Source of the DNA: Opitutaceae bacterium TAV5
Lineage (GTDB): Bacteria; Verrucomicrobiota; Verrucomicrobiia; Opitutales; Opitutaceae
Length of the DNA: 64,000 nucleotides
Assembly: GCA_000242935.3 (NCBI GenBank)
Contig: CP007053.1
Span: 2,961,001-3,025,000 of the forward strand
Direction of reading: 5' to 3'
The first letter of the stretch is position 1; the number at the start of each line of letters is the position of its first letter. The position numbers and the translations under genes are program-made. Under the pieces are notes generated by a model that saw only the letters and a program-made list of their open reading frames with translations, made no database searches and was not told the origin of the DNA. Below are positions 1 through 64,000 of the stretch, piece after piece.

Positions 1-95
1 TTGCCGAAAACGGTTACTATGTCCTGCTGGAAATTCTGCGCCCGTATTTACGGAAACATCTTGATGAAAAAACAGCTCAAAGAGTTTTTAAGTGA
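1..95 (+). CDS. 3' end of an unidentified gene (partial)
   Basis: An open frame enters from the left edge and ends at a TGA at 93-95. It encodes about 30 residues of which the last are EKTAQRVFK, preceded by an amphipathic stretch containing LLEILRPYLRKHLD. The composition looks like a helical C-terminus of a soluble protein rather than a shadow frame, because no other long frame covers it. I do not recognise the family, and the fragment is too short to assign a function. The next gene starts about 200 bases downstream on the same strand, so cotranscription is possible but not shown. Confidence 0.4.
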   Translation, partial: AENGYYVLLEILRPYLRKHLDEKTAQRVFK

Positions 96-302
96 CACGA
101 TGTCTCGCGGAACAGGTAGCTTGAATTGCTGAAATCATATCATAAGGGCTCACTGCAGAAGTGCAGCCATTTGAGTGTGAAGTGCGGCAAACCGGTCCAG
201 GCATTTTGGAGGCGCCGGGAGACTGAGTCTCGTCTGCAAGCTATTGTTCCCCAATGTTCTGTTGGCGAACGAGGGCGGAATGTGCAATGGTTCGCCGCGA
301 TT

Positions 303-2660
303 ATGGAAACCAGTTGGACTGAAACACTCGCGAGGTTTTTGCGCAACGAGCCGGGCGTCGAGGCCGTACGTCTCGATCCGGTGACGCGCAAGGTGGCCGT
401 GGCCACGCTCGGCGAGGTGGACATGGTGCGGTTGCGTGAACGTCTCGATGCCACGCTGGCGGCGATCGACTCGCAACTCGGCACCGTCCGTCCGGGCGCG
501 ATGCGCGACAGGAGGGTGCGAACCGGCCACGGATCCGGCGCGGGAGCGACCGGGAATGCGAGCCCGGCGAGCTTGCCGGAGGACTACACGGTCGAACACG
601 GATCCGACGGCATCACGCAGGTGGCGCGGCCGACGTGCGCGACGGCTCCGCGGTTCTGGCAGTGGCGCGAGTTTGCCTGGCCGGAATTGCGTCCGGATGC
701 GGAAACCGGCGTGGCAGGGGCGGGCGAGGAGGGCAGCGAATGGAAACAACTCGCCTGGCTGGCCGCGGTTTGCGGCGTGTCGGGTCTGGCGGCGTTTTTG
801 CTGGAAAAATCCGGTGTCGCCGGAGACGGGAACACGGCGGGCGATGCGACCGGCGGCGGCATCCTCGCGTGGCTGCCGCGCGCGCTCTACATCGTGGCGC
901 TGGCGACCGGTGGATGGGACGCGGCGGTGGATACGCTGAAAAACCTGCGGCGAGCGAAGCTCGATATCCATTTCCTGATGCTGGCCGTGGCGGTCGGCGC
1001 GGTGTGCATCGGCGCGTGGGGCGAGGCGGCGCTGTTGTTGTTCCTGTTTTCCGCGTCGGGAGCGATGGAGGAGTTTTCGGTGGACCGCACGCACCGCGAG
1101 GTCAGCGCGCTGCTCCGGTCGGCGCCGCGGCAGGCGACGCTGGTGGAAAAGGACGGGCGCGAACGCGAGATCGCGGTCGGGGAAATCGGCATCGCCGACG
1201 TGCTGCGCGTGCGGCCGGGCGCGGTGTTTCCGGCGGATGGCGAAGTGGTGCGCGGCGAGACGGCGAGCGACGAATCCAACCTCACCGGCGAAGCCGCGCC
1301 GGTGGACAAGGCCGTGGGCGACCCGGTTTTCAGCGGCACGCTCAACCTGTGGGGCGCGGTGGATTTCCGGGTGCGGCGGCTGCCATCGGAAAGCACATTG
1401 CAAAAGATCATCCGGCTCATCCATACGGCGCAGAAGCTGCGCGCGCCGAGCGAGCGGCTGACGGACCGGTTTGGCCCGCACTACACGCTGCTCGTGCTGG
1501 GGGTGTGCGCGGCGATGTTTCTGGTCTGGTGGCTGGGGATGGGGCTGCCGGCGTTTGTCAACGAGGAGGGCGCGCGGTCGGCTTTTTATCGGGCGATGAC
1601 GTTGCTCGTGGTGATGAGTCCGTGCGCGCTGGTGCTTTCGATCCCGTCGGCGATCCTCGCGGCGATTGCATGGGGGGCGCGGCATGGCGTGCTGTTTCGC
1701 GGTGGCGCCGCCATCGAGAAACTGGCGGGGATCGGCGTGGTGGCGCTCGACAAGACCGGCACATTGACGACGGGCGAACTGGTCGTCGAGGGGTGCGAGA
1801 GTTTTCCGCCGGGGCGCGAGCGCGAGGTGTGGGAGTACGCTCTGGCGCTGGAACTGGGTTCGCAGCACCCGCTGGCGCGCGCCATCGTCCGCGATGCGCG
1901 GGCGCGCGGCGTGGCCGAGCACGGGGTGGCGGAGTTTCAGTCGCTCACCGGTCATGGCGTGAGCGGCCGCGTGGGCGCGGTGCGCGTGGTGGCGGGGCGG
2001 CGCGAGTTGCTGGAGGCGGGGCCGCTCGCCGGCTGGTCGCGAGAGCTGCCGCCGGCGCGGCCGGAGTTTACCGAGGTGTGGATCGTGGCGGGGGATTTGC
2101 TCGGACGGCTGCTGCTGCGCGACCAGGTGCGGGCGGAATCGCGCGAGGTGCTGGCGAGCCTGAAGGCGGCGGGCATCCGCACGGTGATGCTGACGGGCGA
2201 CCGGCGTCATGCCGCCGAGAGCGTGGCGCGGCAGCTCGGGCTCGACGAGGTGCGGGCGGGATTATTGCCGGAGCAGAAAGTCGAGGCGGTGCGCGAACTG
2301 CGCGCGGAGGGGTGTCCGGTGGCGATGGTGGGCGACGGCGTCAACGACGCGCCGAGCCTGGCGGCGGCGGACGTGAGCATCGCGATGGGCGCGCGGGGCA
2401 GCGACGCGGCGCTGGAGCAGGCCGAGGTGATCCTGATGCACGACCGGATCGAGAACGTGCTGTCGGCCCTGCGGCTGAGCCGGCGGGCGCGGACGATCAT
2501 CCGGCAAAACCTGGTGATCTCGCTCGGGGTGGTCGGCGTGATGGCGCTGGCGGCGATTTCCGGGATCGTGCCGCTGGCGGCAGGCGTGGCCGCGCACGAG
2601 GGCAGCACGGTGGTCGTATGCCTGAACTCACTCCGGTTGCTGTTCGGGAAGAACCGGTGA
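303..2660 (+). CDS. P1B-4 type heavy-metal translocating P-type ATPase
   Basis: Inner-membrane metal pump of 785 aa that uses ATP to move a transition metal out of the cytoplasm. The P-type signatures are clear: LTGEAAP in the actuator domain, DKTGTLT with the phosphorylated Asp near residue 483, and TGDRRHAAE and GDGVNDAPSL in the ATP-binding and hinge regions. The transmembrane metal site is SPC (about 439-441) instead of CPC, and the last helix has HEGS (about 765). In the family this SPC plus HEG(G/S)T pair marks P1B-4 pumps, usually linked to Co2+, Fe2+ or Zn2+ export. The N-terminal ~60 residues look like a heavy-metal-associated fold but have no CxxC. I chose the ATG at 303; the frame stays open to a TTG at 126, but the added residues are unlike the family. 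The 3' end overlaps the convergent LacI gene by 33 bases. No neighbouring metal sensor is visible. Confidence 0.9.
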   Translation: METSWTETLARFLRNEPGVEAVRLDPVTRKVAVATLGEVDMVRLRERLDATLAAIDSQLGTVRPGAMRDRRVRTGHGSGAGATGNASPASLPEDYTVEHGSDGITQVARPTCATAPRFWQWREFAWPELRPDAETGVAGAGEEGSEWKQLAWLAAVCGVSGLAAFLLEKSGVAGDGNTAGDATGGGILAWLPRALYIVALATGGWDAAVDTLKNLRRAKLDIHFLMLAVAVGAVCIGAWGEAALLLFLFSASGAMEEFSVDRTHREVSALLRSAPRQATLVEKDGREREIAVGEIGIADVLRVRPGAVFPADGEVVRGETASDESNLTGEAAPVDKAVGDPVFSGTLNLWGAVDFRVRRLPSESTLQKIIRLIHTAQKLRAPSERLTDRFGPHYTLLVLGVCAAMFLVWWLGMGLPAFVNEEGARSAFYRAMTLLVVMSPCALVLSIPSAILAAIAWGARHGVLFRGGAAIEKLAGIGVVALDKTGTLTTGELVVEGCESFPPGREREVWEYALALELGSQHPLARAIVRDARARGVAEHGVAEFQSLTGHGVSGRVGAVRVVAGRRELLEAGPLAGWSRELPPARPEFTEVWIVAGDLLGRLLLRDQVRAESREVLASLKAAGIRTVMLTGDRRHAAESVARQLGLDEVRAGLLPEQKVEAVRELRAEGCPVAMVGDGVNDAPSLAAADVSIAMGARGSDAALEQAEVILMHDRIENVLSALRLSRRARTIIRQNLVISLGVVGVMALAAISGIVPLAAGVAAHEGSTVVVCLNSLRLLFGKNR

Positions 2661-3779
2661 CGCGGCCCGTGACCGGCGGGTGGACGAGGCGGCCCCGTGA
2701 GGGGGCTGCCTGCGTGTGGAGGCGCCCGGCACCCATGCGCCGGCGACCGTCACCATCAGCGCTTCGCCCGGCACGCCGCGCGTGTTGTGGTTGAGCACGG
2801 CGATCAGCAGATCGATGCCTGCCGCGCCCACGCGATCGGGATGCTGGTCAATGTGCGAAAACGCCTGCCCCTCGTTCACACCCTCCAGTGATATAAAACC
2901 CACTTCCTCCGGCACGCGCAGACGCGCCCGCCGCAGCCATTCGTAAAACACCACGCGGGAGGCGAGGATGACATCGGGCCTGTGCTTCAATCGCCATGCG
3001 GCGAACCGCTTGTATTCCGGTTCCGCCTCCGGCGCGCGCGCGGACTCCGGCCCCGGATCGGGTCCGAGCCCGCACAGCTCCAGCACCGGCAGGCGAGGCA
3101 GGCCGGCGCGGGTGTACTGATAATCGAGATACGCCGAACGGATGGCGTGGGCACTGCGTTCATTGACGTAGTCGTCGAGCATCAGCCCGATGCGGCGGTA
3201 GCCGAGCGCATGCGCCTCGGCGAGGGCGAGGCGGCTGTTCTCGAAATTGCGCGGACGGGCGCGGTGCATGGTCACATCGGGAAACGCCGCCGTGGCCGCG
3301 ACGACCGAAAACCGCTCCCAGGCGAAGGCGAATGTGCGGCTGTCCTCATCCGCCACCGGCCCCGCCAGCACGCCGCGCACGCCGCGATTGACGAGCACCG
3401 ACTGGAGACGCCGGGGCGTCATGCCCGGCTCGCGGGCCCAGTATTCTTCCAGCCGATATCCCAGCGCTTCGGCATGGGTGCGCGCACCGTGAAAGAGCCG
3501 TCTGGTGTAAAGGTTGCCGGCACGTTCGATCCGGTCTTCGTGCCACGACAAAAACGCCAGCGTCTCCACATAACGCCCCGCCTTTCGCTCCCGCAGCAGG
3601 CGCAGCGCTGCGCTCAATTCCGGGTCGGGCCGGTAACCGAGTTTCCGGGCTATCGCCTGCACGCGTTCGCAGGTCGCCGCCGGCACGCGCGGATCGTTGC
3701 GCAAGGCCCGGCTCACACCCGAGCGGGAGAGTCCCGTCGCGCGGGCGATATCGTTGAGCGTTACCCTGCTGGCGAACAT
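2628..3779 (-). CDS. LacI-family transcriptional regulator
   Basis: DNA-binding repressor or activator of about 383 aa. The N-terminus is a classic LacI helix-turn-helix (VTLNDIARATGLSRSGVSRAL, then a hinge with KLGYRPDPELSAAL). A periplasmic-binding-protein-like effector domain follows, with HALGYRRIGLMLDD and RVPEEVGFISLEG. It belongs to the same subgroup as the regulator at 5309-6379, sharing GYRLEE and MTP(R/K)RL. The ATG at 3779 puts the HTH right at the N-terminus; the frame also stays open to an ATG at 3851. The gene lies about 120 bases downstream of the fucosidase gene on the same strand and probably responds to a sugar released by it. The last ~30 residues (Arg-, Ser- and Pro-rich) go beyond the usual LacI end and overlap the convergent ATPase gene, which suggests a lost original stop codon. 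The ligand is unknown. Confidence 0.85.
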   Translation of the reverse strand: MFASRVTLNDIARATGLSRSGVSRALRNDPRVPAATCERVQAIARKLGYRPDPELSAALRLLRERKAGRYVETLAFLSWHEDRIERAGNLYTRRLFHGARTHAEALGYRLEEYWAREPGMTPRRLQSVLVNRGVRGVLAGPVADEDSRTFAFAWERFSVVAATAAFPDVTMHRARPRNFENSRLALAEAHALGYRRIGLMLDDYVNERSAHAIRSAYLDYQYTRAGLPRLPVLELCGLGPDPGPESARAPEAEPEYKRFAAWRLKHRPDVILASRVVFYEWLRRARLRVPEEVGFISLEGVNEGQAFSHIDQHPDRVGAAGIDLLIAVLNHNTRGVPGEALMVTVAGAWVPGASTRRQPPHGAASSTRRSRAASPVLPEQQPE

Positions 3780-3900
3780 CGGCGGCAACGCTGCCCCGGC
3801 TGGCGGCGGCGGGCAATTCACGATTGCGGGCCGGCGCTTCGGCGCCTCCACCGTGGGGGAACAGAAGCCGCGCCGGCGGGCCGTCGTGGCCCGGGCGCCT

Positions 3901-5010
3901 TCATCCGCGGTTGCCGGCGCCTGCTCCCTCGCCGCCGTCCGTTATCGGCCCGGGCAGTCCTTCCGCCCGCACGCGTCGGCCCAGCGCTCGCAACGTTTCC
4001 ACATCCGCCGGATGCAGCGAACCGTCGGCGCGCGGCGCGGTGTTGAGCAGAAAATTGGCTCCCTGCCGCCGCGCTGCCGCCAGTTCGGCCCATGCTTCGT
4101 CCGCAGTCCGGTGATAAGCGCGTTCCACATTGAACCACATCCGCCAGCCGGAACCGCCGGGCTGGTCCAGTTGCAACGTCGTGCACACCTCGACCGGTTT
4201 GCCACGATGGCGTTCCGCGATGACACAGCCCGCGCCGCCCGCCTCCGCGTTTTCCGGCAGGCCGTGCCGGTGCTCGAACGTCAGGTAATCCTCGTCGCCC
4301 TGCACGCCCTCGCAGAACGAGATCAGGCCGTGCGGCTGCAACGTGCGCAGCAGCGCATATGTTTCGGCAAGCCGTGGATATTTCTCCGGCTCGCGATGGA
4401 AATGCGGCGCCGAGTCGATCCACCAGCCGGCGACCGGCCCATAGTTGCGGCCAAGCTCGGTCAGCAACGCCCGGTTGCGGGCCCACACCGCGTCATGGGA
4501 TTCCGACAACGTGAAATGCACGTAGTGAAAATAGCCCAGCCCGCGCCGCGCGCACGCCGCCGACAATTCGGCGACGAGATCGCGTCCTGCCGGCAGTCGC
4601 ATGGACGAGGGTTCGCCCACCGCCGAGTCCCACAAATATGGACCTCCGCCATGATACGGCGTGAAGCACACATAACGCGCTCCGGCCTCCGCCGCCAGGC
4701 CGGCGATGGCATCCGCATCAAACCGCTCCGCCCGAAATCGCGCCGACAGTTGCTCAAATGTCACGCCGGCCGGCAGCGGGTCATATTTGCTGCCGGGGAG
4801 CAGGCTCGTGTTGTTGTAGTGGACGAACAATCCGAACGCCGCTTCACGAAACCATTCCACGGAAGCGGCTCGCAGGGAACCTGTTTCCGAATACGCATGA
4901 ACCGCGGCCGCACACGGCGCGAGGTGAGGCGGAAGCAGGAGGGACGCTGGAGGCCGGGAAACAGTGCCGTCGGCGACGGACGAGGTGGAGACGGTTGCGG
5001 GTTTTGACAT
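3901..5010 (-). CDS. GH29-like alpha-L-fucosidase
   Basis: Glycosidase of about 369 aa that probably releases terminal alpha-L-fucose. Family features in order: an N-terminal WFREAAFGLFVHYN, matching the GH29 WF(R/K)xAKFGxFxHWG start; a RYVCFTPYHGG strand; a WWID segment near residue 196 where GH29 carries its catalytic Asp; and a C-terminal GANFLLNTAPRADGSLHPAD, matching the GH29 NxLLNxGPxxDG signature. It is shorter than many GH29 enzymes and lacks an added C-terminal domain. I chose the ATG at 5010; a start at 5049 would add 13 residues. No convincing signal peptide is visible, so it may act in the cytoplasm on imported oligosaccharides. It is followed by a LacI regulator and preceded by a decayed glutaminase-like gene. 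Substrate specificity is inferred from family only. Confidence 0.75.
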   Translation of the reverse strand: MSKPATVSTSSVADGTVSRPPASLLLPPHLAPCAAAVHAYSETGSLRAASVEWFREAAFGLFVHYNNTSLLPGSKYDPLPAGVTFEQLSARFRAERFDADAIAGLAAEAGARYVCFTPYHGGGPYLWDSAVGEPSSMRLPAGRDLVAELSAACARRGLGYFHYVHFTLSESHDAVWARNRALLTELGRNYGPVAGWWIDSAPHFHREPEKYPRLAETYALLRTLQPHGLISFCEGVQGDEDYLTFEHRHGLPENAEAGGAGCVIAERHRGKPVEVCTTLQLDQPGGSGWRMWFNVERAYHRTADEAWAELAAARRQGANFLLNTAPRADGSLHPADVETLRALGRRVRAEGLPGPITDGGEGAGAGNRG

Positions 5011-5061
5011 GACGCGTGAAACACCAGCACACCGCCGCGCCTGCGACAAACTGCCTGGTGC

Positions 5062-5285
5062 TCAACGTTGAGCATGGTTTGGGTGTCCCGGCATGCAGCG
5101 CGGGTAATCCAGCTGGCGGATGAAGAGGCCGCCGACGACGGAGCGGGCCGGGAAGGCGATCTGGCGGCCGTCGCCGGTGGTGGAATGCAGTCCGGAAGAT
5201 CCAGTCGAGCCTGGTGTACATCTTGCGGCTGTCGGGCGGGAAACCATGCCGCTGCTGGGTCCGGCGGCTCCGGGAAGACCTCCGC
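5062..5285 (-). pseudogene. Remnant of a glutaminase-like (DUF4965/DUF1793-type) gene, C-terminal part
   Basis: No intact gene lies between the LacI gene and the fucosidase gene, but two minus-strand frames hold matching pieces of one domain. One frame reads HGFPPDSRKMYTRLDWIF, like the family's DSRKxYTKxDW motif. After about 50 bases another frame reads TGDGRQIAFPARSVVGGLFI, like the family's GxxxxFxARxVVGGxFI C-terminus. In intact proteins these motifs are separated by roughly 40-50 residues, so an internal deletion with a frameshift is the simplest explanation. There is no start codon context. Family recognition is from memory of the motif pair; a profile search of all three frames would settle it. 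Confidence 0.6.
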
Positions 5286-5308
5286 GGTGTTTCGGGGAGG
5301 TGGGGATT

Positions 5309-6379
5309 TTACGAGCGGCCGGGGGCTGTGGGGCCGTCTTGCCACACGCACTCGATGGAGACGCTTTTGCGAACGGTGGGGATGCCGTACTGGTTGGTGT
5401 TGAGCTCGCCGGCGACCAGCGAGACGGTGGCCGCCCCGATGTCGGGGAAACGATGGTCCACGCCGGCAATGCCTTTTGTGTGCCAGAGCCGCAGGAGCGC
5501 AAAACCGCAGTCGCGCGGCACGCGGATGCCGGCGTGTTTCATCCAGTCGAGGACTTCGGGAAAATGGGAGAGCACGACGTCGGGCTTGTGGAGCCGGTAC
5601 CAGCGGAGGAAGGCGGCAGCGTTCCAGTCGTCGCTGATCATGGGCTCCACGCCGCGGTTTGCGGGGAGGGCGCGGTTTTCGACGAGCAGCGCCCCTTGCC
5701 AGCGGTGAGCCAGGCGGGTGTCGTCGGTTTCGGATACACACAGGCCGATGCGCTCGTAGCCGCGCGTGACGAGGTTTTGCCAGGCCACGCGGAAGACTTC
5801 GAAGTGGTCGACGGACACGCGGTGCAACAGGGGGCTGAGCAGGGAATGGCTGCAACAGGCGGTGGCGAAGTGCTGCCACGGGAAGCCCTCGATACTGCCG
5901 TGTTCGAGAAGCGGGGCGAGGACGATGCCGCGGATGCCCTGGTTGTAGAGAATGTTGCCGAGGCGTTTCGGGGTCATGCCGGAGGTGCGGAGGCTGAATT
6001 CTTCCAGACGGTAGCCGAGCCGGTGGGCCTGGGCGGTGGCGCCGCGAAAGATGTCGCAGGTGCCGGGGTTGTCGCGCCAGCCGCCGATGGTGTCGTAGGT
6101 CGTCATCCAGGCGAGTGTTTCGAAGCCGGCGGTGCGGCTTTTCCGGAGGTGCCCCATCAGTTCGGATACGGCGGGATCGGGCCGGTAACCGAGTTTTTCC
6201 GCGATGGCCTGGATGTGCTGGCGGGTGGCTTGCGAGATGCCGCGTTCGCCGCGGAGGGCGCGGGAGACGGTCATCTTGCTGACGCCGGCGGCGCGGGCGA
6301 TGTCGATGGTGGTGACGCGCCGGTTGGCGGAGCCGGAAGCGGGGGCGCGGTCGGAGGCGGGCTTGTCGGAGGCGCTCAT
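5309..6379 (-). CDS. LacI-family transcriptional regulator
   Basis: Regulator of about 356 aa. The HTH is near the N-terminus (VTTIDIARAAGVSKMTVSRAL), followed by the hinge (AEKLGYRPDPAVSELMGHL) and a ligand-binding domain with RGYERIGLCVSETDD and IRVPRDCGFALLRL. The ATG at 6379 gives a normal LacI length; the same frame stays open upstream through the lyase gene, but that extension is a shadow. It starts 23 bases after the stop of the heparinase-like gene, so the two are very probably one transcript, and the regulator likely senses the product of that lyase. It is closely similar in plan to the regulator at 2628-3779. A candidate palindromic operator (CGTTACCGTAACGA) lies upstream of the gene run at 9546 and again at 14665, but which regulator binds it is unknown. 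Confidence 0.88.
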   Translation of the reverse strand: MSASDKPASDRAPASGSANRRVTTIDIARAAGVSKMTVSRALRGERGISQATRQHIQAIAEKLGYRPDPAVSELMGHLRKSRTAGFETLAWMTTYDTIGGWRDNPGTCDIFRGATAQAHRLGYRLEEFSLRTSGMTPKRLGNILYNQGIRGIVLAPLLEHGSIEGFPWQHFATACCSHSLLSPLLHRVSVDHFEVFRVAWQNLVTRGYERIGLCVSETDDTRLAHRWQGALLVENRALPANRGVEPMISDDWNAAAFLRWYRLHKPDVVLSHFPEVLDWMKHAGIRVPRDCGFALLRLWHTKGIAGVDHRFPDIGAATVSLVAGELNTNQYGIPTVRKSVSIECVWQDGPTAPGRS

Positions 6380-6402
6380 CGGAGGGGCAGTGGCGGGGAG
6401 GA

Positions 6403-8346
6403 TTAAGCGCGGAGGGTGATTTTTACCGTGGCGGAAAATCCGGTGATGCCGGCGGCCTGATTCCCGGTGCCTGAAGGTGCGAGGATCGCTCGTCGCCATG
6501 ACCGCGAGGTGCCGTCGGGCATGGAGCAGGGGTGGGTTTCGATGCGGGTCCAGGCGCAGGGGGGCGTGGTAGTGTCGGGAGCGTCGGTCCGGATGCGGAA
6601 TTCGAGGGTGGCGCCGGGTTCGCGGATCACGAGCACGGCCGGCGACTCGATGGTGACGTGCTCGCTGTCGGTGATGAAACCCGACTCTACCGTGCCGGGT
6701 CCGTTGAGGTGAATCGTATCCGTCCAGAGGCAGACGCCGGCGTGCGGATCGAGGGAGAGCCCGCGGATGAAGCTCTTGCAGTTGGCGGCAGCGGGCCAGG
6801 CGCGGGTGAGGTCGGCTTCGAAGGGGAGGAAGGTGGCGCCGGGCGTGAGGCCAGCGTGGCGGACGGTGGCGGAGAATTCCGCGCCGGCGGCCTGTTCGCA
6901 GCCGTTGATGAGCGGGAGCGAGTGGCCGAGGGTGCGCGCGGCGAGAATACTGTAGCGTTTTTCGGAAAAGTACGCGGCGTTGTACTCGGGCATGCCGATC
7001 TCGGCGACGAAGGGGATGCCGTTGATGTGGAGCAGAAAATTGCCGACGTCGTTGTGATTGTGATGCTCGGCGTTGTGGCCGCCCTTGGCGGCGAGTTCCC
7101 AGGTGTTGCCGTGGCGGTCGCGGCCGCGAATGACCCGGACGCCGAGGCTGGGGAGGAAGACGCCGGCGGCGTCTTCCCCGGGTTTGGCGTTCGGGGTTCC
7201 GGGTTTGGAGTGGTGGGTGCCGGCGGGCGGGCGGAGGAAAAAACGCGACCAGAAGAGAAAGTCGGTGCGCTGGAAGTCGCAGTCGACCGGCGGCGTGGCG
7301 AGCCGGGTGTAATTTTCTCCGGCCTGGCGGAGGCAGTCGGGGAGGTCGAGCGTGGCGCCGAGGTACTGAAGCGTGGAGGGGCGCAGGACGCAGTCGGGGC
7401 GGCAATCGGCAAAGTTGACGACGTGACCGCCGTGCAGGCTCATGGCGGGACCGTAGGCCGCGATGCGGCGGATTTTTTCGTCGCCGGCAAAGAGGGACCA
7501 TTCGCCGCGGGTGCGGGTTTCGAGCTGTTCGTTGAGGAGCGCGAACCAGCCGAATCCGTAATCCCAATACGCGGGGCCTTCGGAGCAGGCGCCGTCGTCG
7601 CCGAAGCCGTCGAGAAAGGCGGGGAGGTGGCGGGCGGCTTTTTCCACGAGGGCAGCGAGCAGGTCGGGGTCGTCCTCGATGGTGAGCGCGGCGCCGAGGA
7701 CGCCCTGGTGGCAGACGGCGTTCCAGTTGTTGGTGGCGAGCATCCACCAGCAGTCGGTGGCGAGGTAGTTTTCGAAGATGTCGCGCCGGAGTTTCTTGCG
7801 GATGATGGCTTGCTGGTCGGGCGGAATGATGTCGGCAAACACGGAGAGGAGTTCGGCCATGAGATGGGCCGTCTCGGCGGCGAAAAGATCGATGACGAGC
7901 GGATCGCGTCCGGAGGGGGTGTCGTGCACATGGGCGGGGAGCGCCCAGGAACCTTCGGCAAAGATGTCCTCGAGTTTGTCGATGAAGGACCGGAGAAGCG
8001 GCGATTGCGGGTCGCGAGCGGCGTCGGGCGAGGCGAGGAGGGCGATGGCGGCGCGGGCGAGACGGCGCCGGCGGGCGAAATAGGGTTTCTCGAAGCGGAT
8101 GCGGGTGCCGGTGGCGGCATAGTCGCGATAGAGTGCGTCGGTGAGCTCGGGGAGGGGGGCGTCGCGTTCGGCGGGATCGGTGGCGAGCCGGGTGATCGCG
8201 GCGAGCGCGGGGCCGGCGGCGGGAGCGGTGAAGGCGGTGGTCCAGCGCGGGTCGCCGAAAGGAGGGAGCGGGGAAAGCGGCGGGGATTGTCGGAAGAGGG
8301 CGTGGAGCGCGTCGCGGGCGGGCGGGGTGCGGAGGAGGTTTTGCAT
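6403..8346 (-). CDS. Heparinase II/III-like polysaccharide lyase
   Basis: Protein of about 647 aa with the plan of heparinase II/III-type lyases, which cleave uronic-acid polysaccharides by beta-elimination. The N-terminal half is an all-alpha toroid-like region with NNWNAVCHQGVLGAAL and GDDGACSEGPAYWDYG, both typical of this superfamily. The C-terminal half is beta-rich, with the conserved GHNAEHHNHNDVGNFLLH motif that supplies catalytic and metal-binding His residues. I chose the ATG at 8346; a start at 8439 would fall inside the preceding terminator. No obvious signal peptide is seen. It lies directly upstream of a LacI gene and downstream of a PEP-CTERM gene, from which it is separated by a strong terminator, so it probably has its own promoter around 8350-8435. 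The exact substrate (alginate, heparin-like glycan or other) cannot be told from the sequence. Confidence 0.8.
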   Translation of the reverse strand: MQNLLRTPPARDALHALFRQSPPLSPLPPFGDPRWTTAFTAPAAGPALAAITRLATDPAERDAPLPELTDALYRDYAATGTRIRFEKPYFARRRRLARAAIALLASPDAARDPQSPLLRSFIDKLEDIFAEGSWALPAHVHDTPSGRDPLVIDLFAAETAHLMAELLSVFADIIPPDQQAIIRKKLRRDIFENYLATDCWWMLATNNWNAVCHQGVLGAALTIEDDPDLLAALVEKAARHLPAFLDGFGDDGACSEGPAYWDYGFGWFALLNEQLETRTRGEWSLFAGDEKIRRIAAYGPAMSLHGGHVVNFADCRPDCVLRPSTLQYLGATLDLPDCLRQAGENYTRLATPPVDCDFQRTDFLFWSRFFLRPPAGTHHSKPGTPNAKPGEDAAGVFLPSLGVRVIRGRDRHGNTWELAAKGGHNAEHHNHNDVGNFLLHINGIPFVAEIGMPEYNAAYFSEKRYSILAARTLGHSLPLINGCEQAAGAEFSATVRHAGLTPGATFLPFEADLTRAWPAAANCKSFIRGLSLDPHAGVCLWTDTIHLNGPGTVESGFITDSEHVTIESPAVLVIREPGATLEFRIRTDAPDTTTPPCAWTRIETHPCSMPDGTSRSWRRAILAPSGTGNQAAGITGFSATVKITLRA

Positions 8347-8437
8347 GATCGGTGGCGTGGGCGAAAGGCCGGAAGCCAGGCGGTTTTTTTGCCGGGTGGC
8401 AATGGCGGCGCGGCATCGAAGGTGTGCTTCGTCGCTC

Positions 8438-8464
8438 AAAAAAAAGCCCCCGGAGTACGGGGGC
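8438..8464 (-). terminator. Rho-independent terminator
   Basis: A perfect 7-bp GC stem (8446-8452 pairing with 8458-8464) with a 5-base loop is followed, on the minus strand, by eight T residues (8438-8445). It sits about 35 bases after the stop of the PEP-CTERM gene and before the lyase start, so it ends the upstream transcript. Confidence 0.88.
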
Positions 8465-8498
8465 CAGCAAGGAGGCGGAGGAATTTTTTCCGGGCGGT

Positions 8499-9404
8499 TC
8501 AGGCTTTCCGGCGGCGGAGGGCGAGGGCGGCTCCGGCGGCGGCGAGCAGGACGGTGAGGGCGGCGTGCGCGGGCTCGGGGATGGCGGCGACGGTAATGAA
8601 CCCGTCACCGGTGGCAGTGACGCCATAGGTCGCCAGCTGGGCGGCGGAGAACGTGCCGGAATCCAGGGTGGTGCTGCCAACCGTCAGTGAGGAAACGGTG
8701 ACGGATTTTCCGTTAAGGTCCACGTTGCTGCCTGTGGCCAGCGACAGAGAGCCGGCCGTGGAGAGATCGCTGGTGAACTTCAGGTTTCCGCCCAGCAGGG
8801 AGAACGTGCCGGTGAAGGCCGAGGCGTCGGTGATGCCGAGGCTGAAATTGATCGTCGATCCGTTGGTGGTGAGGTTCTCGAATGTCATCGTGCCCTCGCC
8901 GGACAGCGTGCCGATTGTCAGATTGAGGCCCCGGTTGCTGGTGCCATCGGCATAGAAGCGGGTGGAGTCTGTCTGTTCGAAGGTGCTGACCGAAAGATTC
9001 TGGCCGGTAGCGACGATGTTGCCCAAGGAGAAAGAACCACCTTGGGTGATCAGGTGGTTGATCACTGCGGTTCCGGCTCCGGACGTCTTGAGAATGAACA
9101 GGCTGTTTTCAAGGATGAGTGTCCCTCCTCCAAAAGTATCAGTGCCAGTGGCGTTGTTTGTGCTTCGGAGGATTTTTCCTCGCGTGTGATAAATGCCAGC
9201 CGGATCCATGGCGGTTGCGTTGGAGCCTCCGGAGGGACTGGTGAACCAGCCGGTGCCACCTGTAAGTTGGTTCCATCCCCAGCCTGCACTTTGGTCATTT
9301 TGCAGATAATAATCGGCGGCCTGTGCGGTGGAGGGCAGGGCGGCGGCAGAGAGAACTGAGGCGACGAGCAACAGGGGACGGATGTGACGGAATTTCGATT
9401 TCAT
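8499..9404 (-). CDS. PEP-CTERM sorted secreted protein
   Basis: Exported protein of 301 aa. It has an N-terminal signal peptide (hydrophobic core LLLVASVLSAAALP, cleavage near AQA-AD), a beta-strand-rich body full of Thr, Ser and Gly, and a C-terminal exosortase sorting signal: the IPEP motif, a hydrophobic segment and RRRKA. In this system the exosortase cleaves at PEP and the protein is delivered to the outer surface or extracellular matrix. The body starts with ADYYLQNDQSAGWGWNQL and DPAGIYHT, shared with its neighbour at 9603-10472, so the two are tandem duplicates. Repeating beta-strand patterns suggest a beta-solenoid. It is followed by a strong terminator. The specific binding role is unknown; the position among secreted glycosidases suggests a structural or substrate-capture part. 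Confidence 0.85.
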   Translation of the reverse strand: MKSKFRHIRPLLLVASVLSAAALPSTAQAADYYLQNDQSAGWGWNQLTGGTGWFTSPSGGSNATAMDPAGIYHTRGKILRSTNNATGTDTFGGGTLILENSLFILKTSGAGTAVINHLITQGGSFSLGNIVATGQNLSVSTFEQTDSTRFYADGTSNRGLNLTIGTLSGEGTMTFENLTTNGSTINFSLGITDASAFTGTFSLLGGNLKFTSDLSTAGSLSLATGSNVDLNGKSVTVSSLTVGSTTLDSGTFSAAQLATYGVTATGDGFITVAAIPEPAHAALTVLLAAAGAALALRRRKA

Positions 9405-9545
9405 GATGGAGCGAGGTTCGGGTTTCGGGACTGGATTCGGGTTTGGGCAAAAATCCGTATCCGCCGGTTCGGAGAAGAAGCAGCGGACGCGGGGAACTGG
9501 ACGGGGTTATAGGAGATTTACGCAGGCGAAGAGAGCGTCTTGATG

Positions 9546-9559
9546 CGTTACCGTAACGA
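9546..9559. promoter_or_regulatory. Candidate operator, palindrome CGTTACCGTAACGA
   Basis: Arms CGTTAC and GTAACG flank a single central C. The identical 14-base sequence occurs at 14665-14678. This copy lies in the 198-base gap, about 140 bases upstream of the PEP-CTERM start. Size and symmetry fit a LacI-type operator; the cognate regulator is not known. Confidence 0.5.
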
Positions 9560-9602
9560 CAAAAAGCAGAGCCACGGACGGGAAACGATCGTACCATTGG
9601 CA

Positions 9603-10472
9603 TCAGGGTGTCGAAGCGCCGACGATGATGGAGCCGGCGCCGGAGAGGGTGACGCCATGGCCCTGGAGGTCGGCGGCGGCGTAGGTGCCGGGTTCTTTCG
9701 TCGCGTCGCCGACCGTCAGGGCGGAGAGGGTGAGGGTCTTGCCGTTGAGATCGACGGTGGAACCGGCCTTCAGCGCCAGCGTGGCGCCGGGGGCGTCGAG
9801 ATTGCTTTCGAAGGAGAGCACGCCGCCGGAAAACTCGATGGTTCCCGTGTAGGCGGAGGCGTCCTGAAGGGTGAGGTTGAAGGCCGTGGATTTGTCCGTG
9901 ATTTCCTGCTCGGCAAACTTGATGGTGCCGGCGCCGGTGAGTTTTTCGACGGTGAGGTTGTATCCGCGCCCCGGAGACGTGGCGGCGAAGGTGGTGGTGC
10001 CGGATTGCTCGAAGGTGACGATATGGAGGTTTTGCGGGCGGCTGCCGGTGCCGGCAACAAAGGTGCCGGAGGCGGACACGAGATGATTGACCTTGGCGGT
10101 GGCGGAACCGGCGGCCTTGATCGCAAGCGAACCGGCGGCGGCTCCGGCGCCTCCGGAGGCGGCACCGTCGATGACGAGGGTGGCGCCTTCGAAGAGGTCG
10201 GTCTCGCCGGCGCCGTTGACTTCCCGAGTGCGCGCCTGGAAGCCGTTGGTGTGATAGATGCCGGCCGGATCGATTTCGGCGAGCGGGGCGTGGCCGGCAG
10301 GCTTGGGGAACCAGCCGGTGCCGGCGTTGACGGCATGCCAGTGCCAGCCCTGGGTCTGGTTGCGCTGGAGGTAATAGTCGGCGGCTGGCAGGGCGCCGCC
10401 GGCAACGAGCAGGGAAGCGACGACGAGGAGGACGCGGGCGCGGCAATGAATAATGTGTTTTTCGGTGTTCAT
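9603..10472 (-). CDS. Secreted beta-rich protein, paralogue of the PEP-CTERM neighbour but without a PEP tail
   Basis: Exported protein of about 289 aa with an N-terminal signal peptide (ARVLLVVASLLVAGGALPAA). The mature start ADYYLQRNQTQGWHWHAV and the DPAGIYHT motif match the neighbour at 8499-9404, and the later beta-strand pattern (GATLVIDG, GSTVDLNGKTLTLSALTVG) also aligns. Unlike the neighbour it ends at SGAGSIIVGASTP, with no PEP motif, no C-terminal membrane segment and no basic tail. It should therefore be freely secreted or bound non-covalently. I chose the ATG at 10472 because it starts the signal peptide; upstream residues in the same frame look like shadow sequence. It lies 56 bases after the CE2 esterase gene, on the same strand. 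Confidence 0.75.
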   Translation of the reverse strand: MNTEKHIIHCRARVLLVVASLLVAGGALPAADYYLQRNQTQGWHWHAVNAGTGWFPKPAGHAPLAEIDPAGIYHTNGFQARTREVNGAGETDLFEGATLVIDGAASGGAGAAAGSLAIKAAGSATAKVNHLVSASGTFVAGTGSRPQNLHIVTFEQSGTTTFAATSPGRGYNLTVEKLTGAGTIKFAEQEITDKSTAFNLTLQDASAYTGTIEFSGGVLSFESNLDAPGATLALKAGSTVDLNGKTLTLSALTVGDATKEPGTYAAADLQGHGVTLSGAGSIIVGASTP

Positions 10473-10528
10473 GAGCGGTGATGGATGAAAGGCGGTCCGG
10501 ACTACGGCCAGGCGTATCGGAATGATTG

Positions 10529-11605
10529 TTACCAACCGAGGTCCTGCTTGAGGGCGGCGGTGAGTTTTTCGGCCATGAGGGAGTGGGTCTTGACGCTGGG
10601 GTGCCAGGAAGCGCCGATGCCGTGGTGTTGATACTGCGTGCCGAAGTCGATCAGGCGCACGGGGGGGCCGCCGGCGGCGTTGGCCTGCTCGACGACCTTG
10701 GCGAGATAACCGAGGATGGTCTCGCGGGGTTTGCGGTCGCCGGGCCAGTTGCTGAGCATGGGGCCGACGGTGCAATAAACGAGGGCCTCGGGGTAGCGGG
10801 TGCGGATTTCGCGGATGAAGCGGAGGTAGGCGGTGGTCCAGCCGGCTTCGTTGGGGTTTTTCTGATCGTTAAATTCGTTGGTGCCGAGGTTGATGACGAC
10901 GGCGTCGGGCGCGGGGACGGAAGCGAAATCCCATTTGGCCGAGGTGACGGTGGGCGCGGTCTGGTCGTAGAGATCAATGATGCTGTTGCCGGGCCAGAGG
11001 CGTTTGCCGGCCCAGGCGATGCAGGTGTAGTCGGCATCCACGGCGCGGGCGGCGACGGCGCCGTAAGCAAGCCAGCCGTTTTCGGTGGCGGGGGTGAATT
11101 TTTCTTCCTTGCTGGCGGCTTCGTTGCCGTAGCCGCAACTGATGGAATCGCCGATGACCTCGATGCGGCGGGAGCGGACGGGGGTGGGCAGGAGCTTTTC
11201 CGCATCGTCGATGCGAAAGGACACGATTTGCGTGGCGCCTTGGGAGGCTTCGGTGCGTTTGACGAGCTCGATGGTGTGCTGGCCGGGAGGGAGATTGCTG
11301 GCGAGGAGGTATTCTTTTTCGCCGGCTTCGAGGGCGAGGACGCTGGCGGGCTGGCCGTCGATGACGACTTGCCAGTGGTTTTTGCCGGTTGCGCCCTTGA
11401 GGGTGACGCTGGCGGAGCCGCCGGTGAGGGTGAGGGCGACGGCGCTGGCTGTCCAGGTGCAGCGGGGGCCGGCCTGATCGGTGCGGTCGAAGCGACCGGT
11501 GTAGCGGAGTTGCGGATCGGTCGCGGGGATGACGGCGGCGGAAAGCGTGGTGGCCAGCGCGGCAAGCGAGAGAAGAGGGAACAGGAGGCGGGAGGGCGTT
11601 TTCAT
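10529..11605 (-). CDS. CE2-type GDSL carbohydrate esterase (acetyl esterase)
   Basis: Secreted esterase of 358 aa that probably removes acetyl groups from plant polysaccharides. A signal peptide (LLFPLLSLAALATTLSAA) is followed by a beta-sandwich N-terminal domain (about 30-140) and a C-terminal SGNH hydrolase domain. The catalytic Ser lies in EVIGDSISCGYGNE (about residue 153), the oxyanion Asn in NLGTNEF, and the catalytic His in SWHPSVKTH. The two-domain order and GDSI(S/T)CGYGNE are typical of CE2. The gene follows the GH5 gene on the same strand with about 300 bases between them and precedes two secreted paralogues. Removal of acetyl groups would help the GH5 enzyme reach its substrate. 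Confidence 0.85.
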   Translation of the reverse strand: MKTPSRLLFPLLSLAALATTLSAAVIPATDPQLRYTGRFDRTDQAGPRCTWTASAVALTLTGGSASVTLKGATGKNHWQVVIDGQPASVLALEAGEKEYLLASNLPPGQHTIELVKRTEASQGATQIVSFRIDDAEKLLPTPVRSRRIEVIGDSISCGYGNEAASKEEKFTPATENGWLAYGAVAARAVDADYTCIAWAGKRLWPGNSIIDLYDQTAPTVTSAKWDFASVPAPDAVVINLGTNEFNDQKNPNEAGWTTAYLRFIREIRTRYPEALVYCTVGPMLSNWPGDRKPRETILGYLAKVVEQANAAGGPPVRLIDFGTQYQHHGIGASWHPSVKTHSLMAEKLTAALKQDLGW

Positions 11606-11612
11606 GGATTGT

Positions 11613-11883
11613 CTTGAACAGAAGGAAACGGAGGAAACGAAGATGAAACAAAGACTGATATGTATTATAACTTATTTTTCATAAACATGTTGAGAAGAAA
11701 AAATGACAAGCGTCCTTGGTTGTTATACCAAAGCCCCAAAGCCTTCAGATTTTTACACAAAGGCCGCAAAGAGCGCAAAGGATTGCCAGTTACCTTCTTC
11801 GCGTCCTTTGCGGCCTTTGTGTAAAATCAAAAACATTCGGGACACTGGTATTATTCGTTCTCTTTGTTGCCTTCTGTTCAAAA
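11613..11883. repeat. Composite imperfect palindrome between CE2 and GH5 genes
   Basis: This is most of a 302-base gap with no gene. Outer arms carry TTGAACAGAAGGAAAC (near 11613) and its near reverse complement (near 11862). Inside, a perfect 20-bp inverted repeat (11751-11770 and 11807-11826) contains CACAAAGGCCGCAAA, with a 36-base spacer. The two levels are nested like the composite element near 63405-63657. It may be a small non-autonomous mobile element. Confidence 0.6.
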
Positions 11884-11907
11884 TGGATTGGAACGAACGG
11901 GAGGATT

Positions 11908-13632
11908 TTAGCGGAGGCGCCGGAGTTCGAATTTTTCGCCGGCGAGGGCGCGTTTGGCCGGTTCGCCCCAGAAGGGCGTGGGAGTGTATTTCCAGTCGGC
12001 GAGCATGCGCGGGCCGGCTTTGGGGTGGAAACACCAGCCGGTCCAGTTGAGGCGGTGCTTTTGGATCAGCCCGAGCATGTCGGGCACCCAGGTCCCGGGC
12101 GGGACAAAAGTCTCGTCGGTCTCGAAGGGCATTTTTTTGACGTCGGCGCCGACTTCGCCGATGAGGATCGGGTGGAGCGCGGCGGCGTCGAGCATCTTGC
12201 CCTGCCAGTCGCGTTTCCAGGGATAGATGTGTGAGGCGTACATGATGCCGTTGCCGTCGGGCGTGTCGGTGAGGGCGTAGCCGTTGACGATGCCGGAGAG
12301 GTCGTAGGCGTAGTCGAGGCCACCGGCGACGATGACGTTGCGGGCGCCGGTGGCGCGGACGACTTCGACCATTTTTTGCATGCCGGGGGATTCGAAACCG
12401 TGCTTGTTGTACTTTTTTTCGGCGTCGGTGAGGAAGGTGTCTTCTTCGCCGGCCTTTTTCTTTTCCTCGACGAAGCCGCCGTTGCGCCAGAGCTCCCAGG
12501 AGACGCCGTGGGCTTCGTTGAGAAGATCGAAGAGGACGGCGGGATGGTTTTTGTAGAGGGTGGCGACGTCGGTCCAGAACTCGATGTGCTCGGGGCGGGG
12601 GGCGCGGTAGCGGTGGAGGTCGATGACAACATAGGCGCCGCGGTTGGCGGCGAGGGTGATGACGGCGTCGGCGAGTTCGCGGTAGGCCTTGCCGCCGTCG
12701 CTCTGGGTCTCGTTGCGACCGTACCAGTATTCTTCCTTCACGGGGATGCGGATGACGCTGGCTTTCCAGTCCTCGATGGCGACGAGGGTGGAGCGGAGGA
12801 CGTTCTCGCCGTTGGCGCGCCATTCCATGCTGGCGACGTTGACGCCCTGCAGCCAGACTTCGCTGCCGTCGCGGAGGGAGACGAGGCGGTTGCCCTGGAC
12901 GCGGATTTCGGGAGGGAATTTTTTCGGGTCGGACACCTCGCGCGGGGGGGCGGGCGGCGGGGCGTTTCGGGCGAGTTCGGCTTCGAGGGGAGCGCGGGGG
13001 ATGGGGCGGAGGATGACGTCGTCGAGGTCGAGGGTGCCGGCGGCGGCATTGAACATCGTGGGCTGGAAGTCGAGCGTGGTGGCGCCGGGCGGCACGAGGA
13101 AGCGGGTGACGGGGGTTTTCCATCCTTCGGTGTTGGCGCCGAACCAGACGGGGGGAGCGCTGCCGATCTGTTTCCCGGTGGCGTCCTTGAAATTCATGAT
13201 GACACGGGCGTCGTTCCAGGATTTCGGGCCTTTTTTGAGGTCGGTGACGCGGGCGCGGGCGGAGAATTCGAGGGCTCCGGCGCCGGGGGGCAAGGTGACC
13301 GGCAGGTAGAGGGAATCCATCCGGGCGGGGCCGCCGGAGGTGATGCGGAGGAAGCGGTTTTGCTGGCCGGTGGCGGGATCGGGTTCGGTCTCCCAGGAGA
13401 CGGCGCGGCCTCCGGGCCAGCCAGCGGGGCGGCCGGTGGCGGGGTCGAGGGTCTCGAAGGTGCCGTCGGGGAGTATCGATGGGGAGGATACGGTGGGGGA
13501 GGATACGGTGGGGGCGGATTCGGACGCGGCGTCGGCGGCGAAGGCGGGTGCGGCGGCAAGCAGCGGCAGGCCGGCGACAAGCGCAGTGATCAGGGCATGG
13601 CAGAGGCGGCAGAACGGGCGTGGTTTGTGCAT
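11908..13632 (-). CDS. GH5-family glycoside hydrolase with N-terminal carbohydrate-binding-like domain
   Basis: Secreted endo-type glycosidase of about 574 aa. A signal peptide (ALVAGLPLLAAAPAFAA) is followed by a beta-sandwich region (about 55-215), similar to carbohydrate-binding modules, then a clan GH-A barrel. The barrel shows EVWLQGVNVASMEW (strand 1), VVIDLHRYR, the acid/base Glu in DLLNEAHG (about residue 371), a SHIYPWKRDW segment and the nucleophile Glu in LIGEVG (about 491). I chose the ATG at 13632 since it gives a compact signal peptide. It is the first enzyme after the pseudopilin gene at 13806 and is followed by the CE2 esterase, so together they look like a set for beta-linked plant glycan. 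Cellulase, mannanase or xylanase activity cannot be told apart here. Confidence 0.85.
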   Translation of the reverse strand: MHKPRPFCRLCHALITALVAGLPLLAAAPAFAADAASESAPTVSSPTVSSPSILPDGTFETLDPATGRPAGWPGGRAVSWETEPDPATGQQNRFLRITSGGPARMDSLYLPVTLPPGAGALEFSARARVTDLKKGPKSWNDARVIMNFKDATGKQIGSAPPVWFGANTEGWKTPVTRFLVPPGATTLDFQPTMFNAAAGTLDLDDVILRPIPRAPLEAELARNAPPPAPPREVSDPKKFPPEIRVQGNRLVSLRDGSEVWLQGVNVASMEWRANGENVLRSTLVAIEDWKASVIRIPVKEEYWYGRNETQSDGGKAYRELADAVITLAANRGAYVVIDLHRYRAPRPEHIEFWTDVATLYKNHPAVLFDLLNEAHGVSWELWRNGGFVEEKKKAGEEDTFLTDAEKKYNKHGFESPGMQKMVEVVRATGARNVIVAGGLDYAYDLSGIVNGYALTDTPDGNGIMYASHIYPWKRDWQGKMLDAAALHPILIGEVGADVKKMPFETDETFVPPGTWVPDMLGLIQKHRLNWTGWCFHPKAGPRMLADWKYTPTPFWGEPAKRALAGEKFELRRLR

Positions 13633-13805
13633 CGGGGGATGTCTCGTCGGGAAAGGGCGGTGAAAAGAGGACAGGAGATGAAGAGGGAAGTCCGGTTGCG
13701 GAGGCAAATTGCAAGGCGGGCGGTGAAGGTCGCTACCGCCCGAGGGGAATATCCGGTTATGCGTAGTTGATTTATAGCTACAATACCCGGAGCCAATGGA
13801 ATTGA

Positions 13806-14573
13806 TCAGGGAACGAATTCGGAGGGAGCGCTTGGGTTCAATGTAATTGGTGCGGGTAATTTCGTATCCTCCGGAACCATCCAGAGATTGGGGGCAATAC
13901 TGGTAGAACCGCCGAAGATGCCGGCCTGTTTGCCTGTCAGGCTCCTGGCCGAGGCATCGGTAAGGACAACGTTCTGGCGGGTGCCGCCGTTATGGCGAAA
14001 TGCCTGTGTTCGCTTCGCCGTGCCTGCATAGCTCGAAGCATTCCACGGCCAGATGCCATCGTAATTTCCTGTTTCAAAATCCGCCACCAGGATGATGGGT
14101 TTGCTAAGATTGGAAACGCGTCCTTTCACGGGACCCCTATCGAGGAAAAAGGAGATATTGTAGGTCGTTTTATGGTCGGTGTCCGGCTTGGGATTGGCTT
14201 CCTGGCAGATGAAGCGGGACCGGGCACTGACCCAGTCCATGCCCATATAGGAGGCGATTTTCTGGTTCCAGGTCTTTCCGCGTTCCGAGGAGCCGATCGG
14301 CCACGGGAAGGTCGTATTGTAGTCGCCATCGGATGCTCCACGCAGGGGCAGCATGTCTTTATTGTCGTTGGCGTAGGCCATGCTGGCGATGCCGATCTGG
14401 CGGAGATTGGAGAGGCACTGGGCCGTGCGTGCGTTCTGGCGGACTTTTACCGTGGTGGGGATGATGATGGCGCAGAGGATCCCGATGATGACGATGACGG
14501 TGAGGAGTTCGATAAGCGTGAACGCGGCCGCGTTGCCGGAAGTGTCTCGGGGAGTGGCTGATGCGGGTTTCAT
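13806..14573 (-). CDS. Type II pseudopilin-like protein (prepilin-type N-terminal cleavage/methylation domain)
   Basis: Protein of 255 aa with a class III prepilin signal: a short leader ending NAAAF, then [20 protein letters not shown], where Glu5 and the N-terminal Phe are the expected sites for prepilin peptidase and N-methylation. After this helix comes a globular domain with NLRQIGIASMAYANDNKDMLP, common to this Verrucomicrobia/Planctomycetes group. The usual C-terminal H-X9-DG motif is degenerate here (RHNGGTRQNVVLTDAS). It is probably held in the inner membrane or in a pseudopilus. It starts the minus-strand gene run that includes GH5 and CE2 enzymes and is divergent from the transporter at 14741, with a palindromic operator candidate between them. 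Confidence 0.85.
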   Translation of the reverse strand: MKPASATPRDTSGNAAAFTLIELLTVIVIIGILCAIIIPTTVKVRQNARTAQCLSNLRQIGIASMAYANDNKDMLPLRGASDGDYNTTFPWPIGSSERGKTWNQKIASYMGMDWVSARSRFICQEANPKPDTDHKTTYNISFFLDRGPVKGRVSNLSKPIILVADFETGNYDGIWPWNASSYAGTAKRTQAFRHNGGTRQNVVLTDASARSLTGKQAGIFGGSTSIAPNLWMVPEDTKLPAPITLNPSAPSEFVP

Positions 14574-14664
14574 GTGTTTCGGGTGATGTTCGGGGTGGAT
14601 GGACAGGCGGGATCGACAGCGAAATCCTTGCCTGGCGAAGGCGGTGTTGGAGAGGTATTATTAA

Positions 14665-14678
14665 CGTTACCGTAACGA
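14665..14678. promoter_or_regulatory. Candidate operator, second copy of CGTTACCGTAACGA
   Basis: Identical to the site at 9546-9559. It lies in the divergent space, about 90 bases from the pseudopilin start and about 60 bases from the transporter start, so one bound protein could affect both directions. It ends exactly at a possible upstream ATG (14678) of the transporter, which argues against that start. Confidence 0.55.
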
Positions 14679-14740
14679 TGGTGTTTGGCGGGGGGAATAG
14701 GCTCGTCATTGCGGCGGGGTGTCTGTTGAGGCATGTGGAC

Positions 14741-16102
14741 ATGTGTCAGACGGGCATCCAGCCAACTCTCTCCGACTACACGCCCTGGCGAGCGACGAAA
14801 TTTTATATTCCGCTCGTCATCCAGGCCGCGTCGCAAAGCCTCACGTATCCGCTTGTCGCCTCGATTGTTTCGCACGGAGCCTTCGGCAAGGACGCGCTCG
14901 CGGCGTTCGCCCAGGGAATGGGCATCATGTTTGTCATCGGTTCGCTCGGCGGCGGGTTGCTCACCACAGGGATGCTTTTCGGTCGCGACGCGGAGGGTTT
15001 CCGGCTTTTCAAGCGGCTCAACCTGATGTTCGCGGTGGCGTTGCTCGTGGCGCAGGGATGCGTGTGCCTGCCGGGCATCGACGGGCTGGTTTTTCGCGGG
15101 ATTCTCGGGTTGCCGGAACCGCTCGACCACATCGCGCGCAACGTGACGTTCATGTGCATCCCGGTGCAGTTATTGTTCTTCCTGCGCAACGCGCCGCTTG
15201 TCGCCCTCTACAACGCCCGCGCCAGCGCGCCGGCCAACTGGGCGACACTGGCACGCATCGCACTCACGCTTTTTTTCGCGTGGCTTTTCCCGGTGTTCGG
15301 CTGGACGGGCTACCAGATGGGGGTGATCGCGATGACAATTCCGGTGGGGCTGGAGTTGTTCCTGTCGCAGTATTTTGCGCGGCCTTATATTCCAGGTATC
15401 CATAGTGAGACTACTTCGGTGTCGAGTCTGCGCACGCAGTTCCTGTTCACGATCCCGTTGTCGTTCGGAGGGGTGTTGCTGGCGTTTTCAGGAATCATCA
15501 TCGGAGCGTTTATCGCGCGCGCGGAAGCGCCGACACAGATGTTGCCTGTCCATTACATGGTGCTCGGGATCGTGAATCCGGTGGGTTTTGCGGCGTTGCG
15601 CATGCAGGCTGTGGTGCTGGCGTTTCCACCGGGAGACAGGTACGCGAACAACCTCCTGCGTTTCGCCATCGTCGCAGGGCTGGTGCTTGCGATTTTCCCG
15701 CTGCTCGGGCAGGTGCCCGCCGTGGCGCGGTGGTATTTCGTCAACGTGCAAAATCTGCCGGAGGCGGATGTGCCGCTGGCGGCGGGCGCGATGCTGGTGG
15801 TGGGCATCCTGCCGGTATTGCAGGCGATGCGCGGACATGCCGAGGGTCTGGCGGCCTGGCGCAAGCGGCCCAATGCGATCATGGCCGGACAGGCGGTTTA
15901 CCTGGCGTCGATCGTGACGACGCTGAGCCTGTGCCTGCATTTCGGGATGCCGGGTTATCTGATGGGGATAACGGCGCTGCTGGTGGCGATCACGGTGACG
16001 CTGGTCACGGTCCGGCTCGGGCTTCTCTGGGCCGACCTTGAGGATTCCTTTGAGCGTGTGCCCCGTCCGCGTGGCACCGAGGGGCCGAATTCGGCGCCGT
16101 GA
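14741..16102 (+). CDS. Multi-TM membrane transporter, MATE/flippase-like
   Basis: Integral inner-membrane protein of about 453 aa with roughly 12 hydrophobic segments, including LFFAWLFPVFGWTGYQMGVIAM, ALLVAITVTLVTVRLG and paired helices with short loops. The N-terminus TPWRATKFYIPLVIQAASQSLTYPLVASIVS resembles the entry helix of MOP-superfamily exporters (MATE and polysaccharide flippases), but I cannot place it in a named family. The C-terminal tail is VPRPRGTEGPNSAP. I chose the ATG at 14741; the frame is open to 14561, but that stretch covers the operator and the pseudopilin start. It is the only plus-strand gene in this region and diverges from the pseudopilin gene. A decayed copy of its 3' end lies at 27741-27875, so this transporter was probably part of a repeated cassette. 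The substrate is unknown. Confidence 0.75.
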   Translation: MCQTGIQPTLSDYTPWRATKFYIPLVIQAASQSLTYPLVASIVSHGAFGKDALAAFAQGMGIMFVIGSLGGGLLTTGMLFGRDAEGFRLFKRLNLMFAVALLVAQGCVCLPGIDGLVFRGILGLPEPLDHIARNVTFMCIPVQLLFFLRNAPLVALYNARASAPANWATLARIALTLFFAWLFPVFGWTGYQMGVIAMTIPVGLELFLSQYFARPYIPGIHSETTSVSSLRTQFLFTIPLSFGGVLLAFSGIIIGAFIARAEAPTQMLPVHYMVLGIVNPVGFAALRMQAVVLAFPPGDRYANNLLRFAIVAGLVLAIFPLLGQVPAVARWYFVNVQNLPEADVPLAAGAMLVVGILPVLQAMRGHAEGLAAWRKRPNAIMAGQAVYLASIVTTLSLCLHFGMPGYLMGITALLVAITVTLVTVRLGLLWADLEDSFERVPRPRGTEGPNSAP

Positions 16103-16148
16103 CCGGGGCGCTGCCGGGCGTGCACTGGCGTGCCCGGATGCCGGCGTT

Positions 16149-18875
16149 TCAGTCGGCGAGGCGGAGCCGGGTGAGGGCGCGCGGGGAGTTCCAGTAGTCG
16201 TAGTTGACGAGGGCGAGGAGGGAGACGGATTTTCGGAAACCGTGGTCGCAATCGTCGCTCATGAGGTTGACGCCAAGGGTGTCGCCGGAGGCGGGAGTGT
16301 GGCCGATGGCGGCGAAGGGGACGGCGGCCTCGATGAGGTAACCGCCGTGCCAGACGCGACTGGCGATCCTGATTTTCGATTCGTATCCGGTGCGGACATA
16401 TCCACCGAGCGAGGCGACGAGGACGGCGGGGGCTTCATCGTGAAATTGGCGGGTTGGCGCCATGAGAACGAGAAGATCCCGCTGGCTGATGTTTTTGGTG
16501 CGTTTTTCGGGATCGGATTCGGCGGAGAGGAAGAGACGGACGTTGTCGGCATCGCGCCAGTCACGACTGGTGAGATCGAGGAGGCTGAGGTCGTCGTCCT
16601 GCACGAGCCAGGCGAGGTAGAGGTGATGCTCGTCCCAGCGAAGCGCGACGCGAACGCGGGCGTCCTGGTCGGCGGGGTGGAGGGCGTCGCGCAATTTCCA
16701 GTGTCCGTGCTGGGCAAGCGGAACAAAATCGTCGGGGCTCCATTTGTTCGCGGTCAGGTTGCCGTCGATGGAATCGGGTGTGAGCGCGGAAGAGGCGCGG
16801 CGGGCAATGACTTCGGCGGGACCGAATCCGGTGGCATCTTCGTCGATCGGACGACGGACGGGGTAATCGGGAACGGTTTTTTCCAGGAAATGCCGGGCAT
16901 AGGGGAAGGCTCCCCTGAGCCAGATGCGGGTCTCCCAGGGCTGCGTGCGGGCGGGGCCGGCGGTCTCGACCGCGAAGGCGAAGCGGTATTCCACGCCGGG
17001 CACGGCGTTGGCCGGGGCGGTGAGCGTGATGTCCCTGCGCACGGTCTGGCCGGGAGCGACTTCGAAGGCTTCCGGCAGCTTGATCGTCCAGCCGGGCATG
17101 CGGGCGACGACGGCCGGGTGGGCGGTGACGGGGGCGTTCCCGCCGTTGAAGACCACGCAGGGGACGGCGATGGTCTCGCCGGCGGCGATTTCCCAGCGGT
17201 GAAGGGGGTGGTTGAAATTGCGGTCGTCCATCGCGTCGGCCAGCAGTCCTAAGTGCTCGTAGCTGGTAACGGAGGCGGGCAGGCCTTCGATAAGGAGGGG
17301 GCGTTCGCCGAGAGTGATGGCGCGGGAGGGATCCATGTCGAGCCGGTTGCCCGCGGTGTCGTGCACGGTGTAGTCGCCGGCCGGGAGTCGCAGGTTCACG
17401 GATACGCCATCGCGCAACGCCCAGGCGGCGAGGAACACGCGGCCGTCGGCGCGGCGGAAGAGTTGTTTCTGGACGGGTTCGGTGGAGGCGGTGCCGCCGA
17501 GGGGCATGGCGTCGTTCACCCAGGTGGAGATGAAGGCGAGGGTGTGGTAAACGGGCCGGGGATTCATGTCGGCGTCGACCAGCCAGAAGGTTTCGGGGTC
17601 GTTCTTGCCATACATGTTATACCAGTAGATGCGTTCGATGCCTTTGGCGCGGCCGAGAAGATAGAGGCGGGCGAGATAATCGGCCTGCTGTTCCCGGGTG
17701 TAGCCGTTGACGAGGGTAAGCTGTTGGGTGGTGGGGTTGAGGGCGCCGCCTTCGTCGTAGTGGAAGCCGACTTCGGTGGCCCAGATTTCCTGCTTGCCTC
17801 CGAATTCGCCAATCACGGCCCGGTTGGCCTCCAGTTTGGCGATGCCGGCTTCGGGAACGCCGCAGTAGGGATGGACGGTGACGGCTTTCATCCAGGGGCC
17901 GATACCGAGGCGGAACATTTCGCGCAGGTAGTGCGGATCGGCCTCGGCGATGGCGAAGGTGGCGGGGCGGGCGGAGGGATCGGCGGCGAGCGAGCCGAGG
18001 GCCATCGCGCGGTTGTGCGCGACCATGTCGGCGGCGGCGCCGTAGGCGCTCCAGCCGGAGTTGGTCTCGTTGCCGTATTGGTAATCGAATACGCGTCCCT
18101 TGTAGTGCTCGCCGACGGCCTTGGCCCAGTCGTGGGCGAGGGCGGCTTTTTCGCCGGTGCGGTGGAAGGCCGGGTTGAAGAAGGTGAGGGCAAAGAGGCT
18201 GTTCATGCCGAAAGCCTCGGCGCCGAGCTGGGCCTGTTCGTAGCGGGGGTCCATGAGGAAGGTGCCGTCGGCCTCGCGAGCGCGGAAGCCGGGCTCGATG
18301 CGGACGGAGCGGACGCCGGCGGCCTTCATCAGGCGCAACAGTTTCCACTGTTCCTCGGCGGTGTAGCGCTGGAGGTGGACGTTCATGCCGATGAAGTAGT
18401 CGCCATCGCGGGCAACGGGGCGCGGGGTGCCGACAATGGCGGAGTGGGTTTCGGTGTGAGTGGAGGTGACGGCTTCGCCGCCGGTTTCAGAGCTCAGGTC
18501 CGGACTGTCAGAAGCGGGGGAGGAAACGGTGACCGGGGTAAGGGTGAGGGTGGTGCGGAGGAGAGCGATGTCGTCGCGCAGCGCGGTGCGGGGGTCGGCG
18601 GGGGTGGGGGCGTAGGCGGGGTAGGTGTCGATGTTGCCGGGGGCAAGGGTGTAGGTTGAGGCCGCCTGCTGACGGATTTCTCCCCGGGTGTCCTCGAGGG
18701 TGCTGGTGACGACGATGGTGAGGGGGGCAGGGGTGGTATTGCGGATTTCGTAGCGGGGAAATTGCGAGAGGTCGGCGTCGCGCTGGATGCGGACGAGGGG
18801 GGCGGCGGGAGCGGAAAAGAGCGAAGGGGAAAGCGTGAAGAGAGAAAGCAGCAAAAGGCTGAAGCGGGAACGCAT
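16149..18875 (-). CDS. Clan GH-A glycosidase (GH39-like) with C-terminal CBM9-like domain
   Basis: Secreted enzyme of about 908 aa. A signal peptide (SLLLLSLFTLSPSLFSA) is followed by a beta-rich region (about 30-160), a TIM barrel (about 160-480), linker beta domains and a C-terminal domain (about 700-908) starting SIDGNLTANKW, typical of CBM9/DOMON-like sugar-binding modules. In the barrel the proposed acid/base Glu is in YQYGNETNSGW (about 268) and the nucleophile Glu in IWATEVGFHYD (about 366). The domain order resembles the enzyme at 27908-30559. I chose the ATG at 18875; one at 18899 adds 8 residues. It converges with the transporter gene and is last in a run with the small coupled protein and the GH at 19370. 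The sugar specificity is unknown. Confidence 0.8.
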   Translation of the reverse strand: MRSRFSLLLLSLFTLSPSLFSAPAAPLVRIQRDADLSQFPRYEIRNTTPAPLTIVVTSTLEDTRGEIRQQAASTYTLAPGNIDTYPAYAPTPADPRTALRDDIALLRTTLTLTPVTVSSPASDSPDLSSETGGEAVTSTHTETHSAIVGTPRPVARDGDYFIGMNVHLQRYTAEEQWKLLRLMKAAGVRSVRIEPGFRAREADGTFLMDPRYEQAQLGAEAFGMNSLFALTFFNPAFHRTGEKAALAHDWAKAVGEHYKGRVFDYQYGNETNSGWSAYGAAADMVAHNRAMALGSLAADPSARPATFAIAEADPHYLREMFRLGIGPWMKAVTVHPYCGVPEAGIAKLEANRAVIGEFGGKQEIWATEVGFHYDEGGALNPTTQQLTLVNGYTREQQADYLARLYLLGRAKGIERIYWYNMYGKNDPETFWLVDADMNPRPVYHTLAFISTWVNDAMPLGGTASTEPVQKQLFRRADGRVFLAAWALRDGVSVNLRLPAGDYTVHDTAGNRLDMDPSRAITLGERPLLIEGLPASVTSYEHLGLLADAMDDRNFNHPLHRWEIAAGETIAVPCVVFNGGNAPVTAHPAVVARMPGWTIKLPEAFEVAPGQTVRRDITLTAPANAVPGVEYRFAFAVETAGPARTQPWETRIWLRGAFPYARHFLEKTVPDYPVRRPIDEDATGFGPAEVIARRASSALTPDSIDGNLTANKWSPDDFVPLAQHGHWKLRDALHPADQDARVRVALRWDEHHLYLAWLVQDDDLSLLDLTSRDWRDADNVRLFLSAESDPEKRTKNISQRDLLVLMAPTRQFHDEAPAVLVASLGGYVRTGYESKIRIASRVWHGGYLIEAAVPFAAIGHTPASGDTLGVNLMSDDCDHGFRKSVSLLALVNYDYWNSPRALTRLRLAD

Positions 18876-18956
18876 GGTCGCGGGACGGAGTGATGTCATG
18901 GAAAAGTGGATATTCCGGAAACGGGTGAGGACTGACGGATGGGGGCGTCCGCCACT

Positions 18957-19373
18957 TCAGTCTCCGGTCCTTGCGAGCGCAGCGAGCACCGTGCGCGTGC
19001 GGGCGATGGTGGCGCCTTCGGCGTTGGTGGCGGTGGCGGTGAGTTCATAAAAACCGGTGGCCGGGATGGAGAGTTGCAGGTAAACAGGACCGCCGCCGCC
19101 GCGTATGTCGTCGGTGGATTCTGCGGTGGAGACGGGTTTGGCTGCGCGGGGAGGGAGACGCCCGTCCACGTCGTAACGACGGAGTTCGAGGGTGACGGAG
19201 AGGCCCGGGAGGACGAGGCCGGTTTCGACTTCGATCTGGATGCTTTGCGGCCCGGCGCCGGTGAAAATGAGGCGTTGTTCGGAAGGGAACCGGAGTTCGA
19301 CGGGCGTGGCGCGGGCGGCGAGCGGTGCAAGGATGAGGAGAGCCGCGAGGGCGAAGAAGGGGTTCAGTTTCAT
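18957..19373 (-). CDS. Small secreted beta-sandwich protein coupled to the upstream glycosidase
   Basis: Protein of 138 aa with a signal peptide (FFALAALLILAPLAARA) and one Ig-like or beta-sandwich domain. It contains ELRFPSEQRLIFTGAGPQSI, ELRRYDVDGRLPPRAAKPVS and a final LQLSIPATGFYELTATATN. This is the same layout as residues about 30-140 of the glycosidase encoded just upstream (YPLISPGAGEKDLRL, EVRAYDVSAGIAPKPLS, LPRLGLYDITFTA). Its ATG at 19373 overlaps the TGA of that gene (ATGA, 4 bases), so translation is probably coupled and the two proteins are made together. It is likely a free copy of the enzyme's accessory domain, perhaps binding polysaccharide or the enzyme. There is no known name. 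Confidence 0.72.
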   Translation of the reverse strand: MKLNPFFALAALLILAPLAARATPVELRFPSEQRLIFTGAGPQSIQIEVETGLVLPGLSVTLELRRYDVDGRLPPRAAKPVSTAESTDDIRGGGGPVYLQLSIPATGFYELTATATNAEGATIARTRTVLAALARTGD

Positions 19374-21055
19374 TTTTGCAGGATGAGATATTGCGGGAGG
19401 GGGCGGACTTTCCAGAGGTAGCCTTTTTCTCCGATCTCGATGGTTTGTTCGCCGCCTTGCCAGTCGCGGAGGAGGTAGCGGCCGGGCTTGGGGCGGATGT
19501 TGACGAGTTCGTGGTAAAGGCTCTGGACGCACCAGCCGGCGATCACGGAGTCGTCGTCACCGTTGCTGTATTCGTGAATGGCACAGGTGGCGTTTTCCAT
19601 GATGGCTCGTTTCCAGGGACGGTCGCCCAGGGTATGGGTGAGGGTGGCGGTGGCGACGTAGGCGGGTTTGGGGGAGTAGTCTTTGCGGATGATGCCGAAG
19701 TTGTGTTCGGGGTTTTGCGGGTTGGTGCCGTCGTCGCGAAAATCATACCAGACGAGGACGTCCATGGTGCCGTGGCGGCGGGCGAGGAGGTAGGCGCGGG
19801 TAAGGAAAAGGGCCTGGAAGGGTTCGCCCTGCACGAAGCTGACGGGGGAGGTGAATGCGCCGTATTCGGTGACCCAGAGACCGAGTTTTTTGCCGTCGGA
19901 CCGGAGGTTTTTGGGATTGTCGATAAAGCGGCGGAGGTGCTGCGACACGCTGGGGATGCTGACGCGGCCGATGGGGGAGTTCCAGGCGCCGTAGCCGTTG
20001 TCGGGCGTGCCGGGAGGCGTCATGTAGGGATGGATACTGAAGGCATCCATGGAGTCGAGGCCGCCGTGGCTGATGACGGCCGCGGCATAGTCGCCGCCGG
20101 GGCCGCCTCCGGCTCCGCCGCCGCCGCAACCGATGACGGTGGCGAGGGGGTCGAGTTTTTTGATGGCGGCGTAGACCTCTTTGAGGAGGAGGGTGTAGTG
20201 TTCGTTGGTCGGTTTGCCCCAGGCCTGGGGTTCGTTCCAGACTTCCCAGTGGCGGACCTGTTTGCCGTAGCGTTTGACGAGTTCGGTGGCGTAGCGGACG
20301 AAGAGGGCGCGGGTTTCGGCGGTTTCGGGAAAGCCTTTGGTGCCTTTGAAGGCTTCGGGGTAGGCGCGGGCGTTGCCGAAATCGAGAACGATGAGGGGAG
20401 AGAGACCGAGGTCGGCGGCTTGCCGGATGTAAGCGTCGTGATGGGGGCCGAACACAAAGGCGCCGGGGGTGCGCTCGACGGTGTCCCAGGAGACTTCGTC
20501 GCGGATGCGGGAGAAGCCGGCAAGTTTGATGAGGGCGAGGGTGGCGGGGACGGATTCGAGGTCGTCAGCGGTGGGGGTGTGGCCGAAGTGGGTGGCGGTG
20601 GCGAAATCGGCGGGACCCACTTCAGTGCGCGGGGGGACGGCGGCGCAGGAGACGTTGATGGCGGCAACGGGTTCGTCCGCGGTGTCGAGGGCGGTGAAAG
20701 TGATGTCGTAGAGGCCGAGGCGGGGGAGGTCGACCTTGAGAGTGAGGTCGCGGGTGTCTGCGGTGGTGGAGAGCGTGGCGACGGGGATGGGAGTGGTCGT
20801 CGTGGAGAGGGGTTTGGGGGCGATGCCGGCGGAGACATCATAGGCACGAACTTCGGTGCGAATGGTCGTGGCGCGGAGGGTCGCGGGGAGAGTGAGCCGC
20901 AGGTCTTTTTCTCCCGCACCCGGGGAGATGAGCGGATATTCACGGCCAGTGGCGGTGAGCCGTGGCGCCTCCGCGGCGGCCACGATGGCGGAGAGGAGTG
21001 TGGTCGCGCCGAGAGAGGCGAGGAGGAAACGGCGGAGAAGGGAGACGGTTGTCAT
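19370..21055 (-). CDS. Clan GH-A glycosidase (GH39/GH42-like) with N-terminal beta-sandwich
   Basis: Secreted enzyme of 561 aa. Signal peptide (FLLASLGATTLLSAIVAAAEA), then an N-terminal beta domain (about 30-140), then a TIM barrel (about 150-470) and a short beta tail. The acid/base Glu is in HWEVWNEPQAWG (about residue 272) and the nucleophile Glu in LWVTEYGAF (about 395). Other barrel marks are SWDTVERTPGAFVFG and VLVWYDFRDDG. The second also occurs in the enzyme at 27908-30559 (FWYNLRDDG), so the two are related. The start ATG is clear. Its stop overlaps the start of a 138-aa protein that repeats its N-terminal domain. Located in one minus-strand run with LamG-like and PEP-CTERM genes. 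Substrate not known. Confidence 0.8.
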   Translation of the reverse strand: MTTVSLLRRFLLASLGATTLLSAIVAAAEAPRLTATGREYPLISPGAGEKDLRLTLPATLRATTIRTEVRAYDVSAGIAPKPLSTTTTPIPVATLSTTADTRDLTLKVDLPRLGLYDITFTALDTADEPVAAINVSCAAVPPRTEVGPADFATATHFGHTPTADDLESVPATLALIKLAGFSRIRDEVSWDTVERTPGAFVFGPHHDAYIRQAADLGLSPLIVLDFGNARAYPEAFKGTKGFPETAETRALFVRYATELVKRYGKQVRHWEVWNEPQAWGKPTNEHYTLLLKEVYAAIKKLDPLATVIGCGGGGAGGGPGGDYAAAVISHGGLDSMDAFSIHPYMTPPGTPDNGYGAWNSPIGRVSIPSVSQHLRRFIDNPKNLRSDGKKLGLWVTEYGAFTSPVSFVQGEPFQALFLTRAYLLARRHGTMDVLVWYDFRDDGTNPQNPEHNFGIIRKDYSPKPAYVATATLTHTLGDRPWKRAIMENATCAIHEYSNGDDDSVIAGWCVQSLYHELVNIRPKPGRYLLRDWQGGEQTIEIGEKGYLWKVRPLPQYLILQK

Positions 21056-21223
21056 AATTTAAGGGATACGTGTTTGGCGTTGGATCCGGGGATTGCCGGG
21101 AGGAGAAAGACGGAACGTGGTCAAGGTGCCGGGAAAAACCGGGAGGCGATGGAAAGCGAAGGAGGAGGCATGGAGGGCCTCGTCCGGCGGCCGGAAACCT
21201 CCTTCCCTGCGCTTTGCATTTTG

Positions 21224-21991
21224 TCACTCTCCGGAAACAACCTGGCCTTCGAGAGTGACGTTGCGGACGCGGACATCGATGGCGTCCTGATAGCCGATGC
21301 CGGCGACGCCGATGGTGGTGAAGCGGGTGTAGGTGGTGTCGGCTTCGGCAAGCTCGGGGCCGGGGATGTTTTTCATGGTGATGAGCTTGCTGGCGACGGT
21401 GACTTTGCCGTTGGAGATGGAGAGCCAGATGAGGTTGGTGTTGAACTGGTGCTCGCTTTCCCTGGTGCCGAGGATGGTCCAGCCGCCGGTGAGGCCGTTG
21501 TCGAGACGATAGAGGGTGGCGGTGCCGGCGCGACTGATCTGGGCAACATAGCCGTTGCCGGAGTCGTCGAGGAGGGCGAGGTTGTAATGGTAGGCGGAGG
21601 AGTTGCCGCCCCAGGCCATATTGAAAAGGGCGGTGAGTTTGGGGTTGGTTACGGCGCGGCCTTCGGCGAGGGGGCCTCCGGTGGTCAGCTTGCGGAAGAG
21701 CCAGCGTTGTTCTTCGGGTTGGGCGCGGCTCTGGAAGGTGACGGCCATGTCGAGTTTCTCTTTGGCAAGGCCCCAGGTCCAGGCGTGGGGGCGGGAGCCG
21801 TTGACGGAGTCGTCGGTATTGAGAGGGGCATACCAGCCGTTGCAGGTGCCGGGGGTGGGCTCGGCGGGGAAAAGGGTGCCTTTGGGGGTATCGCCGCCGA
21901 AGTTTTCCCGGAAGAGGGGCTGAGCGGTGGCGGCGGCAGCGGCAAGGAGGGCGAGGGTGGCGGCGAGAACGGGGGCGAGGTGCTGTTTCAT
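21224..21991 (-). CDS. Secreted LamG/concanavalin-like protein
   Basis: Exported protein of about 255 aa. A signal peptide (VLAATLALLAAAAATAQ) precedes a body with the pattern of concanavalin-like sandwich domains: LFRENFGGDTPKGTLFPAEP at the start, RTGNGY-like strands (DSGNGYVAQISRAGTATLYR) and a final DVRVRNVTLEGQVVSGE. It resembles in plan the protein at 30556-31290, which also starts with a (K/R)ENF motif and ends with a strand containing DN or DV. It starts at the ATG at 21991; the frame upstream is a shadow of the PEP-CTERM gene. It probably binds polysaccharide outside the cell. It sits between the PEP-CTERM gene and the GH gene and likely belongs to the same transcript. Confidence 0.72.
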   Translation of the reverse strand: MKQHLAPVLAATLALLAAAAATAQPLFRENFGGDTPKGTLFPAEPTPGTCNGWYAPLNTDDSVNGSRPHAWTWGLAKEKLDMAVTFQSRAQPEEQRWLFRKLTTGGPLAEGRAVTNPKLTALFNMAWGGNSSAYHYNLALLDDSGNGYVAQISRAGTATLYRLDNGLTGGWTILGTRESEHQFNTNLIWLSISNGKVTVASKLITMKNIPGPELAEADTTYTRFTTIGVAGIGYQDAIDVRVRNVTLEGQVVSGE

Positions 21992-22088
21992 GGATGGATT
22001 TTGCGGGTGGAAAAACGGGAGCCGGGAGGAGGGATGGAGGAGGGTCATCAGGCCGGCGCGTGGCGCGCCGGCCCGACCGGTGAGGATG

Positions 22089-24047
22089 TTATTGGCTGTT
22101 GGTTGCGGGAAATGCTCGGGCCAGGCGGCGACGTTTCCGGATGGCGGCTCCAGCGAGCATGGCGAGACCGGCCAGGATGGCGACGGTGGCGGGCTCGGGG
22201 ATGGCGCTGGTGACGGAAACGATGCCGGTACCGGCATCGAAGGAGAATTCGAAGCCGGCGAGGTTGCTGGCGATCGTGATGAAATCGCCGCTTTTCGTGC
22301 CGGTGAAGGCAACGGATGCGCTGTTCAATTCGGAAGCGCTCCGGAACAGGTCGAAGGAGGCTCCGTCCTCCGGCGTGTAGCCGTCCAGGAAATTCAGATA
22401 CAGCGTGCCGTTGAACGCGATGTTGAAGGCGCCGAGGTTGACGACGTCGTAACTGGAGGCGCTGGCGATATCGAAGACGGAGACGGACGTGGCGGCGAGG
22501 TTGATCGTGGGAATGCCGGAGACAGTCCCGGCGGCGCTGAAGGTGAGGGTGCCGGTCTGGCCGGCGGCGTCACCGGCGGAAAGGCCGCCGATGGAGCCGG
22601 AGGACCAGGTGACGTTGCCGGAGGAATTGATGGCGTGGTAGGTGCCGGAGCCGGTGATGCTGCCGGTGAGGGTGGTGGCGTAGCCGCCGGCGGTGTAGGT
22701 GGCGGCGGTGTTGATTTTCAGGTTGCCGGTGAGCGTGAGGGCGCTGCCGGTGCGGGTGAGGGCGGAGGCGTTGACGCCGTTGCCGACTTCGATGCTGGCC
22801 AGGGCGTTGGTGCTGGAAAAGGAGCCGGCGGTGCCGGTGTAGTGGAAGCGGGTGGAGGCTCCGAAGGTGGCGTTGGCAAACGCGTTGGCCCCCGTGCCTG
22901 TGGCCTGGAGGGTGAGGTCGCCCGTGACGGTGTTGGTATTGGCGGCGTTGAAGGTGTAGTTGGCAGCGACGATTTTTCCGGCGGTGGCGGCGGTGTTTTT
23001 GATATTCCATGTCGCACCGGTGAGGTTGGCGCTGATGAAATTGAGAGTGCTGGTGTTGGTGAGAGTGTGGCCGGCGGTGTCGAGGTTGAGGGTGGTGCCG
23101 GTGGAGGCTCCCCATACGCCGTCGGCGATGCCGTTGGTGAGGGCGAGATCGCCGCCGAGTTTGAGGGTGAGTTCGCTGTTGGCGGCGTAGTTGCCGAGGC
23201 GGATTTGGGTGATGACGCCGGAGCCGGTGGTGGCGAGGGTCTTGGTGCCGGTGGCGCCGCGGAGGGCGAGAATGGGGACGGTGATGTTGGTGGAGAAGGA
23301 CTGGTCGGCGGCGCCGCTGGTGGCGTTGCCGTTGAGATAAATGTAGGGCAGGCCCTTGGTGCTGGCCAGGGTGTCGGAGAGTGTGACGTTGTTAAGGACG
23401 TTGGTCGCGCCTTTGAGCTGGAGGATGCCTTGTCCGGCGTTGCCGGCAACACGTTCGATGGTGCCGCCGTTGGCGGTGAAGTTGCCGAGGAGGGTGGTGC
23501 GGGTGTCGACGGCGGCGGCCGAGTTGAGGGTGATGAGGCCGCCGGCGTTGAGGGTGACGTTGGCATCAATGGTGGGACTGCTGGAGGAATCGGTGGCCAG
23601 GAGGACGGCGTTCTGGCCGATGGTGAGCGCGCCGCGAGTGGTGGCATCTCCGATTTTCAGGGTGGTGCCCGCGCCGAGTTGGAGTTGCGCGGTGCCGAGG
23701 GCGTCGTTGCCGCCGAGGGCAATGTCGCTGGCAATGGTCAGTGATTTGGAGACGAGTAGGGTGTTGGCGAAGCCGGACGCGGCCTGATCGAGGATCAGTG
23801 TGCCGAGCAGACCGCTGGCGGCGGAGTCATAGGTGACGGTCTGATCGGCGGAGCTGCCGGTGATGGTGGCGGTGTCGCCTGCTCCGGGAGCCGCGGTGTC
23901 GGGGGTCCAGTTGGTGGCGGCGGACCAGTTGCCATCGCCGCCGTTCCAGGCGGAATCAGCAGCGATGGCCGGTGTGGCGGCCAGCAGGACGGTGAGTGCC
24001 AGGGACATTACAGGGCGTCCGGCGGTGTGTTGGCGGGATATGTTCAT
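22089..24047 (-). CDS. Autotransporter-style beta-strand repeat protein with PEP-CTERM signal
   Basis: Large surface protein of 652 aa. A signal peptide (MSLALTVLLAATPAIAA) is followed by WNGGDGNWSAATNWTPDTAAPGAGDTATI, the usual first strand block of autotransporter-associated beta-strand proteins. Many short Thr/Asn/Gly-rich strand repeats follow (GALTIGQNAVLLATDS, GTTLNLDTAGHTLTN). The C-terminus is a PEP-CTERM signal: IPEPATVAILAGLAMLAGAA followed by RKRRR. It is probably a beta-helix on the outer surface, processed by an exosortase that is not in this window. It follows the pseudopilin gene at 24157 and precedes secreted glycan-binding and glycosidase genes, so it may display the cassette's products or bind the polysaccharide. 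Confidence 0.88.
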   Translation of the reverse strand: MNISRQHTAGRPVMSLALTVLLAATPAIAADSAWNGGDGNWSAATNWTPDTAAPGAGDTATITGSSADQTVTYDSAASGLLGTLILDQAASGFANTLLVSKSLTIASDIALGGNDALGTAQLQLGAGTTLKIGDATTRGALTIGQNAVLLATDSSSSPTIDANVTLNAGGLITLNSAAAVDTRTTLLGNFTANGGTIERVAGNAGQGILQLKGATNVLNNVTLSDTLASTKGLPYIYLNGNATSGAADQSFSTNITVPILALRGATGTKTLATTGSGVITQIRLGNYAANSELTLKLGGDLALTNGIADGVWGASTGTTLNLDTAGHTLTNTSTLNFISANLTGATWNIKNTAATAGKIVAANYTFNAANTNTVTGDLTLQATGTGANAFANATFGASTRFHYTGTAGSFSSTNALASIEVGNGVNASALTRTGSALTLTGNLKINTAATYTAGGYATTLTGSITGSGTYHAINSSGNVTWSSGSIGGLSAGDAAGQTGTLTFSAAGTVSGIPTINLAATSVSVFDIASASSYDVVNLGAFNIAFNGTLYLNFLDGYTPEDGASFDLFRSASELNSASVAFTGTKSGDFITIASNLAGFEFSFDAGTGIVSVTSAIPEPATVAILAGLAMLAGAAIRKRRRLARAFPATNSQ

Positions 24048-24156
24048 GGTGGTTGATGTGTGCGGTGTGCGTTGCGGGTTTCCGGGGAGGGCCGGATGGG
24101 GGAAAGGGCTGGTCAGGTGCGCGGGTGTTGGAGGTTAGCAGCGAGGCGAAACGGGA

Positions 24157-24945
24157 TCAGTAATTGTCGAGACCTTCCCACTGGGAGCGGCCACCGGAGG
24201 GAGGATTGCCGCCGGGAGCGACACCGCCGGCGATGTTGCTGCCTGTCAGTTTGATCCAGCGGGCGCTGCCACTCCAGGTGCCGACATGAAAGCCTTTGCC
24301 GTCCCATGGCTTGCGGTCGTTTTTGATGATGCCATCCAGCGATCCGTCCCACCAGTGGGTCAGGTCGGCAACGATGGCACGGCGGGCGGGGATATCGGAG
24401 TCGCGGTATTCGGCATAGCCGCTGTAGGGAGGAGAGAAAGAGTAGAGGTTGATCTGGTAACCGGCCATGAGCGTTTTCTGATACGCGATGGTGTGCTGAA
24501 GTCCGCCGGAGCTTCCGTTGGAATCACGCTGGTAGAATGGGCACATGAGCACATCGGGGGTCCGTGTAAGGGAAGAAGGATTGTTGTATTGTTCCTGCAA
24601 TGACAGGTAGGGGAGGAGATAGCCGACGTTGTCGAGCGCGCCGTTGCTGTTGAGAATGAGCCTGGGGTCGCCGCTTTTGCGTGCCGGGAAAACGCCTTTG
24701 TTCTCCTGCCGGCACATCATGTGGGCGATGGCGAGTTGGCGGATGTTGGAGGCGTTGGCGGCCTTGCGGGCACTTTCGCGGACCTTGCTGACCGTCGGAA
24801 TGATGATGGCGGCGAGAATGCCGATGATGGCGATGACGGTGAGGAGTTCGATGAGTGTGAAGGCGGATGCAGCCGGACGGGCAGCGGTGCGGGCATTGCG
24901 CAGGCAGGGGCGGGTTATCGGGGCGGAGGTAGCTGCGGGGTTCAT
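24157..24945 (-). CDS. Type II pseudopilin-like protein
   Basis: Protein of 262 aa. The leader carries TARPAASA and the cleavage/methylation helix is [20 protein letters not shown], with Glu at position 5. A central part has [22 protein letters not shown], in the same place as NLRQIG in its relatives. The C-terminal domain differs from the other pseudopilins here: it lacks the H-X9-DG motif and ends [12 protein letters not shown]. The start ATG at 24945 is clear. It lies directly downstream of a GntR-type regulator and upstream of the large PEP-CTERM gene, the same local order as in the other cassettes. Its partners are unknown; no secretin or ATPase genes are in the window. Confidence 0.85.
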
Positions 24946-25031
24946 GGATTTTGCGGCGTTATCGAGTGTCGGGTTTCAGGTGTCGGGCAGACGCGGGAAT
25001 GGCGAGGGTTCTTCGGGAGCGGCGGAAGATG

Positions 25032-26285
25032 TCAGGGCATCCGGGGGCGGAGACTTTCGCCTTCGCGGAAATCGGGATTGATGAGGATTTGCCGGTCCTG
25101 GGCGCCGGTGTTGAGGAGGCGGAGAACGGCGGCGGCAAACTTGTCCATGGGGGTGACGAGGGTGGCGAGTTTGGGCTGGACGATGCGGGTGAGTTCGGAG
25201 CCGTCGTAGCCGAGGAGCGAGATGTCTTCGGGGACACGCACGCCGAGGCGGGAGAGGCCGAAGAGGGCGCCGGCGGCAGCGTCGTCGGAAATGCCGAAAA
25301 TGGCGGTGGGGCGACGGTTCGCGGGACGCTGTTGCCAGAGATTTTTGATGGTGTGCGCGGAGGCTTCGGAGGAGTTTTCCCAGACGTGGGCGCCGCAGTG
25401 GAGAACTTCGGCTTCGGAGGGGACGTCCAGCCCCAGCTCGCGGGAAATCTGTTCGAAACAGGCCACGCGTTCGATGACTTCGGGGACTTCCTCGGGTTCG
25501 CTGACGAGAAAGAGGATGTGGCGGTGGCCGGCGCGGGTGAGGTGCTGGAGCCCGAGGCGGATGAAGGCGGGGTTGGAGATGCCGACGCTGTTGCAGGAGC
25601 AGCCGGGGAGGGGGGGGCCGATATGGACGGTGCGGTAGCCTTCCTGCGCGAGGAGGTTGTGGAGGTCGATGGTGGCATGGGGAGTGTTGCCGAGAAACAC
25701 CACGCCGCCTTCGGAGGGTCCGAACGAGATCTGGCGTTTGCAGGTCTGCCAGTCGTCTCCGCGGTTGAAGGAGATCAGGGTGAGGGTGGCTCCCTGGGCA
25801 CTGGTCCGGGCGGTAAGGGCGGCGAGGTGGGCGGAGTTGGAATAGCTGGGGAAGTTCGGGGCGATGACGGCGATGTTCCTGAGGGTGGTGTCACTGGCGG
25901 GGCGGCGAGTGATGACGGTGCCGAGGGCGCGTTTGCGCTGGATGAGGCCTTCTTCAACGAGGCCGTCGAGGGCGCGGCGGACGGTGGCCTGCGAGACGTT
26001 GAGGAGATCGATGAGGGTGTTTTCGGGGGTGAGTTTTTCGACGTGTGCAGGGGTGGACCGGATGACGCGGCGGAGCGAGGCGCGGAGCTGGACGTGGAGG
26101 GGGATGCCGTTGTCGCGGTCGAGAACGATGGAGCGAAGGTTTTCTTCCCAATTCCATGCCGGGCTGTTGGTTTCTCGATGGTCTCCCATCTTGTTCAAAA
26201 CGCTGGCAGTCACTCGTCCGCCGCTGGCTTTTCGCGGCGCGGCAGATGTGGTGGTGACTGGGGTGATGAGGTTCGATGAAACCAT
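25032..26285 (-). CDS. GntR-type regulator with LacI-like effector domain
   Basis: Transcription factor of 417 aa. A winged-helix GntR domain (about 48-125: VLDRDNGIPLHVQLRASLRR, then SQATVRRALDGLVEEGLI and the wing KRALGTVITRR) is joined to a periplasmic-binding-type effector domain (about 135-417) with SYSNSAHLAALTA, RAGHRHILFLVSE and VRVPEDISLLGYDG. It has an unusual GCSCNSVGISN segment that is conserved among its paralogues. This architecture is known from arabinose regulators of the AraR type. The start at 26285 is supported by AGGA 4-7 bases upstream. A perfect 30-bp palindrome lies just beyond, at 26293-26322, and is a good autoregulatory operator candidate. It likely controls the cassette from the pseudopilin at 24945 onward. 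Confidence 0.85.
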   Translation of the reverse strand: MVSSNLITPVTTTSAAPRKASGGRVTASVLNKMGDHRETNSPAWNWEENLRSIVLDRDNGIPLHVQLRASLRRVIRSTPAHVEKLTPENTLIDLLNVSQATVRRALDGLVEEGLIQRKRALGTVITRRPASDTTLRNIAVIAPNFPSYSNSAHLAALTARTSAQGATLTLISFNRGDDWQTCKRQISFGPSEGGVVFLGNTPHATIDLHNLLAQEGYRTVHIGPPLPGCSCNSVGISNPAFIRLGLQHLTRAGHRHILFLVSEPEEVPEVIERVACFEQISRELGLDVPSEAEVLHCGAHVWENSSEASAHTIKNLWQQRPANRRPTAIFGISDDAAAGALFGLSRLGVRVPEDISLLGYDGSELTRIVQPKLATLVTPMDKFAAAVLRLLNTGAQDRQILINPDFREGESLRPRMP

Positions 26286-26292
26286 TGTTCCT

Positions 26293-26322
26293 AAGTTTCG
26301 ATTCTTCGAAGAATCGAAACTT
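26293..26322. promoter_or_regulatory. Perfect 30-bp palindrome next to the start of the GntR-type gene
   Basis: Left arm 26293-26307 and right arm 26308-26322 are exact reverse complements with no spacer; the core is GATTCTTCGAAGAATC. It lies immediately upstream of the AGGA ribosome-binding site of the GntR gene at 26285. It could be an operator, or in RNA form a hairpin masking the ribosome-binding site. Confidence 0.65.
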
Positions 26323-26404
26323 GTGGTTTATTCGCAAGCTCAAAATAGGGGTTAATTTATAATGAGTTTGTGGTTAGTAGGTTATGGTGTAATTGTGCCT
26401 GTGA

Positions 26405-27655
26405 TCAACACTTGCTCAGGCTTGGGCCGGGGCGGAATTGAGGGGCAATCAGAATCTGGCGAGGGGGGGATTCAGTGGAATCGTCGGTAGAGCGGGGTTC
26501 GTCGAGCAGTGAAAGGAGGGCGGCGGCAGAGGTGTCCATCGGTGTGACGAGGGTGGCGAGGCGGGGTTGGACGGCCTGGGTGAGCGGGGTGCCGTCGTAC
26601 CCGAGCAGGGAAACATCGTCGGGAATCCGGACTCCGAGGTGGGCGAGGCTGTAAAGGGCGCCGACCACACAGGCGTCGGAAACGCCAAAAAGGGCGGTGG
26701 GGCGCTTGTTCGGAGCACGCTGTTTCCAGAGGGCGGTGACGGCGCGCCCGGAGACTTCGGAGGGATCGTCCCCGAATACGCAACCGCCATGGATGACTTC
26801 GGCGCGGGGGAGGCCGAGCTCCCGGGCGAGTTCCTCAAAATGGCGGACGCGCTCGACGACTTCGGGGTGTTGCTCGGGTTCGCCGACGAGAAAGGCGATG
26901 CGCTGGTGGCCGGCGTCGCGGAGGTGTTCGAGTCCGGTGCGGACGCAGGCGCGATTGTCGATGCCGACGGCGGGGCAACTGCATCCCTCAAGGGGAAGTC
27001 CGATGGCCGCGGTGCGGTAGCCTTGCGTGGCGAGAATATTGTGGAGGTCGTGAATCGTGGCGGGAGGAAAACCGCCGAGAAACAAGACGCCGCCTTCCGC
27101 CGGGGAAAAATCAATGCGGGACCGGGTCGATTGCCAGTCGTCGCCTCTGGTGATGGCGACGAGGGAGACTTTGGTGCCCCGCGCGTTGGCTTGCGTGGTG
27201 ATGGCAGTGAGGTGGGCGGAGTTGGAGTAATTGTCGTTGCCGGGAAAAATGAGCGCGATCCGGGAGACGGCCTGGGTCGTGGCGGGGGCGATGCGCGCCT
27301 GGCCGGATGCCGGGGTGAACGGGGACAAGGTGTTCGGGCGGTTGCGGGTGATGAGGGTGCCGAGCGCCCGGCGGCGCAGGATGAGGCCCTCGTTGACGAG
27401 GCCGTCGAGCGCGGTGCGAATGGTGGCCTGCGAGACGCCGAGGAGCGTCATCAGCGTGTTTTCGGCAGGCAGTTTTTCGACGTGGGCCGGGACGGTTTGG
27501 AGGATGCGGCGGAGGGACGTGCGGATTTGAACGTGCAGCGGAATGCCGCCTTCACGGTCAATGACGATGGCGCGGATGAGTGGTTCCCATTCGAAGCTGG
27601 AAGCGGCAGGAGTGGCGGAGGGGAGTGATGAGTTGTTGGAGGTTGCGTTGTCCAT
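26405..27655 (-). CDS. GntR-type regulator with LacI-like effector domain (paralogue)
   Basis: Transcription factor of about 416 aa and a close paralogue of the one at 25032-26285, encoded in tandem. Winged-helix domain: VIDREGGIPLHVQIRTSLRR, VSQATIRTALDGLVNEGLIL, RRALGTLITRN. Effector domain: NYSNSAHLTAITTQANARG, GCSCPAVGIDNRACVRTGLE, RDAGHQRIAFLVGEPE and VRIPDDVSLLGYDGTPLT. I chose the ATG at 27655; the frame remains open upstream, but it then reads through the transporter remnant on the other strand. The CSC motif is conserved here too. Next to it on the plus strand lies a fragment of a transporter gene. Target genes are unknown, but the GH gene at 27908 or the cassette at 24-25 kb are candidates. 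Confidence 0.84.
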   Translation of the reverse strand: MDNATSNNSSLPSATPAASSFEWEPLIRAIVIDREGGIPLHVQIRTSLRRILQTVPAHVEKLPAENTLMTLLGVSQATIRTALDGLVNEGLILRRRALGTLITRNRPNTLSPFTPASGQARIAPATTQAVSRIALIFPGNDNYSNSAHLTAITTQANARGTKVSLVAITRGDDWQSTRSRIDFSPAEGGVLFLGGFPPATIHDLHNILATQGYRTAAIGLPLEGCSCPAVGIDNRACVRTGLEHLRDAGHQRIAFLVGEPEQHPEVVERVRHFEELARELGLPRAEVIHGGCVFGDDPSEVSGRAVTALWKQRAPNKRPTALFGVSDACVVGALYSLAHLGVRIPDDVSLLGYDGTPLTQAVQPRLATLVTPMDTSAAALLSLLDEPRSTDDSTESPPRQILIAPQFRPGPSLSKC

Positions 27656-27740
27656 TGCGCGGGAAACCGATTGTGCCGGTTCGATGCATGATGGCGGAGG
27701 ATGTTGCAGGCAACGGCAATAGCTGGATTGGGGCGGCCAG

Positions 27741-27875
27741 GGCTTGGCGGCCTGGTGGAAGCGTCCGAATGCGATCCTGGCGGTCCGGCTGGGTCTTCTC
27801 TGGGCCGATCTCGAGGACTCGTTCGAGCGAGTCCCGCGCCCGCGCGACACCGAGGGGCCGAACGCCGCGCCGTGA
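27741..27875 (+). pseudogene. Decayed 3' end of a transporter gene like that at 14741-16102
   Basis: A plus-strand frame without a start reads GLAAWWKRPNAILA, then VRLGLLWADLEDSFERVPRP and EGPNAAP, ending in TGA at 27873. The intact transporter has GLAAWRKRPNAIMA, then about 45 residues, then VRLGLLWADLEDSFERVPRP and EGPNSAP before its stop. The remnant therefore carries an internal in-frame deletion and has lost everything upstream. It lies beside the GntR paralogue, which suggests that a whole cassette with its own transporter once stood here. Confidence 0.82.
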
Positions 27876-27907
27876 GAGGACGTCGAAGTTTGCCGAGGGC
27901 GGTTGCA

Positions 27908-30559
27908 TCAGGGACAGACAAAGATAGGCCAGAGATCGGGGGTCTTTTGGTCGCCGAGGCCGTCGGAGAGCTTGACCCATTGCTTGCGGCCCTTGGCGTC
28001 ATTGTCGTTCACGATGAATGTGAGGCGGAAGCTGTCGGAGGGCGGTTTCCCGTCCTTGCCGCCGAGCGCGGCCCACGGCAGGCGGATGCGATAGGTGGCG
28101 GCGGCGGATTGGTCGCGCGAGACGGTGTAGTTGACCGGCGGATCCAGGCGTCCGAGCGGGAGGGCGCTGTCGGGCGTGGTGGAAAAGACCCAGCCGCCGG
28201 TCTTGCCGTCGTTGCCGAGCGCGAGGCCGAGTTCGATGTAGCCTGAATCGGTTTCAAGCAGCCGGATGCCGATCTGGAGGCTGTCCCCGGCCCAGAGTTC
28301 TTCCCGGATGTTGGTCTGGTGATGGACATCGTCACGGGCGACCACCTCGATGTGCAGGGCCGCGCCATCATGGGCGATACGGGCGGTGGCGCTGAGGTCG
28401 CCGGGGCCGTGCCAGTGCATGGCGGGCAAGGGCTCGGCGGAGTAGAGGTTGAAGATGTCGGTCTGGCGGTCGAGCCGGGCGAGGGGAGGGAGGCTTCCGA
28501 TCCCGGAACCGGAGGCGAGCGCGGGGACTTGTTTCGCGAGAACGAGGGGGATGCGTGCCGGCAGGTCAAGACCGGCTTCCGGGATGGAAAGGTGGAGATT
28601 GAGCACAGGACGGTGCTTGTCGTTGGATGATGGCGGCGGGGATGCCGGGGCGAGGTGCAGGTCGAGCGATTGGCGAACGGTTTCACCGGGCTTGAGGGTG
28701 ATTGGCGGATGGTCCGCGGGCAGGGTGAGGCCGGGGAGGTCGGAGGTGAGCCGGAGTTGCGCGGTGGCGGCGGCAGCGAGTGGATTTGATATCTGGATAC
28801 GCAGGGGGGAGGGCGCATCGGGGATGAGGACGAGAAGCGGCGGTGCGTCGAGGATGGGCTTGATAACGAGGCGTGGAGCCTGGTCGTGGTTTATATGAAC
28901 ATAAACGGGCTCACGGGAGAGGTCGATCACGGCGCCCTGATCGGTGATGGAGGCGGGAAGGGGGTTGCCCATGAGGTTGAGCACTTGAGTTATGCGAGCT
29001 TGTGAGTTGTCCGTGCCGAGCCAGACCGGGACGTTTCGGCTGGAACCTTCCTGCCAGAGGACAAGGACGTGCGAGGCGTGTTGGCCGGCCGGGGAGTCCG
29101 TCCGTTCGTAAAGGTGCGCCCACGTGCCGGGAGGAAGCTCGGCGGCGGGAAGGGAGCTGTGGTAGCGGGCGGAGCCGAGTTCGCGGATGAGGTTTTGGTA
29201 GGCGGACCAGGCGGGTTTGGGCTGGCCGTCGTAGCGCGTCAGGCCGAAGTGGTGTTCGGGTTCGCGCGGATCGAGGCCGTCGTCGCGGAGGTTGTACCAG
29301 AAGTAGGCGGAGATGCCCTGCGCGGGCGAGGTCGTGAGCTTTTTCACGAGGGTGAGAGCCTGCTCATGTTCTCCACCGGCGAGAAGGGTGTGGTGCCCGC
29401 CTTCGTTGATCCAGAGCGGCATGTCGGGAGAGAGGTTTGCCAGGTGCTCGCCGACTTCGGCCCGGCGGGTGAGGAACTGGGCAAAGGTATGGTAATCATG
29501 ATACGCAAAAACGTCCCAGTTGGACTTGTCGGCCCTGGCGACAAACGTTTGGACGAAGTCGGGATTGGGCTGGCGCTTGACCATGGCGAGGCCGCCGTTG
29601 AGGACCTGGGCGCGCGGGGAGGCTTTTTTGATGAGGGCGGAGCTTGTGTTAAAAAGCTCGATATACTGTTCGGTGGTGGCGCGCCAGAAGCTGATGTCGG
29701 GCTCGTTCCAGATTTCCCAATAGCGGGCGCGCTCGCCGTAGCGTTCCATGACGGTGCGGACGTAAGTGTGCCACGGGGTGAGGCGGGGGGCGGTTTTGTT
29801 CCAGTCGTTCCAGTCCTTGGCGTTGGGGTCGCCGGTGGAGGCCCAGCGGGTGGTGTAGGCGAAGATGGGCTGGATTTCGATGCCGAGCGGGGTGAGGGTG
29901 TCGAGGACTTGGTCGGCGGCTTTCCAGTTCCATTGTCCCTCGGAGGGCTGGGTGCTTTCCCAGCCGGCGAGTTCGGTGCGGATAATATCGATACCGAGGC
30001 GGTCGGCGAGGGCGGCTTCTTTTTCGAAGAGGGGCGTGCCGATGTGGCGGCGCATGTGGGAGCAGAGGCCGTAGCGGAAGTGCCGGCCGGTGCTGCGCGG
30101 AGTGTGGCCGACGGAAAAGGTGCGCGTCTGGCGGTCGATCAGGGCGTCGCTGGTGTCGCGGAGTTCGAGGGCGACTTCGTGCCAGCCAAGGGCGGATGGC
30201 GTGTGATCGAGGTTGATGACGGCGTTGTCGCCAGGTGGGATTGCAGGGACGGGGATTTCTCCGGAGGGAGCGGGTGTATCGGACGGGTTCGCTTGCGGCC
30301 AGGCGGAGACTGTCCAGACCAGACGGGAACCGCTCAAGGGAGTTGTCGTGGAGGGATTGACCAGCGTGATTCTCCATTTCAGGGATTCGCCGGGAGCGTA
30401 AACTTCCACGGGCTGGCCGGTGCGGATTTTGCGAATGGCGGACGGTGGCCGGGTTCCTGGCGGATTTGCCGCGTGCGATGCAACGGGATCAACGATACAG
30501 GCGAGCGCGGTCAGAGCCGCAAGGGAGACGAGGCGAAGCGGGGGATGTGAAAATTTCAC
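27908..30559 (-). CDS. Clan GH-A glycosidase (GH39-like) with C-terminal CBM9-like domain
   Basis: Secreted enzyme of 883 aa. Signal peptide (LVSLAALTALACIVDPVASHA), a beta-sandwich (about 35-150), a TIM barrel (about 155-480), beta domains and a C-terminal CBM9/DOMON-like domain (about 690-883, with RIAHDGAALHIEVVARDD and GDSLQIGIR). The acid/base Glu is in YWEIWNEPDISFW (about 281) and the nucleophile Glu in LWINEGGHH (about 385). The start is GTG at 30559 and overlaps the TGA of the LamG-like gene by four bases (GTGA), so translation is probably coupled. The architecture matches that of 16149-18875. Xylosidase or related activity is possible but not provable from sequence. Confidence 0.82.
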   Translation of the reverse strand: MKFSHPPLRLVSLAALTALACIVDPVASHAANPPGTRPPSAIRKIRTGQPVEVYAPGESLKWRITLVNPSTTTPLSGSRLVWTVSAWPQANPSDTPAPSGEIPVPAIPPGDNAVINLDHTPSALGWHEVALELRDTSDALIDRQTRTFSVGHTPRSTGRHFRYGLCSHMRRHIGTPLFEKEAALADRLGIDIIRTELAGWESTQPSEGQWNWKAADQVLDTLTPLGIEIQPIFAYTTRWASTGDPNAKDWNDWNKTAPRLTPWHTYVRTVMERYGERARYWEIWNEPDISFWRATTEQYIELFNTSSALIKKASPRAQVLNGGLAMVKRQPNPDFVQTFVARADKSNWDVFAYHDYHTFAQFLTRRAEVGEHLANLSPDMPLWINEGGHHTLLAGGEHEQALTLVKKLTTSPAQGISAYFWYNLRDDGLDPREPEHHFGLTRYDGQPKPAWSAYQNLIRELGSARYHSSLPAAELPPGTWAHLYERTDSPAGQHASHVLVLWQEGSSRNVPVWLGTDNSQARITQVLNLMGNPLPASITDQGAVIDLSREPVYVHINHDQAPRLVIKPILDAPPLLVLIPDAPSPLRIQISNPLAAAATAQLRLTSDLPGLTLPADHPPITLKPGETVRQSLDLHLAPASPPPSSNDKHRPVLNLHLSIPEAGLDLPARIPLVLAKQVPALASGSGIGSLPPLARLDRQTDIFNLYSAEPLPAMHWHGPGDLSATARIAHDGAALHIEVVARDDVHHQTNIREELWAGDSLQIGIRLLETDSGYIELGLALGNDGKTGGWVFSTTPDSALPLGRLDPPVNYTVSRDQSAAATYRIRLPWAALGGKDGKPPSDSFRLTFIVNDNDAKGRKQWVKLSDGLGDQKTPDLWPIFVCP

Positions 30560-31290
30560 GGGACGGCGGTGACATCGATGTTGTCGAGGAAGAGGATGGC
30601 GGCGCCATGGCGGTCAACCGGGGCGAAGTCGGCGACGGTGGAAAGGCGGTCGATGGACTTGGGCGCGGAGGCGAGCCAGGGAACGGCGTTGGCGACTTTT
30701 TTGCCGTCAAGCCAAAGGTCGAGGGTGCGGGCGGTGATGTCGAGTTCTGCCTTGAGAGCGTGCCATTTGCCGGGTTGGTAAGCTCCCACCGTGAGGCGGG
30801 TGGTGTCGCCTTTGTTGGCGTGGAGGATGATTTTGCCATCGGCAAGAAGGACGGCGGCGGCCGAGCTGTCCCAGGAGCCGCCGAGGAAGTGAATGCCGAG
30901 GAAGGGCGGCTCGACGGGAACCAGAAACTCCCAGGAGAGAGTCAGGCGTCCGGAGGTTGGGGCCTTGTCTTTCCAGGGGAATACCAGACTCGAACTTTTG
31001 TTAAGGGCCGGAGAGTTGTCGTGGATGGCGATCACGTTGAGGCGATCTTTTCCGGTGGCGGTGGACTCGGAGCCGGGGAATTGATCGGTGATCTCGATGC
31101 GGCCGAATTCGCGTTCAGACGGACCTTCCCACGGAATGATGTGCGGGTAGCGGCCGGAAGCTACGTGGCCAACGGGCAGGGAATCGAAGTTCTCTTTGAC
31201 GAGCGTTTGGGCGGTGAGTGAGGGCAATGGCAGAGTAACCAAAAGTGCGACAAGCATTGCGGATGCGTTAATGAGTGCGGTGGTATTCAT
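30556..31290 (-). CDS. Secreted LamG/concanavalin-like protein
   Basis: Exported protein of 244 aa with a signal peptide (SAMLVALLVTLPLPSLTAQ). The body begins TLVKENFDSLPVGHVASG and ends GAAILFLDNIDVTAVP, with central strands GRLTLSWEFLVPVEPPFLGI and KWHALKAELDITARTLDLWLDGKKV. This last part, a strand followed by LDGKKV, is typical of concanavalin-like jelly-roll glycan-binding domains. It is similar in plan to 21224-21991. It is coupled by a 4-base overlap to the GH39-like gene downstream, and lies 63 bases after the pseudopilin gene. Likely role: extracellular sugar binding next to the enzyme. Confidence 0.75.
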   Translation of the reverse strand: MNTTALINASAMLVALLVTLPLPSLTAQTLVKENFDSLPVGHVASGRYPHIIPWEGPSEREFGRIEITDQFPGSESTATGKDRLNVIAIHDNSPALNKSSSLVFPWKDKAPTSGRLTLSWEFLVPVEPPFLGIHFLGGSWDSSAAAVLLADGKIILHANKGDTTRLTVGAYQPGKWHALKAELDITARTLDLWLDGKKVANAVPWLASAPKSIDRLSTVADFAPVDRHGAAILFLDNIDVTAVP

Positions 31291-31353
31291 GGAGAGAGAA
31301 ATGCGTATTCGGATTGCGAGGAAGGATTGGGCGCGGCTGTTTTGATTCCCGGC

Positions 31354-32064
31354 TTAGAACGCCCGCTCTTCGTTATCCCCGGTTTTAAGCAGATAGTAGT
31401 TGAGGCCGTCTTTCGGGATTGCTTCGACATGACCGTCCACGAACAAGACGTTGTCGCGTCCTTTGTGCCAGAGTGCCTGGAAATCCCGATACATGTAGGC
31501 GTAGTTGCGAATGAATACAGTGCCGGTGTTTGAATCGACGACGAGGGCGGTGATGCTGGGGCGCGTGAATTGGGTGATGCTTCGGGCTGTTGAGATATCG
31601 GTGTCGTTATCGCCAAAGCAGTTCATGCTGTAGGAGAGACGCGGGATGTCGCCGGGGCCGTCCATGTTATAATTGCCTTTGCCAGGATCGTGAAAAACGC
31701 CGCCATAAATCGCGGATATTTTCCCGTTAAAATCGCTGACCGCCGGTTTTTTGTTTTCCATGTAAGGCTGGAGGGCGGTCATCCAGACATCATTGTACCA
31801 ATCGCCGCCTGATGCGCGTGGCGGCGGAAAAAATCCCTTGTTGGCCTCCGCGTAAAGCGACATGGCGACACCGATTTGGCGCAGGTTGCTTTTGCAAACG
31901 GCGGCGCGACCGCTTTTGCGAACTTCACCAACCGTGGGAATGAGGATGGCGGCGAGGATGCCGATGATGGCGATGACGGTGAGCAGCTCAATGAGGGTGA
32001 ATCCACGCCGGATAGAGGATTGGCATATGTTGGTGATGGGCGGGAATTGGATATGCGTTGCCAT
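31354..32064 (-). CDS. Type II pseudopilin-like protein with H-X9-DG motif
   Basis: Protein of 236 aa. The prepilin helix is [21 protein letters not shown] after a short basic leader (SSIRR). [21 protein letters not shown] follows. Near the C-terminus, WHKGRDNVLFVDGHVEAIP contains the exact H-X9-DG motif, followed by DGLNYYLLK. In related phyla this motif marks a large family of pseudopilins associated with processing and secretion. It is closely similar to the protein at 38718-39431. A 36-base repeat with an operator-like palindrome lies about 90-120 bases upstream, identical to one in front of the LacI gene at 40578. It heads the LamG and GH39-like genes. Confidence 0.87.
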   Translation of the reverse strand: MATHIQFPPITNICQSSIRRGFTLIELLTVIAIIGILAAILIPTVGEVRKSGRAAVCKSNLRQIGVAMSLYAEANKGFFPPPRASGGDWYNDVWMTALQPYMENKKPAVSDFNGKISAIYGGVFHDPGKGNYNMDGPGDIPRLSYSMNCFGDNDTDISTARSITQFTRPSITALVVDSNTGTVFIRNYAYMYRDFQALWHKGRDNVLFVDGHVEAIPKDGLNYYLLKTGDNEERAF

Positions 32065-32150
32065 GGGAAGAAGCAGAGTTTGGGTGGACGGGGAAAAAGC
32101 CGGATTCGAATGGAGAAGTGAATTGGGGTTACCTTACAGGCGGGTTTTAG

Positions 32151-32186
32151 AAAGGCAGGGAAAGAAATGGTTGCCATGTAAACCTG
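32151..32186. promoter_or_regulatory. Shared 36-base element with operator-like core GGTTGCCATGTAAACC
   Basis: The 36 bases are identical to 40490-40525. The core (32169-32184) is an imperfect palindrome: GGTTGCCA against GGTTTACA read from the other strand, centred on CATG. It lies about 105 bases upstream of the pseudopilin start at 32064. A near copy lies at 43173-43188. It is probably a LacI-type operator. Confidence 0.6.
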
Positions 32187-32322
32187 CTGCGAGGCCCCTC
32201 TTGTAAGGTGATCAGTTTGGCGGTGAAGAGAGAGGGGCGGCAATCAGGGGACGGAGGAGACTCGCTTTTGGAATCGGGCGCTTTTTGGTTTGCGGAGGCG
32301 GCCAGCAAGGACGGTTTCCTGG

Positions 32323-32790
32323 TCATGGGCGAAGGGTGTTGTCGGGCCATTTCATGAGGTAATAATTCACACCATTTTGGGGCAGGGCTTCAACGTGGCC
32401 GTCGGCACGTACAGTTCGCCGGAGCTGAGACCTTTTGATGGTAAGGGGGACCGAGGCTTGCGGGCTCTGAAAGCTGCCGCCGGCAACGGCGCAGGCGAAA
32501 AGGTTGTCCTGCGTGGCCGTGGACGGATAGGCGGCATCGCCGGTGGGGTTGGCTGTTCCCGATGAGGGATTGGCGTCTCCGAATGCAGTGCAACTAAGGG
32601 TGAGCGGAGTCGCGGCGCCGGTGCTGTCGATGAGCGGGACATTGGAGCCCCCTCCGGGGACGGTGATGTTGTTCCAGCCAGGTACGGTTGTCGGGTTGGC
32701 AGATGATCCGAAGTCGATATAGATCGTAGCGGAATGGCATGCAAGCGGAGCAAGCAACGAGAACGCCAGGATTTTGAGGAATGTTTTCAT
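32323..32790 (-). pseudogene. Chimeric relic: start of a secreted (PEP-CTERM type) gene joined to the end of a pseudopilin gene
   Basis: The frame is open for 155 codons but it joins unrelated parts. The first ~120 residues are a signal peptide (FLKILAFSLLAPLACHSA) and the start of an exported protein (TIYIDFGSSANPTTVPGWNN, common in PEP-CTERM proteins). The last ~28 residues, [20 protein letters not shown] and on to NTLRP, match the end of the pseudopilin at 38718 ([19 protein letters not shown] ... IRP). DNA homology to that pseudopilin stops near 32405. There is no pilin helix and no PEP signal, so neither parent function can be intact. A deletion or recombination between two cassettes best explains it. 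A product might still be exported. Confidence 0.75.
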
Positions 32791-33125
32791 GGTTTTTGAT
32801 GTAATGTTTGGGTGGACTGACGAGGTGAGGACGGCACTTTGGCGGGTGTCGATTTGGTCTGTAAAACCAGATAGCCATGTTTTCGATACAAACTGTATCT
32901 ATATAGTTGTGACATTCAGCATGATGATCCGGCCATTGCCGGGTGGATACAATGAAGGCGCACCGGATGCGGGTGCGTCTTTTTTCAATACGGATGATTC
33001 GATTATTGGGATGAGGGGGAGGACGGTTCAGCGAGAGGCTGATATCGGAGCGTTATGCGCCTTGGAATGGACGGAGTCGGCGGTCTTTTTTCCTCGGTGC
33101 ATAATGAGAGGTGCTGTGGCGTATA
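32791..33125. other. 335-base gap with a possible small transcript
   Basis: No coding frame stands out. A short palindrome GATACAAACTGTATC lies near 32885. A hairpin (32959-32964 with 32972-32977) followed by a T run at 32980-32985 looks like a plus-strand terminator, although no plus-strand gene ends here. A small plus-strand RNA is possible but not shown. The segment is less GC-rich than its surroundings. Confidence 0.35.
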
Positions 33126-33818
33126 TCATTGGCCGTTACCTGAGCGGAGCGCCGCTTTGTGGCGGCGTCGCCAGAAAGCGAGGCAGATCGCGCATGCGCC
33201 GAAGAGCGCGGCATAGGTGACGGGCTCGGGGATGTTCCCTGTTGTGAGGGTGGCGCTCAGTTGCTCGACAGGCGACGAGCCCCCTGTCGGAATGGAAAAT
33301 GCATAAAGGCTGTAGAGACCGCCAGTATCGGCAGGGGCCACCCACGCCATCATAGAATTATCAACTATTGCATCCGAGCGAAAAAAACCGTAGTTTAAGC
33401 CTGATGTGACGATGGAACCTGCATCCGTAACGGTCGGAAACCAGTAGAATGCCAGCAGGTCACCAACATTAAGACCAGGAATATCGGAATATGAATATGT
33501 GCTCAAAGTTCCTCCAAAACCGTTTACCCCGCCCAGATCAACAGCGGTGTAAGTATTGAGAATATATACATTGTCCGCGCCAAAAGTGGAGCCGGTCGAG
33601 AAAGTGGACCCGACAAGCGCCTCGTCTTGGGCGAAACCCGCCCCAGTGGTATCGACGACCAAGACACCGATCACACCAAGAGCCACCGGCGCGCCGGATG
33701 CATCGAATGTCTCAATCTGAAAATCTATGGCAATATTCGCAAGTGACATGCCTGCGCTTGCACATATAATCAGGAAGAGCTTCGTGGTTTTATTCAACAT
33801 GATCATTGTTTTATTCAT
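33126..33818 (-). CDS. PEP-CTERM sorted secreted protein
   Basis: Exported protein of 230 aa. Signal peptide (KLFLIICASAGMSLA), then a beta-rich domain (IAIDFQIETFDASGAPVALG, QDEALVGSTFSTGSTFGADN), then a PEP-CTERM signal: IPEPVTYAALFGACAICLAF followed by WRRRHK. Similar proteins in this phylum are surface-displayed, but I cannot name the domain. It starts 30 bases after the stop of the 1595-aa protein, so the two are almost surely cotranscribed. Base composition is more A+T-rich than that of the other secreted genes, like the 3' part of its upstream neighbour, which suggests a common origin for this block. Confidence 0.82.
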   Translation of the reverse strand: MNKTMIMLNKTTKLFLIICASAGMSLANIAIDFQIETFDASGAPVALGVIGVLVVDTTGAGFAQDEALVGSTFSTGSTFGADNVYILNTYTAVDLGGVNGFGGTLSTYSYSDIPGLNVGDLLAFYWFPTVTDAGSIVTSGLNYGFFRSDAIVDNSMMAWVAPADTGGLYSLYAFSIPTGGSSPVEQLSATLTTGNIPEPVTYAALFGACAICLAFWRRRHKAALRSGNGQ

Positions 33819-33848
33819 ATCTATTTTGTTGTTTTGGTTATTCTGACA

Positions 33849-36800
33849 TCAATATAATGGATTGTTGGTGAAATAAGAAACACCTCCGTCTGTTGTCGGA
33901 TATTTTCGGATCACCAGCCCCGCGCCAACCGGGATTATGTAATCGTTGGAGACAGGGAATCCCGATGTGCTTTCCACCCAATTGTTACCTGTCCTAAAAA
34001 ATGATCTGGAAGGAGCCTTGTTGAGCGATGCTGCCTCGTTGTCGAAAACGAGAACTTCGTCCCTACGCTGTAGGCCAAGGGTACCGTTGCTGGGAACGAA
34101 GGCGTTTTCCAACCCGAGTTGGTCGAGACGCAACTCCATCGGCCGCTGTATAAACAGCCAAGTGTCCTGCTTGTTATCCGCAAGAGATGACAGAAAAATG
34201 GAAATTGGATGGAGATTAACACTGGCGAGCGATTCCATCACTGTGTCGCTGCTGACCGTGGCAGGATGGCGGATAATGAAACAGACGTCAGGCAAGAGTA
34301 TCCGGGAGCCAGCTTCGGGAAAGCCTGCGTCTGTGCTGCGCCATCCGCCGGCCGCTGTGATAAAATATTGTTGTTTGGGCGGCAGGTTACTTCCGGAGCC
34401 GGTATAATCGGGCAGGAGCAATTCGGAACGCCTCTGAATGCCCAGAGTACCGGCTGACACTACAAAAGTTGTTTGCGTGGCCGGAGGGAATAGTTCATCC
34501 AATGTCCAGTATCCGATCAGATCAAATTGAGAGGCGACAATATCGTCGGAAATAATTTCACCCAGCGTAATAAACTTGAGGCTGTTTGATGAATTTTCCG
34601 TTACGGTAAAGTATTTGCCTGCCAAGGGGCCTGTTTTGAATCGGATATAATGGGAAGCGGCAAAAATATCGTTTGGCCAAGCAGGATTACCGGGAACCCC
34701 AATCGTAGCGATTCCGTCTGTAATTCCCCCAAATGTCTCTGTAAGACCGGAGAAAGAGGCACTTTTCTCCAATGGGACACCGAGCAAGGTGTCCGAGTTC
34801 GCCTTGCATATTATTTTCACAAGACCGACAAGGGATGACGTAATATATTGAGAGAATGAAGCGGACGAACTGACGGCGAGCCGTAAAAACCTGCGGGCAT
34901 GATTGGAGATGAGTTCAGTGTCCACGGCGGTGTAGTAACCGGCGACGTTTTCAGCACCCGTGCTGGTAAAGACTGGTATCCACTGGCCGGAAACCAGATC
35001 ATCAGTCGCTTCCACCGTGTAGGTGAGATCAGGATCGGCGATACGGGTGAAGGTCAGAGCGAGGCGCTGGCTATCCGTGCTTTTGCCGATGGTGACGGCC
35101 CCGGCGCTGTCGCTCAGAAGTGGGTCGAGGCCGAGGGCGTATTCGAGGAGGTTGGGCAGGCCGTCGCCGTCGGGATCGGCGGAGTCGGCGGCTTCTCCGG
35201 CGTTGTCAGTGGTGCCGAATTGATCCTGCCGCCAAGTCTCCAGCGAGGTAAGCGGCGGCGGGGTGTCGGTGGTGGTGGCGAGGGCGGCATTGCCGAGGGC
35301 GAGGGCGGTTGTCTCGTCCAGCGCGCTGTCATAAATCTGCACGTCGGCGAACGACATGGCGACACCGGCTCCTGCCTTTATCCGGCCAAGGCCAAAGGCT
35401 TGGAAGTTGTTCAGAGATGCAAAGGCCGCCGATGACACGTAGGCGCCGTTGATGAACATGTCCAGTTGACCGCCGTTCTTGGCCGAATTGTAGATGGCCA
35501 CGACGGTAAACCATTCGCCGACCGCCGGTTTGGCATTGGACCCGCTCACAAAAGCCTCCGGGGTGCCGTTTTTCATGTAAACGGCTTCCTGGGTGCCGGT
35601 GTTCATGCCGACCAAGGTGGCGTGAGGCCAGTCCGTCCCGACGAATGTGCTGTTGTTGAAGAGTCCCCAGTTGAAGGTGCCGCCGGGAGGGGCCGCGTCG
35701 TAACGCAGGGTGATGATGAAGGTGGCGGCGGAGCCGAGGGAGGGGAGGGCCGTGCTGTTGATGGCGGTGTCGAGAAGCAGGGCGTTGGCGGGGAGAGAGA
35801 CGTAGCCGCCGGAATCGGAGGAGTGGGTTGCCGTTCCGGAACCGAGCGCCGTGAGGGTATGACCGCCGGTGGTGAGGTCGGCGGAGGTGCCGGTCTCGAA
35901 GGTCCAGTGGAGGGCGAGCGGGGTCGGTTCGGGGTCAGGATCGGGCGGGGGAGTGGAGCCGAGGTAGGGTGTCAGCAGCGTCACCAGGTTTTCCGTGAGA
36001 GTGGCGTGGCCGGCTTCGTTGGGGTGGATGTTGTCACTGCCGATGGCGACGTTCCAGGATGTGGTATCCACATAATGGATTTTGGTGTCGCCGGCATCGA
36101 TGCGGGCCTGGGCGGCGTCGCGGATGGCGGTCTGGACGTCGGCGGCGGGGATGCTGACGGGGCGCATCACGAAGATCCCGGCGGAGGGATGCGTGGCGCG
36201 GACTTGCTGAAGGAAGGTCTGATAGGCGGTCCGGAAGGCGGTGACTTCCGGGGCGTTGCCGGTGATCTGGGCAAAGTCGTTGGTGCCGAGGTTGATCACG
36301 ATGAGGTTGGGATGGGGGGCGGCGGTGAAATCCCATGCGCCGCCGGTGCCGTAGCCGGGCATGCCTTTCTGGAACCAGGCGGACTCCATGCCGGAGCGGA
36401 CAAAGACGCCGGCGGGCAGGGTGTAGTAGCCGCGTCCGTCGCGGAGGGCGATGCCGGGCCAGGCGATGCGGGTGCTTTCCACGCCGAGTTGCTCGGGGAC
36501 GAGCCAGGAATAGCCGTTGTTCCAGGCGGTGATGGAGTCGCCGATGAATTCGATGAGGTTGGGATTGACGGCGGGGGCGGCGAGCGCGCCGGTGTCGTCG
36601 AGCACGAGGGAGTCGAAGAGTATCCGGTCGTCGAGGGTGAGGGCGGCGATGCGGAGGGTGTGGGTGTCGTCGAGCGAGAGGTTGGCAGCGATGGTGACCA
36701 GGCCGCTGACGTTGTTGTAGTCGGTGCGGACGCCGTCGAGCAGCACGCTGAGGCTGGCGGCTTGGAGGAGGTTGATTTTCACCGAGGAGGTGTGGGTGAC

Positions 36801-38636
36801 GTTGACCTTGAGGTAGGGGCGAATCCAGTCGCCGCGGAGGGCCGCCCCGTCGGAAGACCAGCGACCGGTGTAGTTGATTTCCAGTGACGAGGGGGGGAAG
36901 GCGCGCGTCTGCTGGACAAGGCTGAAGGGGTTGGCGAGGAGGGTGGTCTGAGCGGAGTCGGCATAGAGAAAGAGCCGGGCGGTGAGTTTTGCTTTGTCCA
37001 GGCCGGCAAGCGAGGCGCTCAGGGTGGCGGTGGTGTTGGAGATGCCGGCAGCGCCTTTTCCGTTGATCGTCATCTGCTCCACGATGGTGTTTTTGAGGAC
37101 GCCTTGTTCGTAGAGTTTGAGCACGAGCCAGGCGGGCACGTCGGTGGCGCTTGAGCTGTTTTGCACGATGGCGCGCACGTGGATTTCCGTATCGTCGGCT
37201 GCGGGAGCGGCGATTGGATTGTCGTTTGCGTCGAGCAAGTGGGTGGCGGAGGCGAAGAAGTAGCCGGTAGGGATGCGACCCACGCGAATGTCGTCGATAT
37301 ACCAAGGGGCGGAGTAGTCGGCTCCCGCCGGGGCGTTGACCATGATGCCGACGGCATTTGCAGGGCTGTCGAAGTCGGGAATGGTGGCGCCGGCCACGGG
37401 GTTCATGGGGATGTGGTTCCACCGGCCTTTGACCAGATTGGAAACCGGGAAGGTTGCGCCGGTGGCGACCACGGTGTCGCCGGTTTTCCTCTGAATGAAA
37501 TAAGCGTAGGGCGCGCCTTGGGTCAGGTCGGCGTTGGCGGGGACATAGAGCCAGTAGCCGCCGCCAACCACGTCTCCGGGGCGGGGGAGTTGGTCGTCGG
37601 GGGAGGTGGAGAGGTCGGCGATGTTCCATTCGACGCCCGACGCGTTGATGGCCATCATATTGTTCCCGCTCTTCGCCACGCCTGCCGCGGTGGAGGCAGG
37701 GTTGGTGATGAGGGGCATCGACGGATTCCTTCCCCAGTAGGCATTGCCGATGATGGCGTTTCCGATTTCGAAATTTCCGTTAAGAGTGGAGCCGACGTAT
37801 TCCACGATGATGGGGATTATCGTGGTATCGATTGAGTCGGGGGTGGGGGTGGGCGGGGTGGTGCCGTTGATGGTGGCGAGGGCGGCGTCGGAGAGGGTTT
37901 TGATCTGGGTGCCGTCCAGCGCGGAGTCATAGAGTTGCACATCGGCAAACGACATGGCGAGGCCGCTGCTGGCTTTGAGTTTGCCGAGGGCAAGGGCCTG
38001 GAATGCCTGTAATGTTCCGTTGGACGTCGTCGAACTGACGTAATTGCCATTTACGAAGGTATCGAGCCGCCTCTGTCCTCCCTGCTCTGATGAGAGAACA
38101 AGTGCCACGGTGGACCAGGTGCCGACAGGCAGGGGGGCGCCTGGCGAATAATTCAACATCTGGTCAGCCACAGGGGAACCCGACCAAAGATAGGCGGCTT
38201 CATACGTGGTGGACTGCATGCTGACCAGGGCCATCTGCGCCCAGTCGGCTGATGTGGTGGCATTGGTCAGGCCCCAGTTGAAATACTGGAGGGCTCCCGG
38301 GGCCTGATCATACCGCAGGGCGACGAGGAGAGTGATGTTGTCGCGCAGACCCGGCAGGGCGGTGCTGTTGATGCTGGTGGCAAAGAGTTCTCCGTGTTGC
38401 GTGATGGAGATGTAGCCGCCGTTGTCGGTCGAATAGGTCAGATGTCCATCCCAGTTGGGGACAAAGGTGTGGCCGCTGGCGGTCAGATCGACGGAGGTGC
38501 CGGTGGCGAAGGTCCAGTGGGCGAGGGGGGCGGGCGTCTGGGCGACGGCGGTTACGGCGGTGAGCACGGTTAACAGCAGGCTCGTGGCAATTGCCATGAG
38601 GCGGGATTGGGGAGGACGGCAGGGTTGTGGGTTCAT
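33849..38636 (-). CDS. Very large secreted multidomain protein: LamG - GDSL esterase - LamG - verrucomicrobial C-terminal domain
   Basis: Exported protein of 1595 aa. After a signal peptide (SLLLTVLTAVTAVAQ) there is a LamG-like domain (about 35-265), a beta-sandwich region (about 280-680), an SGNH esterase (about 690-905), a second LamG (about 909-1115), a linker and a C-terminal domain. The esterase has the Ser motif IEFIGDSITAWNNG (about 700), NLGTNDFAQ (about 780) and DNIHPNEAGH (about 872). The linker PDGDGLPNLLEYALGLDP (near 1150-1172) is a calcium-binding-like motif common in Verrucomicrobia. The last ~350 residues resemble the TIGR02597-type family (KSDTLLG-like start NSDTLLGVPL) and are notably A+T-rich. 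Both LamG units resemble the protein at 39524-40375. The alternative start M14 (38597) fits the signal peptide equally well. Probable role: deacetylation plus polysaccharide binding on the cell surface. Confidence 0.82.
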   Translation of the reverse strand: MNPQPCRPPQSRLMAIATSLLLTVLTAVTAVAQTPAPLAHWTFATGTSVDLTASGHTFVPNWDGHLTYSTDNGGYISITQHGELFATSINSTALPGLRDNITLLVALRYDQAPGALQYFNWGLTNATTSADWAQMALVSMQSTTYEAAYLWSGSPVADQMLNYSPGAPLPVGTWSTVALVLSSEQGGQRRLDTFVNGNYVSSTTSNGTLQAFQALALGKLKASSGLAMSFADVQLYDSALDGTQIKTLSDAALATINGTTPPTPTPDSIDTTIIPIIVEYVGSTLNGNFEIGNAIIGNAYWGRNPSMPLITNPASTAAGVAKSGNNMMAINASGVEWNIADLSTSPDDQLPRPGDVVGGGYWLYVPANADLTQGAPYAYFIQRKTGDTVVATGATFPVSNLVKGRWNHIPMNPVAGATIPDFDSPANAVGIMVNAPAGADYSAPWYIDDIRVGRIPTGYFFASATHLLDANDNPIAAPAADDTEIHVRAIVQNSSSATDVPAWLVLKLYEQGVLKNTIVEQMTINGKGAAGISNTTATLSASLAGLDKAKLTARLFLYADSAQTTLLANPFSLVQQTRAFPPSSLEINYTGRWSSDGAALRGDWIRPYLKVNVTHTSSVKINLLQAASLSVLLDGVRTDYNNVSGLVTIAANLSLDDTHTLRIAALTLDDRILFDSLVLDDTGALAAPAVNPNLIEFIGDSITAWNNGYSWLVPEQLGVESTRIAWPGIALRDGRGYYTLPAGVFVRSGMESAWFQKGMPGYGTGGAWDFTAAPHPNLIVINLGTNDFAQITGNAPEVTAFRTAYQTFLQQVRATHPSAGIFVMRPVSIPAADVQTAIRDAAQARIDAGDTKIHYVDTTSWNVAIGSDNIHPNEAGHATLTENLVTLLTPYLGSTPPPDPDPEPTPLALHWTFETGTSADLTTGGHTLTALGSGTATHSSDSGGYVSLPANALLLDTAINSTALPSLGSAATFIITLRYDAAPPGGTFNWGLFNNSTFVGTDWPHATLVGMNTGTQEAVYMKNGTPEAFVSGSNAKPAVGEWFTVVAIYNSAKNGGQLDMFINGAYVSSAAFASLNNFQAFGLGRIKAGAGVAMSFADVQIYDSALDETTALALGNAALATTTDTPPPLTSLETWRQDQFGTTDNAGEAADSADPDGDGLPNLLEYALGLDPLLSDSAGAVTIGKSTDSQRLALTFTRIADPDLTYTVEATDDLVSGQWIPVFTSTGAENVAGYYTAVDTELISNHARRFLRLAVSSSASFSQYITSSLVGLVKIICKANSDTLLGVPLEKSASFSGLTETFGGITDGIATIGVPGNPAWPNDIFAASHYIRFKTGPLAGKYFTVTENSSNSLKFITLGEIISDDIVASQFDLIGYWTLDELFPPATQTTFVVSAGTLGIQRRSELLLPDYTGSGSNLPPKQQYFITAAGGWRSTDAGFPEAGSRILLPDVCFIIRHPATVSSDTVMESLASVNLHPISIFLSSLADNKQDTWLFIQRPMELRLDQLGLENAFVPSNGTLGLQRRDEVLVFDNEAASLNKAPSRSFFRTGNNWVESTSGFPVSNDYIIPVGAGLVIRKYPTTDGGVSYFTNNPLY

Positions 38637-38717
38637 GATGGAGTGGGGAGTTGTTGAAGGGGTTGGGCGGGTTGTTCTTTGGAGCGGATTTTTTATTCCT
38701 CCGGGGGAGGAGATGGT

Positions 38718-39431
38718 TCAGGGGCGGATGGAGTCGTCGTCGGGGTCGGCGGTTTTCATGAGGTAGTAGTTCACGCTGTCTTTGGGGAGGGCTTCGACGT
38801 GGCCGTCGGCGAAGAGCATGTTGTTTTTTCCCTTATGCCAGAGGGCGATGTCGGCGGCGTTGTCGTAGAGATAGTTCGCGTTGCGGAGATGGCAGGTCGC
38901 GGTGTTGCTGTCGGACACGAGGAGGGTGATGGTGGGCTGGCCGAGGGAGGAAAGGGTGCGCTGCGTTGTGGTGTCCCCGCCGTTGCTGAAGGCATTCATC
39001 GCGTAGGAATTTTTTTCGCGATCCGTAGGGCCATCGATGTTGAAGTTGGTTTTGCCGGGGCAGCGGAAGATGCCGCCGAAGACAGCATCGATTGCGTTGG
39101 TCTGATTTTGCTTGTTTTCGAGGTAGGGCTGGAGCTGCCACTGCCACATTTTTTCGTTCCAGATGGTGGTGTCTCCGCCCCATGCGACGGGCAGTTTGTC
39201 CCTGTTGGCCTGGGCGTGCATGACCATGGCGACACCGATTTGGCGGAGGTTGCTGATGCAGGAGGCGGCCTGAGCGCTTTTACGGACGGCACCGACAGTA
39301 GGGATGAGGATAGCGGCAAGAACACCGATGATCGCAATGACGGTGAGAAGTTCGATCAGGGTAAAACCACGCCGGTTGATCGGAGTGGCGCGCGATGCCG
39401 TTGCAGACGGGAATCGGGTATGTATTGCCAT
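38718..39431 (-). CDS. Type II pseudopilin-like protein with H-X9-DG motif
   Basis: Protein of about 237 aa. Basic leader ending INRRG, then [20 protein letters not shown]. Next is [21 protein letters not shown], and near the end [19 protein letters not shown] with the exact H-X9-DG spacing, followed by [20 protein letters not shown] chose the ATG at 39431, which places the leader at normal length; the frame is open to 39539, but that adds an unlikely hydrophobic stretch. It is the closest relative of 31354-32064 and the source-type of the fragment in the chimera at 32323. It lies between two LamG genes and probably shares their transcript. Confidence 0.87.
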
Positions 39432-39523
39432 GGGGAAGGAGGGAACGGAGAGGATCAGGAAAAATGAGCAGGACGCCCAAAGGGGGCTGCGCCCGGCGAG
39501 ACCGAAAGAGTAATACAGACCTT

Positions 39524-40375
39524 TTAGGAACGACCCCATGGCCGGTTTCTTCCGCAGGTCCGGGCGAAGACAACAGAGAGTGTGGCGGCAACTCCGAGCA
39601 AAATGACAGCGGTTTGTGGTTCGGGAACGGCGGTGGAGGCGAGTGCGGCGTTGCCGAGGGAGACGGCGGTGGCTTCGTTGAGAGCGCTGTCGTAAATTTG
39701 GACGTCGGCGAACGACATGGAGACGCCGGCGCCCTCCTTGATTCTGCCGATGCCGAAAGCCTGGAAGGCGTTGAGAGTGATGCCGGTGGCCGTCTGGACG
39801 TAGGCGCCGTTGAGGAAGAGATCGAGGCGTCCGTTGTTGCGTGCGGAGTCGTAGATGGCGACGAGAGTGAACCAGTCGCCGACGTCGGGGACACTGGCGG
39901 TGTTGGGAAAGGCCTCGTTGACGCCGTTTTTGGTGTAAACGCCTTCGCGGATGCCGCTGTTCATGCCAACGAGAGTGGCGTGCTGCCAGTCGGTGCCGGC
40001 GGAGGTGGTGTTGTTGAAGATGCCCCAGTTGAACGTGCCGCCGGGAGAGGGTTCATCATAGCGCATGGTGATGATGAAGGTGGCGGCGGAGCCGAGGTCT
40101 GGAGTATCGTTACTGTTGATACTGGTGCTGACGAGGAGGGCGTTGTTCGGAAGTGAAACGTATCCACCGGAGTCGGACGAATGGCTGATCGCTCCCGAAC
40201 CGAGCGCCGCGAGGGTGTGCCCGCCGGCGGTGAGATCGGCGGCGGTGCCGGTGGCGAATGTCCAGTGTGCAAGTGCGGTTTGAGCGATGGCAGGGAGAGC
40301 GGTCAGCAGGAGACCCAGGACGATGGTGACAAGGCTCATGGAGCCTCGGGATGGTTGCGAATTCATGATGTTCAT
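39524..40375 (-). CDS. LamG-domain protein with PEP-CTERM signal
   Basis: Exported protein of 283 aa. Signal peptide ([16 protein letters not shown]), one LamG/concanavalin domain ([20 protein letters not shown] ... [19 protein letters not shown]) and a C-terminal PEP-CTERM signal ([20 protein letters not shown], then RTCGRNR). The LamG domain is nearly the same as the second LamG of the 1595-aa protein, including [13 protein letters not shown] and FNWGIFNN segments, so one arose by duplication of the other. It is divergent from the LacI gene at 40578, with the 36-base operator element between them, so it is a likely direct target of that regulator. Expected on the cell surface, binding glycan. 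Confidence 0.85.
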
Positions 40376-40489
40376 TGCGGGTTGGCGGGGGGGATGGATA
40401 TGTGCGTAACCGAGTCAGGCAGGGGAGCGGTGCGGGTTTGGGCGCGGGTGAGACGGCGAATCGAGAATCACCTTATGGACATGTTTCCC

Positions 40490-40525
40490 AAAGGCAGGGA
40501 AAGAAATGGTTGCCATGTAAACCTG
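40490..40525. promoter_or_regulatory. Second copy of the 36-base element, core GGTTGCCATGTAAACC
   Basis: Identical to 32151-32186. The core (40508-40523) lies 55 bases before the LacI start at 40578 and about 130 bases before the divergent LamG gene start. Its position fits control of both genes, including autoregulation of the LacI protein. Confidence 0.62.
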
Positions 40526-40577
40526 TTGCCATCATCCATGCCCATGCATTTCTCATAACATCCCAATCGGCAAATAG

Positions 40578-41600
40578 ATGAACTCACGAGATCTCGCCCG
40601 GATTCTGGGTGTCAGCCATACGACAGTGACGCTGGCGTTGAACAACAATCCCCGTATTTCCGAGGCGATGCGGCAGCGGGTGCGGGAGGCGGCGGAAAGG
40701 CATGGCTACCATGCCAACGCGCTGGTGAGCGCGTTGATGTCGCGCATCAGGCAGGGCAAGCCGGCGCCGGTGCGCGGAGAGGTGCTGGCCTACTTGTCGG
40801 CGGAGCGGACGGAGGATGGGTGGCGGAAGTTGCTCAATGTGCGGGAGTGCGTGAAGGGGGCGGAGAGACAGGCGGGGCGGCTGGGGTATCGGCTGGAGCA
40901 TTTCTGGATGGGGTATCAAGGGGCGAATGCGCGGCAGGTCTCGCGGGTGCTGCGGGCGCGGGCGGTGCGTGGGGCGATGATCCTCACGGCGGTCGGAGAC
41001 TCGCCCGGACTGCTGCTGGACTGGGAGGCAAGGCCGGTGGTGTCGATCGGGTATGGATTCCGGCAGCAACGGCTGCACCAGGTGGCAAACAATCATGTGG
41101 AGGGGGTTAAATTGTGCTACCAGAAACTGAGATCGCTGGGATGCCGGCGTATCGCACTTTCAATTACAAAAATCGACGACGAGCAGGTGAGGCATTACTG
41201 GTGGGCCGGTTTTTTGATGAGCCAGCAGTTGTTTGGCGGGGATTTGTTGCCGGTCCATATCCTTTCGGGATATGACGCGGACGAGGATTTCGGGGAGTGG
41301 TTGAGGACGAAACGTCCGGATGCGATCATTGGCACGTTTCCGAACCAGTCGTTGAAATTTTTGCACGAGGCGGGGGTGCGAGTGCCGGAGGAGGTGATGT
41401 ATGCGAGTCTCGACATTGACGCGGAACACGTGGGTGAGATCGCCGGTATCCGGCAGGATTGGGAGAACACGGGGGCGGCAATGGTGGATGTGCTGGCGGG
41501 GCAGATCAGCGCCAACGAACATGGCCTGCCGACGGTGCCGAAAGTGGTCTTGATTGACGGGCGCTGGGTGCCGGGGAAGACGGTGCGATGGAGGCGTTGA
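40578..41600 (+). CDS. LacI-family transcriptional regulator
   Basis: Regulator of 340 aa. The HTH starts at residue 2 (SRDLARILGVSHTTVTLALN, then ISEAMRQRVREAAERHGYHA), and the hinge region reads NALVSALMSRIR. The effector domain has LGCRRIALSITKIDDE, GYDADEDFGEWL and VRVPEEVMYASLD. It is shorter at the N-terminus than the two LacI proteins at 2.6-6.4 kb, and shares GYRLEHFW with their GYRLEE(F/Y) motif. It is the only plus-strand gene between 16.1 and 43.3 kb. The operator-like element in its promoter occurs again upstream of the pseudopilin cassette at 32 kb, so it may control genes on both sides. The ligand is unknown. Confidence 0.86.
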   Translation: MNSRDLARILGVSHTTVTLALNNNPRISEAMRQRVREAAERHGYHANALVSALMSRIRQGKPAPVRGEVLAYLSAERTEDGWRKLLNVRECVKGAERQAGRLGYRLEHFWMGYQGANARQVSRVLRARAVRGAMILTAVGDSPGLLLDWEARPVVSIGYGFRQQRLHQVANNHVEGVKLCYQKLRSLGCRRIALSITKIDDEQVRHYWWAGFLMSQQLFGGDLLPVHILSGYDADEDFGEWLRTKRPDAIIGTFPNQSLKFLHEAGVRVPEEVMYASLDIDAEHVGEIAGIRQDWENTGAAMVDVLAGQISANEHGLPTVPKVVLIDGRWVPGKTVRWRR

Positions 41601-41825
41601 AGGGAAAGGGCTGGAGGCATGTGCACCCCTGGCAGGGTATGGCGTGTGGCGCCGTCAGTGGTGAAAAATAGAGGAACCGGATGGCTTGGCGGCTGAATGA
41701 ATGCCAGCCCCTTTCCCTGTGCCGCCACATTTCGCGGAGGAAGAGGAGTTCTCGGCTCCGTATGCGGCCATTCTTTCACGAAGCGTTTTCAGTTCGTCTC
41801 CGCTCACGAACTGCAAACTAAACAT

Positions 41826-42304
41826 CTAAATGTGCGGGCCTGTTTGGGGAATGAGCCCGGTGATCGTCCACCAGGGACCGGCGGTCCAGTACCAGGCGGA
41901 GACATCCGTCCAGGCATGGCCGTCGCTGGCGAGGATGCGTTCATGGACGAGGGTGGAGTGGTTGCCTCGCGTGGCCGCGGTGACGCTCCAGAGGGTGCCG
42001 TCGGTTTTTTGTTGGATGGGGCGTGGCTCGGTTTCGTACCCAAGCGCGCGCAGGCAGTCCGCGGCGGGATGCAGGCGGCGTGTGGGCCGGGCGAGCCAGC
42101 GGACGATGTAGGTGCGTCCTGCATCGTCGGAGAAAATGCCGATTTTGCCGGGGAAATCCCGGGCAAAGCGGGCCTCGCGGGCATTGGGCGGGAGTTGTAT
42201 CCAACTGGAGGATATGAGAGGATCGACGGGGGCGGCGTGCCAGCCGGGGAAGGCGGAGGCGGTACTCGCTGCGAGCGTGGCGCGGGTGGCGGCGGTGACC
42301 GGCA
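41826..42304 (-). pseudogene. 5'-truncated remnant of a small exported protein, fused to the GntR remnant
   Basis: A minus-strand frame reads WIQLPPNAREARFARDFPG, TRRLHPAADCLRALGYETEP, TLWSVTAATRGNHSTLV and WTDVSAWYWTAGPWWTITG. From memory this motif set belongs to a family of small exported proteins, with weak resemblance to exosortase-associated (EpsI-like) domains; I am not sure of the name. The upstream part, where a signal peptide is expected, is replaced near 42292 by sequence from the GntR gene. An ATG at 42304 keeps the frame open but lies inside GntR-derived DNA. It is either a broken gene or a newly created fusion. Confidence 0.55.
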
Positions 42305-43014
42305 TCGCGGAGGCGTTCGAGACCGAGACGGACGAAAGCACGGTTGTCGATGCCGACGGCAGGGCAGGAGCAGCCTTCCGGGGGGAGACCGACGCAGACG
42401 GTCCGGTAACCCTGGCCGGAAAGGATGGCGTGGAGATCGTGGACGGTGGCAGGGTTGAATCCTCCGAGAAAGACCACGCCGCCTTCGGCGGGACCGAATC
42501 CGATGCGGGAACGGCTGGATCGCCAGTCTTCGCCTTTTTCAAAGGAAACGAGGGTAACGGATACGCCGCGGGCGTTGGCTTGCGCGGTGAGCGCGGCGAG
42601 GTGTCCGCTGTTGGAGTAGCTGGCGTGGGCAGGGGAAATGATGGCGAGGCGAGGGTGCGGGATCGGGGCGGCGGCGGCTTCGGGAGCGGGAAAGTTGTCG
42701 TCGGTCCGGAGTGCCTTGCCCGCGCGACGGGCGGAGGAGAAGGCGGGGCGGTTGCGTGTGATGATGGTGCCGAGGGCGCGGCGGCGCTGGATGAGGCCTT
42801 CCTCGACGAGGCCGTCGAGCGCTTTTCTTACGGTGGCCTGCGAGACGCCGAGAAGGGTGATCAGGGTATTTTCGGGCGCGAGTTTTTCAACGTGAGGGGG
42901 GACGGCCTGGATGGCGCGGCGGAGCGAGGTGCGAAGCTGGACGTGGAGCGGAATGCCGCCTTCGCGGTCGAGGACGATGGAGCGGATGATGGGGGGCCAG
43001 TCGAAGGTGGTCAC
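41941..43014 (-). pseudogene. Truncated GntR-type regulator (paralogue with broken effector domain)
   Basis: The first 241 residues match the GntR-type regulators at 25032 and 26405: VLDREGGIPLHVQLRTSLRR, SQATVRKALDGLVEEGLI, RRALGTIITRN, SYSNSGHLAALTA, GCSCPAVGIDNRAFVRLGLE and RLRDAGHRR. After about 42292 the homology stops in every frame. The frame then runs on in Arg/Pro/His-rich shadow sequence to 41941. The C-terminal half of the effector domain, including the LLGYDG part, is missing, so ligand sensing must be lost, although a DNA-binding product could still be made. The start is GTG at 43014. An operator-like site lies 159 bases upstream. Confidence 0.75.
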
Positions 43015-43353
43015 GGTTTGCTGCGAGGATGGAAGTGTGTGGCAGGAGGTCGGCTGGTGGCGAAGTGGCGTCGATCAGAAAGTCGAAAATACCTCTCGGG
43101 TGAAAACCGAAAAAACAGGACGCGGATCCATGGCGTTTATGGTGGAAGTCGAAGAATGGCAGATGCGGAGATGATTGCCACGTAAACCTCCGGATGACCG
43201 GAAGACCCGCGCTACGGACGATGGTCGTGAGCCGCATGGATACTGAAGATTGCCGCCTCGTGGTGCGTGGTTTCCGTCAGGGCCTTTGTCCTTGCGCCAG
43301 CGGGTGGCGGTCTTCCAGGCTCTTCCTGTTTTCGGTTCCCTCGTCTTTCTCCC
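43015..43353. other. 339-base divergent gap between regulator remnant and OadG-like gene
   Basis: It contains the operator-like site at 43173-43188 and otherwise no coding frame that I can support. It marks the border between the glycan-cassette region and the core-type genes to the right. Confidence 0.4.
43173..43188. promoter_or_regulatory. Near copy of the operator-like core (GATTGCCACGTAAACC)
   Basis: Differs at two positions from GGTTGCCATGTAAACC found at 32169 and 40508. Located 159 bases upstream of the GntR remnant start. The flanking bases are only partly similar to the 36-base element. Confidence 0.45.
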
Positions 43354-43827
43354 ATGTCCTCCTCCCTGTTGCTTGCTTTCCAGGCTCATCTCTCCGGTGC
43401 CGCGGAGCTGCCCGGCATTTCGTTTAACAGCCTTGTGGTTGTGTCCGGCGTGCTCGCTGCGATCCTGGCGCTGCCGGTTTTGCAGGACCGGCTCTTCGGC
43501 TGGCAACGGTCCGGCGGGCCGGTCGCCGCCACCCGGTGGCCGGCAATGTCACCTGCGGTGGTCGCCTGCGCCGCCGAAGCCGCTTCGCAGGTCGCGTCCA
43601 CCGTATCCGCTCCCGCTCCCCGGGCGGAGTCATCGGGTGATGACCGCGACCGGAGCGAGGTCATCCCGGAAACGCATATGACGCTCATCGCGGCGGCGGT
43701 CGCCAACGCGTTCGGCCGGCGGGCCCGCATCCGTTCGGTGACGCACGACTACAACAGGAGCATCGAATCCCGCCAGTGGGCTCACGAAGGCCGGCGGGAT
43801 ATTTTTGCATCGCACCGCATCCGCTAG
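43354..43827 (+). CDS. OadG-like small membrane protein (sodium-pump decarboxylase gamma-type)
   Basis: Protein of about 157 aa. A single transmembrane helix (SLVVVSGVLAAILALPVLQ) is followed by an Ala/Pro-rich linker and a C-terminal motif: HMTLIAAAVANAFGRRARIR and then WAHEGRRDIFASHRIR. In OadG-related proteins the same pattern of one TM helix, a flexible linker and a short C-terminal helix with WxxxGRRxxxxSHR is seen. In the classical system the gamma subunit stabilises the membrane decarboxylase complex, but no alpha or beta subunit is encoded here, so the role is unknown. I chose the ATG at 43354. It precedes the chelatase gene by about 100 bases on the same strand. Confidence 0.65.
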   Translation: MSSSLLLAFQAHLSGAAELPGISFNSLVVVSGVLAAILALPVLQDRLFGWQRSGGPVAATRWPAMSPAVVACAAEAASQVASTVSAPAPRAESSGDDRDRSEVIPETHMTLIAAAVANAFGRRARIRSVTHDYNRSIESRQWAHEGRRDIFASHRIR

Positions 43828-43930
43828 CGCGCCTTGCCTTCGCCTGCCTCTCCGGGCGGCCAGGCCGGCCGGAAACGTGTGTCTGCGGAAAGTTGCGCCG
43901 GTCCGGGTCCGGAGTATTACCAAGGCGTTC

Positions 43931-44866
43931 ATGATGCCTGCCGCCACGACTGCCGCTTCCGCCGTTTCCGCCCTCCCTGCGGATGTCTGTTTCCTCTTCG
44001 ACAACGGGTCGTTGCGGGCGGAGGCAACGCGATCGTTGCGGGCGCTGGCAGGCGCGCTGGAGCGGCGGATCGGCGTGCGCGTCGAGGCCGTGTCGCTGCT
44101 GCACTCGGATGGCGTGCCCGCGGAGGAGCTGGACGGAGAACCGGCACGCTTGCTGGAGCCGGCGCTGGGCGCGTTTTTGCAAAAAAACCCGGCGGCGCAT
44201 GCGGTGACGCTCCCCCTGTTTTTCGGCCCGAGCGGGGCGGTGACGGGTTACTGGCCGGGCCGGCTGAAACCGCTGCTGGACCGCTTCCCGGCTGCGCGTG
44301 TCACGCGTGCGCGCTGGCTGGTCGATACGGACCGGCCGGGCGGCGACGCGCCTGAGATCGTGGCCATCCTCGCCGACCGCGTGCGCGCCGTGACGCGGGC
44401 GAAAGGGCTGACGCGCCCGCAGGTGCTGCTGGTCGATCACGGCACGCCGCGGCGCGGGGTGACCGCCGTGCGCAACCTGCTGGGCGCGGAGCTTGCGAAG
44501 ACGCTGGCGGACGAATGCGCGCCGGCGGGCGTCGGCGTGGCTTCGATGGAACGGCGCGACGGAGACCATTACGATTTTAACGAACCGCTGCTGGAGCGCG
44601 CGTTGCGCACGCCGCCGTTCGATCGCGGCGATGTGGTCGTTGCGCTGCAGTTTCTTTCGCCCGGGCGGCATGCCGGCGCGGGCGGGGACATCGCGACCCT
44701 CTGCCGGGAGGCCGAGGCGGATGCCGCCGCCCGGGCAGGCGGGGGCGGCGACAGCCGCCACTTGCGGACGCACATGACGGAAACGATCTCCGGCGACCCG
44801 CGTCTGGTCGAGGTGCTGGCGCGGCGGGTGGCGGAAGCCTGCGGGCTTCCGCAGTTCAGGGTTTAG
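43931..44866 (+). CDS. CbiX/SirB-type sirohydrochlorin chelatase
   Basis: Protein of about 311 aa with the two-half layout of CbiX-type chelatases, which insert Co2+ or Fe2+ into sirohydrochlorin. Visible motifs are FFGPSGAVTGYWPGRL in the first half, and LVDHGTPRRGVTAVRNLLG with QFLSPGRHAGAGGDI in the second half. The His and the GxGGDI region fit the family's metal-binding and active-site loops. It is longer than single-domain SirB, consistent with a fused double domain. The ATG at 43931 is preferred over the longer frame from 43805. A sulfite reductase hemoprotein that needs siroheme is encoded at 58940-60877, so iron chelation for siroheme is a reasonable role. Cobalt cannot be excluded. 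Confidence 0.72.
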   Translation: MMPAATTAASAVSALPADVCFLFDNGSLRAEATRSLRALAGALERRIGVRVEAVSLLHSDGVPAEELDGEPARLLEPALGAFLQKNPAAHAVTLPLFFGPSGAVTGYWPGRLKPLLDRFPAARVTRARWLVDTDRPGGDAPEIVAILADRVRAVTRAKGLTRPQVLLVDHGTPRRGVTAVRNLLGAELAKTLADECAPAGVGVASMERRDGDHYDFNEPLLERALRTPPFDRGDVVVALQFLSPGRHAGAGGDIATLCREAEADAAARAGGGGDSRHLRTHMTETISGDPRLVEVLARRVAEACGLPQFRV

Positions 44867-44975
44867 GGTTTTGTATTAACGTCCGGAATACGCTACGCTT
44901 GTCTCCCGTATGAATGAAAGGCTCTGAGAACCTGAACTCTGAACCCTAAACCCCAAACTTTGAACTCTGTAACCC

Positions 44976-44997
44976 CCCGGCGCCGCAGGGCGCCGGG
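44976..44997. terminator. GC-rich hairpin between convergent genes
   Basis: A perfect 9-bp stem (44976-44984 with 44989-44997) with loop GCAG lies directly before the stop codon of the DUF2752 gene and downstream of the chelatase gene. There is no clear T run, so it may act for both directions or be only structural. An inverted repeat with AACCCTAAACCC also lies in this gap. Confidence 0.4.
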
Positions 44998-45528
44998 TTA
45001 CGGCGCCAGCGCGGTGAACGGCTCCCACGGCAGGTTGCGGAGCACGGCGAACGTGATGCCGATGCCGAGCAGCCACCAGGCAGTCGAGGCCGGCAAGGGA
45101 GGAGGCCGCCAGCGGTTGTGACGAAGCGCGTGCCACCCCGGGCGGAGCAGCACGATTGCGGCGACCAGCAGGACGGGCAGGCCGAGGAGGTTGTGGCTGA
45201 AGGCGGCGCGCCACTGGCCGTGCAGAAGCGCATGCAGGGCGCGCGTGATGCCGCAGCCGGGGCAGTACCAGCCGGTCGCCCGGTTAAAGACACAGGGGAA
45301 ATACAGGCTGCCGGGGCCGGGCGGGCGAAACCACAGGGAAACCGCTCCGCCCAGGGCCGCCACCAGGGCGGCAAGGGCGAGAGTCCGCGGAGCGGACGCG
45401 ATGGCTGACAGACGCGACAGACGGGAAACCGCTCCGGCATGCGGCGGTTGCGAGCCGCCGCCGCCAGCGACCGGACCGGAGCCGGGAACCGGAGGCGGAG
45501 TGGTCACCTGCCGTTTTCCGGGGTTCAT
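44998..45528 (-). CDS. DUF2752 membrane protein
   Basis: Membrane protein of about 176 aa. After a Pro/Gly-rich N-terminus there are three hydrophobic segments (TLALAALVAALGGAVSLWF, LLGLPVLLVAAIVLL, AWWLLGIGITFAVL). The hallmark motif is CVFNRATGWYCPGCGITRAL, with two Cys in CPGCG, followed by ALLHGQWRAAFSHN. DUF2752 has no known function; the CPGCGxTR motif may be a metal site. It starts 8 bases after the stop of the GYF-CD225 gene on the same strand, so the two form an operon. This neighbourhood is often seen in Bacteroidetes and related phyla. I chose the ATG at 45528 from spacing and composition. Confidence 0.8.
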   Translation of the reverse strand: MNPGKRQVTTPPPVPGSGPVAGGGGSQPPHAGAVSRLSRLSAIASAPRTLALAALVAALGGAVSLWFRPPGPGSLYFPCVFNRATGWYCPGCGITRALHALLHGQWRAAFSHNLLGLPVLLVAAIVLLRPGWHALRHNRWRPPPLPASTAWWLLGIGITFAVLRNLPWEPFTALAP

Positions 45529-45536
45529 TCCGGGGT

Positions 45537-46178
45537 TCAGAACCGGCCGAGGCCGGACAGGCCGCCGCCCACTACGGCAAAGAGGCTCCATAACGCGCCG
45601 ACAACCAGGCCGACGCCGGCGGAGATCCATGCCCACATCTTGGCCTTGCGGGCCGCATCCTCCGCTCCGGCGTAGTCGCCGCTGGCGTATTTGGAATCGA
45701 CCTGCGTGGCGAAGATGATCGCCGGGATGCCGAAGGGTATGCAGCAGAACAGGGTAACCAGAATGGCCCACACGAGATTGTTGGCGGGTTTGGGCGGGCG
45801 GCGCGAGGTCTGCCCGGCGGAGGCGCCGGCAACGGGCGGGCGGACGTGGCTGCCGTGCCCGGTGGCCGGCCGGGGGCGAAGGGTGAGCGGCGTGGCTCCG
45901 GGTTCGTCTCCGCTTTCGCCGGCCTGGGCCGGATTGTTGATTTCCGGGATGGCGGCGATGTCGGGGAGCGAGGGCAGGTCGGGCAAGGCGGGCGCGGCGT
46001 CGCCGGTCATCGGGGGCGGGGAAGCCGGGAGGATTTCGGCGAGCGTTTTCCAGGCGGGCATGCCCTCTTTCCAGACGAAGTCGCCTGACCGGAGTTCACC
46101 CCGCTGATACAGGGCAATGATTTCCTCGAGTGTCCAGACGCCGATTTCCTGACCATCACGACCTACGCGGTATTTCAT
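45537..46178 (-). CDS. GYF-domain and CD225/dispanin-like membrane protein
   Basis: Protein of 213 aa. The N-terminal ~52 residues form a GYF_2 domain (YRVGRDGQEIGVWTLEEI, FVWKEGMPAWKTLAE). A Pro-rich disordered linker follows. The C-terminal ~70 residues are a CD225 (interferon-induced transmembrane protein-like) domain: NLVWAILVTLFCCIPFGIPA, then VDSKYASGDYAGAEDAARKA and a second helix, WAWISAGVGLVVGALWSLF. CD225 domains usually place one re-entrant and one full helix in the membrane. In bacteria the role is not settled; GYF may bind proline-rich peptides. It is the upstream gene of the DUF2752 pair. Confidence 0.85.
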   Translation of the reverse strand: MKYRVGRDGQEIGVWTLEEIIALYQRGELRSGDFVWKEGMPAWKTLAEILPASPPPMTGDAAPALPDLPSLPDIAAIPEINNPAQAGESGDEPGATPLTLRPRPATGHGSHVRPPVAGASAGQTSRRPPKPANNLVWAILVTLFCCIPFGIPAIIFATQVDSKYASGDYAGAEDAARKAKMWAWISAGVGLVVGALWSLFAVVGGGLSGLGRF

Positions 46179-46331
46179 GGCCGGAGACGAAAACGGATTA
46201 TCGGGCCCGGCGGAATCCTGAAATGCGCAAATACCACCGGGGGATTGCCGGCGCACGTTTGGGGAAAACAGGGCCCGAGCGACGGATTGACTCCCCGCCC
46301 CGGCATCCAGGAACATCCCGCCCGTATCTTG

Positions 46332-46739
46332 ATGCGAACATCGTTTTCCAGATGGCAGGTATGGATGAGCGTGATCACGCTCGTCGCGACGCTGTTTGCG
46401 GTTTTCGAGCACGAGGACCTCATCCTGCAAGGGGAGGGGGGCTCCCCGGCCGAGGCCGTTGCCGGCACCCTCCCGGCTCCGCAACCGGCCAGCGCGGCCT
46501 GGCCCGCCGTCGGCGATATCGCCATCGAGGAAAACACCACCCGCGACAGCGGCACCCACGGGGTTTTTCATGCGAAAAAGAGCCCCGTTTCCCTGGCCGC
46601 GCCGGCACGCGAACTGCCCGGCTGGCTGACGCCTCCGCTCGACCGCGCCACGCGCGTGCGGCGGGTTGCCCGCGCCGGTGATCGCGAGCCGGCGCCGGTC
46701 CGGGACCGGATTGTCGGCATCGTGGTGCTGCGGCTTTAG
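46332..46739 (+). CDS. Hypothetical protein with N-terminal membrane helix
   Basis: Frame of 135 codons starting at the ATG at 46332. Residues about 8-26 (WQVWMSVITLVATLFAVFE) form a plausible membrane segment or uncleaved signal, after which the protein is Ala/Pro-rich and ends ARAGDREPAPVRDRIVGIVV plus a short tail. I recognise no domain. The codon usage fits a real gene, and it ends about 180 bases before the TerC-fusion gene on the same strand. It is divergent from the GYF-CD225 gene. It may be real, but a random frame cannot be excluded. Confidence 0.45.
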   Translation: MRTSFSRWQVWMSVITLVATLFAVFEHEDLILQGEGGSPAEAVAGTLPAPQPASAAWPAVGDIAIEENTTRDSGTHGVFHAKKSPVSLAAPARELPGWLTPPLDRATRVRRVARAGDREPAPVRDRIVGIVVLRL

Positions 46740-46917
46740 CCTTCGGGGCTTCTCCCGGCTGCCGCCACGGAAGGGTGACGTTCCCCGTTGCCCGGCGCGC
46801 ATCAGCGCGTCCCTCCGCCGGTCCCGTGCGGCGAGGCGGGTATCCGTTTGCCGGTGACATCCCCGTCGCCGTTCCTGTCCGCGTTTTCCCGAATGTCTGT
46901 TCCATCACCGTTTTTCC

Positions 46918-48885
46918 ATGATCAATGAAACCATCGCCCTGTGGGGCGGCTTTACCCTTTTTATCGTCGCCATGCTGGCGCTCGATCTCGGCGTCTTCCA
47001 GCGGCGCCCTCACGTCATCTCCATGAAAGAGGCGCTCGCCTGGTTCGGCGTGTGGACCGGCCTCGCCCTCCTCTTCAATCTCGGCATCCTGCTCTTCCAC
47101 GAACGCGGCGGGCAGGCCGCGCTGGAATTCTTTACCGGCTTTCTCGTCGAGAAATCCCTGAGTATCGACAACATTTTCGTTTTCCTGCTCATCTTCAGCT
47201 TCTTCCACGTTCCCCAAGTCTACCAGCACAAGGTGCTATTCTGGGGCATCGTCGGCGCGATCATCCTGCGCGTGGCCTTTATCCTCGGCGGGCTCGCCCT
47301 GCTCGAACGCTTCCACTGGACGATCTACCTTTTCGGCGGATTCCTCCTCTTCACCGGCATCAGCATGATGCGGAAAAAGGAATCGAAATTCGAACCCGGC
47401 AACAACCGGATCATCCGCCTCTTCCGGCGCTTTTTCCCGGTCGCCGAGCGTTACGACGGCAACCGCTTCTTCACCCGCCTGCCCGCCGATGGCGACGCCG
47501 GGACCGGCAACGGCAACGGCGCTGGCGGCAAGGCCGGCCGGCTGGCCGCCACGCCGCTGTTCGTGGTGCTGCTGGCCGTCGAATCGTCGGACATCATTTT
47601 CGCGGTCGATTCCATCCCGGCGATCTTCGCCATCACGGGTGATCCGTTCATCGTCTACACGTCCAACATCTTTGCGATGCTCGGCCTGCGCGCGCTCTAT
47701 TTCGCCGTGTCCGGGTTCATGCGGATGTTCCACTTCCTGCACTACGGGTTCGCGTCGATCATCCTGATCCTCGGCGTGAAAATGCTGCTGGCCGATGTGT
47801 ACAAGGTGCCGGTGGGCATCTCGCTCGTATTGATCGTCGTGATACTGCTCGTGTGCGTGATCGTGTCGCTGCTGCGTCCGCGCCACGACGACCTCAAGAT
47901 GCTGTTCGAGCGGCCCGAACGGCTCGGGCTGCTGCCGTTTCGCCGGCTGCTGCTGATCGAGAACATCGTGGATCTCGGGGACATCCGCGTGCGCGATTCG
48001 ATGCGCCGCCGCAGCGGCGTGCGCTCCGTGCGGCTCGACCTGCCGTGGGCGGACAACCTGGCGATGATCCGGGAAACCCGGTTCTCGCGTTATCCGCTGG
48101 TGGAAAACCCCGGCGCCCGGCCCGTCGGTTCGCTCCACGTCAAGGATCTGTTCCAGTGCTTCACCGCCGCCGGCCCGGGGCAACCGCCGCTTCCGCCCGC
48201 GGCCGGCGAATTGCGAACGCTCGCCCGCCCCTGCCTGGAACTGGCGGAGGATTCTCCGCTCGAGGACGCCCTCGCCCGTTTCCAGCGCAGCTACAATCAC
48301 CTCGCGGTGGTCCTGGACGCCCGCGGCGAATGGACGGGCATCCTCACCATCGAGGACGTGCTCGAGGAGCTCGTCGGAAAGATCGGCGACGAATTCGACA
48401 CGGCCCGCAGCGGCCGGTTTGTCTCGATGGCCGACGCGATCACGCCCGGCCGCGTCGTTTTCGGCGTCCGCGGCACCAGCCTGCGCGATGCGGTGAAAGA
48501 CATCTTCGCCCACGTCGCCGACGCCGAGCTGCCGTTGCCCGGCCGCGAGATTCTCACCGCCGTCCTCGAACGCGAGGACGCCATGCCGACCTGGCTGGGC
48601 AAGGGCCTCGCGATCCCGCACTGCCGCCTCGACAGCCTGGAAAACCCCGTGCTGCTTTTCGGCCGTTCGGATGAAGGCGTGCCCGTGGAAAACTCCGGCG
48701 AGCGCGTGGAGCTGATTTTCCTGCTGCTCACGCCCGGCGGCATGGCCCGGCTCCAGCCGCGCCTGCTGGCGGACATCGTCGGGCTGATCGAAAGCGACTA
48801 CGTCACCGAACGCCTGCACAAGGCCGACAATCCCGCGGAAGTCATCGAAGCCATTCGCGACGGCCAGCAGATCGTGCTGGACTGA
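46918..48885 (+). CDS. TerC-family membrane protein fused to CBS pair and PTS EIIA-like domain
   Basis: Membrane protein of 655 aa made of three parts. Residues about 1-320 are a TerC/Alx-type integral domain with about 8 helices and the conserved acidic motifs LVEKSLSIDNIFVFLL and AVESSDIIFAVDSIPAIFAI, linked in the family to Mn2+ export or tellurite resistance. Residues about 350-490 are a CBS domain pair (VRDSMRRRSGVRSV, RYPLVENPGARPVGSLHVKD, NHLAVVLDARGEWTGILTIE). Residues about 510-655 resemble PTS EIIA of the fructose/mannitol type, with GLAIPHCRL (His near 568) at the place of the phosphorylated His. TerC-CBS fusions are known; the added EIIA domain is unusual. It could sense energy or PTS state and gate metal flux. 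The ATG at 46918 starts a normal TerC N-terminus. It has no obvious cotranscribed partner. Confidence 0.88.
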   Translation: MINETIALWGGFTLFIVAMLALDLGVFQRRPHVISMKEALAWFGVWTGLALLFNLGILLFHERGGQAALEFFTGFLVEKSLSIDNIFVFLLIFSFFHVPQVYQHKVLFWGIVGAIILRVAFILGGLALLERFHWTIYLFGGFLLFTGISMMRKKESKFEPGNNRIIRLFRRFFPVAERYDGNRFFTRLPADGDAGTGNGNGAGGKAGRLAATPLFVVLLAVESSDIIFAVDSIPAIFAITGDPFIVYTSNIFAMLGLRALYFAVSGFMRMFHFLHYGFASIILILGVKMLLADVYKVPVGISLVLIVVILLVCVIVSLLRPRHDDLKMLFERPERLGLLPFRRLLLIENIVDLGDIRVRDSMRRRSGVRSVRLDLPWADNLAMIRETRFSRYPLVENPGARPVGSLHVKDLFQCFTAAGPGQPPLPPAAGELRTLARPCLELAEDSPLEDALARFQRSYNHLAVVLDARGEWTGILTIEDVLEELVGKIGDEFDTARSGRFVSMADAITPGRVVFGVRGTSLRDAVKDIFAHVADAELPLPGREILTAVLEREDAMPTWLGKGLAIPHCRLDSLENPVLLFGRSDEGVPVENSGERVELIFLLLTPGGMARLQPRLLADIVGLIESDYVTERLHKADNPAEVIEAIRDGQQIVLD

Positions 48886-48902
48886 CGGCAGGAGGCGACG
48901 AC

Positions 48903-48990
48903 GGGGCACGGGCTTTCAGCCCGTGATTCCGGGGGGGGGGGACGCTTGCGGCGCGGAGCGCCGTCCACGGGCAAGGATGCCCGTGCCACT
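48903..48990. repeat. Two-unit REP-like palindromic repeat
   Basis: First unit GCACGGGCTTTCAGCCCGTG (with ATTCCGG after it) and second unit CCACGGGCAAGGATGCCCGT (then GCCAC), separated by about 40 bases including a run of G. The same two units, with paired substitutions, occur inside the element at 58761-58899. It lies between TerC-fusion and peroxiredoxin genes. Confidence 0.75.
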
Positions 48991-49007
48991 TTACTGCCGC
49001 CGCTCTC

Positions 49008-49529
49008 TCACGAATCCTTGATAAACTCGAGGATCACTTCGGCCTGCCTGGTGGTGGTGCCCTTGTGGTCGGCGTAGACGATCTTGCCGTCTTTGTTGAT
49101 CAGGTAGGCCTGGCGGCTGGCGCGGCCGCCGGCGGGCTGGCCAAAAGCCTGGGCAACCTGCTTGTCGGTGTCGGCGAGCAGCGTGTACGGGAGATGGTTT
49201 TCTTCCTTGAAGCGCCGCTGGGTCTCCACGTCGTCGGTGCTCACTCCGATAATGGCGACGCCCTTGGCGGCGAGCGCTTCGTAACCGTCGCGCAACGAGC
49301 AGCTCTGCGCGGTGCATCCGCCGGTGAACGCCTTCGGGTAAAAAAACACCAGCGTGTATTTGTTTCCCGAGTACACATCGGCCAGGGCAAGCGTGGTGCC
49401 GGCCTGGGTGGTGGCGGAGATTTGCGGAGCGGGGGAGCCGACATCGAGAGGTTCGGCCGGCAGAGAGGAGGTGGACATGGCGAGAAGGAGGGCGGTGACG
49501 ACGCCGGTGAGGCGGCAGTTGAGTTTCAT
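49008..49529 (-). CDS. Peroxiredoxin (AhpC/TSA, BCP type), exported
   Basis: Thiol peroxidase of 173 aa. A signal peptide (VVTALLLAMSTSSLPAE) precedes a thioredoxin-fold domain. The peroxidatic Cys is in YPKAFTGGCTAQSCSLRD (C72), with the resolving Cys five residues later (C77), the classical Q/BCP arrangement. Further marks are IIGVSTDDVETQRRF and YTLLADTDKQVAQAFGQ. The signal peptide suggests that it protects the periplasm, which is less common than the cytoplasmic form. I chose the ATG at 49529. No redox partner gene is adjacent. Confidence 0.9.
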   Translation of the reverse strand: MKLNCRLTGVVTALLLAMSTSSLPAEPLDVGSPAPQISATTQAGTTLALADVYSGNKYTLVFFYPKAFTGGCTAQSCSLRDGYEALAAKGVAIIGVSTDDVETQRRFKEENHLPYTLLADTDKQVAQAFGQPAGGRASRQAYLINKDGKIVYADHKGTTTRQAEVILEFIKDS

Positions 49530-49710
49530 GGTGTTTCGGAAGGACGGGAGGACAGGAGGCATCGCGCTGTGGCAGTGGATGCCCGTTGCGGAGTGCTGAT
49601 CGGGAATGAAGGCCCGTCTGCCCGTTTTCGCAAACGGGGAGCCACGATCCCGCACGAAGCCGGCATGCCCGTGCTGCACACCGGGAGCCGGAGGCCGGTT
49701 CGCCCCGGGC

Positions 49711-49751
49711 AAAAACAGGGCGCCCGTCCGCCTGTGACGGCGAACGGGCGC
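49711..49751 (-). terminator. Probable Rho-independent terminator
   Basis: An 8-bp stem (49720-49727 with 49744-49751) plus an inner CCG/CGG stem is followed, on the minus strand, by a run of five T (49711-49715). It lies downstream of the small gene at 49814 and probably ends its transcript. Confidence 0.55.
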
Positions 49752-49813
49752 GAGCGTGTCACATTGTCCCGGATTCCGGCGACCGGTCTCTTCCCGGAGC
49801 GGTCGCGGACCGG

Positions 49814-50035
49814 TCAGTAACCGAGTTCTTCCGGCAGATGCAGCGGCGCGGAAAAGCCCGGCGACGAAAACCCGGCCGAAGGCATTTCCGGCTCGGGTTC
49901 GGGCACCAGCAGAATCGGGATATCCTCTTCGGGTGTGTCGTGAACATGGAGCCCGAGATGGACCAGAAGGTTTCCCGAAAGCGCCTTGTGGGCGCCCCAG
50001 TGCAGACGGTGTGATGACAATAAAGATGCAGACAT
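49814..50035 (-). CDS. Small unknown protein
   Basis: Frame of 73 codons, with Met at 50035. It reads SSHRLHWGAHKALSGNLLVH, then HDTPEEDIPILLVPEPEPEM and ends HLPEELGY. The acidic Pro/Glu stretch and His-rich start are unusual; no family is recognised. A good terminator lies about 60 bases after its stop and supports it being transcribed. No clear Shine-Dalgarno precedes the Met, and a longer frame starts at 50140. It may form a pair with the exported protein at 50168. Confidence 0.45.
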   Translation of the reverse strand: MSASLLSSHRLHWGAHKALSGNLLVHLGLHVHDTPEEDIPILLVPEPEPEMPSAGFSSPGFSAPLHLPEELGY

Positions 50036-50167
50036 GACAATAACAGCAGTTGATTCAGGTTTTCCTGATTTGGTTGTTGCGGGCCGACGCATGCGCGGAA
50101 ACCGGCCGTGAGACATTCCGTCATCGGCTCTCTTCCGCAAATCCCTGCGCCAGCCAGGAGTCCGGTT

Positions 50168-50527
50168 TCAGGCCATGTGCGGCGGGCCCCGGATCGGGCG
50201 CCCGGCGAGCAGGGTGAGAGCCGGCGTTTCTGTCGGCCGGAAGACCAGCCGCCCCAGACAGACGAGGTCCGGAAAGAGCCGGCCCGGCGCCGCCTCGGCG
50301 AACAGCAGCAGGGCGGCCGGCGGAGACTTGGCCTTCGCGCATTTCGAGCATTTCCCGGCCTTGGCCAGGCACGTGTCGCTGTCCGACAACGTGGCGGCCA
50401 GCGACATCTGGCCGGGCAGCACCGGCGATGTCTGCCGGTCCGTTTCCACGACATCCGCCCGCGCCTGGGACAAGACCAGCGCAACGGCGATCCAGAGGAT
50501 GCAGAGACTGCTCCGACGGATGTTCAT
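50168..50527 (-). CDS. Small exported Cys-rich protein
   Basis: Protein of 119 aa with a signal peptide (LCILWIAVALVLSQARA) and a mature part containing CLAKAGKCSKCAKAKS, three Cys within twelve residues, then hydrophobic AALLLFAEAAPGRLFPDLVC and a final ALTLLAGRPIRGPPHMA. Such a Cys and Lys cluster could bind a metal, and the general shape resembles small proteins found near metal-efflux genes, but I recognise no family. I chose the ATG at 50527. It lies in front of the small gene at 49814, with about 130 bases between them. Confidence 0.6.
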   Translation of the reverse strand: MNIRRSSLCILWIAVALVLSQARADVVETDRQTSPVLPGQMSLAATLSDSDTCLAKAGKCSKCAKAKSPPAALLLFAEAAPGRLFPDLVCLGRLVFRPTETPALTLLAGRPIRGPPHMA

Positions 50528-50688
50528 GCCTTGTCCATCAGCATAATCGATGCCATTGCCGTCGCAGTCTCCTGTCTGGCAGGCAGTTATGCCATGTTTC
50601 TTCTGGACGGTTTTCCCGGAAGAAGATAATCTGATGCAGATGCCCGACGCATGGCGGCGGGGGCGCATTTCTTCCGCCCGCCGCTCCT

Positions 50689-51105
50689 TTACCCTGCCAG
50701 GCCGGCCGCCAGTTCGCGGATGCGGGCGCGGGCGCCGGCGAGGCCGTTGCGGCGCGTCGGCGTGAGATCGCGCAAGAGGCCGAGTTGTTCGAGCACGTCC
50801 GGTTCGGTGGCTGCGGCATCTTCCGGCGTGGCTCCGTCGTAAACCTCGCAGAGCAACGCGACGAGCCCCCTGACCAGCGGCGAATCCGCGTCGCTGCGCA
50901 GGCGCAGCCGCCCGCCGTCGCCGCGCGCGGCGACGATCCAGACGGCGGATACGCAGGCCGTCACGCGGTTGGCCTCGACGCGTTCGCTCTCTCCCAGCGG
51001 CGGCAGCCGGCGCGCCCGGTCCACGACGGCGGCGAGGCGCTCCTGCGCGTTTTCGATGATGCCGAGATCCTCGACGAGCCGGGCCTGTTTGCTGGCGACC
51101 GTCAT
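50689..51105 (-). CDS. sufE: SufE-type sulfur acceptor protein
   Basis: Cytoplasmic protein of 138 aa. In iron-sulfur cluster assembly SufE takes the persulfide from SufS cysteine desulfurase and passes it on. Family marks: the active Cys in VTACVSAVWIV (about residue 50), RLRSDADSPLVRGLVALLCE, YDGATPED and LRDLTPTRRNGLAGARARI. The Cys context (usual form: GCQSxVW) is slightly altered. The start ATG at 51105 lies two bases after the stop of the aldo/keto reductase gene, so both are in one operon. No sufS or sufBCD genes are in the window. Confidence 0.88.
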   Translation of the reverse strand: MTVASKQARLVEDLGIIENAQERLAAVVDRARRLPPLGESERVEANRVTACVSAVWIVAARGDGGRLRLRSDADSPLVRGLVALLCEVYDGATPEDAAATEPDVLEQLGLLRDLTPTRRNGLAGARARIRELAAGLAG

Positions 51106-51107
51106 GC

Positions 51108-51938
51108 TCACAGGCCCATTGAAAACGTCTCGGGATCGGGGCCGATGCGGCCGGCGGCGCCCTTGTCGAGCGTGGCGATGGCGGCGAGATCGTCGGCATC
51201 GAGTGCGAAATCGAACACCGCGATGTTTTCCGCAATGCGCGCGGGCGTCACCGATTTCGGGATCACGATGTTGCCGAGTTGCAGGTGCCAGCGGATGACG
51301 ACCTGGGCCGGCGTCTTGCCGTGTTTTTTCGCGATGGCCGCCAGCGTGGCGTCCGCGAGGAGTTTTCCTTGGCCGAGCGGGCTCCAGGCTTCCGTGGCGA
51401 TGCCGTGCTTTGCGTGAAACGCGCGCAGCGCCTTCTGGGAAAACGCCGGGTGCAGCTCCACCTGGTTGACCGACGGCGCGATGCCGGTCTCGGCAATCAG
51501 GCGTTCGATGTGCGCCGGGTTGAAGTTGGAGACGCCGATGGAACGGGCGAGTCCGTCGGCCTTGATTTTGGTGAACGCCTTCCACGTATCGACGTAGCGG
51601 CCGGCCTTGGGCACGGGCCAGTGGATGAGGTAGAGGTCCACATAATCGAGGCGGAGGCGGCGCAGGCTTTCCTCGAGCGCGCGCAGCGTGGAATCGTAAC
51701 CCTGCTCGGCATTCCAGAGCTTGGTCGTCACGGTGATGTCCTTGCGCGGGACGGAGGTGGCGGCGAGGGCGGCGCCGACGCCTTCCTCGTTGCCGTAGAT
51801 GGCGGCGGTGTCGACCGAGCGGTAGCCGGCGTCGAGCGCGGTGAGGACGGTGCGTTCGGCAATGTCGTTGGCGACCTGCCAGACACCGAGCCCGAATTGC
51901 GGGAGGGTGGTATTGTCGTTGAGGGTGATGTGTTTCAT
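51108..51938 (-). CDS. Aldo/keto reductase (2,5-diketogluconate reductase-like)
   Basis: NADPH-dependent oxidoreductase of 276 aa, a TIM barrel of the AKR superfamily. The catalytic tetrad is visible: Asp and Tyr in SVDTAAIYGNEEGV, Lys in TVTTKLWN and His in LYLIHWPVP. Cofactor marks are GVSNFNPAHIERL and IVIPKSVTPARIAEN, the latter typical of the NADP phosphate pocket. The start GFGLG-like motif (LPQFGLGVWQV) follows MKHITLNDNT. I chose the ATG at 51938. It is the first gene of a two-gene operon with sufE. The substrate is unknown. Confidence 0.9.
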   Translation of the reverse strand: MKHITLNDNTTLPQFGLGVWQVANDIAERTVLTALDAGYRSVDTAAIYGNEEGVGAALAATSVPRKDITVTTKLWNAEQGYDSTLRALEESLRRLRLDYVDLYLIHWPVPKAGRYVDTWKAFTKIKADGLARSIGVSNFNPAHIERLIAETGIAPSVNQVELHPAFSQKALRAFHAKHGIATEAWSPLGQGKLLADATLAAIAKKHGKTPAQVVIRWHLQLGNIVIPKSVTPARIAENIAVFDFALDADDLAAIATLDKGAAGRIGPDPETFSMGL

Positions 51939-52069
51939 GGGCGGGAGACGCGGTGCGGCAATGTTACGGCGAGGCCAGGCCCCGGAGTTTTGCACAGAAG
52001 ATTTTACACAGAAGTTAACGAAGGAAACGAAGCTGTTTCCGGTTTCCGGAACCGGCAGCGGTTACTTTC

Positions 52070-52161
52070 AACCACGGATTGCACGGATGCACACGGATAA
52101 GAAGGAAGCGGCAAGGCATGGTTTGAATCCGTGATAATCCGTGAAATCCGTGGTTAAAAAA
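52070..52161. repeat. 92-bp palindromic repeat, copy 1
   Basis: Terminal inverted repeats are AACCACGGATT and AATCCGTGGTT (11 bp, perfect). A copy of equal length with five differences lies at 63510-63601. It is probably a small non-autonomous element. It is located between the aldo/keto reductase and the alcohol dehydrogenase genes, next to AGAAGTTAACGAAGGAAACG-type sequence. Confidence 0.8.
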
Positions 52162-52173
52162 GACCCCGAAGGG

Positions 52174-53364
52174 TCAGGCAGCGAGGCGGAGGATCTGTTC
52201 CACCTTTTCTGCGGTGATATCGTCGCGTTCGCCGAGGGGCGTGGCCCCGCGGGCGTCGAGACGGCGGGCGACTTCGGCGGCGGTTTGCGCAGCGGCGGCG
52301 TCTTTCACGTCGTAACCCGAAAGGCGCGTGGCGATGCCGAGCGATTCATAAAAGCGGCGCGTGGCGCCGATGGCGGCATCGATGCGGGCCTCCTCGCTGC
52401 CGGCGGCGGTCGTGATGCCCCAGACGCGTTCGCCGTATTGCAGGAGTTTTTCCCGCTTGGTGGCGCGTTGCACGTCGAGGAGCGCGGGCAGGACGATGGC
52501 GAGCGTGCGCGCATGGTCGATGCCGTGGAGCGCGGTGAGTTCGTGGCCGATGGCGTGCGTGGCCCAGTCCTGCGGCACGCCGACGCCGATGGCGTTGTTG
52601 AGCGCCCAGGTGGCGGCCCACATGAGGTTGGCCCGCGAGGAGTAGTCGGTCGGGTGAGCGAGGGTTTTCGGCGCCTCGGCGACGAGCACGCGCAGGACGG
52701 ATTCGGCAAACTGGTCCTGGATCGCGGCGTCGGCCGGGAAGGTCAGGTACTGTTCGAGGACGTGGCAGAAGGCGTCGCCGATGCCGTTGGCCACCTGGCG
52801 GGCGGGGAGGCTGAAGGTGGTTTCCGGGTCGAGGATCGAGAAGACCGGGTAGACGTGCGGGCTGAAGAAGGCGAGTTTCTCGCGCGTGGCGCGGCGCGAG
52901 ATCACGGAGTTGCCGTTGGCTTCGGAGCCGGTGGCGGGCAGCGTGAGCACGGCGCCGATGGGTAATGCCGATTTCACTACGCCGCCGTGCGTGCGGAGGA
53001 TCTCCCAGGCGTCGGCAGCGGGCGCGGCGTCGAGGTACGGGACGGCGGCGGCCACGAGTTTGGCGCCGTCGAGCACGGAGCCGCCACCGACGGCGAGGAG
53101 GTGCGTGAGCTTCTCGCGGCGGACGAGATCGATGGCGCGGGCGAGCGTGTCGAAATCGGGATTGGCCTCGACGCCGAAGAATTCGGTGGTGGCGCGGGCG
53201 CCGAGCGCGGTTTTCACCTGGTCGTAAACGCCGTTCTTTTTGATGGAGCCGCCGCCGGCGAGGAGGAGGACGCGGGCACCGGAGGGGAGCTCGCGGTCGA
53301 TTCTGGCGATTTGCCCGCGGCCGAAGTGAATGCGGGTCGGGTTGTGAAACGTGAAGTTTTCCAT
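52174..53364 (-). CDS. Iron-containing alcohol dehydrogenase (YqhD/BDH-like)
   Basis: Cytoplasmic dehydrogenase of 396 aa of the group III iron-dependent family. Marks in order: FHNPTRIHFGRGQIARID at the start, GVEANPDFDTLARAI, LLAVGGGSVLDGAKLVA (nucleotide-binding GGGS), TLPATGSEANGNSVIS, and the metal site with Asp in VANGIGDAFCHVLEQYL plus His in HAIGHELTALHGIDHARTLA. These fit NADPH-dependent YqhD or butanol dehydrogenases, which reduce aldehydes. The ATG at 53364 gives a normal N-terminus. It lies 62 bases after the stop of the peptide-binding gene on the same strand but may have its own promoter. Confidence 0.92.
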   Translation of the reverse strand: MENFTFHNPTRIHFGRGQIARIDRELPSGARVLLLAGGGSIKKNGVYDQVKTALGARATTEFFGVEANPDFDTLARAIDLVRREKLTHLLAVGGGSVLDGAKLVAAAVPYLDAAPAADAWEILRTHGGVVKSALPIGAVLTLPATGSEANGNSVISRRATREKLAFFSPHVYPVFSILDPETTFSLPARQVANGIGDAFCHVLEQYLTFPADAAIQDQFAESVLRVLVAEAPKTLAHPTDYSSRANLMWAATWALNNAIGVGVPQDWATHAIGHELTALHGIDHARTLAIVLPALLDVQRATKREKLLQYGERVWGITTAAGSEEARIDAAIGATRRFYESLGIATRLSGYDVKDAAAAQTAAEVARRLDARGATPLGERDDITAEKVEQILRLAA

Positions 53365-53426
53365 AACGAGTTGCCGCGAACTTGGCGGCAAGGCGAGGAG
53401 GCGGCAAACTGTTAAAGGAGCGGCGA

Positions 53427-55070
53427 TCACTCCACGTCCACCCACTGCCAGGCGCGCATGTCGATGACGTTGGGCACCCAGTTTTTCACCCGCGGGCTGA
53501 TGGCGTAAACGCGTTTGTAGAAATACACCGGGATCGCGGGCACGTCGCGCGCGAGGATCCCGTCGAGTTGCCGGTAGATCGCATGGCGGGCGGCGGTGTC
53601 GGGCGCGGCGAGCGAGGCGGCGACGAGCCGGTCGTAGTCGGGGTTGGCGTAGCCGGTGCGGTTGTTGCCGCCGTCGGCGAGCCAGAGATCGAGGAAACTG
53701 AACGGGTCCGGGTAGTCGGCATTCCAGCCGGCGCGGGCGATGTCGTAGGCGAGGTTGTTCTGTGTCTCGATGTAGACTTTCCACTCCTCGTTGCGCAGGA
53801 CGATGTCGATGCCGAGGTTGCGCTTCCACATTTGCTGGACGGCTTCGGCGAGCTGTTTGTGGGCCTCCATCGAATTGTACAAAAGTTCGAGACGCGGGAA
53901 GCCGCGCCCGTCGGGGAAACCGGCTTCGGCGAGGAGGCGGCGGGCGTCGTCGAGGGTGCCATCGATGCGGGCCGGGCTGTGAAAGGCGGGCGAGGGCGGC
54001 ACGAAGTTGTATGCGGGCGTCTGGCCGGCGCGGAGAAGGTTTTCGGTGATGCTCTCGCGGTCGATGGCCAGCGCGAGGGCGCGGCGCACGCGCACGTCAT
54101 CGAGCGGCTTGCGGGTGGTGTTGAGCCGGTAATAATAGAGGGCGTAGAGGTCGTCGGAACGAAACTCGGCGGGACGCTGGCGGCGGTAGTAACCGGTGCG
54201 CGAGAGCGGCAGCGTGCTGGTGATGTCGAGCGTGCCGGCGCGAAACATCCGCTCCTCGGCGTCGGCGTTGTCGACGGCGAAAAAGGCGATCGCATCCAGC
54301 TTCACGGCGGCGGCATTCCAGTACGTCGGCGAGCGCGTGACGGTGATTTTCTGGTTGGGCAGCCAGCCGGCGAGGGTGAACGGGCCGTTGCCGACAAAGT
54401 TGCCGGGGCGCGTCCAGGCCGTGCCCTTGGTGCGGAGGCCGCCGAATTTTTCCACGGTGGCGATCGGCACGGGCATCCAGGAATGGTGCGTGAGCGATTC
54501 GAGGAGAAAGGGAACGGGCTCGCGCAGGCGCAGCCGGAGCGTGCGGGCATCGGGCGCGCTGAAACCGGTTTTCGAAAACTCCTTCAGCGTGCCGTTGTTG
54601 AACGCCTCGGCGCCTTCCACCTGGTAGAGGAAGTAGGCGTATTCGGCGCCGAATTCCGGGGTGAGCGTGCGTTCGAAGGTGCGGACGAAGTCCCCGGCGG
54701 TGACCGGTTCGCCGTTGCTCCAGCGGGCGTCGGCGCGGAGGTGAAACGTCCACTCGCGGCCGTCGGCGGAGGTTTCCCAGCGCTCGGCCACGCCGGGGGC
54801 GACGCCGCTGCCGGAGGACGCATAGGTGACGAGGCCCTCGAAAAGGGCGCTGATGATGCGGGCTTCGGGCACGCCGGTCGTGACGGCCGGGTCGATATCC
54901 TGCGGTTCGGTGCCGTTGCCGAAGTTGAGGATTTTTTCCCGACCGCCGCCGGTCGCGGCACAGGCGGCGGTTGGCGCGGTGGAAACGAGAGCCGCAAAGA
55001 GGGCAACCGCCAGGACCACGGGAGCCGCCACCGGAAAACGGAAAACGAAAGGCACGCGCATGAAGCCCAT
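53427..55070 (-). CDS. Peptide ABC-transporter substrate-binding protein (OppA/DppA-like)
   Basis: Exported solute-binding protein of about 547 aa. A signal peptide (VAAPVVLAVALFAALVSTAP, cleavage near AACA) is followed by a mature domain of the SBP_bac_5 family: NFGNGTEPQDIDPAV at the start, ADARWSNGEPVTAGDFVRTF, RPLDDVRVRRALALAID-type segment (here KPLDDVRVRRALALAID) and YDIARAGWNADYPDPFSFLD. It delivers oligopeptides to an inner-membrane permease not encoded here. The start is M37 or M40 of the open frame; I use 55070. Divergent from the DUF4886 gene at 55408. An orphan binding protein without its permease is common in this family. Confidence 0.9.
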   Translation of the reverse strand: MGFMRVPFVFRFPVAAPVVLAVALFAALVSTAPTAACAATGGGREKILNFGNGTEPQDIDPAVTTGVPEARIISALFEGLVTYASSGSGVAPGVAERWETSADGREWTFHLRADARWSNGEPVTAGDFVRTFERTLTPEFGAEYAYFLYQVEGAEAFNNGTLKEFSKTGFSAPDARTLRLRLREPVPFLLESLTHHSWMPVPIATVEKFGGLRTKGTAWTRPGNFVGNGPFTLAGWLPNQKITVTRSPTYWNAAAVKLDAIAFFAVDNADAEERMFRAGTLDITSTLPLSRTGYYRRQRPAEFRSDDLYALYYYRLNTTRKPLDDVRVRRALALAIDRESITENLLRAGQTPAYNFVPPSPAFHSPARIDGTLDDARRLLAEAGFPDGRGFPRLELLYNSMEAHKQLAEAVQQMWKRNLGIDIVLRNEEWKVYIETQNNLAYDIARAGWNADYPDPFSFLDLWLADGGNNRTGYANPDYDRLVAASLAAPDTAARHAIYRQLDGILARDVPAIPVYFYKRVYAISPRVKNWVPNVIDMRAWQWVDVE

Positions 55071-55407
55071 GAAATCATGGGCCGGCGCAACCGCAACCCG
55101 GGGAACGGAGGGAATGGCCACAAAAGATCCGTTCCGGCCCGGCTGCGGCCAAAGCAGGATAGCCGCGAAAGAGCGCAAATTACGCGCCGCGTATGCAACT
55201 CCCCATCGCGCTTATAAGCGCGCGGGAGAGCCACGACGGGCAAAATGATTTCTGCGCTTTTTTCGCGGCGATCCGGATTGATCGGTGCCAAAGGAGAACC
55301 CTCTCGACAGGTATTCCGTCCATTATGCCCTTTGCAGGCCATTCTTTCCTGTTTCGCGCGAAGGGCTTTGACGCGCCCGCGCGGGCTGCGTAAAACCTTG
55401 CGACGTT
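55071..55407. other. 337-base divergent gap with a perfect 16-bp palindrome
   Basis: Between the peptide-binding gene and the DUF4886 gene. A perfect palindrome CGCGCTTATAAGCGCG (55207-55222) has a TATAA core and could be an operator or part of a promoter. No coding frame is supported; the remainder is ordinary promoter-type sequence. Confidence 0.4.
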
Positions 55408-56478
55408 ATGCAGACATCTGTCGCTACCCTGTCCCGCTCTCCGTTATCCGCCTTCGTCCGTCGTGGCCGTGGCCTCATTCTCGGCGTCGCCCTCACGGCC
55501 GGCCTGCTCGCGCCGGCCGCCGGGTGGTCCGCCGCCGACAACGCGCCGCGCACGTCGGTCAAGCTGCTGACCATCGGCAACAGCTTTTCGAACAACGCCA
55601 TCTCCCAGCTTCCCGAGATTGCGAAGGCGGGAGGCAAGGAATTGCTCGTCGGCCGTACATCGCTCGGCGGCTGTTCGCTCGAACGCCACGCCAAACACCT
55701 CGCCGCCGCGCTCGCCGATCCGGACTCGCCGGAGGGCCGGCCCTACAGCAACTCTCCCGTCTTCGGCGAGGCGCTGGCCGGCAAAAAAACCGTGTCCCTC
55801 CCCGAGGCTCTCGCCGCGCAGAAGTGGGATTTTGTGACGATCCAGGAATGGAGCGCCCGGAGCTTCAAGCCGGAGTATCAGGAGCCCTACGCGCAACAAC
55901 TGATCGAGGCCATCCGCAAGTATGCGCCCACGGCTGAAATCCTCATTCACCAGACCTGGGCGTACCGCGAGGATCACCCGTGGTATCAGAAGGGTGACGA
56001 ACTCACGCAGCAAAAGATGTATGACGGCCTGCTTGCCGCCTACCGTGAGCTTTCGGCGCGCTACGGCGGCCTGCGGATCATTCCTTCCGGCGCCGCCATC
56101 CAGGCCGCCCGTCAGACGCCGCGCTGGACATTCCGGGAAGACACGAGCTTCGATTTCAAGAACGCGACCGAAGGCCAGCTGCCCGACCAGACCGGCAGCC
56201 TCAACACCGGCTGGCGCTGGAGCAAGCAGAAGGACGGCAAGCAGAAACTCACGCTCGACGCCATCCACGCCAACACTGCCGGCTGCTACCTCGGCGGCTG
56301 CGCGTTTTATGAAACGATCTACAACGACTCCGTGCTCACGGTGACCGGTTACACGCCCAAGGGAGTCTCCGCCGAGGACGCCGCGCAACTGCGCCAGATC
56401 GCGCATGACGCCGTCGCCACCGAGCGCGCCCGGGCAGCCGGCGCGGCTGGCGAGGCAACGGCCGCCAGTATCCATTAA
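55408..56478 (+). CDS. DUF4886-type exported SGNH-like hydrolase
   Basis: Exported protein of 356 aa. A signal peptide (LILGVALTAGLLAPAAGWSA) is followed by KLLTIGNSFSNNAISQLPEI, with the Ser in GNSFS at the place of the SGNH nucleophile, then TIQEWSARSFKPE, EILIHQTWAYREDHPWY and a C-terminal DAIHANTAGCYLGGCAFYE with a His that fits the catalytic dyad. DUF4886 proteins are related to GDSL esterases but without a proven substrate. A position outside the cell is expected. The gene is alone on its strand, divergent from the peptide-binding gene. Confidence 0.8.
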   Translation: MQTSVATLSRSPLSAFVRRGRGLILGVALTAGLLAPAAGWSAADNAPRTSVKLLTIGNSFSNNAISQLPEIAKAGGKELLVGRTSLGGCSLERHAKHLAAALADPDSPEGRPYSNSPVFGEALAGKKTVSLPEALAAQKWDFVTIQEWSARSFKPEYQEPYAQQLIEAIRKYAPTAEILIHQTWAYREDHPWYQKGDELTQQKMYDGLLAAYRELSARYGGLRIIPSGAAIQAARQTPRWTFREDTSFDFKNATEGQLPDQTGSLNTGWRWSKQKDGKQKLTLDAIHANTAGCYLGGCAFYETIYNDSVLTVTGYTPKGVSAEDAAQLRQIAHDAVATERARAAGAAGEATAASIH

Positions 56479-56492
56479 GCGATTACGGGCCC

Positions 56493-56673
56493 GTGGCTGC
56501 GAACGCAAGTTCGCAGGGCTTGGATGTCGGCGACTTGCGATCTGCGAACTTGGTATCCGTTGAGCGACGGAGCGGCGGCAAGTACCGAGGCCGAAGGCCG
56601 ACAGCTTGCCATGCCGCCGCTCCGTCACACGCCGTCGTCGCTAAACAGTTACCGAACTTACGTTCGCAGCTAC
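56493..56673. repeat. 181-bp nested imperfect palindrome
   Basis: Outer arms 56493-56513 and 56653-56673 (21 bp, two mismatches, containing CTGCGAAC and AAGTTCG). Inner arms near 56566-56582 and 56604-56625 contain GACGGAGCGGCGGC. It lies between convergent genes. It looks like a small structured mobile element. Confidence 0.7.
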
Positions 56674-56701
56674 GCGCGGCGGATGCACCCGGTGCCGGCG
56701 C

Positions 56702-58666
56702 TTACAGGCCGCCGACCGGGCCGAAGACCAGCGGGAGCGCGTCGGCATTGTGCTGCCAGTCGAGCACCGGCCAGCCGGCGGCAGGAGCGGGGCGGCCGAG
56801 CAGGGGACGCGCGGCCGCGGGCGGTGCGGACGGGCGGCGCGTGGCGACACCGTCAGTCAAGACGATGTTGCCGATCCGCACCTGGCCGAGCCCTCGCAGG
56901 GCGATCCGCAGCGGCGCGGAGACGGACGCGGCCGGGACGGGCGCGCCAAACTCGCGGGCGATCCGCGTGCGCGGCCGCGCGGCAGCGGCGCGAAACTCGA
57001 TCGTGAACCGGCTGTGCAACTCCTGCCAGGAGCCGTCGGATTGCTGTTGCTCGACGATGATTTTTTGCAGGGCGGGCGCAAAGTTGTGCACGGTGAACTG
57101 CAATTGCCACGCCCCGCAGACGGGGCTGGCTGCATGGACGCGGGCGGGGTTGCGCAGGGCGGCGCGGAGCCAGCGGCGCCAGGCGGCGAGGCGGCGGGCG
57201 TCGGCGTCGAGGATGGCGTGGTTCTGGCTGCTTTCGTAGAGCGACGGCTCGCGGCTGGCGTCCCACATCGCGCGGGCGGCGGCGCGGCCGGCGCGGAGCG
57301 CGCGGGCAAAGGCGTCGCAGCCGGCGAGCAGGGCCAGGGCGAGCGGAGCGCAGTCGTGGCCGGCGGCGTGCTGCCGGCGCAGGCGAAAGACGGCCAGCCC
57401 GGCGCGGCGCACGAAGGCGTCGCGGGCGGCGATGTATGCCTGGAACGCGGCCGTGGCGCGCAGCGCGGGCGAGCGTTTTTCTGTCGCCGGGTGCGCGGGC
57501 GCGGCCTGGCGGCGGAAAAACCGCTCCGCCTGTTCGTGCGGTTTCGGGCTTTCGCGGCGCGCAAGCACATCCCAGCGCGTGTTGATTTCCCAGCGCGCAT
57601 AACCGGCGAAGGCGCGGGCGTCGCCGGCGATGAGGGCGCGCGCGGTGGCGGCGGCCGCGGCGGCGCCGGTCCCGTAAAGGCGGCGGCAGCCGCGGGCGAG
57701 GAGCGCGAGCGGGTCGTCGTCGGCGTCGGGTTCGAGCCAGAGCCCGGCGGCGGCGGCGTCGACGAGCGTGGTGGTTTCCAGGGCGAGCCGGTACGCCTCC
57801 CAGGACGTGACCAGAAAACCCTCCGCCCGGGTGCGCCGGGTGCGTTGCCACCAGGCATGGATGTTGGCGAGCCGTTCGCCGTAAACGGGCGCGGGCTCGA
57901 AGCGAAACGCGCCGTTCATCGGACACGCCCAGTAGCCGATGCCCTGCGCGGCGAGGGCGGGCACGAGGTCGTAGCCGGCAAAGTTGCGCAGCTCCAGGCG
58001 CGGGACGCGCGGGAAGGGGTAATAATACCAGTCGCAGGCGGCGATGCCGCGCGGGAGCAGCGGGATGGCTTCGGGCAGGAGAGCGAGCATGTCGGCCCAG
58101 ATGACCAGGCGCAGCGCGTGCCGGCCGGCGATCGTGTGCAGCCGCCCGACGTGGCGGGCGAAGTGCGCGGCCAGCCCGATTTCGGCGATCTCGGCGCGCG
58201 ACAGCGGATGGCGGCCGAGTGAAAACGACTCGTCGAGCCCCGCATGCACCTTGCCCGCCGTGCAGAACGGGGCGACGTCGCGCAGGAGTTTTTCCGCCAC
58301 TTCCGGTGTGCGTGGATGGAGCGGGCAGATCTGCCCGGCAGGGAGCGGCGAACCGTCGGCGGCGCGCAGTTCGTTGAGGTCGCGCCATGCGGAGTGTTTT
58401 ATAAGGTACTGCGTGTGACCGAGCAGATTGACGATCGGCACGACGCGGATGCCGGCGCGGGTGGCGGCGGCGACGAGTTTTTCAAGATCGCGCCAGGCGT
58501 ACGCGTCGGCACGGGCGATGCCGGGCAACGACGGGTAATCCACGGCATCCTCCAGGTGCAGGTACAGCTCGTGGTAACCCCAGTCGGCATAGCGGGGCAA
58601 AAGCGCGAGCAGGTGGTCGAGCCGTTCGACCTGGCGGGCGAGATCCCATTGGAAGGCGCGGAGCAT
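56702..58666 (-). CDS. GH20-like glycoside hydrolase
   Basis: Protein of about 654 aa. The N-terminal ~330 residues form a TIM-barrel-like domain: GYHELYLHLEDAVDYPSLPG, RAGIRVVPIVNLLGHTQYLI, then AGKVHAGLDESFSLGRHPLS with an Asp-Glu pair like that of GH20 hexosaminidases, and LVIWADMLALLPEAI. A long Ala/Arg-rich helical region (about 360-530) and a final beta domain follow. There is no signal peptide. It is therefore probably a cytoplasmic hexosaminidase-type enzyme acting on imported oligosaccharides, but the assignment rests on the DE pair and barrel pattern only. I chose the ATG at 58666. Confidence 0.65.
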   Translation of the reverse strand: MLRAFQWDLARQVERLDHLLALLPRYADWGYHELYLHLEDAVDYPSLPGIARADAYAWRDLEKLVAAATRAGIRVVPIVNLLGHTQYLIKHSAWRDLNELRAADGSPLPAGQICPLHPRTPEVAEKLLRDVAPFCTAGKVHAGLDESFSLGRHPLSRAEIAEIGLAAHFARHVGRLHTIAGRHALRLVIWADMLALLPEAIPLLPRGIAACDWYYYPFPRVPRLELRNFAGYDLVPALAAQGIGYWACPMNGAFRFEPAPVYGERLANIHAWWQRTRRTRAEGFLVTSWEAYRLALETTTLVDAAAAGLWLEPDADDDPLALLARGCRRLYGTGAAAAAATARALIAGDARAFAGYARWEINTRWDVLARRESPKPHEQAERFFRRQAAPAHPATEKRSPALRATAAFQAYIAARDAFVRRAGLAVFRLRRQHAAGHDCAPLALALLAGCDAFARALRAGRAAARAMWDASREPSLYESSQNHAILDADARRLAAWRRWLRAALRNPARVHAASPVCGAWQLQFTVHNFAPALQKIIVEQQQSDGSWQELHSRFTIEFRAAAARPRTRIAREFGAPVPAASVSAPLRIALRGLGQVRIGNIVLTDGVATRRPSAPPAAARPLLGRPAPAAGWPVLDWQHNADALPLVFGPVGGL

Positions 58667-58760
58667 GTGTGCCGCCGATCTCTGCCACTTTTGCCGTGAC
58701 TGGCAACCAGGCAAAAGAACGGAAACAGCGACGAAGGGCGCATCTCAAAAACGGGACAGA

Positions 58761-58899
58761 CTCCGGAGTGGCACGGGCTTCCAGCCCGTGAGCGTTGCCC
58801 CTGCGCCGTGGCATGGGCTTCCAGCCCATGATTCCGGACACATGGCCAAGGATGGCCATGTCACGCAATCCCACGGGCTGGAAGCCCGTGCCACTCCGG
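58761..58899. repeat. Cluster of four REP-like stem-loops (BIME-like)
   Basis: Units at 58768-58790 (CACGGGCT/AGCCCGTG stem), 58808-58830 (CATGGGCT/AGCCCATG stem), 58841-58860 (CATGGCCA/TGGCCATG stem) and 58872-58894 (inverted orientation). CTCCGGAGTGGCAC and GTGCCACTCCGG form an outer inverted repeat. The middle two units match the pair at 48903-48990, with paired changes in the stems. Confidence 0.82.
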
Positions 58900-58939
58900 G
58901 ATGCATGTCCGCTTTTCACGTGCGCCCCTGCGCAAGGTA

Positions 58940-60877
58940 TTACGTGGCCGCAGCGGCGACGGCGGCGGCCGGCGCGGGCGTCAGCGGGCGGGAGCCGACC
59001 TTGTGGAGGGTGGCGTCGGCCGGGAGAATCACGCGGTCGCAGAAATCCCCGAACCCTTCGCCTTCGCCGCGTTCGGCGGCGTAACGCTCGATCACCGGCG
59101 TGAGCAGCTTCACGGCGTCATCGACCGTCGAACTCGCCGATACCAGCCGGTTGAGGCGGCGGCCGGTGTAGTTGCCACCCAGGTACACGGCGTACTTGCC
59201 CGGCGCCTTGCCGACGAGGGCGATCTCGGCGAGATAGGGGCGGGCGCAGCCGTTGGGGCAGCCGGTCACGCGGATACTCACGGGCTGGTCGCGCAGGCCG
59301 GCGGCGTCGAAGACGGGCTGGAATTTTTCCAGAATAGCGGGCAGCTCGCGCTCGCTTTCGGAAAGCGCCAGCGGGCACGTCGGGAGCGCCACGCAGGAGA
59401 GGGCGTTGAGGCGGAGCGCGCTCTGCGTGTTCTCGCGGGAGAGCCCGTGCTTTTGCAGGATCGCCTCGATGCGCAGCTTCTGCTCCACGGTGACGCCGGA
59501 GAGGGTGAGGTTCTGCGAAGGTGTGAGCCGGAAATCGCCGGTGTGGATTTGCGCGATCTCGCGCAGGGCCGTCTGCATGGGCCAGTTTTCCCGGTCCTCG
59601 ATGCGGCCGCTGAGGAGATGGAGCCCGTAGAACCAGGTGCCGTCGGCGCAAGCGTGCCAGCCGTGCGGATCCTGGATGGTGGTGAATTCGAAGGGGCGCG
59701 CGGGCGCGAGCGTGACGCCGGAGCGTTTTTCGACCTCGGCCTTGAACCAGGCGATGCCGCGATCCTCGATCGTGTACTTGAGGCGGGCATGGCGGCGGTT
59801 GGTGCGGTCGCCGTAGTCGCGCTGCGTGGTGAGCACGGCGGCGCCGATGCGCTTGAGCTGGTCGGGCGTGATGAAGCCGATGAGATCGGCGAGGCGCGGG
59901 AAGGTGGCCTCGTTGCCGTGACTCATGCCCATGCCGCCGCCCACGGTGACGTTGTAACCGACGAGCTTGTCGTTCTCGAGGATGGCGATGAAGCCGAGGT
60001 CCTGCGAAAACACGTCGACGTCGTTGGAAGGCGGGATGGCGAAGCCGACCTTGAACTTGCGCGGCAGGTAGGTGGCGCCGTAGAGCGGCTCCTCGCCGTC
60101 CTTCGTCCCGGCGATGCCGGCGTATTCGGGATACGCGGTGGCGGCGGGGGAGGGGGGGAGTTCGGCCTTCGGTTCGCCGCCGGCGACGAGTTCGTCGTCG
60201 ATCCAGATTTCGTGGTAGGCGCGGGTGCGGGGGAGCGCGAATTCGCTCCACGCTTTCGCGTGCTCGTAAACTTCCTGGAGGGCCGGGTGGCGCTCGGGAT
60301 TGGGCGGCGCCATGACATTGCGGTTCACGTCGCCGCAGGCCGCGATGGAGTCGAGGAGCGCCTTGTGGAGGCCCTGGATCAGCTTGCGGACGTCGCCCTT
60401 GAGAATGCCGTAAAACTGGAACGTCTGGCGCGTGGTGAGTCGCAGGGTGTGCTTGCCGGCGACCTTGAGCGAGAGGTCGTCGAGGATGCGCCACTGTTCG
60501 GGCGTGCAACGGCCGCCGGGGAGGCGCACGCGGAGCATCACGGAGTAGGCGCGCTCCTTGCCGGCCTTGCGCAGGGCGAGGCGCTGGTCGCGGTCGTCCT
60601 GCTCGTAGAAGCCGTGGAATTTGATGAGCTGGGCGTTGTCGGGCATGAAGGCGCCGGTGGAGGTGTTGAGGACGTCCTCGGCGATGGTGCCGCGCAGGTA
60701 ATTGGACGCGGTCTTGATGCCCTCGTTGGCGGAAGGAGGTTTTGCTGTCTCTGTCGGGGCGGCCGGAGTGGCGCTGCTGGCGGCAGAGGCGGAAGCGGCC
60801 GGGTTGGCGGGATTGGCGGGAAAAGGCCGGTCGGCGCCGCGGGTGGCGGAAGTCGTGGCCGTAGGATCGTTGCTCAT
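58940..60877 (-). CDS. cysI: Assimilatory sulfite reductase, hemoprotein subunit
   Basis: Enzyme of 645 aa that reduces sulfite to sulfide with six electrons, using siroheme and a 4Fe-4S cluster. Marks: an extended low-complexity N-terminus (about 1-50), LRVRLPGGRCTPEQW, LTTRQTFQFYGILKG, CGDVNRNVMAPPNP, GYNVTVGGGMGMSHGN and RRHARLKYTIEDRG. The cluster Cys are in CVALPTCPLAL (about 496-502) and TGCPNGCARPY (about 537-541). The short form of the family fits ferredoxin- or NADPH-dependent enzymes; no flavoprotein subunit is in the window. It needs siroheme, for which a chelatase is encoded at 43931. Ala/Thr-rich start and end are odd but not disruptive. Confidence 0.94.
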   Translation of the reverse strand: MSNDPTATTSATRGADRPFPANPANPAASASAASSATPAAPTETAKPPSANEGIKTASNYLRGTIAEDVLNTSTGAFMPDNAQLIKFHGFYEQDDRDQRLALRKAGKERAYSVMLRVRLPGGRCTPEQWRILDDLSLKVAGKHTLRLTTRQTFQFYGILKGDVRKLIQGLHKALLDSIAACGDVNRNVMAPPNPERHPALQEVYEHAKAWSEFALPRTRAYHEIWIDDELVAGGEPKAELPPSPAATAYPEYAGIAGTKDGEEPLYGATYLPRKFKVGFAIPPSNDVDVFSQDLGFIAILENDKLVGYNVTVGGGMGMSHGNEATFPRLADLIGFITPDQLKRIGAAVLTTQRDYGDRTNRRHARLKYTIEDRGIAWFKAEVEKRSGVTLAPARPFEFTTIQDPHGWHACADGTWFYGLHLLSGRIEDRENWPMQTALREIAQIHTGDFRLTPSQNLTLSGVTVEQKLRIEAILQKHGLSRENTQSALRLNALSCVALPTCPLALSESERELPAILEKFQPVFDAAGLRDQPVSIRVTGCPNGCARPYLAEIALVGKAPGKYAVYLGGNYTGRRLNRLVSASSTVDDAVKLLTPVIERYAAERGEGEGFGDFCDRVILPADATLHKVGSRPLTPAPAAAVAAAAT

Positions 60878-61339
60878 GAGTGTGCGGTCAGGTCGGGTCG
60901 GTCGGTGGTCGTCGTGGGTGGCAGAGAGAGGCGCGGAAGCGCGTGGGTCGTGAAGTCAGTATTGTCGGATTTGACAATCTGTCGAAACCGCGACGCCGGC
61001 GCAAGTGGATTTTAGTTTGTCAGGTTATTTACTAATGATTGTGGTTATTAAGAGGTAACAGGAAGATAAAAAGCGGGTTGTGACTCCGGAGTCTCCAGCC
61101 GGTTTTCCCGCGGGGTCGGAAAAAAGCCCGCCTCGCTTGCCGCGGTTTCCTGTCCTGCACAGCGTGAGTCCATGCGGCTTTCGATGGGAACAGCGAGTCT
61201 GCCGGCAGGATTGCTTGCCGGTCTTCTGTCCGGCGCCGTGCCGGGGGAAAAGCCTGCTCCGCAACTCCCGCCCCCTTCCGCCCGGCTCGTGGCCGGCCGC
61301 GATCCAGCCGCCCCCGCCAGCCTCCCCGCATCCGCTGCC
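60878..61339. other. 462-base gap upstream of cysI with a small inverted repeat
   Basis: An inverted repeat ATTGTC-N6-GACAAT lies at 60961-60978, about 85 bases upstream of the sulfite reductase start, and could be a regulator site. The right half (from 61172) stays open in frame with the cupin gene and could be a longer N-terminus of that protein. Otherwise no gene is supported. Confidence 0.35.
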
Positions 61340-61858
61340 ATGACCACACCGCAAGCCCGCCTGTTTCCGGATGCCGGCGCCATCCCCAACAATCCCCGCC
61401 TGCCGCTGCTCGTCTACGCCGGGGCCGTGCCGGCCGATGCGGGCGCCATCGAGGCGCTGTTCCGGCGCAACGGCTGGCGGCCGGCCTGGCGCTACGGCGT
61501 GTATCCTTTCCCGCATTACCACAGCACCGCGCACGAAGTCCTCGGCGTTTACCGCGGCAGCGCGCGCATCCGCCTGGGACACGACGCCGGCGAGGTGTTC
61601 GAGGTCAGGGCCGGCGACGTCATCGTGATCCCGGCCGGCGTGGGGCACCAGAATCTCGGCAGCAGTCCCGATTTTCATGTCGTGGGCGGTTATCCGGACG
61701 GCCAGAGCGCCGACCTGCTGCGCGGCGAGCCCGGCGAGCGCCCGGCCGCCGACGGGCGCATCGCGGCCGTGCCGCTGCCTTCGGGCGATCCCGTCTTCGG
61801 TCCGGACGGTCCGCTCGCGCGCGAGTGGAAACTGCCCGCGGCGGAAAAATCCCGCTGA
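61340..61858 (+). CDS. Cupin-domain protein (YjlB-like)
   Basis: Protein of about 172 aa with a single cupin barrel. Motif 1 is FPHYHSTAHEVLGVYRGSAR, with the HxH and E metal ligands; motif 2 is GDVIVIPAGVGHQNLGSS, with the last His. The length and pattern fit the YjlB-like group, whose activity is not established. The ATG at 61340 (MTTPQARLFPDAG) is preferred; an ATG at 61172 would add a weak signal-like stretch of 56 residues. It is followed after about 60 bases by an aldo/keto reductase gene on the same strand, so the two are probably one operon. Confidence 0.82.
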   Translation: MTTPQARLFPDAGAIPNNPRLPLLVYAGAVPADAGAIEALFRRNGWRPAWRYGVYPFPHYHSTAHEVLGVYRGSARIRLGHDAGEVFEVRAGDVIVIPAGVGHQNLGSSPDFHVVGGYPDGQSADLLRGEPGERPAADGRIAAVPLPSGDPVFGPDGPLAREWKLPAAEKSR

Positions 61859-61919
61859 CACCGGCAGGGCACATCCGTTGCGTATCCGTAAAAAAGACCC
61901 AACGAACCACATCTTCATC

Positions 61920-62873
61920 ATGGAAAAACGACCCCTTGGAAAAACCGGCCTGCACATCGCGCCGATCGTTTTCGGAGGCAATGTCTTCGGCTGGACGATC
62001 GACGAAAAGACGAGCTTCGACGTGCTCGACGCGTTCGTCGATCACGGCTTCAACGCCATCGACACCGCCGACTACTACTCCGTCTGGGCGCCCGGCAACA
62101 AGGGCGGCGAGTCGGAGACGATCATCGGCCGCTGGCTCAAGGCGCGACCCGGGCTGCGCGACAAGGTGCACATTTTTACCAAGGTCGGCCTCGATCTCGG
62201 CGTGCCGGGCAAGAAGGGACTCTCCGAAAAATGGATCCTCCAGGCTGCGGACGAATCCCTCGCCCGCCTCGGCGTCGACCGGATCGACCTCTATTTCTCG
62301 CATTTTCCCGACCCTGCCACGCCCTTCGCGGAAACGCTCGGCGCCTACGAAAAACTCCTCAGGGCCGGCAAGGTGCGCGCCATTGGCGCCTCCAATCTCA
62401 ACGCCGCCCAGCTCGCCGAATCGCTCGAGGTGGCCCGCGAAAAATCCCTGCCGCCCTACCAGGTGCTCCAGCCCGAATACAACCTCTACGACCGCCCTTC
62501 TTACGACGGTCCGCTGCGCGACCTGTGCATCCGGGAAAACATCGGCGTCGTCACCTACTACAGTCTGGCCTCGGGTTTCCTCTCCGGCAAATACCGCTCG
62601 AAGGCCGATCTCGGCCAGAGCAAGCGCGGCGAGGGCATCGCCAAATACCTGACCGACCGCGGCGCCGCCATCCTCAAGGTGCTCGACGACATCGCCGCCC
62701 GCCACGATGCCAAACCCGCCGAGGTCGCGCTCGCCTGGCTGATCGCCCGCGAAGGTGTTACCGCGCCCATTGCCAGCGCCACCCGCCGCGAGCAGGTGAC
62801 GAGTTTTGCCCGGGCCGCCTCGCTGAAACTCACGCCCGCGGATATCGCCGCGCTGGACTCCGCCAGCGCCTGA
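61920..62873 (+). CDS. Aldo/keto reductase (AKR, predicted oxidoreductase type)
   Basis: NADPH-dependent oxidoreductase of 317 aa. It starts MEKRPLGKTGLHIAPIVFGG. Catalytic residues are visible as Asp and Tyr in NAIDTADYYSVWAPG, Lys in IFTKVGLD and His in LYFSHFPDP. Further marks are KVRAIGASNLNAAQL, GVVTYYSLASGFLSG and the cofactor segment APIASATRREQV. It belongs to a different branch from the reductase at 51108. The gene follows the cupin gene closely and its start is clear. The substrate is unknown. Confidence 0.92.
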   Translation: MEKRPLGKTGLHIAPIVFGGNVFGWTIDEKTSFDVLDAFVDHGFNAIDTADYYSVWAPGNKGGESETIIGRWLKARPGLRDKVHIFTKVGLDLGVPGKKGLSEKWILQAADESLARLGVDRIDLYFSHFPDPATPFAETLGAYEKLLRAGKVRAIGASNLNAAQLAESLEVAREKSLPPYQVLQPEYNLYDRPSYDGPLRDLCIRENIGVVTYYSLASGFLSGKYRSKADLGQSKRGEGIAKYLTDRGAAILKVLDDIAARHDAKPAEVALAWLIAREGVTAPIASATRREQVTSFARAASLKLTPADIAALDSASA

Positions 62874-62930
62874 CCGCCTCCGGGAGCAGCGCTCCCGGTT
62901 TCAGAAACGTGCGTCGTTTCATGGCAGCTT

Positions 62931-63329
62931 TCATCGTTCTGTCTTTTCGGCGTTGGCGAGCTGGTCTTTAATGACCGGATACAGGTCGTAGGTCGGATAA
63001 TATTCGGTGCGGAAGGCTTTCCACGCCGTCTTTTCGAGGGCGACGTTGACCTCGCGCAGCTTCGCGGCCGGCACTTCCAGGGTGACGACCTGGCCGATGC
63101 CCATGACCACGTGCCACGTGACGATCTTCGTGCCTGCCGGCGGGAAGGTCTTGAAGAACCCCTGCTCGCGCTGGATCTGCTGGATCTCGGCGAGGTTTTT
63201 CCCCTGGTCGTGTTTGAGAAAGATCGTGAGGAGGATCGCATCGGACGGTTTTTCCGCCTCGCCCGCCCGGGTCGGCAGCGGCAGGAGGAACGTGAAGGCG
63301 ATGAGCAGGGAGGAGAGGAGAATTTTCAT
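62931..63329 (-). CDS. Small exported protein of unknown function
   Basis: Protein of 132 aa with a signal peptide (LLSSLLIAFTFLLPLPTRAG) and a compact domain: AILLTIFLKHDQGKNLAEIQ, GFFKTFPPAGTKIVTWHVVM and GIGQVVTLEVPAAKLREVNV. The pattern is that of a small ferredoxin-like alpha-beta fold, similar to muconolactone-isomerase-type proteins, but I cannot assign a function. The ATG at 63329 is unambiguous. It is convergent with the aldo/keto reductase gene. A large composite repeat lies upstream of it. Confidence 0.75.
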   Translation of the reverse strand: MKILLSSLLIAFTFLLPLPTRAGEAEKPSDAILLTIFLKHDQGKNLAEIQQIQREQGFFKTFPPAGTKIVTWHVVMGIGQVVTLEVPAAKLREVNVALEKTAWKAFRTEYYPTYDLYPVIKDQLANAEKTER

Positions 63330-63404
63330 GATGGCGGATCGGATGGATGGTGACGGGTTGAAGGGGGTGAGCCTTTGCGATGGATTTTGAACAAGACAGG
63401 AGGG

Positions 63405-63657
63405 AAACCGCTAAAATACGCTAAGGACCGCTAAAACCAATCCCTTGAGGTTCTTTCCCTTTTAGAGCATTTTTTTAAAAATTGTAGCCGTACAGGATCC
63501 TGAAAACAGAACCACGGATTGCACGGATTTTCACGGATAAGAAGGAAGCGGCAAGGCATGGTTTGAATCCGTGATAATCGGTAAAATCCGTGGTTAAAAA
63601 ACGACTACAGCTTTATCTGAACCGCTCTAGCGGATTTTAGCGTTCTTTAGCGGTTCA
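63405..63657. repeat. Composite nested palindrome enclosing a 92-bp repeat (copy 2)
   Basis: This is most of a 349-base gap. Outer arms (63406-63436 and 63626-63655) carry ACCGCTAAA, GCTAA and CCGCTAAAA blocks as near inverted copies. A second pair (TAGAGC ... TTGTAGCCGT and its near complement) lies inside. The core 63510-63601 is a copy of the 92-bp element at 52070-52161, with ends AACCACGGATT and AATCCGTGGTT. It looks like one small element inserted into another. Confidence 0.78.
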
Positions 63658-63678
63658 CTTCCGTGAAAAAAACCGCCG

Positions 63679-64000
63679 TCAGCGTTTCCGCCACGCATCG
63701 AGCGACAGGCGATCGTGCGAGGCGGTGGCGAGCAGGCCGGTGAAGAACGCGAGGTAAACCATTTGCGAGCCGGCGGCGTTCCAGTTCTGGATGAGGCACA
63801 CGCCGAACAGCAGCGTGCAGATGAGCAGCGCGCCCGCCGCGAGGGCGAAGCGCAGCCAGAGGCCGAGCAGGAGCAGCAGGCCGAGCACCGACTCGGCGGT
63901 GACGATGCCGTAAGCCGCGACATGCACGAGCGGTCCGGGCAGCGGCGAGCCGGCGAACTGCTCCTGCAACCCGGAGGAGAATGCCGAAAACTTCGGAATG
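63679..64000 (-). CDS. DoxX-family membrane protein (partial, 5' end outside the window)
   Basis: The frame runs from a stop at 63679 to the right edge and is open there. It reads IPKFSAFSSGLQEQFAGSPL, then PLVHVAAYGIVTAESVLGLLLLLGL and three further hydrophobic segments, ending SHDRLSLDAWRKR. This is the usual DoxX pattern of four helices with KFxx...F..(S/T)PLP before helix 2. DoxX proteins are small inner-membrane proteins tied to redox functions, without a settled activity. The first helix is missing, being beyond 64000. The internal TTG at 63969 is not a good start, since residues before it fit the family. Confidence 0.8.
   Translation of the reverse strand, partial: IPKFSAFSSGLQEQFAGSPLPGPLVHVAAYGIVTAESVLGLLLLLGLWLRFALAAGALLICTLLFGVCLIQNWNAAGSQMVYLAFFTGLLATASHDRLSLDAWRKR

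Follow-up and report, generated by a model that had tools for sequence, protein, structure and literature searches.

An open reading frame composed of half a secreted domain and a pseudopilin tail in Opitutaceae bacterium TAV5

Introduction

Fusion pseudogenes arise by deletions between adjacent bacterial genes. The open reading frame (ORF) considered here, from the termite-gut bacterium Opitutaceae bacterium TAV5, resembles them in consisting of two partial genes of the same orientation, in having its frame broken near the join and in showing no conservation, whereas it differs from them in that an intact neighbouring pair at its site was not found in the genomes searched. Two protein families share one part each with this ORF. 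The pseudopilins of the DUF1559 / H-X9-DG type (PF07596, PF07963, TIGR02532 and TIGR04294) correspond to its last 27 residues, but it lacks their prepilin N-terminus and the H of their tail, and nearly nine tenths of a pseudopilin are absent. The other family is characterised by a secreted DFG...GWNN domain (alignment A1). In this case the likeness extends over the signal peptide and positions 1-103 of the 182 that make up the domain, with the final 8 of these in the wrong frame; in contrast to the family, the ORF lacks the second half of the domain as well as any C-terminal sorting motif.

Large sets of pseudopilin genes have been described in other bacteria. Excerpts of one report concern a verrucomicrobium with 67 homologous pseudopilins, for which six transfers and duplication are invoked and in which a pseudopilin is over-expressed on alginate (PMC13274419), and an excerpt of another mentions 68 DUF1559 paralogs in Planctopirus limnophila (PMC10632474). 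As far as these excerpts go, both fit a large and fast-changing set of pseudopilin genes.

The locus and its gene order

The window, that is to say the whole stretch of 64,000 bases that was analysed, corresponds to bases 2961001-3025000 of a contig of 7,317,842 bases, in a genome of 7,417,673 bases and 2 contigs. From the ORF list, the Pfam/NCBIfam searches and a gene finder, a cluster of genes can be followed along the minus strand. It begins with a secreted-protein gene (39524-40375, recognised in the ORF list and by the gene finder), whose product has no Pfam or NCBIfam family at its cut-off and, by eye, seems to us to carry a VPEP motif at the C-terminus. Directly downstream stands an intact pseudopilin gene (pseudopilin A; 38718-39431, 237 residues) with N_methyl and DUF1559 domains, which scores 18.9 bits against TIGR04294 (cut-off 19); the two genes constitute a local example of a secreted gene/pseudopilin pair. 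Then come a gene whose product of 1595 residues matches GDSL, laminin-G and TIGR02597, a PEP-CTERM-like gene with a score under the cut-off (33126-33818) and the ORF under study (32323-32790, 155 codons). The next gene downstream of it codes for a second intact pseudopilin with N_methyl and DUF1559 domains (pseudopilin B; 31354-32064), and the cluster closes with two further genes, one (30556-31290) whose product looks secreted and one (27908-30559) whose product matches glycoside hydrolases.

Some putative regulatory sites lie in the same region. The element AAATGGTTGCCATGTAAACC is present at 32165-32184, 40504-40523 and 43169-43188 (read on the plus strand) as two exact copies and one with 3 mismatches, with no occurrence in 100 shuffles. 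One exact copy is located upstream of pseudopilin B, the other between a LacI-type gene (40578) and 39524-40375; the element is a near palindrome (GGTT...AACC) and is possibly an operator of the LacI-type regulator. Besides, the palindrome GATACAAACTGTATC, with 5-base arms, lies at 32885-32899, about 95 bases upstream of the start codon of the ORF, and could be a regulator site. Over 31300-33900, promoter and terminator sites were predicted about as often as in shuffled sequences.

The two parts of the open reading frame

Sequence comparison bore out that 32323-32790 is a chimera of two gene families, namely half of a secreted domain followed by a pseudopilin tail. On the minus strand, the 5' part (32437-32790, residues 1-118) comprises a signal peptide and the first half of the DFG...GWNN domain, as recognised by profile scores and an in-frame, coding-like codon bias. 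It is followed by an AAAA run (32433-32436), one A beyond what the family needs, where the ORF departs from the frame of the secreted domain, and by a stretch (32407-32432) which continues that domain in another frame as GLSSGELY plus two bases and which the ORF reads as part of RSQLRRTVR. The 3' part (32323-32406) holds the pseudopilin tail, recognised by its DNA match to 38718-39431, and the stop codon. Codon bias is coding-like in both remnants and the ORF contains no internal stop; a search of the whole ORF against Pfam and NCBIfam gave nothing at E<=0.1.

The original prediction had given the tail some 28 residues, and such a tail is indeed there at the end, its length being 27 (residues 129-155). 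It had also regarded the first 120 or so residues as a PEP-CTERM-type exported protein. A signal peptide is present, but there is no PEP-CTERM motif in the ORF: the N-terminal part is better described as half of an unnamed secreted domain, of which only some intact members end in PEP-CTERM. Residues 120-128 fit neither family in the frame of the ORF, while the other frame continues the secreted domain there.

The sharp stop of DNA similarity that had been noticed near 32405 can be placed at the border 32406/32407, within 2 bases, because 53 of 66 bases match pseudopilin A on the tail side of the junction as against 14 of 60 on the other side in a base-by-base comparison.

The secreted domain and the break of its frame

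Relatives of the N-terminal part were found by protein search in genomes of the family and of the class. They share a domain of about 180 positions with DFG and GWNN motifs, a central GL-x5-Y-x-FTF-ASR motif (GLxPxxxYxFTFFASR) and the end YLGxLxI, which occurs either alone, with a signal peptide and a PEP-CTERM end, or inside larger proteins. Examples from alignment A1 are L041:1096-1824, L077:1883-2932 and L135:2835-4532; one large protein with the domain looks SGNH-like to us. Ten relatives of this alignment gave no family match except single weak ones at E values of 0.018-0.074, and on this basis the DFG...GWNN domain can be considered an unnamed secreted domain of the Verrucomicrobiota that lacks a Pfam or NCBIfam model. 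In the genome of TAV5 only one other such domain was detected at E<=0.1, a full one at 4760612, within a 942-residue protein with a metallophosphatase domain.

The N-terminal half with DFG and GWNN is present in the ORF, where a profile built from 11 relatives scores 47.1 bits and a second one of 13 other stretches 68.7 bits. It covers positions 1-103 of the 182 profile positions, the last 8 in another frame, whereas the intact relatives hold the full domain; neither the complete domain with its GLxPxxxYxFTFFASR centre and YLGxLxI end nor, at E<=0.1, a PEP-CTERM C-terminus (PF07589, TIGR02595) with its motif, helix and basic end is found in it.

After lysine 119 the ORF reads RSQLRRTVR. This frame was rejected as a continuation of the domain through the junction, the first profile giving 46.8 bits with these residues and 47.1 without them. 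When one A of 32433-32436 is skipped, the reading becomes GLSSGELYV, which aligns without gaps to the GLxPxxxY of the family and raises the score by 4.0 to 51.1 bits, a value reached by 3 of 5000 shuffles of the 27 bases and by 1 of 5000 stretches drawn at random from the window. The second profile, built from 13 other domain stretches (12 loci of the class search and one of the family search, with borders set by the first profile and one stretch of fewer than 120 residues left out), rises from 68.7 to 72.5 bits, a score that 4 of 5000 shuffles reach. Because both profiles gain from GLSSGELYV, the secreted domain reaches as far as the junction, with its frame lost through a single base 26 bases before the join. 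Over 32366-32500 the codon bias in frame is down to 0.02, which is weak evidence because values over 32681-32815 are equally low (-0.05 and -0.07).

The pseudopilin tail and the pseudopilin genes of the genome

A repeat search aligned 32341-32406 with 38745-38810, 80% of 66 bases being identical. When the whole genome was searched by DNA, pseudopilin A, which the original prediction had named as the match, was the closest tail (E=4e-10, 84% over 57 bases), and second came a pseudopilin at 206313 of the genome (E=8.6e-6, 80% over 54 bases); all remaining rows had E values of 0.05 or more. At the protein level, among 8 tails compared, a pseudopilin of another genome (G134) scored 108 and the gene at 206 kb 100, against 94 for pseudopilin A. 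Judging from these comparisons, the tail is a member of the general pseudopilin family and cannot be recognised as a recent copy of 38718-39431. The prepilin N-terminal motif GFTLxE with its helix was not found in the ORF by Pfam/NCBIfam at E<=0.1, nor was there a TIGR04294 match; of the H-X9-DG motif, DG and the following residues are there, but residue 120 is R instead of H. The whole-genome DNA search also took in 123 bases of downstream flank, for which no match was better than E=0.37, and therefore no pseudopilin 3' flank was carried along.

Related to this, the heads and tails of pseudopilins were counted over the genome. There are at least 150 prepilin heads (best 150 of 287 candidates scored). 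The tails were taken as TIGR04294 matches, also the best 150 of 401 candidates scored, and 90 of these 150 have a listed head 474-645 bases upstream. The remaining 60 comprise 9 in loci already analysed (8 with a head and one without) and 51 others, 48 of which have a head, the last three (3994171, 6478708 and 6090442) being set aside as chance matches. Thus, 146 of the best 150 of 401 tails have heads and one has none. The tail of the chimera, which is outside this list, is the second headless tail, and a search for the DGHVE pattern (45 sites) led to the same two, once seven headless frames (in loci L091, L093, L097, L100, L105, L123 and L127) had been excluded on visual inspection as unrelated or antisense. 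Adding the heads beside tails, the genome holds at least 206 prepilin-type heads (150 + 8 + 48), which corresponds to about 3.5% of the 5,950 coding genes given in its publication (PMC4358385), and the true number is probably higher.

A second broken pseudopilin was observed at L121:3568-5048 (genome 4054500-4063500). Its head is 81% identical to an intact neighbour over 144 bases and is followed by an open frame of about 760 bases, in which codon bias is negative in all three frames, the other two having 12 and 20 stops. An orphan tail follows at 4826-5048, in a frame of 73 codons (76% over 68 bases). The source of the insert was sought in the genome itself, where only the insert was found, and in 120 genomes, which gave one weak match (E=0.009). 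This bacterium thus offers more than one case of a pseudopilin gene that was broken and became attached to other sequence.

Conservation and gene pairs

The fused protein was not encountered as a conserved family: no match covering both parts at E<=1e-4 was found outside its own genome in 200 genomes of the family or 384 of the class (overlapping samples). Including its own, 40 of the 200 family genomes had some match at E<=0.1 and 15 of the 384 class genomes at E<=1e-4. The tail match in G134 begins at residue 124, within the out-of-frame stretch. Ten rows of the family search span the junction at E values of 0.0096-0.084; nine have in-frame stops and one (G004, E=0.07) has none, and we read all ten as chance. 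In the genome itself two rows span the junction by protein, at 29-30% identity; they correspond to pseudopilins A and B and owe their match to the tails. Within the genomes searched, therefore, the chimera does not represent a conserved architecture. A broad scan of a contig collection with the ORF gave 284 pattern matches and no relative, in a collection from which the genome of TAV5 itself may have been left out.

Regarding the origin of the N-terminal half, no close parent was found by protein or DNA in its own genome, by a profile search of the genus (2 genomes), or in the 200 family genomes and the 384 class genomes. The DNA comparison with 57 relatives gave, besides its own genome, a single match of 25 bases (in G015). 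In none of the genomes searched was an intact DFG gene found together with a pseudopilin gene at the site of the chimera. Titles and opening parts of abstracts in the literature held nothing on this ORF.

Pairs of secreted and pseudopilin genes were looked for in the 51 further tail loci of the head and tail count with a crude gene finder based on codon bias and trained on pseudopilins, which under-calls genes (33126-33818 was missed). It called 35 pseudopilins in 34 of the loci; three of the 17 loci without a call are the chance matches mentioned above. A same-strand gene lies within 350 bp upstream of 23 of the 35 pseudopilins: 13 of these genes look secreted by a crude signal-peptide rule, one more encodes a pseudopilin and nine are of other kinds, and a VPEP- or IPEP-type end is present in the last 30 residues of 8 of the 23. 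A secreted gene followed by a pseudopilin gene in one orientation is thus a common pair in this genome. As for DFG genes in particular, 2 of 19 distinct loci of 3-9 kb each (11, from 14 listed of which three are parts of others, plus 8) have a pseudopilin beside them. In G035 a DFG gene with a PEP-CTERM end (to 2932) precedes a same-strand pseudopilin at 3226, with a gap of about 290 bp; in G330 the order is reversed, pseudopilin first and DFG gene second, so that G035 alone has the order needed for the join.

Origin of the join

The account that we lean towards, on a somewhat better than even footing, is that a deletion inside a single gene cluster left behind a degenerate fusion. A gene for a small secreted DFG protein would have stood just upstream of a pseudopilin gene of the same orientation, and a deletion of about 0.9-1.2 kb, a size estimated from intact relatives, would have taken the C-terminal half of the DFG gene, the spacer and all of the pseudopilin except its last 27 codons. 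A separate gain of one base in the A run, 26 bases before the join, would then have brought both remnants into one frame by chance; we infer that the two events came in this order. Any protein made from the ORF would consist of half a domain, exported, then 9 residues without meaning and a pseudopilin tail that lacks its membrane anchor, and for this reason it most likely has no function. A deletion in place would explain the join with no exchange between cassettes, because genes of the two parent types often adjoin in one orientation. A deletion combined with the slip of a single base makes for the shortest explanation, although it is not proven, because no intact pair is seen at the site and DFG genes are only sometimes next to a pseudopilin (2 of 19 loci); the coding-like bias and the stop-free ORF also speak against it.

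The original prediction had seen in the ORF direct evidence of recombination between cassettes, and this is not supported: pseudopilin A, at 84% over 57 bases, is no recognisable donor, and two of the 8 tails compared are nearer by protein. That a pseudopilin tail was copied or recombined into a secreted-protein gene from another cassette is nevertheless an alternative to which we give roughly one chance in four. The closest tail by DNA does lie in the same window, only 6.4 kb away, and in L121 a head is joined to unrelated DNA and then to a separate tail; against this, the chimera brings no pseudopilin 3' flank along, and such joins are rare when set beside the 146 tails with heads (best 150 of 401). 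It is very improbable that the ORF is a young functional gene under selection, such as a secreted protein sorted via a pseudopilin tail. The open frame, the signal peptide and the coding-like bias of both parts would suit such a gene, and so would the extra A that puts the two parts into one frame, but its domain is cut mid-way, 9 residues are out of frame, the prepilin N-terminus and the H of H-X9-DG are missing, and it is not conserved in the family and class samples.

An artefact of the assembly or of base calling seems very improbable. It is true that 454 sequencing miscounts runs, and that more than 200 similar genes favour mis-joins; however, the run in question has four As only, and the best similar stretches (57 bases at 84% and 54 at 80%) would be too short and too unlike to bridge reads. 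The published genome is a Newbler assembly of 454 and Illumina reads (PMC4358385), a point on the side of such an error. Equally far from likely is a broader proposal, according to which the pseudopilin genes and the adjoining secreted genes would form a shuffling set that exchanges heads, middles and tails, with the chimera and L121 as intermediates caught in the process.

Conclusions

The ORF is most likely a one-off scar that carries little weight by itself. It is also a warning that an ORF of this kind should be taken neither as a new protein architecture nor as proof of cassette exchange. If the pseudopilin genes and their secreted neighbours did form a shuffling set, new surface or secreted proteins would arise through such joins. 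What the chimera contributes meanwhile is help in counting how often pseudopilin tails are cut from their heads in this bacterium, the chimera and one other tail standing against 146 that have kept their heads among the best 150 of 401 candidates.
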